DNA of 16,905 bases from the NCBI GenBank assembly GCA_020061125.1, contig JAGUYV010000033.1, positions 1-16,905 on the forward strand, written 5' to 3'. The stretch comes from a bacterium (GTDB lineage Bacteria > UBP15 > UBA6099 > DSWB01). The position numbers and the translations under genes are program-made. The notes beneath the pieces were generated by a model, which was not told the DNA's origin, ran no database searches, and saw only the letters and a list, made by a program, of their open reading frames with translations. Of the stretch, positions 1-16,905 are shown piece by piece. Position 1 is the stretch's first letter; every line of letters starts with the position of its first letter.

Positions 1-2
1 AA

Positions 3-335
3 CTCAAGCCCGAACTTATTGACGATGGCGACGAGGAATTCGACGAAATTGATGAGCAGGAAGAAGGCCCGGCCGCAGCGCCCGCAGCCCCGGCGCCACT
101 CGAATCAGCCCCGGCGGCAGCCATTCCCGCGGCGACTCCGGCGGCGCCTCCTTCGCCGGCCGCGCCCGCTTCCGACACCATCGCCTGCTCGAACTGCGGC
201 AAAGACCTGCCCGCGTCCAGCATGTTCTGCCTGTTCTGCGGCGCAAAAGTCGAGGCGCAGACCAAGTGCAAGGCCTGCTCCGCGGCGCTGCCGCCCGGCT
301 CCAAGTTCTGCAACATCTGCGGCGCACCGCAGTAG
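3..335 (+). CDS. Double zinc-ribbon protein, C-terminal part (5' end outside window)
   Basis: The reading frame is open from the window edge and stops at TAG 333-335, giving about 110 residues. It starts with a very acidic stretch (DDGDEEFDEIDEQEE), followed by an Ala/Pro linker of about 40 residues. It ends with two tandem zinc ribbons, each CxxC-x10-CxxC: CSNC...CLFC, then CKAC...CNIC. The spacing and the CGA/CGK knuckles match the double zinc ribbon (DZANK-type) family, in which eight cysteines bind two Zn ions and usually serve protein contacts. The missing N-terminal part may hold the functional domain, so no role can be given. The gene lies 270 nt upstream of the moaE-like gene on the same strand. 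No terminator with a T-run follows it, so read-through is possible. Confidence 0.8.
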   Translation, partial: LKPELIDDGDEEFDEIDEQEEGPAAAPAAPAPLESAPAAAIPAATPAAPPSPAAPASDTIACSNCGKDLPASSMFCLFCGAKVEAQTKCKACSAALPPGSKFCNICGAPQ

Positions 336-451
336 CGTTACGGGCAATCACGGCTTGTGTGAAAATACAATTCCCGGAAAGACGAACTGCAAGCCCTTGT
401 TTGTTGTGTTTGCTCAAACGGGATCAATAATCCAAAACATGCTTTAAAAAT

Positions 452-513
452 CAGTTGCCGGCGCATGATTTGTTTATAAAACAAACCGGGGGGGGTATGC
501 GCGCCGGCAACTG
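452..513 (+). promoter_or_regulatory. Large stem-loop in the leader upstream of the moaE-like gene
   Basis: CAGTTGCCGGCGC (452-464) and GCGCCGGCAACTG (501-513) form a perfect 13-bp inverted repeat. The enclosed loop holds a second perfect 7-bp hairpin, TTTGTTT (469-475) with AAACAAA (479-485), and then a run of eight G (488-495). On the + strand no T-run follows, so it is not a standard terminator for the upstream gene. On the - strand it is followed by ATTTTTAAA, which is terminator-like, but no - strand gene ends here. It could be a structured 5' leader (riboswitch or attenuator type) or a processed 3' end. It matches no riboswitch consensus I can recall. Confidence 0.5.
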
Positions 514-521
514 GGGTAAAT

Positions 522-538
522 CTATGGTAACACCATAG
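522..538 (+). promoter_or_regulatory. Second leader hairpin or operator-like palindrome
   Basis: CTATGGT (522-528) and ACCATAG (532-538) are perfect 7-nt complements around a 3-nt loop. It sits 8 nt after the large stem-loop and 67 nt before the moaE-like start. It may be an RNA hairpin of the same leader or a protein-binding palindrome. Confidence 0.35.
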
Positions 539-605
539 TAAAACGAGTTTCACTTTTTTCAAGTGCGCGTGGCGGGTTTCAGGAAAAAAGTTACAATAAA
601 ACATA

Positions 606-986
606 ATGGTGCGAACTACGGACAAAGCCCTGCAACCAGGGGCCGTGCTTGAATCCCTCGCAACAACCGGATCCGGCTCGGTGGCGCTGCACATCGGCCT
701 TGCGCGCGACTGCACCGCAGGCAAGCCCGTGTACGCCGTGGACCTGCACCGCACGGAAACAACGCACGCGGATCTGGAGGCCATCGAAGCGCAGACGCGA
801 TCCAAATGGCCCGAGGTGCGGGATCTGGTGATCGCTCACAGGTTCGGCCGCATGGAACCCGGCGAGATCATCTGCATCGTGGCTGTGAGCGCACCGCACC
901 GCGGCGAGGCTTTCGACGCCTGCCGCTTCGCCCTGGACCGCATCAAGGAACTGCATTCCCTTTCGCTCATCGAAATCGGCCCATGA
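606..986 (+). CDS. moaE: Divergent MoaE-like protein (molybdopterin synthase large subunit family)
   Basis: The protein is 126 aa. MoaE, with MoaD thiocarboxylate, inserts sulfur into precursor Z (cPMP) to make molybdopterin in the cytoplasm. The family signature is clear in the second half: a KWPEVRDLVIAHRFGRMEPGE block (about residues 67-87), then VAVSAPHRGEAFDACRFALDRIKE (92-115). R99 corresponds to the active-site Arg of the APHR motif and K114 to the first catalytic Lys (E. coli Lys119). Two points are odd. The usual WKKE/WKRE tail with the second catalytic Lys (E. coli Lys126) is replaced by HSLSLIEIGP, and the FVGTVRD motif reads HIGLARD. The three frames show no WKK remnant, so a simple frameshift is unlikely. 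No moaD or other cofactor gene is in view. The start ATG has only a distant AGGA (581-584). Activity is doubtful, while family membership is fairly sure. Confidence 0.8.
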   Translation: MVRTTDKALQPGAVLESLATTGSGSVALHIGLARDCTAGKPVYAVDLHRTETTHADLEAIEAQTRSKWPEVRDLVIAHRFGRMEPGEIICIVAVSAPHRGEAFDACRFALDRIKELHSLSLIEIGP

Positions 987-1008
987 CCCGGGCATCGAGG
1001 TAGAAACA

Positions 1009-1716
1009 TTGGCGCATCTGATTGACAGCGAAATCCGCGAACAAACAGTGTGGCGGCGCACGCACCGCCCCGAGGAATATCTGCCCGATGTCATCAGCTA
1101 CATCGCCGGGGAAATCGGCGTGAACCGGCGCGTGCTCATGCCACTGGCGCCTGTGGCCGGCGGCATTCTTCGACGCTGGGACGACGCCGCGACCGAGTTC
1201 ACGGAATACATCTTTCACCACGACGGCAGACGCGTCATGCGCACATATTTTCTTATCCGCAACTATTCCAACAGCGCCGTGTATGCGATGATCGAGAAGA
1301 CACTCAAGATTATCGGCGTGGGCAAATCCGTGAAATCCGGCGCCAGCAACGGCACGGACTTTGCCTGGGTTCTGCTTGGCGGCGTGCTGAATGACTACGC
1401 GGCCCGAGCCGGTGTGTCCCGCGCATCCACGGAGCGGCTGCTCGATTTCCGGTTGCGCAACAGTGACTATAACACCGTGACCACCTGGTATCCCGAGTGC
1501 GTGGAAATTGCAAATCTCGTGACAGGCCGCGTGGAATCGCTCGAACTGCCGTCAGCGGACATAAACCGCATCGTGGACTGGGCGCTGGAATACCACCAGT
1601 CGAAATTCCGCCGCCATTACCGTCGGGTTGCGCCCGATGCGGAAGCCTGGCCGGAGTTTCTGCCCCTGCGCGAGCGCTACGTGCGCATCACAGCCAGAGC
1701 CGCGCCGACCTGCTGA
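1009..1716 (+). CDS. Hypothetical protein, 235 aa, no recognised domain
   Basis: The start is TTG at 1009, chosen because CGAGG (996-1000) lies 8 nt upstream and no ATG precedes the conserved-looking start of the frame. It begins 22 nt after the moaE-like stop, which points to co-transcription. The protein looks soluble, without a signal peptide or membrane segment. It has a mixed alpha/beta appearance and is rich in Arg and aromatic residues (TYFLIRNYSNSAVYAMIEKT, DFRLRNSDYNTVTTWYPEC). A central SGASNGTDFAWVLLGGVLNDYAARAGVS stretch could be a loop followed by an amphipathic helix. I recognise no family or catalytic motif. Its position between a MoaE-like protein and a small membrane protein gives no firm clue to its role. 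Confidence 0.7.
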   Translation: MAHLIDSEIREQTVWRRTHRPEEYLPDVISYIAGEIGVNRRVLMPLAPVAGGILRRWDDAATEFTEYIFHHDGRRVMRTYFLIRNYSNSAVYAMIEKTLKIIGVGKSVKSGASNGTDFAWVLLGGVLNDYAARAGVSRASTERLLDFRLRNSDYNTVTTWYPECVEIANLVTGRVESLELPSADINRIVDWALEYHQSKFRRHYRRVAPDAEAWPEFLPLRERYVRITARAAPTC

Positions 1717-1732
1717 ACCGGATGCGGCGCAC

Positions 1733-2323
1733 ATGACCGGCATGCCAGACACACAATCACCCCCGCCCCGTCACATGGCCCCTGCTCTGCGGTTCTCCCT
1801 TGCCGTGGCCGTGCTGTTCGCAGCCGCTGCGGCCGCAGCCACATTCTTTTATTTCCGGTCCCAGGAAAACCGCTTCGCCAGCGACGACTATCTGCGAGCC
1901 AACGAGCTGTACAAGCAAGCGTTCATGGATTACCAGCGCGGCGGGCCGCAGGATTACCGCGCCGCGCGCGACAATCTTATGCAAGTCCTCCAATTGCAAA
2001 AATCGAAAACAAAATCAAGCCAGGCTGCGGACCTGCCCTATCAGGCGAACGCGCTCACGCACAACGCCAGCGGGCTGCTCGCCATTCTGTCCGCGCTGCT
2101 CGGCGAGTGCGGCGATTACGAGAAATACCGATCGCTCACGGAGCGCATCGCCGCACAGGATTGGGCCATTGATGTCATGGACAAGGTTCAGCAACAGGTG
2201 AATGACGAGGAAAAGGCGCAGCTTGTGTTTACCGCGAATCAGCAGATTCTCGAAGCAGGACTGCGCTGCAAACAGACCGGGCTGCCGGTCAAATCATTCA
2301 ACGATTCGCCCATAGAAAAATAG
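1733..2323 (+). CDS. Small membrane-anchored hypothetical protein
   Basis: The protein is about 196 aa from ATG 1733, 16 nt after the previous stop. The frame is open farther upstream (to 1628), but that would overlap the previous gene. ATG 1742 and ATG 1775 are alternative starts, and none has a good Shine-Dalgarno. One hydrophobic segment, LRFSLAVAVLFAAAAAAATFF, near residues 19-39 is a likely membrane anchor. The remaining ~155 residues should face outside or the periplasm. They look helical (YLRANELYKQAFMDYQRGG, RAARDNLMQVLQLQK, DKVQQQVNDEEKAQLVF) and could form TPR-like hairpins, but no canonical TPR is seen. Function unknown. It is the last gene of the + strand group and converges on the transglutaminase gene. 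Confidence 0.65.
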   Translation: MTGMPDTQSPPPRHMAPALRFSLAVAVLFAAAAAAATFFYFRSQENRFASDDYLRANELYKQAFMDYQRGGPQDYRAARDNLMQVLQLQKSKTKSSQAADLPYQANALTHNASGLLAILSALLGECGDYEKYRSLTERIAAQDWAIDVMDKVQQQVNDEEKAQLVFTANQQILEAGLRCKQTGLPVKSFNDSPIEK

Positions 2324-2325
2324 CG

Positions 2326-2350
2326 GTTCTTCGGGTATGTTCAGAAGAAC
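2326..2350. terminator. Possible bidirectional hairpin between convergent genes
   Basis: GTTCTTC (2326-2332) pairs with GAAGAAC (2344-2350). A nested alternative is ATGTTC/GAACAT around AGAA. It fills the 28-nt gap between two convergent stop codons. No T-run is present on either side, so terminator function is weakly supported. Confidence 0.3.
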
Positions 2351-2351
2351 A

Positions 2352-4523
2352 TCAACGGAGCAGATCCCGGCAGCGCATGCGGGCGAGGCGCGCCTGTTCC
2401 GGTGTCATGGCGCGGCCGCCGTATGCGGCCATCTCGAACAATTTTCCCAGCGCCCGGAAATGCCTCGCCCTGTCCGGAGGCAGTTCCCTTGCGATTTCCG
2501 ATGGGACCGATGAGGGCAAAACAGCCACGCCGCGTTTCTTAAGCCCGCGCAGCGCGGCCGCATACTCCGCGACGATTCTTGAGTTGCTTTCAGGCAATTT
2601 ACCTCCAGGCCCCCGGGCGGCCCGGTGCGACCTTAACGCCAACAGGCCGAATGCCGCCAGCGCTGCACCAGCAGCCAGAAGCGCGGCAACCGTGGCTGCT
2701 GTTTTCGGCGCGCGCTGCGCCTTTGTGCGAAGACCGGTGAACAATATGGCCAGGGATTCGCGCGCTTTGCCCGCATATTCGGAGAGAAAATACGACAGCG
2801 GCGTCATGCGCACCGCGCCGATGGGGCCTTCGGGTCCGGGCGGCGTGGGGTCAAACGGCACCCAGCCTGCGTACGGGAAATACACCTCGCTCCATGCGTG
2901 CGCGTCAGCGCCAGAAATTTCAAAGAACCCCGTGACCGGGTTGTAACGGCCGGGAGCGAACCCGGTGACCAGGCGGGCGGGCATGCCAAGGGAGCGCGCC
3001 ATGAGTGTGAACGCACTCGCGTAATGTTCGCAGTAGCCCCGCCGGGAATGGAACAGAAAATACTCCACGGGGTCCACGCCGCGCGGAGCGCGGGGCGCAT
3101 CGAGATCGTATTGCGCCGATTGCATCAAATCCTTGCGAATCAGCGTCAGGGCGTCGTAATTGGAGGACGCGCCCGCGGCCAGGTTTCGAGCATGCCGCTG
3201 TACGCTCGGGGGAATGCCGTCCGTGGAGCAGTATGCGGCCAGCGCTTTCGGGCAGGGTGTGTTGCCCATGCGCAACATGCCGGGATCGCGAGCCGGCACG
3301 CGCGACACGGCTGTGTACACGGTGCCCCGCCGCAGAACCGCCGCGGCGCGCATGGCCATGTTCCGGTCCACCACAACTTCGGGTACAGGGAAATAGATCT
3401 CGTCCGGTTCGAGCGCGCTGTACACCAGGTTGGGCATATCGTGCTCGAAATAAAAAGTCTGGTAGATGAATTCGTCGTTGCCGGTGTAGGGATTGGAAAA
3501 GTACGGCTTGCGCAGCGACGACACCGAGAGGCTGGACGCCGAGGCTTTGTGGCCGAGGCGCGTTCCCTCGATGTCCGTGATTTCCCACTGTCCGCTCCTG
3601 TAGCGGTCGAACACCAGGCCGCGGTAGTAATTGGCGCTTCCGGTGCGCACGCGCATGAGCAGAGTGTCCGTGAGGCGGCCGCGCGCATTCAGATCCATGC
3701 GCGGCATGAACCCGAAGTAGGGATTGCCAAAATCGAAATTCATGTCCGAAATGTCAATGTTCGAATCGCCGTCGAGGACCACCGGCCCGGAGTCCGGCAG
3801 GCGGCTGGGAGGCTCGGGATACATAATCTGGCCGCCGTACTGCTGCATCATGGTGCGCACGCGTCCGCTGACCGGCAGCCCGGCGAATGCGTGTGTTTCC
3901 AGTCGCGGCATGAGCAGGAAAAACACGGGCGCGCCCAGGGCGATGAGTCCGAGAAACACGGCCAGGGTGCGCCCGAGTTGAACCGGAGCGCCGTGCGTAA
4001 CAGCGTCCTGGGACGCTTCCTGGAAGTGGTACAGCAGCAGGGTGATGAGCGACAGCAAAACGAACACGCCCAGAAACGCGCCGTACCACAGCGTGCGGCT
4101 CAACACCCCGCCCACGCACAGCAGCATGAAAGCGGACAGCACCGAATACACAAGGTCCTTGCGGCGCGGCAGGTCGAAGCTGTGCATGACCTGCATCACG
4201 ATCATCAGTTCCGTGAGAATAATCACATGGTCGCGCGAGGTGAACAGCATCTGGCCCACATAATGCCAGCCCGACCACAGAATCCCGATTGAGAGGAAGA
4301 TGCGCGCCCACCAGTTGGTGTACTCGCGCCGAAGATAACTGAACGCATATCCCGCGGTGATGCCAGCCAGACCCAGAACCATGGGACGGTGCAGTTCGTT
4401 GTACCACCCGGCCACGAAGATGCCCAGAGCCACGCACAGGAAGGTGAACAGGCGCAGGGGCGCGGAATGCTCGGTGTCCGGGCGGTTCGCCTTGCGGTTG
4501 ATGGCTGCGAGAATTGCGTTCAT
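2352..4523 (-). CDS. tgpA: TgpA-type membrane transglutaminase-like protein
   Basis: The protein is 723 aa. Several hydrophobic segments lie in residues 24-205 (for example FLCVALGIFVAGW, FLGVFVLLSLITLLLYHF), including the FDLPRRKDLVYSVLSAFMLL stretch typical of TgpA N-terminal domains. A large extracytoplasmic region follows. The transglutaminase core is at about 455-560 with a complete Cys-His-Asp triad: C498 in RRGYCEHYA, H542 in ADAHAW and D558 in WVPFDPT. Another membrane helix lies at about 610-630, then a short cytoplasmic tail. Family length and layout fit TgpA (DUF3488 plus Transglut_core), which is essential in Pseudomonas aeruginosa. Its substrate is not established. It is the last gene of a co-directional set, 25 nt after the DUF58 gene, matching the widespread MoxR-DUF58-transglutaminase association. 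No strong ribosome-binding site precedes the ATG, suggesting translational coupling. Confidence 0.92.
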   Translation of the reverse strand: MNAILAAINRKANRPDTEHSAPLRLFTFLCVALGIFVAGWYNELHRPMVLGLAGITAGYAFSYLRREYTNWWARIFLSIGILWSGWHYVGQMLFTSRDHVIILTELMIVMQVMHSFDLPRRKDLVYSVLSAFMLLCVGGVLSRTLWYGAFLGVFVLLSLITLLLYHFQEASQDAVTHGAPVQLGRTLAVFLGLIALGAPVFFLLMPRLETHAFAGLPVSGRVRTMMQQYGGQIMYPEPPSRLPDSGPVVLDGDSNIDISDMNFDFGNPYFGFMPRMDLNARGRLTDTLLMRVRTGSANYYRGLVFDRYRSGQWEITDIEGTRLGHKASASSLSVSSLRKPYFSNPYTGNDEFIYQTFYFEHDMPNLVYSALEPDEIYFPVPEVVVDRNMAMRAAAVLRRGTVYTAVSRVPARDPGMLRMGNTPCPKALAAYCSTDGIPPSVQRHARNLAAGASSNYDALTLIRKDLMQSAQYDLDAPRAPRGVDPVEYFLFHSRRGYCEHYASAFTLMARSLGMPARLVTGFAPGRYNPVTGFFEISGADAHAWSEVYFPYAGWVPFDPTPPGPEGPIGAVRMTPLSYFLSEYAGKARESLAILFTGLRTKAQRAPKTAATVAALLAAGAALAAFGLLALRSHRAARGPGGKLPESNSRIVAEYAAALRGLKKRGVAVLPSSVPSEIARELPPDRARHFRALGKLFEMAAYGGRAMTPEQARLARMRCRDLLR

Positions 4524-4548
4524 GGCAAAAGCATCCGGTGCGGGTGCG

Positions 4549-5619
4549 TTAGTTCATGGCGTCCCGTTGCGCCTTGTCCGCGGCATGCGCGGAGTCCGTG
4601 ACCCCGAAGCACATGGAAACATCCGCCGCATCCGCGGGAGTCCACTGGCCGTATTCCGATACGCCCGGCCTCTCGCGCAGTTCCGTAAGAGCGAACCATT
4701 CGAGTGCCCGCTCCCATTCGGCTTCGGACTGCAGGGTGATGGCTGGCGCGGCGGTTCCGTGAACGGTCACGGTGTAACCAAAGTCGAAGAGCAGCGCGCG
4801 CACCGCGGCCAGCCCGCGTTCGAGCATGGCCTCGAACTGCTGCTCCGCGTCCGGCGGCCAGCTTGCGCGCAGGTTGTCAATCAGAACCGATGCGCGGCCC
4901 GTGATCTTGCGCTCGCGCACTCGCACGATGGGCGCCCCCATGCGCGCTGTGAGTTTCCAGTGAATGTCCCGCAGGCTGTCGCCGGCGCTGTACTCGCGAA
5001 GGGTGTAATGGTACGGATCCGGCGCGGACAGCCGCCTCTGCGCGGGACCGGGATCGTGCAGCCCGTATTCCTTGAGCAGTTCGCGGCCCGGAGACGGCGC
5101 GAGACGGGGGTGCGTGAGAGTCTCCGCGTCCGAAACCGCGAGTCTTCGCACGCTGAAAATGCCGAGCGGCGCGGCGCACGAAATCACGAATGCGCCGGGG
5201 CCGCCGCTCCCGCGCCGCGCGCACACATATCGCACGGGCACGGAACGCGTTTCTCCCGGATCCAGCACCGTGAAGAAAACACCTCGGGGTACAAACTGAA
5301 AATCCGGGTTCGCGCATTCGATGCGGATCATGGCGCGCCGCGCGCGTGCGCGGTTCGCAACCGTGAGCGTGGCGCTGCACACCGCGCCGCGTTCGGTATG
5401 GCGCGGCAGCTCCATGGCCGCGGACACGCCGCGAACCATGGCCATGGGGAAAAAAACCGAGACCGCGGCCACCATGACAAACAGGGCGATGACCACGAAT
5501 AGCCATCCGGCCTGGATGTTGGACGCAATCAGATACAGAACGCCGAGCCACAGAACGATGAAGGCCAGGCGGGCGAACCGGCCGAGCCTGGATGCCATGT
5601 GTATGATGCCGAAGTTCAT
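4549..5619 (-). CDS. DUF58 domain protein
   Basis: The protein is 356 aa. Two hydrophobic segments lie near residues 17-58 (LAFIVLWLGVLYLIASN and WLFVVIALFVMVAAVSVFF). A beta-rich extracytoplasmic-type region follows, then the DUF58 signature at about 208-236: REYSAGDSLRDIHWKLTAR followed by GAPIVRVRE. After it comes a vWA-like fold region (SVLIDNLRASWPP). DUF58 proteins are encoded next to MoxR ATPases, which are thought to remodel vWA-like partners. The molecular role is unsettled. The gene starts 25 nt after the moxR stop and ends 25 nt before the transglutaminase start. An inner ATG at 5598 is an alternative start; the upstream region has only a weak CTGGAC as a possible ribosome-binding site. 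Confidence 0.9.
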   Translation of the reverse strand: MNFGIIHMASRLGRFARLAFIVLWLGVLYLIASNIQAGWLFVVIALFVMVAAVSVFFPMAMVRGVSAAMELPRHTERGAVCSATLTVANRARARRAMIRIECANPDFQFVPRGVFFTVLDPGETRSVPVRYVCARRGSGGPGAFVISCAAPLGIFSVRRLAVSDAETLTHPRLAPSPGRELLKEYGLHDPGPAQRRLSAPDPYHYTLREYSAGDSLRDIHWKLTARMGAPIVRVRERKITGRASVLIDNLRASWPPDAEQQFEAMLERGLAAVRALLFDFGYTVTVHGTAAPAITLQSEAEWERALEWFALTELRERPGVSEYGQWTPADAADVSMCFGVTDSAHAADKAQRDAMN

Positions 5620-5644
5620 GTGTCCAGGGGGCCGCGCGCGCCGG

Positions 5645-6592
5645 TCACGCGTTCATGGGCACGGGCATGCGGGACAGGATGCCGGAGATCACGGCCTGGT
5701 TGTTGTTGAGATTGAGGCGCGTGGCCGCGCGCAGAATCACGCGGTGCGCCAGCACGGGTGCGGCCAAGGCCTTTATGTCCTCGGGCGTGACGAATTCGCG
5801 GCCCCGGAACAGAGCGCGCGTCTGCGCGGCGCGCATGAGCGCCAGAGATGCGCGCGGGCTGGCGCCGAGCAGGATTTCCTCGCTGCGCCGCGTGGCGTTC
5901 ACGATATCGAGGATGTAGTTCATGACTGCCGGGCTGACATGCGCCTCGCGCGCGCGGTTCGCGATGTCCAGCGCTTGCGCCACGGTGAGAACCGGGGCCA
6001 GCGCGTCCAGGGGATCGGCGCCCGCGCGGTCCCGCATGATGCGCGTTTCCTGTTCGCGCGAGGGATAGCCCATGGAGATGCTGATCAGAAACCTGTCGAG
6101 CTGCGCCTCGGGCAGAGGGAAAGTGCCCTGCACCTCCACGGGATTCTGCGTGGCGATGACCATGAAAGGCGCTTCGAGCGGATAGGTTGCGCCGTCCACG
6201 GAAACCTGGCTTTCCTCCATGGCTTCGAGCAGGCTGGATTGCGTGCGGGGCGTGGCGCGGTTGATCTCGTCGGCCAGCAGCACATTGCAGAACACGGGGC
6301 CGGGATGAAACTCGAAGGCGTCCTTTTCGTGCCTGTAGATCGTGACGCCGGTGATGTCGCTGGGCAGCAGGTCCGGAGTAAACTGAACCCGCCGCGCCGT
6401 GCCGCCGATGCTGCGCGAAAGGGCCTTGGCCAAAGTGGTTTTTCCGACGCCGGGCAAATCCACGATCAGCAAATGCCCCTGGCTGAACAATGCGATGGCG
6501 GCCAGTTCCACGGTGTCCCGCCCGCCCGCGAAAACCATCTCGATATTGGCTATGAGCGATTCGATGACTGCCGATGTGTTGTCTTTCATCAT
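5645..6592 (-). CDS. moxR: MoxR-family AAA+ ATPase
   Basis: The protein is 315 aa from the ATG at 6592. Walker A is PGVGKT at residues 47-52, Walker B is LLADE (105-109), sensor 1 is in ATQN (147-150), and the conserved LPEAQLDRF motif (160-168) carries the expected Arg. A helical C-terminal lid contains SPRASLALMRAAQTRA. These are all MoxR hallmarks. MoxR ATPases act as cytosolic chaperones or remodellers for vWA/DUF58 partners, here very likely the next gene. The start was set at MMKDN because MoxR proteins usually begin about 40-50 residues before Walker A. A longer frame from ATG 6661 has GGAG 5 nt upstream but would overlap the antiporter gene by 29 nt; it remains possible. Confidence 0.93.
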   Translation of the reverse strand: MMKDNTSAVIESLIANIEMVFAGGRDTVELAAIALFSQGHLLIVDLPGVGKTTLAKALSRSIGGTARRVQFTPDLLPSDITGVTIYRHEKDAFEFHPGPVFCNVLLADEINRATPRTQSSLLEAMEESQVSVDGATYPLEAPFMVIATQNPVEVQGTFPLPEAQLDRFLISISMGYPSREQETRIMRDRAGADPLDALAPVLTVAQALDIANRAREAHVSPAVMNYILDIVNATRRSEEILLGASPRASLALMRAAQTRALFRGREFVTPEDIKALAAPVLAHRVILRAATRLNLNNNQAVISGILSRMPVPMNA

Positions 6593-6632
6593 TTCATTGT
6601 AAAAACCGCTATGGAGGGTGTCAAACACGGCC

Positions 6633-8354
6633 TCACGATGGAGACGGGCCGTTGCTCCCATTGTCTCCGTTCGCCATCAGCTTGATCAATTCCAGCCGGC
6701 TCTTTGCGAGCAACACGCGCTCCATCATGCCGGGGTCGCGGAATATGCGGGCAATTTCCGGAACAAATTCCAACTGCTCGATGGAATTCTGGCTGGGCAT
6801 GAGAATCAGAAAAATCACATGGGCCGGATTTCCGTCCGGGGAATCGAAATCAATGCCCTGTTTGGAAATGCCGACAACCACGAGAGGTTCCGTGAGACCC
6901 TTGATGTGCGCATGCGGAATGGCCACGCCGTTGCCGATGCCTGTGTTGAGCGCTTTTTCGCGCGCCCACACCGCCCCGTCCGCCATTTGCGCGTCAAACC
7001 CCTTCCTCCGGCTCGCGAACTGGGTGATTTCTTCAATAACTTCCCGATGGGTTCTCGATTTCAGATGCTGCATGAACAGCGCCCTTGAGAGAACCTCTCG
7101 CAAACGCCATGTTTTTTTCCTTTTGTCAAGACAGTATTTCATGGCGGGGCCGCTGATCACGGATGTTGCGATAGCCATGACGACCAGAGCAACGAACAGC
7201 CGGGTGCGGATGATTCCGGCGTTGAGAGCCAAAAGCCCGAGGATTATTTCCATGGCGCCGCGGGAATTCAGGCCCACGCCGATCGCCATGGAATCCCATT
7301 TGGGCATGCCCGACCATCGCGCGCCCAGATATCCCCCGGCCAGCTTGCACCCGCAGGCTATCGCCAGAACCAGAATGACGAGTCCCGCATCGAAGTGCTC
7401 CGCAAAATCCACCTTGAGGCCGATGCTCGCGAAAAACAGCGGCGCGAATATGTAGGAAATGAAATTTTCCAGAATCACCCGCGTGTGTTCGCGCAGGTTG
7501 GTGGAGTCCCCTATGGCCACCCCCACGATGAACGCCCCGAAAATCGCGTGGATTCCTATCCATTCGGTGAACGCCGCGCCCAGCAGGGTGAGAACGATGG
7601 CGAAGCTGATCACGCTGCCCGGCCACTTGGCGTATTTCTGCAAAAACGGAATGGTTTTGTGAATCAGCAACCGTCCAATCGTAAGCACGGCCGCGGCGAA
7701 GGCGAGAGTATTGAACACAATCATGGCAATGCCGTTGCCATGCGTTGGCCCCGAACCCATCATGGAAAGGATGATGGCGAACACAATCCATCCGGCCAAA
7801 TCGCTGAACACGGCGGCGCTGACCACAACCATGCCCAGATCGCTCCGGTACAGGCCAAGATCCATGAGCGTTTTTGCGATGACGGGAAGCGCGGAGATTG
7901 ACAGGGCGATTGCGAAAAACAGCGCGAACACAAGATTGTCCGCCCCCTCGTGACGGCCCAGCGCACGGGGAATAATCATTGCTGCGGCGAATCCCATGAC
8001 AAACGGAATCACCATGCTGCTGCTGCCGATTTTAAATCCCGCGCGGCCCTGCTTCCAGATTGTGGACAAATCCACTTCAATTCCGGCCACCATAAGAAAC
8101 AGAACCACGGACAGCGTGGCAACGGCATCAAGCGCAATCAGATTCGGTCCGTGCAGCGGGAACAGCAGCGCGCCCAGCTCCGGATTGAAATTTCCTAGGA
8201 TCGTCGGCCCCAAAATCACGCCCGCAAGCAATTCCCCGAGCACTGCGGGCTGATGAAAGCGCTGGGCCAGTTCTCCGAGCGTCCGGGCCAGGCCAAGCAT
8301 CAGCCCCAGTGCAAGAAGCATCACCATGACATTGTGCGAAGTCAGATATTCCAT
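6633..8354 (-). CDS. CPA2 (Kef-type) cation/proton antiporter fused to PTS EIIA domain
   Basis: The protein is 573 aa. Residues about 8-405 form a 12-13 helix monovalent cation/proton antiporter of the CPA2 family. Signs are QPAVLGELLAGVILGP (35-50), LFLMVAGIEVDL near 85-96, the SALPVIAK and AVFSDLAGW helices with the ion-binding Asp185, and GLNSRGAMEIILGLLAL (361-377). Residues about 425-560 form a type-2 PTS EIIA domain with the phosphorylation motif NGVAIPHAH (475-483); His481 is the expected phospho-acceptor. Fusion suggests transport controlled by PTS (possibly nitrogen-type PTS) phosphorylation, as seen for K+ systems regulated by EIIA-Ntr; here this is inference. The gene is the first of the - strand set, about 63 nt after a candidate promoter. 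GGCGGA is a weak ribosome-binding site. The ion (Na+ or K+) cannot be told. Confidence 0.92.
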   Translation of the reverse strand: MEYLTSHNVMVMLLALGLMLGLARTLGELAQRFHQPAVLGELLAGVILGPTILGNFNPELGALLFPLHGPNLIALDAVATLSVVLFLMVAGIEVDLSTIWKQGRAGFKIGSSSMVIPFVMGFAAAMIIPRALGRHEGADNLVFALFFAIALSISALPVIAKTLMDLGLYRSDLGMVVVSAAVFSDLAGWIVFAIILSMMGSGPTHGNGIAMIVFNTLAFAAAVLTIGRLLIHKTIPFLQKYAKWPGSVISFAIVLTLLGAAFTEWIGIHAIFGAFIVGVAIGDSTNLREHTRVILENFISYIFAPLFFASIGLKVDFAEHFDAGLVILVLAIACGCKLAGGYLGARWSGMPKWDSMAIGVGLNSRGAMEIILGLLALNAGIIRTRLFVALVVMAIATSVISGPAMKYCLDKRKKTWRLREVLSRALFMQHLKSRTHREVIEEITQFASRRKGFDAQMADGAVWAREKALNTGIGNGVAIPHAHIKGLTEPLVVVGISKQGIDFDSPDGNPAHVIFLILMPSQNSIEQLEFVPEIARIFRDPGMMERVLLAKSRLELIKLMANGDNGSNGPSPS

Positions 8355-8423
8355 GCGTCCGCCAACACTATCCGCTAACTTTCATGACTTTTCAATACGG
8401 CTGATGAAACCCTGCTTGTTTTC

Positions 8424-8432
8424 AGTATAGCA
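8424..8432 (-). promoter_or_regulatory. Extended -10 promoter for the antiporter operon
   Basis: On the - strand the sequence reads TGCTATACT, an extended -10 (TGn followed by a TATAAT-like hexamer). The -35 at 17-nt spacing (GTGAAT) is poor, which is acceptable for extended -10 promoters. Transcription would start near 8417, leaving a leader of about 60 nt. Confidence 0.45.
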
Positions 8433-8486
8433 GATGAATTGCCACGATTCACTGCTTCCCGTCCCGGATTTCGGCATGCGTTCCGC

Positions 8487-8507
8487 ATTGTCTACGAGTT
8501 TGACAAT
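8487..8507. promoter_or_regulatory. Short inverted repeat, possible operator
   Basis: ATTGTC (8487-8492) and GACAAT (8502-8507) form a perfect 6-bp inverted repeat with a 9-nt spacer, between the two divergent promoters. A dimeric regulator could bind here, but a repeat this short may be chance. Confidence 0.2.
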
Positions 8508-8535
8508 ACCTTCAGATTTATTTCCCGCTTCATGT

Positions 8536-8562
8536 TAAGGATGTTCCCAAGGCCGCCGATGA
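8536..8562 (+). promoter_or_regulatory. Sigma-28 (FliA)-like promoter for the flagellin gene
   Basis: TAAGGATG (8536-8543), an 11-nt spacer, then GCCGATGA (8555-8562). The flagellar sigma-28 consensus is TAAAGTTT-N11-GCCGATAA, so the -10 matches 7 of 8, the -35 about 5 of 8, and the spacing is exact. The leader to the ATG would be about 205 nt, which is long, and this lowers confidence. Confidence 0.5.
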
Positions 8563-8599
8563 TGTAAGAGAATGCTTTAAGTTGTTGTTTCAATGTTAA

Positions 8600-8642
8600 C
8601 GCGCTTTTCACACACTCCTTGATTCACAGCACGAAAAGCGCG
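8600..8642 (+). promoter_or_regulatory. Stem-loop in the flagellin mRNA leader
   Basis: CGCGCTTTTC (8600-8609) and GAAAAGCGCG (8633-8642) are perfect 10-bp complements with a 23-nt loop. No T-run follows. The structure lies inside the predicted sigma-28 transcript and may stabilise the mRNA or control translation. Confidence 0.45.
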
Positions 8643-8773
8643 CCGGCAACGATCCGGCCGGAAAGTGACGCAACGCCGACAGCCGCGGCGGGTTCCCCAT
8701 CGCGGCAGGGCAAATTTCCTTCCAGGCTTCAGCCGGGCTATGGCTGAATGGCCTGGCTTGTGTCGTTTCCGGC

Positions 8774-10528
8774 ATGGTCATAAACACGGACATCGCCAGC
8801 ATGACCGGGCGCAACGCGCTGCGCACCGCGGACCTGGATTTCCGCACGCGCATGCAGCGCTTGAGTTCGGGCCTGCGCATCAACCAGGGCGCTGACGACC
8901 CCTCTGGCCTGGCCATCTCCGAAGGCATGCGCGCGCAGATCCGCGGCCTGGACGCAAGCATTCACAATCTTCAGGACACAGTCAATATGCTTCAAACCGT
9001 GGACGGCGCGGCCGCAGAACTCCAGGACATGGTGCAGCGCATGCGCGACTTGAGCGTGCGCGCGGCCAATGAAGCGACCCTCACCGCGCGTGACCGCTCC
9101 AACATCCAGAACGAAATCCAGTCCCTGGCGAGCGCCATGCGACAGGTGGCTTTCGACCTCAAATTCAACGGCAAGGACCTCAACGGAGAACAGAAAATTG
9201 CATTCCAGTCCGAACGCACGGGCGACTCGGAAATTTTCATCATGGACGCCAACGGAAACGCGCCAGCCAACCTCACGAACATGGCCGGCAACCAGAGAAA
9301 CGCGGTCCCCTCACCCGACGGCTCATTCATCGCGTTCGATTCCTTTCAAGCCAACTGGGAGGTCACAGTGATTCCCGCGCAGGGCGGCGCACCCATAAAT
9401 TTGACGAATCATCCGCAGGAAGATATCTGGAAATCCTGGTCCCCGGACGGCGAGCGGCTGCTGTTCAGATCGTTCCGCGACGGCAACTACGAGCTGTACG
9501 CCGTGGAACGCGACGGCTCCAATCTGGTGAACCTTACCAACAACCCCGGCACGGACACCGTTCCCGCAGTGTGGTCTCCGGATGGCACGCGCATCGCTTT
9601 CGTGAGCCAGCGCGACGGCAACCAGGAGTTGTATGTGGTGGACAGCGACGGCGGCAACCTCACGAATCTCACACAGCACCCCGGCGAGGATTTCTGGCCC
9701 GAGTGGTCGCCTGACGGGTCCAAAATCGCGTTCCTTTCCACCCGGTCCGGAAACTACGAGCTTTATGTAATCAACGAGGACGGATCCGGACTTGTGAATG
9801 TGAGCAACTCATTGGCCGCCGACATGCAGCCAGCCTGGTCGCCTGACAGCTCACAACTCGCGTTCGCGTCTCCACGCAGCGGCTTCTGGAATGTCTATGT
9901 GGTCAACGCAGACGGCTCCGGACTCGAAATGGTCACCGACAACACGGGGCTGCTCCTGTATCCCTTCTGGTCTCCGGATGGCAAGAGCATCGGGTATACT
10001 TCCCTGCGCACCGGAGACTGGGAAATCTACTCCATAGACATCGGATCGGGCCAACCCGCGGTAAACCTCACAAATTCCCCGGGATACGATTTCGCGCTGA
10101 CCAACGGCTGGCACCTGGGAACCCTGGAGCTGAATGTGCAGGCGGGTCCGGATTCCTCGCACCACTTTGAACTGGAGTTGCGGCCGTTGTCCCCACGGAG
10201 CCTGGGCGTGGCGGGCCTGCGCGTGGACACAGCCAAACGGGCCGGGCGAGCCATCGAGCTATGCGATCATGCGTTGAACGCGCTCGGAGACTACCGCGCG
10301 GAGATCGGAATCATGAGCCGCCGCGCCGGGCATGTTATTGACGACAACATTGCCGCGCGCATCAACGAAAGCGCCGCGCGCTCGCGCATTGCGGACGCGG
10401 ACATGGCCGCGGAAAGCGCAGCCTATGCGCGCGCTGCGATCGTGCGCCGGTCCGCGGAGGGCATGATTGCCAATGAGCAATCCCTGCGGCGAGCCGCATT
10501 CGATTTGCTGTTTGAATCTCTGAAATAA
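8774..10528 (+). CDS. fliC: Flagellin with inserted TolB/PD40 beta-propeller
   Basis: The protein is 584 aa. Residues 1-138 are the flagellin N-terminal D0/D1 region: MVINTDIASM, RMQRLSSGLRINQGADDPSGLAISE, an MRDLSVRAANE block and FNGKDLNG. Residues 450-584 are the D1/D0 return: TLELNVQAG, then a long helix region with the AARSRIADADMAAESAAY signature and a C-terminal FDLLFESLK. Residues 142-449 hold seven PD40/WD40-like units of 43-45 residues, with IAFxSxRxGxxELYVVDxDG and WSPDG motifs, in place of the variable D2/D3 domains. No frameshift is seen, so this is one translated protein. Flagellin is exported by the flagellar type III system and polymerises into the filament; propellers would decorate its surface. 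Cys497 in D1 is unusual for a flagellin. No clear Shine-Dalgarno is seen; the start is fixed by flagellin homology. No other flagellar gene is in the window. Confidence 0.93.
   Translation: MVINTDIASMTGRNALRTADLDFRTRMQRLSSGLRINQGADDPSGLAISEGMRAQIRGLDASIHNLQDTVNMLQTVDGAAAELQDMVQRMRDLSVRAANEATLTARDRSNIQNEIQSLASAMRQVAFDLKFNGKDLNGEQKIAFQSERTGDSEIFIMDANGNAPANLTNMAGNQRNAVPSPDGSFIAFDSFQANWEVTVIPAQGGAPINLTNHPQEDIWKSWSPDGERLLFRSFRDGNYELYAVERDGSNLVNLTNNPGTDTVPAVWSPDGTRIAFVSQRDGNQELYVVDSDGGNLTNLTQHPGEDFWPEWSPDGSKIAFLSTRSGNYELYVINEDGSGLVNVSNSLAADMQPAWSPDSSQLAFASPRSGFWNVYVVNADGSGLEMVTDNTGLLLYPFWSPDGKSIGYTSLRTGDWEIYSIDIGSGQPAVNLTNSPGYDFALTNGWHLGTLELNVQAGPDSSHHFELELRPLSPRSLGVAGLRVDTAKRAGRAIELCDHALNALGDYRAEIGIMSRRAGHVIDDNIAARINESAARSRIADADMAAESAAYARAAIVRRSAEGMIANEQSLRRAAFDLLFESLK
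9197..10120 (+). repeat. Seven PD40/TolB-type propeller units within the flagellin gene
   Basis: Unit starts, taken at the IAF-like strand, fall at residues 142, 186, 229, 274, 318, 362 and 406. The period is 43-45 residues, about 132 nt. Units 3-6 are the most alike, and unit 2 is the most divergent (ANWEVTVIPAQGG). Six WSPDG/PSPDG-type turns are present; the turn after the last unit is replaced by the flagellin strand TLELNV, which falls in register. Six or seven blades are possible. Confidence 0.85.
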
Positions 10529-10531
10529 TGA

Positions 10532-11971
10532 TTATGGAGCGGTCGAGGCCGCGATCCTCGCGGGCGGGGGCGCACCGCCGCCGCCGGTGTCTGGCTGAAT
10601 GGTGAGGGTGACGGACGCAGTTCCCGCGTTCCCGGCGCTGTCACGGATCCGCGACTGAAGCTGCAACGGCGCGGACGCCTGCAAATCCCACAGGTTTAAA
10701 AGAACATATAAAACGCGGGCCGATCCGTCCGTGGCCAGGCCCACGGGTTCCGCGGCCAGGCTGATCGTGCCCGTAACCGCGGCGCTGGTTGTGCCGAGAA
10801 TGCTTACGGTGTCCGTGTCCTTGTTCAAAATATACAACGCGGACAGTCCCGTGGACTGGGGCGCCGGGCGCAGGGAGAACGGCGCCTGGCTCTGCGGCCC
10901 GAGAGCCACGGTGGCGATGACCGCGCCGGTGCCCGCATTCAGAACCGTGACGGTGTCGTCGTCGAAATCCGCGGCGAACAGTCTGTTGCTCGCTGCGTCG
11001 TATGCCAGGTCCTCGGGGTTCTCGGCAAGTGACGCCAGTTTGGTTTCCGCGCCCCCGCTGATGAGATAAATTCCCCTGGCCGCGCCAAGCCCGCCCGCAT
11101 AATAGACCCGCGCCGTGGCCGCCCCGTCTGATGCGATGACCTGCGGAATGTTGCCCAGGGAAACTGTGGACGCGGAAAGCGTGGCGCAATTGATGACCGA
11201 CATGTTCGTGCTGTTGCTGAATATGGCGTATGCCGTGGATGTCGTCCGGTTCAAGGCCATGCCCCACGGGGTTCCGCTCACGGCCACGGCGCCGGCGTAA
11301 GCTCCCGCGGATGTGTAGGCGTAAATGTTCGCGCTGTTCTCGTACGCCACCAGAATTCTGTTCTGCGACGGGCAGGCCCTGATGATTGCGGGCTTGCCGG
11401 GCAGGGTCACTTCCCTGATGGTTGCGCCTGTGGTGAGGTTAACATAGATGAGCCTGTTGCGCGATGTGGCGGCCACATACAGGATGCCGTTTGTTTCGTC
11501 GGCGTCCACGAGATTGAGGCGGCCCGCGGATCCGCTGGAGACGCCGAATACGGGCACGGTTCCGGCCAGCGCCCCGGTGCTCATGTCGTATTTCGCCAAT
11601 ACGGTCCAGTACAGCGGAGATACGGTTGAGCCTGTGGATGCGGTTGAAGCGCCCGCCGTGAACAGGCTCGACAGGTCAACGGTCTGACCGCGGAATGTAA
11701 ACCAGGAGAAAAAAGAGGATGTGGTGACGCCGCCCGCATCCGAATAAGAAACGGAGAGAGTTTGCGGAAGAATCGCGGGATCGGCCTTGAAAGAGGTCGT
11801 GCCCGAGGGGTTGGGAGATGTGAACTGGATGGATGGGGCGGTTGTGTCGCCGCCGCCTCCGCCACCGCCACCCCCTCCGCCGCCGCATGACGCGGCGCCC
11901 AGGGCACAGCCCAAAAGGCATAGCGTCAACAATATCATTTTTCGCAAGCCACAGGAAAACAGGAAATGCAT
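10532..11971 (-). CDS. YncE-like beta-propeller lipoprotein
   Basis: The protein is 479 aa. The start ATG is preceded by GAGGG at about 6 nt. The N-terminus is a lipoprotein signal: hydrophobic MILLTLCLLGCALG, then AASC with Cys29 as the likely lipidated residue (LLGC at Cys22 is an alternative), then 12 glycines as a flexible tether. An Ig-like stretch (DTTAPSIQFTSPNPSGT...LSVSYSDAGG) follows. From about residue 120 to 420 come repeated propeller-type strands such as LVDADETNGILYVAATS, NRLFAADFDDDTVTVLNAGTGAVIATV and ALYILNKDTDTVSILGTT, as in YncE/lactonase-like seven-bladed propellers. It ends with another Ig-like segment (RDSAGNAGTASVTLTI). It probably binds at the outer membrane or surface; ligand unknown. 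It starts 14 nt after the upstream multidomain gene. Its stop lies 3 nt from the convergent flagellin stop. Confidence 0.85.
   Translation of the reverse strand: MHFLFSCGLRKMILLTLCLLGCALGAASCGGGGGGGGGGGGDTTAPSIQFTSPNPSGTTSFKADPAILPQTLSVSYSDAGGVTTSSFFSWFTFRGQTVDLSSLFTAGASTASTGSTVSPLYWTVLAKYDMSTGALAGTVPVFGVSSGSAGRLNLVDADETNGILYVAATSRNRLIYVNLTTGATIREVTLPGKPAIIRACPSQNRILVAYENSANIYAYTSAGAYAGAVAVSGTPWGMALNRTTSTAYAIFSNSTNMSVINCATLSASTVSLGNIPQVIASDGAATARVYYAGGLGAARGIYLISGGAETKLASLAENPEDLAYDAASNRLFAADFDDDTVTVLNAGTGAVIATVALGPQSQAPFSLRPAPQSTGLSALYILNKDTDTVSILGTTSAAVTGTISLAAEPVGLATDGSARVLYVLLNLWDLQASAPLQLQSRIRDSAGNAGTASVTLTIQPDTGGGGAPPPARIAASTAP
11849..11884 (-). repeat. Poly-glycine trinucleotide tract
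   Basis: Twelve consecutive Gly codons (mixed GGC/GGA/GGT/GGG) directly follow the lipidated Cys of the propeller lipoprotein. The tract is imperfect at the DNA level and length changes in steps of 3 would stay in frame, so it would alter tether length rather than switch expression. Confidence 0.85.
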
Positions 11972-11985
11972 GGGCGCCCTCTTCC

Positions 11986-14223
11986 CTACTGCTCCTCGTC
12001 CGGCGGCAGGGGCGGCGCAACGGGGTTCAGGGTGATTGTGGTGGAATTCGTGGCATTGCCCGAGGTTGCAATTATCGTGGCGGTTCCGGGACTGGTTCCA
12101 GCGATGTAAGTCGCCACAGCGTTTCCGTCCGAGGTAAGCGCCGCGGCGGGGGACATGGTTCCATTATCTGTCTGGAAATTGACCTGCACATTGTCGGCCA
12201 CGATGCTGCCCGCGTTGTCCAGCACCCGAGCGGTCACCTGTGTGGTCTGCGTACCGTCCGCGTCCAGCTCGAATGTGTCCGCTTCCAGTTCAATGAAATA
12301 GGCGGTTCGGGATGCGCGCAGAAATGTGTTCGGGTCAATGACCTCGGAAAATTTCCATTCTCCTTCTTCATACAGGTAGTTGAACACGGCATAATTTGTG
12401 GCGCGCGACACGCCTGTCTTGTCGGTCCAGTTGAATTCCACGGACCCGGTTTTGGCCTGAATGTTCGCGTAGACATCCTGCACCGTGTACTGAATGTTCA
12501 CAGTGCAGCAGCGGAACCGTTCCTCGATGGAGGTTTCCAGTTCGTTGAGATCCCGCAGATCTTCGATGTTGCTGCCGTAATCGTTGGATGTGCTTCGAAT
12601 GAAGGTTGTGCGGTCTTTGTCCAGGAACGCGCGCATCATGGCGTCAAACACTTCCCGGAGCATTTCGTTGTTGGTCTTTGTGCGGTATTGAAAAATGTAA
12701 GCGTCGAACTGTTCCTCGGAGCGATTGCCCATGACATCCGTGGCGCGCGCCCTGACCTTGTAGGTCTCGCCGTCCGACGGGCTGATGTCAAAGGTCCAGT
12801 TTTCGATTCCTGACGCCGGTTCCCAGGATATTCCGTCATCTTTTGACACTTCAACGCTTTGCAGTTCGGACACATCCACATCGGCCTGGAAAGAGCCGAT
12901 GGACTGCTCCTTGTCCTCGTTGTCCCGGGCTACGAATTCGAGCTTGTAAGTCAGGATGTTGCGGCCTGGAGACGCATTGCCAGCGACCCTGATGCGGCCG
13001 GACTGCATGTCCTCGCGCGTAAGCATGCTGTCTTCCTCGAAAGATTGTGCGGCCTGGTCGGCGAGGGTCACATTGTACACCACGGGCGCGTTCGGGAACT
13101 CCTGAACCACGCGGATGCTCACATCGAAACTGGTGATGTTGTCCAGCGGGGTTTCCTCATCGTTGATTTTGAGGACCAGCTTCCATTTGTCGGCGTCCGC
13201 AACAGTTGCACGGCCCGCGACTTTGATGGAATCGTCGGCGATGTTTTTGTGGGTAAGATTCAAAACCTCGCCGATGGATGCGCTGACGCCTCCGATGGTC
13301 ACGGAGGTGAGAACCGGCGCGCCATCGAGCGCGGTCTTGTTGTCCCCGGAACTTACTGAAGTGGAGAAGCTCAAAGTCTTCTGCGCGGGCCCTTCCGCGG
13401 GAGTGAATGTCTGAACGGTTTCGACCTGCTCGGGCTGTTTCTGGCGGTGTTCGCCCCTGGCGATGGCCAGGCCGGCTTCGGATTCCGGGCCGTCCTGCAG
13501 CAGGCCCACGCGGGTCTGGTTCCAGTATTCGTTGAGCGCTTCCAGGGAAACCGCCTGTTGGTCGGTTTTCACGGAAACGCGCGGAGAGTCTTCCGGAACT
13601 TCCTGTTGCGAATACGTGGCGACATCGTCTTCGAACATCTCAAAGGGTTCGCCGGTTTCCCCTGCCGGGCCGAGGTCCATCATGAACGCGGGGGGAATGG
13701 TCAGGGGTTCGGCGGCGCCGTGCGGCAGCACGGTCTGCTCGCCCTCCACGGACGCCACGATGGAATACTTTTCCTCGTCCACCACTATATAGACCGTGCC
13801 CTGCGCCTGCATGCTCTGTCCGGGCAGCATGACAAGGCCCTTGTCACCCTTGAAAAGGGCTTCGCCGAAAAGCAATTCCGGCACCACCGCGGACGCATCG
13901 CCGTCTCCGGCCGAGATACTGTTGAGGCGGAACACGGAAAACGGCTGCATCCAGATCTGGTAATTCGAAAAATGGAAGACCACGGACTCGTCCTTGGCCG
14001 CCAGGATGTCGCCGTAGGTGATTTTGATGTCCTTGTCTTTGGCGTAATCAACGCCCTCGACCTGCTTCTGCCACTCCTGCTTGTCTTTCTCGCGTTTGAA
14101 GATGCCTTTATCCGCAGGGGCGTCCTGCGCGGGCGCGGCGGGTTGCGCCATAGCCGGAACGCACACGGGCGCGAGCGCAAGGCAAATGATAATTACACGG
14201 TAAAAGTTGAGGAGTCTGGTCAT
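11986..14223 (-). CDS. Secreted FecR-like, Ig-like, Big_1 multidomain surface protein
   Basis: The protein is 745 aa from ATG 14223. A Sec signal peptide, MTRLLNFYRVIIICLALAPV to AMA/Q (cleavage near residue 26), decides the start; the longer frame to 14271 would translate the upstream terminator hairpin. Residues about 68-165 resemble a degenerate FecR domain (GDILAAKDESVVFHFS, QAQGTVYIVVDEEKYSIVA). Residues about 300-510 are beta-rich with Ig-like units (YKVRARATDVMGNRSEE). Residues about 515-630 look like an NTF2-like domain, with a helix pair followed by NYAVFNYLYEEGEWKFSEV. Residues about 645-735 form a Big_1-like Ig domain (FELDADGTQTTQVTARVLDN, NGTMSPAAALTSDGNAVATY). It is probably exported and surface- or envelope-associated. 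It precedes the lipoprotein gene by 14 nt. No Shine-Dalgarno is seen before the ATG. Confidence 0.8.
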   Translation of the reverse strand: MTRLLNFYRVIIICLALAPVCVPAMAQPAAPAQDAPADKGIFKREKDKQEWQKQVEGVDYAKDKDIKITYGDILAAKDESVVFHFSNYQIWMQPFSVFRLNSISAGDGDASAVVPELLFGEALFKGDKGLVMLPGQSMQAQGTVYIVVDEEKYSIVASVEGEQTVLPHGAAEPLTIPPAFMMDLGPAGETGEPFEMFEDDVATYSQQEVPEDSPRVSVKTDQQAVSLEALNEYWNQTRVGLLQDGPESEAGLAIARGEHRQKQPEQVETVQTFTPAEGPAQKTLSFSTSVSSGDNKTALDGAPVLTSVTIGGVSASIGEVLNLTHKNIADDSIKVAGRATVADADKWKLVLKINDEETPLDNITSFDVSIRVVQEFPNAPVVYNVTLADQAAQSFEEDSMLTREDMQSGRIRVAGNASPGRNILTYKLEFVARDNEDKEQSIGSFQADVDVSELQSVEVSKDDGISWEPASGIENWTFDISPSDGETYKVRARATDVMGNRSEEQFDAYIFQYRTKTNNEMLREVFDAMMRAFLDKDRTTFIRSTSNDYGSNIEDLRDLNELETSIEERFRCCTVNIQYTVQDVYANIQAKTGSVEFNWTDKTGVSRATNYAVFNYLYEEGEWKFSEVIDPNTFLRASRTAYFIELEADTFELDADGTQTTQVTARVLDNAGSIVADNVQVNFQTDNGTMSPAAALTSDGNAVATYIAGTSPGTATIIATSGNATNSTTITLNPVAPPLPPDEEQ

Positions 14224-14230
14224 AAAGGTG

Positions 14231-14262
14231 AAAAAACCCGGCGGCCGTGAAAGCCGCCGGGT
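14231..14262 (-). terminator. Intrinsic terminator of the FecR gene
   Basis: On the - strand ACCCGGCGGC (14262-14253) and GCCGCCGGGT (14245-14236) make a perfect 10-bp GC-rich stem with a 7-nt loop, followed by a run of T (complement of A14231-14236). It lies 17 nt after the FecR stop and ends 8 nt before the next gene's ATG. Confidence 0.88.
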
Positions 14263-14279
14263 TGTATGCATGCCGTCGT

Positions 14280-15218
14280 TTAGCGTTCTTCGAACTGCAC
14301 ATCCGCGCTGATGGTGATCTCCTCGCGGACCGTGGTGGTGATCTCGATGACGACCAGACCTTTTTCGTTGCTGGTGACCTCGAGGGTCTGGGCGCCGTTC
14401 TGCAGGAAGGTGGCCGAGCCGCCCAGGTTCAGAATGTAAGTGACTGCGCCGTTGTAGGCCTTGCCGTTTTCCAGGAACTGAACCGTGACGGTTGCCTTGG
14501 CGCCGGGCTGAAGGGTCGGGGGATCGATTTTGATGTTGAGATCGTAGATGGCGTTGCCCGCGTCCAGCGCGCCCTCGATGCCGCCGGCCAGACCGGCTTG
14601 CAATTCATCAGCGGGAATCTGGCTGGCGTTGGCCGGGCGCGCCGCGCCCTGCTTGACTTCGGTGCGATGGTTCTGGCGCACGGCCACCTGGTAGGCGGGA
14701 TCGTTGCGCTGGTGCACGGCCACTTCACCCTCGAACACATCGAAGGTGCTGTCCGTGGACTGTTCCACTTCGGTGGAGAAATAGGTGCCGCGCACGCCGG
14801 CCACTGCGGTCGGGGTGCCCACATTGAACTTGTCCCGGGCCACATCTAGCTTTTTGACCTTGTTCCAGCTCTTGCCCACTTCCACATCCATGCCCGTGTC
14901 CTTGCCGCGCAGCGACCGGTTCAGTTTTTGAATGGTCAGCGTGGACAGGGAGGTGAGCTGGTTGATGGAACCGTCGTCCAGCTTGATGACGACCTTGGAT
15001 CCGGACTTGGTGCGCACAATGTCGCCCTCGTTCAGAACCATGCCTTTGCTCGCCGCAACCCATTTGGATGTGCCGTTTTTCTTGACTTCCACGGTGCCGC
15101 TCATGCTCTCGACCGTGGCTCGCCGCGTGCTCAATGCTGTGAGGTTCATGGCATAGACCACAAAGAACCCTGCTACAAGAGCCAGAGCCAATCCGATCTT
15201 TTTGTAATTGGTTTTCAT
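14280..15218 (-). CDS. FecR domain protein with Ig-like C-terminus
   Basis: The protein is 312 aa from ATG 15218, chosen for a strong GGAGGGGGAGA ribosome-binding region just upstream; an in-frame ATG at 15317 would lie upstream of the predicted promoter start and is rejected. Residues 8-24 (IGLALALVAGFFVVYAM) are a signal peptide or anchor. A clear FecR domain follows (about 35-165): GDIVRTKSGSKVVIKLDDGS, then the hallmark PTAVAGVRGTYFSTEV and FDVFEGEVAVH. The C-terminal ~80 residues are beta-rich and Ig-like (IDPPTLQPGAKATVTVQF). In classical systems FecR is an inner-membrane anti-sigma regulator. Here there is no cytoplasmic regulator part and no ECF sigma gene in view, so an extracytoplasmic structural or binding role is more likely. 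The gene has its own promoter and terminator. Confidence 0.9.
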   Translation of the reverse strand: MKTNYKKIGLALALVAGFFVVYAMNLTALSTRRATVESMSGTVEVKKNGTSKWVAASKGMVLNEGDIVRTKSGSKVVIKLDDGSINQLTSLSTLTIQKLNRSLRGKDTGMDVEVGKSWNKVKKLDVARDKFNVGTPTAVAGVRGTYFSTEVEQSTDSTFDVFEGEVAVHQRNDPAYQVAVRQNHRTEVKQGAARPANASQIPADELQAGLAGGIEGALDAGNAIYDLNIKIDPPTLQPGAKATVTVQFLENGKAYNGAVTYILNLGGSATFLQNGAQTLEVTSNEKGLVVIEITTTVREEITISADVQFEER

Positions 15219-15300
15219 GAGAATCTCCCCCTCCGGGTTTTTATCATGTTCTTTATAACGATACAATGAACATATAAGTCCATTTGTTTCATTATTATCT

Positions 15301-15329
15301 ATTATACTCCTGTTCAAACCAAAAGTGAA
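15301..15329 (-). promoter_or_regulatory. Sigma-70-type promoter for the FecR gene
   Basis: On the - strand TTCACT (15329-15324), a 17-nt spacer and a perfect TATAAT (15306-15301). Expected transcription start is near 15294, giving a leader of about 75 nt that contains the strong ribosome-binding site. The surroundings are AT-rich, in contrast with the GC-rich coding DNA. Confidence 0.7.
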
Positions 15330-15408
15330 ACTTTTTTGTACGGAAAAATCTTACGGATTTCGCGCCACCCGCCCGTCTCTTTATAAATACTGAAATCGCT
15401 CAAAAACA

Positions 15409-16905
15409 TCAGTAAAATATGGCATATTTGAATTGGTAATAAGTCTCGTCGTAGAGGATGAAATTGTTGTACATCATTTCAAAGTTCATTTCTGTGTTGG
15501 TGTCGGGGTTGACTTTGCCCCAGCGCAGCTTCGTGGTTGTGCGGTCCAGGGTCGGCTGAACCTTGTTGATGTACTCCTGGGCCACACGCATGTCGCTCCA
15601 GTCGGACAGCTCATACGCAATCGTGAATACATTCTTGGTTTCCGGTCCGAAGACATTGTTGTTGAGCTTGGTGAGAGAATACAAAAGTTCCGTGCGTTCG
15701 TAAACCGGTGTTCTCAAGTTCAGAGTGAGCAGGCGTTCCATTTCCGGATCGCGCAGATTGCGCAGCTTTCGCTCTTTCTTGTACCCAATCTGCGAGCGCA
15801 CGCTGCCGAACTCGTGGCGGATATCCACTTCGTTGGAGAAGGTGTCTTTGAACGAATCTCCTTTATCATAATAGGTAAGCCGGTAGCGGTATTCGAGGGT
15901 TGTGGTGGGCCTTTCCGGGAACGGCAGATATTTGACGATCACGGGAACGGAAACGGTGTGGCTTCCGCCGTCGCGGAAGGTTCTGCGCCTGAAGCCGAGC
16001 ACCGTGGTCATGCGCCTGCTGTTTTTGTATTGCAGGGAGGTGTTGAACTCCACAAGCCCGTTTGACGCGAATCCGCCTTCGGTGCGGAAGTTGGAACCGA
16101 CGCTTTCATATTTGGCCGTGGCGTAGGCTTTGTCTTTTCTCCAAGTGGCTTCGAGGCGGTAGGCCATGGCGTCGGCCAGGTCGGTGTACCGGCTCTGCGC
16201 CCATTCCATTTTGGTTTCGCCGTAGGCGTATTTCTTGCTGGCGTCTATTCCGAACAGGCCGCTGCTGGTGTCCACGCCGCCGCGCACGGTATTCATGTGG
16301 GTGCCCACATAGTGCGCGCCCCAGGACATGCCGCTCGGGGTCACGCTCTGGTAACGGATACCGTAAATGTCTATATTTTTCCCCGCGCGCGGGGTTTTGA
16401 ATTTGCCGCCGAACAGGTGATAGGAGTTTCCGGAACCGATCTTGTTCTCGAACTCTCCCCCGTACAGGCGCTGTCCGGTGAGGGAGTATGTCGTGTACTT
16501 GGGATTGATGTCGTACATGGACAGGCGCTTGGACTCGTCCTGGAGCGAGACATTGAAATTTTTGAGCATGGTGAAGGACTCGGAGTCGTCGCCGTCGCTG
16601 GTGCCTTCCATGCGCATATTGACATTAAGCGACGGGAAGGTGAACCATCCGCGGCCCGGGCGGCTGTTCATGGCGGTCTGGGAGCGCACGCCGAGGTTGT
16701 AAATATAGGCGTTGCGGGGCCGCTGCGAACTGGAATCCTTGTCCCCGTCCACGGACATATTCTCGAATCCGTACATGATGTTCCAGGCGTACTCGAAACC
16801 GCCCTGGAACGGTTCATCTTCGGACTGTTCAGCGGCGAGCTGCGCCCCGGCGTCCGGCGCGGCGCCGTCCGGCCCTGTCATGGAACCGGCGCGCGCAGCG
16901 GTTTC
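15409..16905 (-). CDS. Outer-membrane beta-barrel protein (5' end outside window)
   Basis: The frame is open to the right edge, giving 498 residues. The ATG at 16881 has no ribosome-binding site and the frame stays open beyond it, so the N-terminus with its signal peptide is probably missing. The C-terminal ~460 residues show repeated amphipathic strands alternating aromatic and polar residues (YRLEATWRKDKAYATAKYES, TTTLEYRYRLTYYDKGDS, FTIAYELSDWSDMRVAQEY). The last strand is YYQFKYAIFY, ending in an aromatic residue as BamA-recognised barrel proteins do. Loops are rich in D, G, S and N. I do not recognise the family. No intrinsic terminator is seen after the stop, 80 nt before the FecR promoter -35. 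Location upstream of FecR and surface proteins suggests a joint envelope role. Confidence 0.75.
   Translation of the reverse strand, partial: ETAARAGSMTGPDGAAPDAGAQLAAEQSEDEPFQGGFEYAWNIMYGFENMSVDGDKDSSSQRPRNAYIYNLGVRSQTAMNSRPGRGWFTFPSLNVNMRMEGTSDGDDSESFTMLKNFNVSLQDESKRLSMYDINPKYTTYSLTGQRLYGGEFENKIGSGNSYHLFGGKFKTPRAGKNIDIYGIRYQSVTPSGMSWGAHYVGTHMNTVRGGVDTSSGLFGIDASKKYAYGETKMEWAQSRYTDLADAMAYRLEATWRKDKAYATAKYESVGSNFRTEGGFASNGLVEFNTSLQYKNSRRMTTVLGFRRRTFRDGGSHTVSVPVIVKYLPFPERPTTTLEYRYRLTYYDKGDSFKDTFSNEVDIRHEFGSVRSQIGYKKERKLRNLRDPEMERLLTLNLRTPVYERTELLYSLTKLNNNVFGPETKNVFTIAYELSDWSDMRVAQEYINKVQPTLDRTTTKLRWGKVNPDTNTEMNFEMMYNNFILYDETYYQFKYAIFY

Follow-up and report, generated by a model that had tools for sequence, protein, structure and literature searches.

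Flagellins that carry a foreign domain in their variable region are the closest described relatives of the gene reported here. Eckhard et al. (2017; PMC5595980) surveyed 26,587 flagellins and counted 61 types of domain within the variable region; the ten most frequent ones tabulated there include gluzincin peptidase (86), vWFA (21) and Sialidase (10), with PD40/TolB repeats absent from that top ten. Since peptidase, VWA and 'sialidase' inserts were tabulated in 2017 (PMC5595980), domain-inserted flagellins are a known principle. The vWFA and 'Sialidase' flagellins resemble our gene in having recognisable domains at the same place, and in Table 1 of that survey they stand as entries, with no further study there. 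Flagellin variable regions in general are extremely diverse (PMC7018530). The giant flagellins, which also have very large central inserts, assemble into thick filaments, and those studied had no similarity to enzyme domains (PMC6248924). Export and assembly of large flagellin inserts are documented in the giant flagellins and in the peptidase flagellins (PMC5595980, PMC6248924).

Flagellinolysin, described in Clostridium haemolyticum (FliA(H)) and Hylemonella gracilis (PMC5595980, PMC7643111), likewise has a foreign domain in the flagellin variable region, and C. haemolyticum has it as a second subunit alongside a plain flagellin. Its domain is an HExxH metallopeptidase, whereas the insert of our gene is a PD40 propeller without HExxH. 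Peptidase-flagellin filaments were shown to be active in the 2017 study (PMC5595980); display and activity are proven for flagellinolysin, whereas for our propeller we infer display. A flagellinolysin-style flagellin with an HExxH insert is also encoded in the same genome, on contig C328 (L031).

A flagellin gene with a propeller insert

The window, by which we mean the whole stretch of 16,905 nucleotides that was analysed, contains at 8774..10528 (+) a propeller-bearing flagellin gene with an open frame of 584 codons plus stop. The stop-free translation (584 aa) matched Flagellin_N at residues 3–136 (E 2.3e-29, 102.7 bits, cut-off 26.6), PD40 (PF07676, E 6.4e-55, with six stretches significant separately) and Flagellin_C at residues 495–579 (E 2.5e-8, 34.6 bits, cut-off 23). 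Each match exceeded the Pfam gathering score, and the E-values exclude a chance origin of the flagellin and PD40 matches. The gene consists of an N-terminal D0/D1 flagellin part (residues 1–138, 8774..9187, +; PF00669), a predicted seven-bladed PD40/TolB-type propeller (residues 141–441, 9194..10096, +) and a return segment (LNVQAGPD) followed by the C-terminal D1/D0 flagellin part (residues 442–584, 10097..10525, +; PF00700). The insert lies between FNGKDL and LNVQAGPD, and other flagellins of the order have the pattern FN(T/G)K ... (L/I)QxG(P/A)D at the matching site. The propeller occupies the position of the outer D2/D3 domains of other flagellins.

The protein resembles flagellin more than it does the junction protein FlgL, with 159 bits for the flagellin model NF009448 versus 53 bits for the FlgL model (cut-off 127), and a separate flgL-like gene is present in the same genome (L035:9881-11119). 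Its N-terminal part is 57% identical to that of the metallopeptidase flagellin on C328. The C-terminal domain contains the motif SRIADADMAAE (SRIxDADMAxE), though it has an odd residue make-up and is diverged, its Flagellin_C score comparing with 50–90 bits in most sister flagellins.

On the other strand, a convergent gene (10532-11971, -) ends 4 bases from the flagellin stop; it is lipoprotein-like, had no Pfam match and shows YVTN-like propeller repeats by eye. Three exported-looking genes follow in a run (11986-16881, -): one with a weak Big_1/invasin-like domain, one encoding a FecR-domain protein and one encoding an outer-membrane-like protein without Pfam match. Further away, a MoxR-like ATPase, a DUF58-like protein and a TgpA-type transglutaminase stand in a row (2352-6661, -), a common bacterial cluster in which the Pfam basis is for the transglutaminase only. 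A viral scan gave no match.

Fold and relatives of the insert

AlphaFold placed seven blades at residues 141–441, with pLDDT mostly 83–98. This model was obtained with a propeller-only alignment of 27 stand-alone propeller stretches (A3); in the first fold (alignment A1) MAFFT had misaligned the flagellin rows over the N-terminal part and blade 2 was undefined, and a mixed fragment alignment (A2) performed worse and was set aside. With A3, the flagellin ends were predicted to be helical, at lower confidence than the propeller because the alignment rows did not cover them. The last short strand of the propeller model comprises residues 439–441 and, judging from the strand order, seems to join blade 1 in closing the ring and to bring both ends of the insert together. 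With its N- and C-terminal strands meeting in blade 1, such a propeller could be inserted like a D2/D3 domain. The preliminary description had read the locus as one uninterrupted 584-aa frame with flagellin ends around seven PD40 units. Translation and the Pfam matches bear out the frame and the ends, its junction points coincide with the insert site of the order's flagellins, and the seven repeats, readable by eye, correspond to the seven blades of the complete propeller in the model.

The top structural match, with Z 31.4 and an rmsd of 2.2 over 297 residues, was the S9 peptidase propeller of 8wt1. Further matches were seven-bladed propellers of designed origin (7bid, Z 27.8), a YVTN propeller from an archaeal S-layer (1l0q, Z 26.5) and TolB (2ivz, Z 24.3), which is also the nearest solved protein by sequence. 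With both PD40 repeats and a complete predicted seven-bladed fold, the insert is of the same kind as TolB and other PD40 propellers (1crz, 2ojh, S9 peptidase propellers). It is not TolB itself: the score of 301.6 bits is below the equivalog cut-off (343.15), and the N-terminal domain present in TolB is absent from the window protein, as is its family from the Pfam matches. An S9 peptidase was rejected as well, since the Pfam scan found no hydrolase family and the flagellin C-terminal part comes after the propeller; flagellinolysin was rejected for lack of HExxH. A search with the whole protein matched ten contig loci, mainly through the propeller part, and the long frames of these loci contained no flagellin N-domain.

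Insert flagellins in the genome

We found 21 Flagellin_N loci in the window's genome: one flgL-like, one cut by a contig end, nine without a large insert and ten with inserts of about 175–730 aa. An eleventh insert flagellin, whose start is missing, lies on C52. Assigned by Pfam, motif or homology (by eye for C180 and C299), propellers of the TolB/PD40 type and VWA domains account for four each of the 11, and the remaining three are an HExxH metallopeptidase and two other mostly-beta inserts. Beside the window they lie on C328, C422, C287, C69, C299, C180, C189, C423, C433 and C52 (loci L031, L034, L036–L039, L041, L043, L047 and L048).

The four propeller flagellins are those of the window, with its PD40 insert recognised by Pfam, and of C422, C423 and C52. 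C422 has a weak TolB-like propeller of similar length to the window insert (hhalign probability 97%). C423 and C52 combine calcium-type DxDGDG repeats with a TolB-like propeller, C423 by hhalign (98%) and C52 by its 46–47% identity to L120/L121 (hhalign 97% for L120). Among the VWA inserts, that of C69 was above the Pfam cut-off and that of C189 just under it, while C287 and C433 were assigned by homology to these two together with D-x-T-x-S motifs. The metallopeptidase of C328 was recognised by its HEMTH motif, and C180 and C299 have a PPC/jelly-roll-like and a giant beta-looking insert, respectively. The propeller-like insert of C422 (L034:2500-3500) has a G+C of 0.35–0.42 versus about 0.6 for its contig, a composition that suggests a recent acquisition or a different history.

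Comparison within and outside the order

The order was sampled with seven genomes including that of the window, and all seven had several flagellins. Between families, metallopeptidase inserts were 52% identical, calcium-repeat propeller inserts 46–47%, PPC-like inserts 35–41% and giant inserts 28–30%; VWA inserts in other families were 27–41% identical to that of C287. Two families have flagellins, up to 1027 aa long, in which DxDGDG repeats precede a TolB-like propeller (L120:1911-4976, L121, L043:2823-5903 and L048:2-2026), the L048 insert being 46–47% identical to those of L120 and L121. In an N-domain tree built without the inserts, flagellins with the same insert clustered across genera with strong support (metallopeptidase, two groups of VWA flagellins and most giant ones), so these combinations of flagellin and insert are old. 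The window PD40 hybrid had no orthologue in the six other genomes of the order, and its N- and C-domains had no firm placement on the trees.

The sample from outside the order consisted of 11 regions of eight unrelated genomes, selected because their flagellin frames were long or clustered. It contained a VWA-insert flagellin with an intact DxSGS (L137:1024-2544, genome G035; 44.6 bits, cut-off 23.8) and a flagellin with about seven DGGY-type repeats (L129:2690-4594, genome G058), to which a flagellin of a second species of the same genus is 96% identical (G250:C1:884066-885970). The DGGY insert is probably a propeller unrelated to PD40, going by its repeats; a PD40 relationship was rejected (hhalign probability 0.3%), the repeats being propeller-like in look alone, and there was a weak match to CylK (E 0.0086). 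A motif scan of 20 large-insert flagellins from the family of G058 found no HExxH, no PD40 repeat array and no VWA-like insert. The VWA and DGGY inserts indicate that such inserts arise elsewhere too; within the small sample taken, the density of insert flagellins in the order is unusual.

Promoters and flagellar genes

A consensus scan found a weak sigma28-like promoter, TTAAGGAT-N12-GCCGATGA, at 8535..8562 (+), 211 nt upstream of the ATG (11/14); this site, a sequence match of predicted function, tied for the best in the window. No clear Shine-Dalgarno was found upstream of the gene, and a sigma70 scan gave nothing above chance. The flgL-like gene has a sigma28-like site upstream (TAAAGTTT-N12-GCCGATAA), and close matches also precede the C422 propeller flagellin, the calcium-repeat-propeller genes L120 and L121, VWA genes, giant genes, and one gene each of the metallopeptidase and PPC-like classes; between some of these sites and their gene lie several hundred bases. 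In total, we counted 42 sites at this level versus 10–12 in shuffled sequence, with some overlapping sites counted twice and a bias towards the consensus because it was adjusted on the same set. The genome has FliD and, as recognised by eye, flgI-, flgK- and flgL-like genes; a search for FlhA found none in its 79% complete assembly, and five of the seven genomes of the order have it.

Discussion

We consider it probable, at roughly 60%, that the gene encodes a true flagellin, probably a minor subunit, whose outer D2/D3 domain is a PD40/TolB propeller displayed on the filament and most likely serving in binding. The flagellar type III system would export the chain in unfolded form through the flagellar channel; the two ends of the chain would fold as part of the filament's D0/D1 core, and the propeller would fold outside and stand on the surface. 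There it would most likely bind a polymer, a surface or another protein, a role we favour because no hydrolase is attached. For display we count the flagellar genes, the sigma28-like promoters on many insert flagellins, the shared insert site and the insert classes conserved between families; against it, the diverged C-terminal domain, the weak promoter, the lack of a clear Shine-Dalgarno and of an orthologue in the order, and the missing FlhA.

By arithmetic on the standard filament lattice, subunits are at least 51 Å apart at radii from 80 Å, so a propeller of about 45–50 Å would fit even at every filament position. The display proposed in the preliminary description is a reasonable idea that goes beyond the sequence itself. 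The figure given there of thousands of propellers per filament presumes a major subunit, and the signals favour a minor one: the promoter is weak, a clear Shine-Dalgarno is lacking, the C-terminal domain has diverged and nine flagellins of the genome have no large insert, so a propeller flagellin mixed in among short insert-free ones is more likely than a pure propeller filament.

Several other explanations bear on this reading. The propeller could be a bulky outer domain only, affecting filament thickness, stiffness, antigenicity or hiding from phages, with no specific ligand. Outer domains of many flagellins do affect filament mechanics (PMC8931119), giant flagellins thicken filaments (PMC6248924), and for some large beta inserts of the order (L038, L110, L111 and L116) no functional fold is known. 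We nevertheless regard this as rather unlikely, because binding or enzyme folds can be recognised in the insert classes (HExxH peptidase, VWA with D-x-S/T-x-S, PD40, calcium repeats) and several of these classes are conserved across genera, which a mere spacer would not need. The weak promoter and Shine-Dalgarno, the diverged C-terminal domain and the absence of an orthologue from the other genomes of the order would also suit a relic or poorly expressed hybrid that stays unassembled or is secreted as a monomer; with 584 codons open through both flagellin domains, all seven blades intact in the AlphaFold model (pLDDT mostly above 83) and the SRIxDADMAxE motif kept, this seems improbable.

A catalytic propeller, for instance a lactonase- or lyase-like enzyme on the filament, is very improbable: some propellers are enzymes, and Pfam gave oligogalacturonate lyase as a weak match (E 9.6e-8) and lactonase as a sub-threshold one, but shared PD40 repeats explain both, catalytic residues were not identified and a hydrolase domain is absent. 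Finally, the genome is a metagenome assembly in 513 contigs (4.1 Mb), which leaves room for a chimera joining a flagellin to a stand-alone PD40 gene. Such a chimera would require two in-frame joins exactly at conserved boundaries. The reading frame is continuous through both insert junctions, the third-position G+C of the three gene parts (0.83, 0.75 and 0.75) resembles that of the neighbouring genes (0.71–0.81), and propeller flagellins also occur on other contigs of the same genome (three further ones) and in other genomes of the order; on these grounds, the hybrid is almost certainly not an assembly product.

A limited literature search found neither a PD40/TolB-propeller flagellin nor an account of a single genome with so many kinds of insert flagellin. 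Sialidase is itself a propeller fold. The earlier remark that a propeller insert was not known as described agrees with this search for PD40/TolB, but the insert is not alone, given the four TolB/PD40-type flagellins of the genome, the conserved calcium-repeat propellers, the unrelated propeller-like flagellins of G058 and G250 and the 'Sialidase' entry of 2017.

The window flagellin is a well-formed, real hybrid, and the larger point is the repertoire around it: it belongs to an order-wide set with differing surface modules (metallopeptidase, VWA, calcium-repeat propellers and other beta domains). Since the genome encodes about eleven flagellins with a large insert, its flagellum may serve as a rod presenting modules for binding and enzyme activity. 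We advance tentatively, at somewhat less than even odds, that the filament in this order is a modular display rod, in which about half of the genome's flagellins carry a distinct, partly long-conserved module and, mixed with plain ones, form an organelle of several functions, in part enzymatic and adhesive. Conservation of the insert classes renders the display idea testable one gene at a time. If true, it would extend the protease flagellin, one well-studied case, to a general principle of module-carrying flagella, and would offer natural templates for filaments bearing large folded domains.
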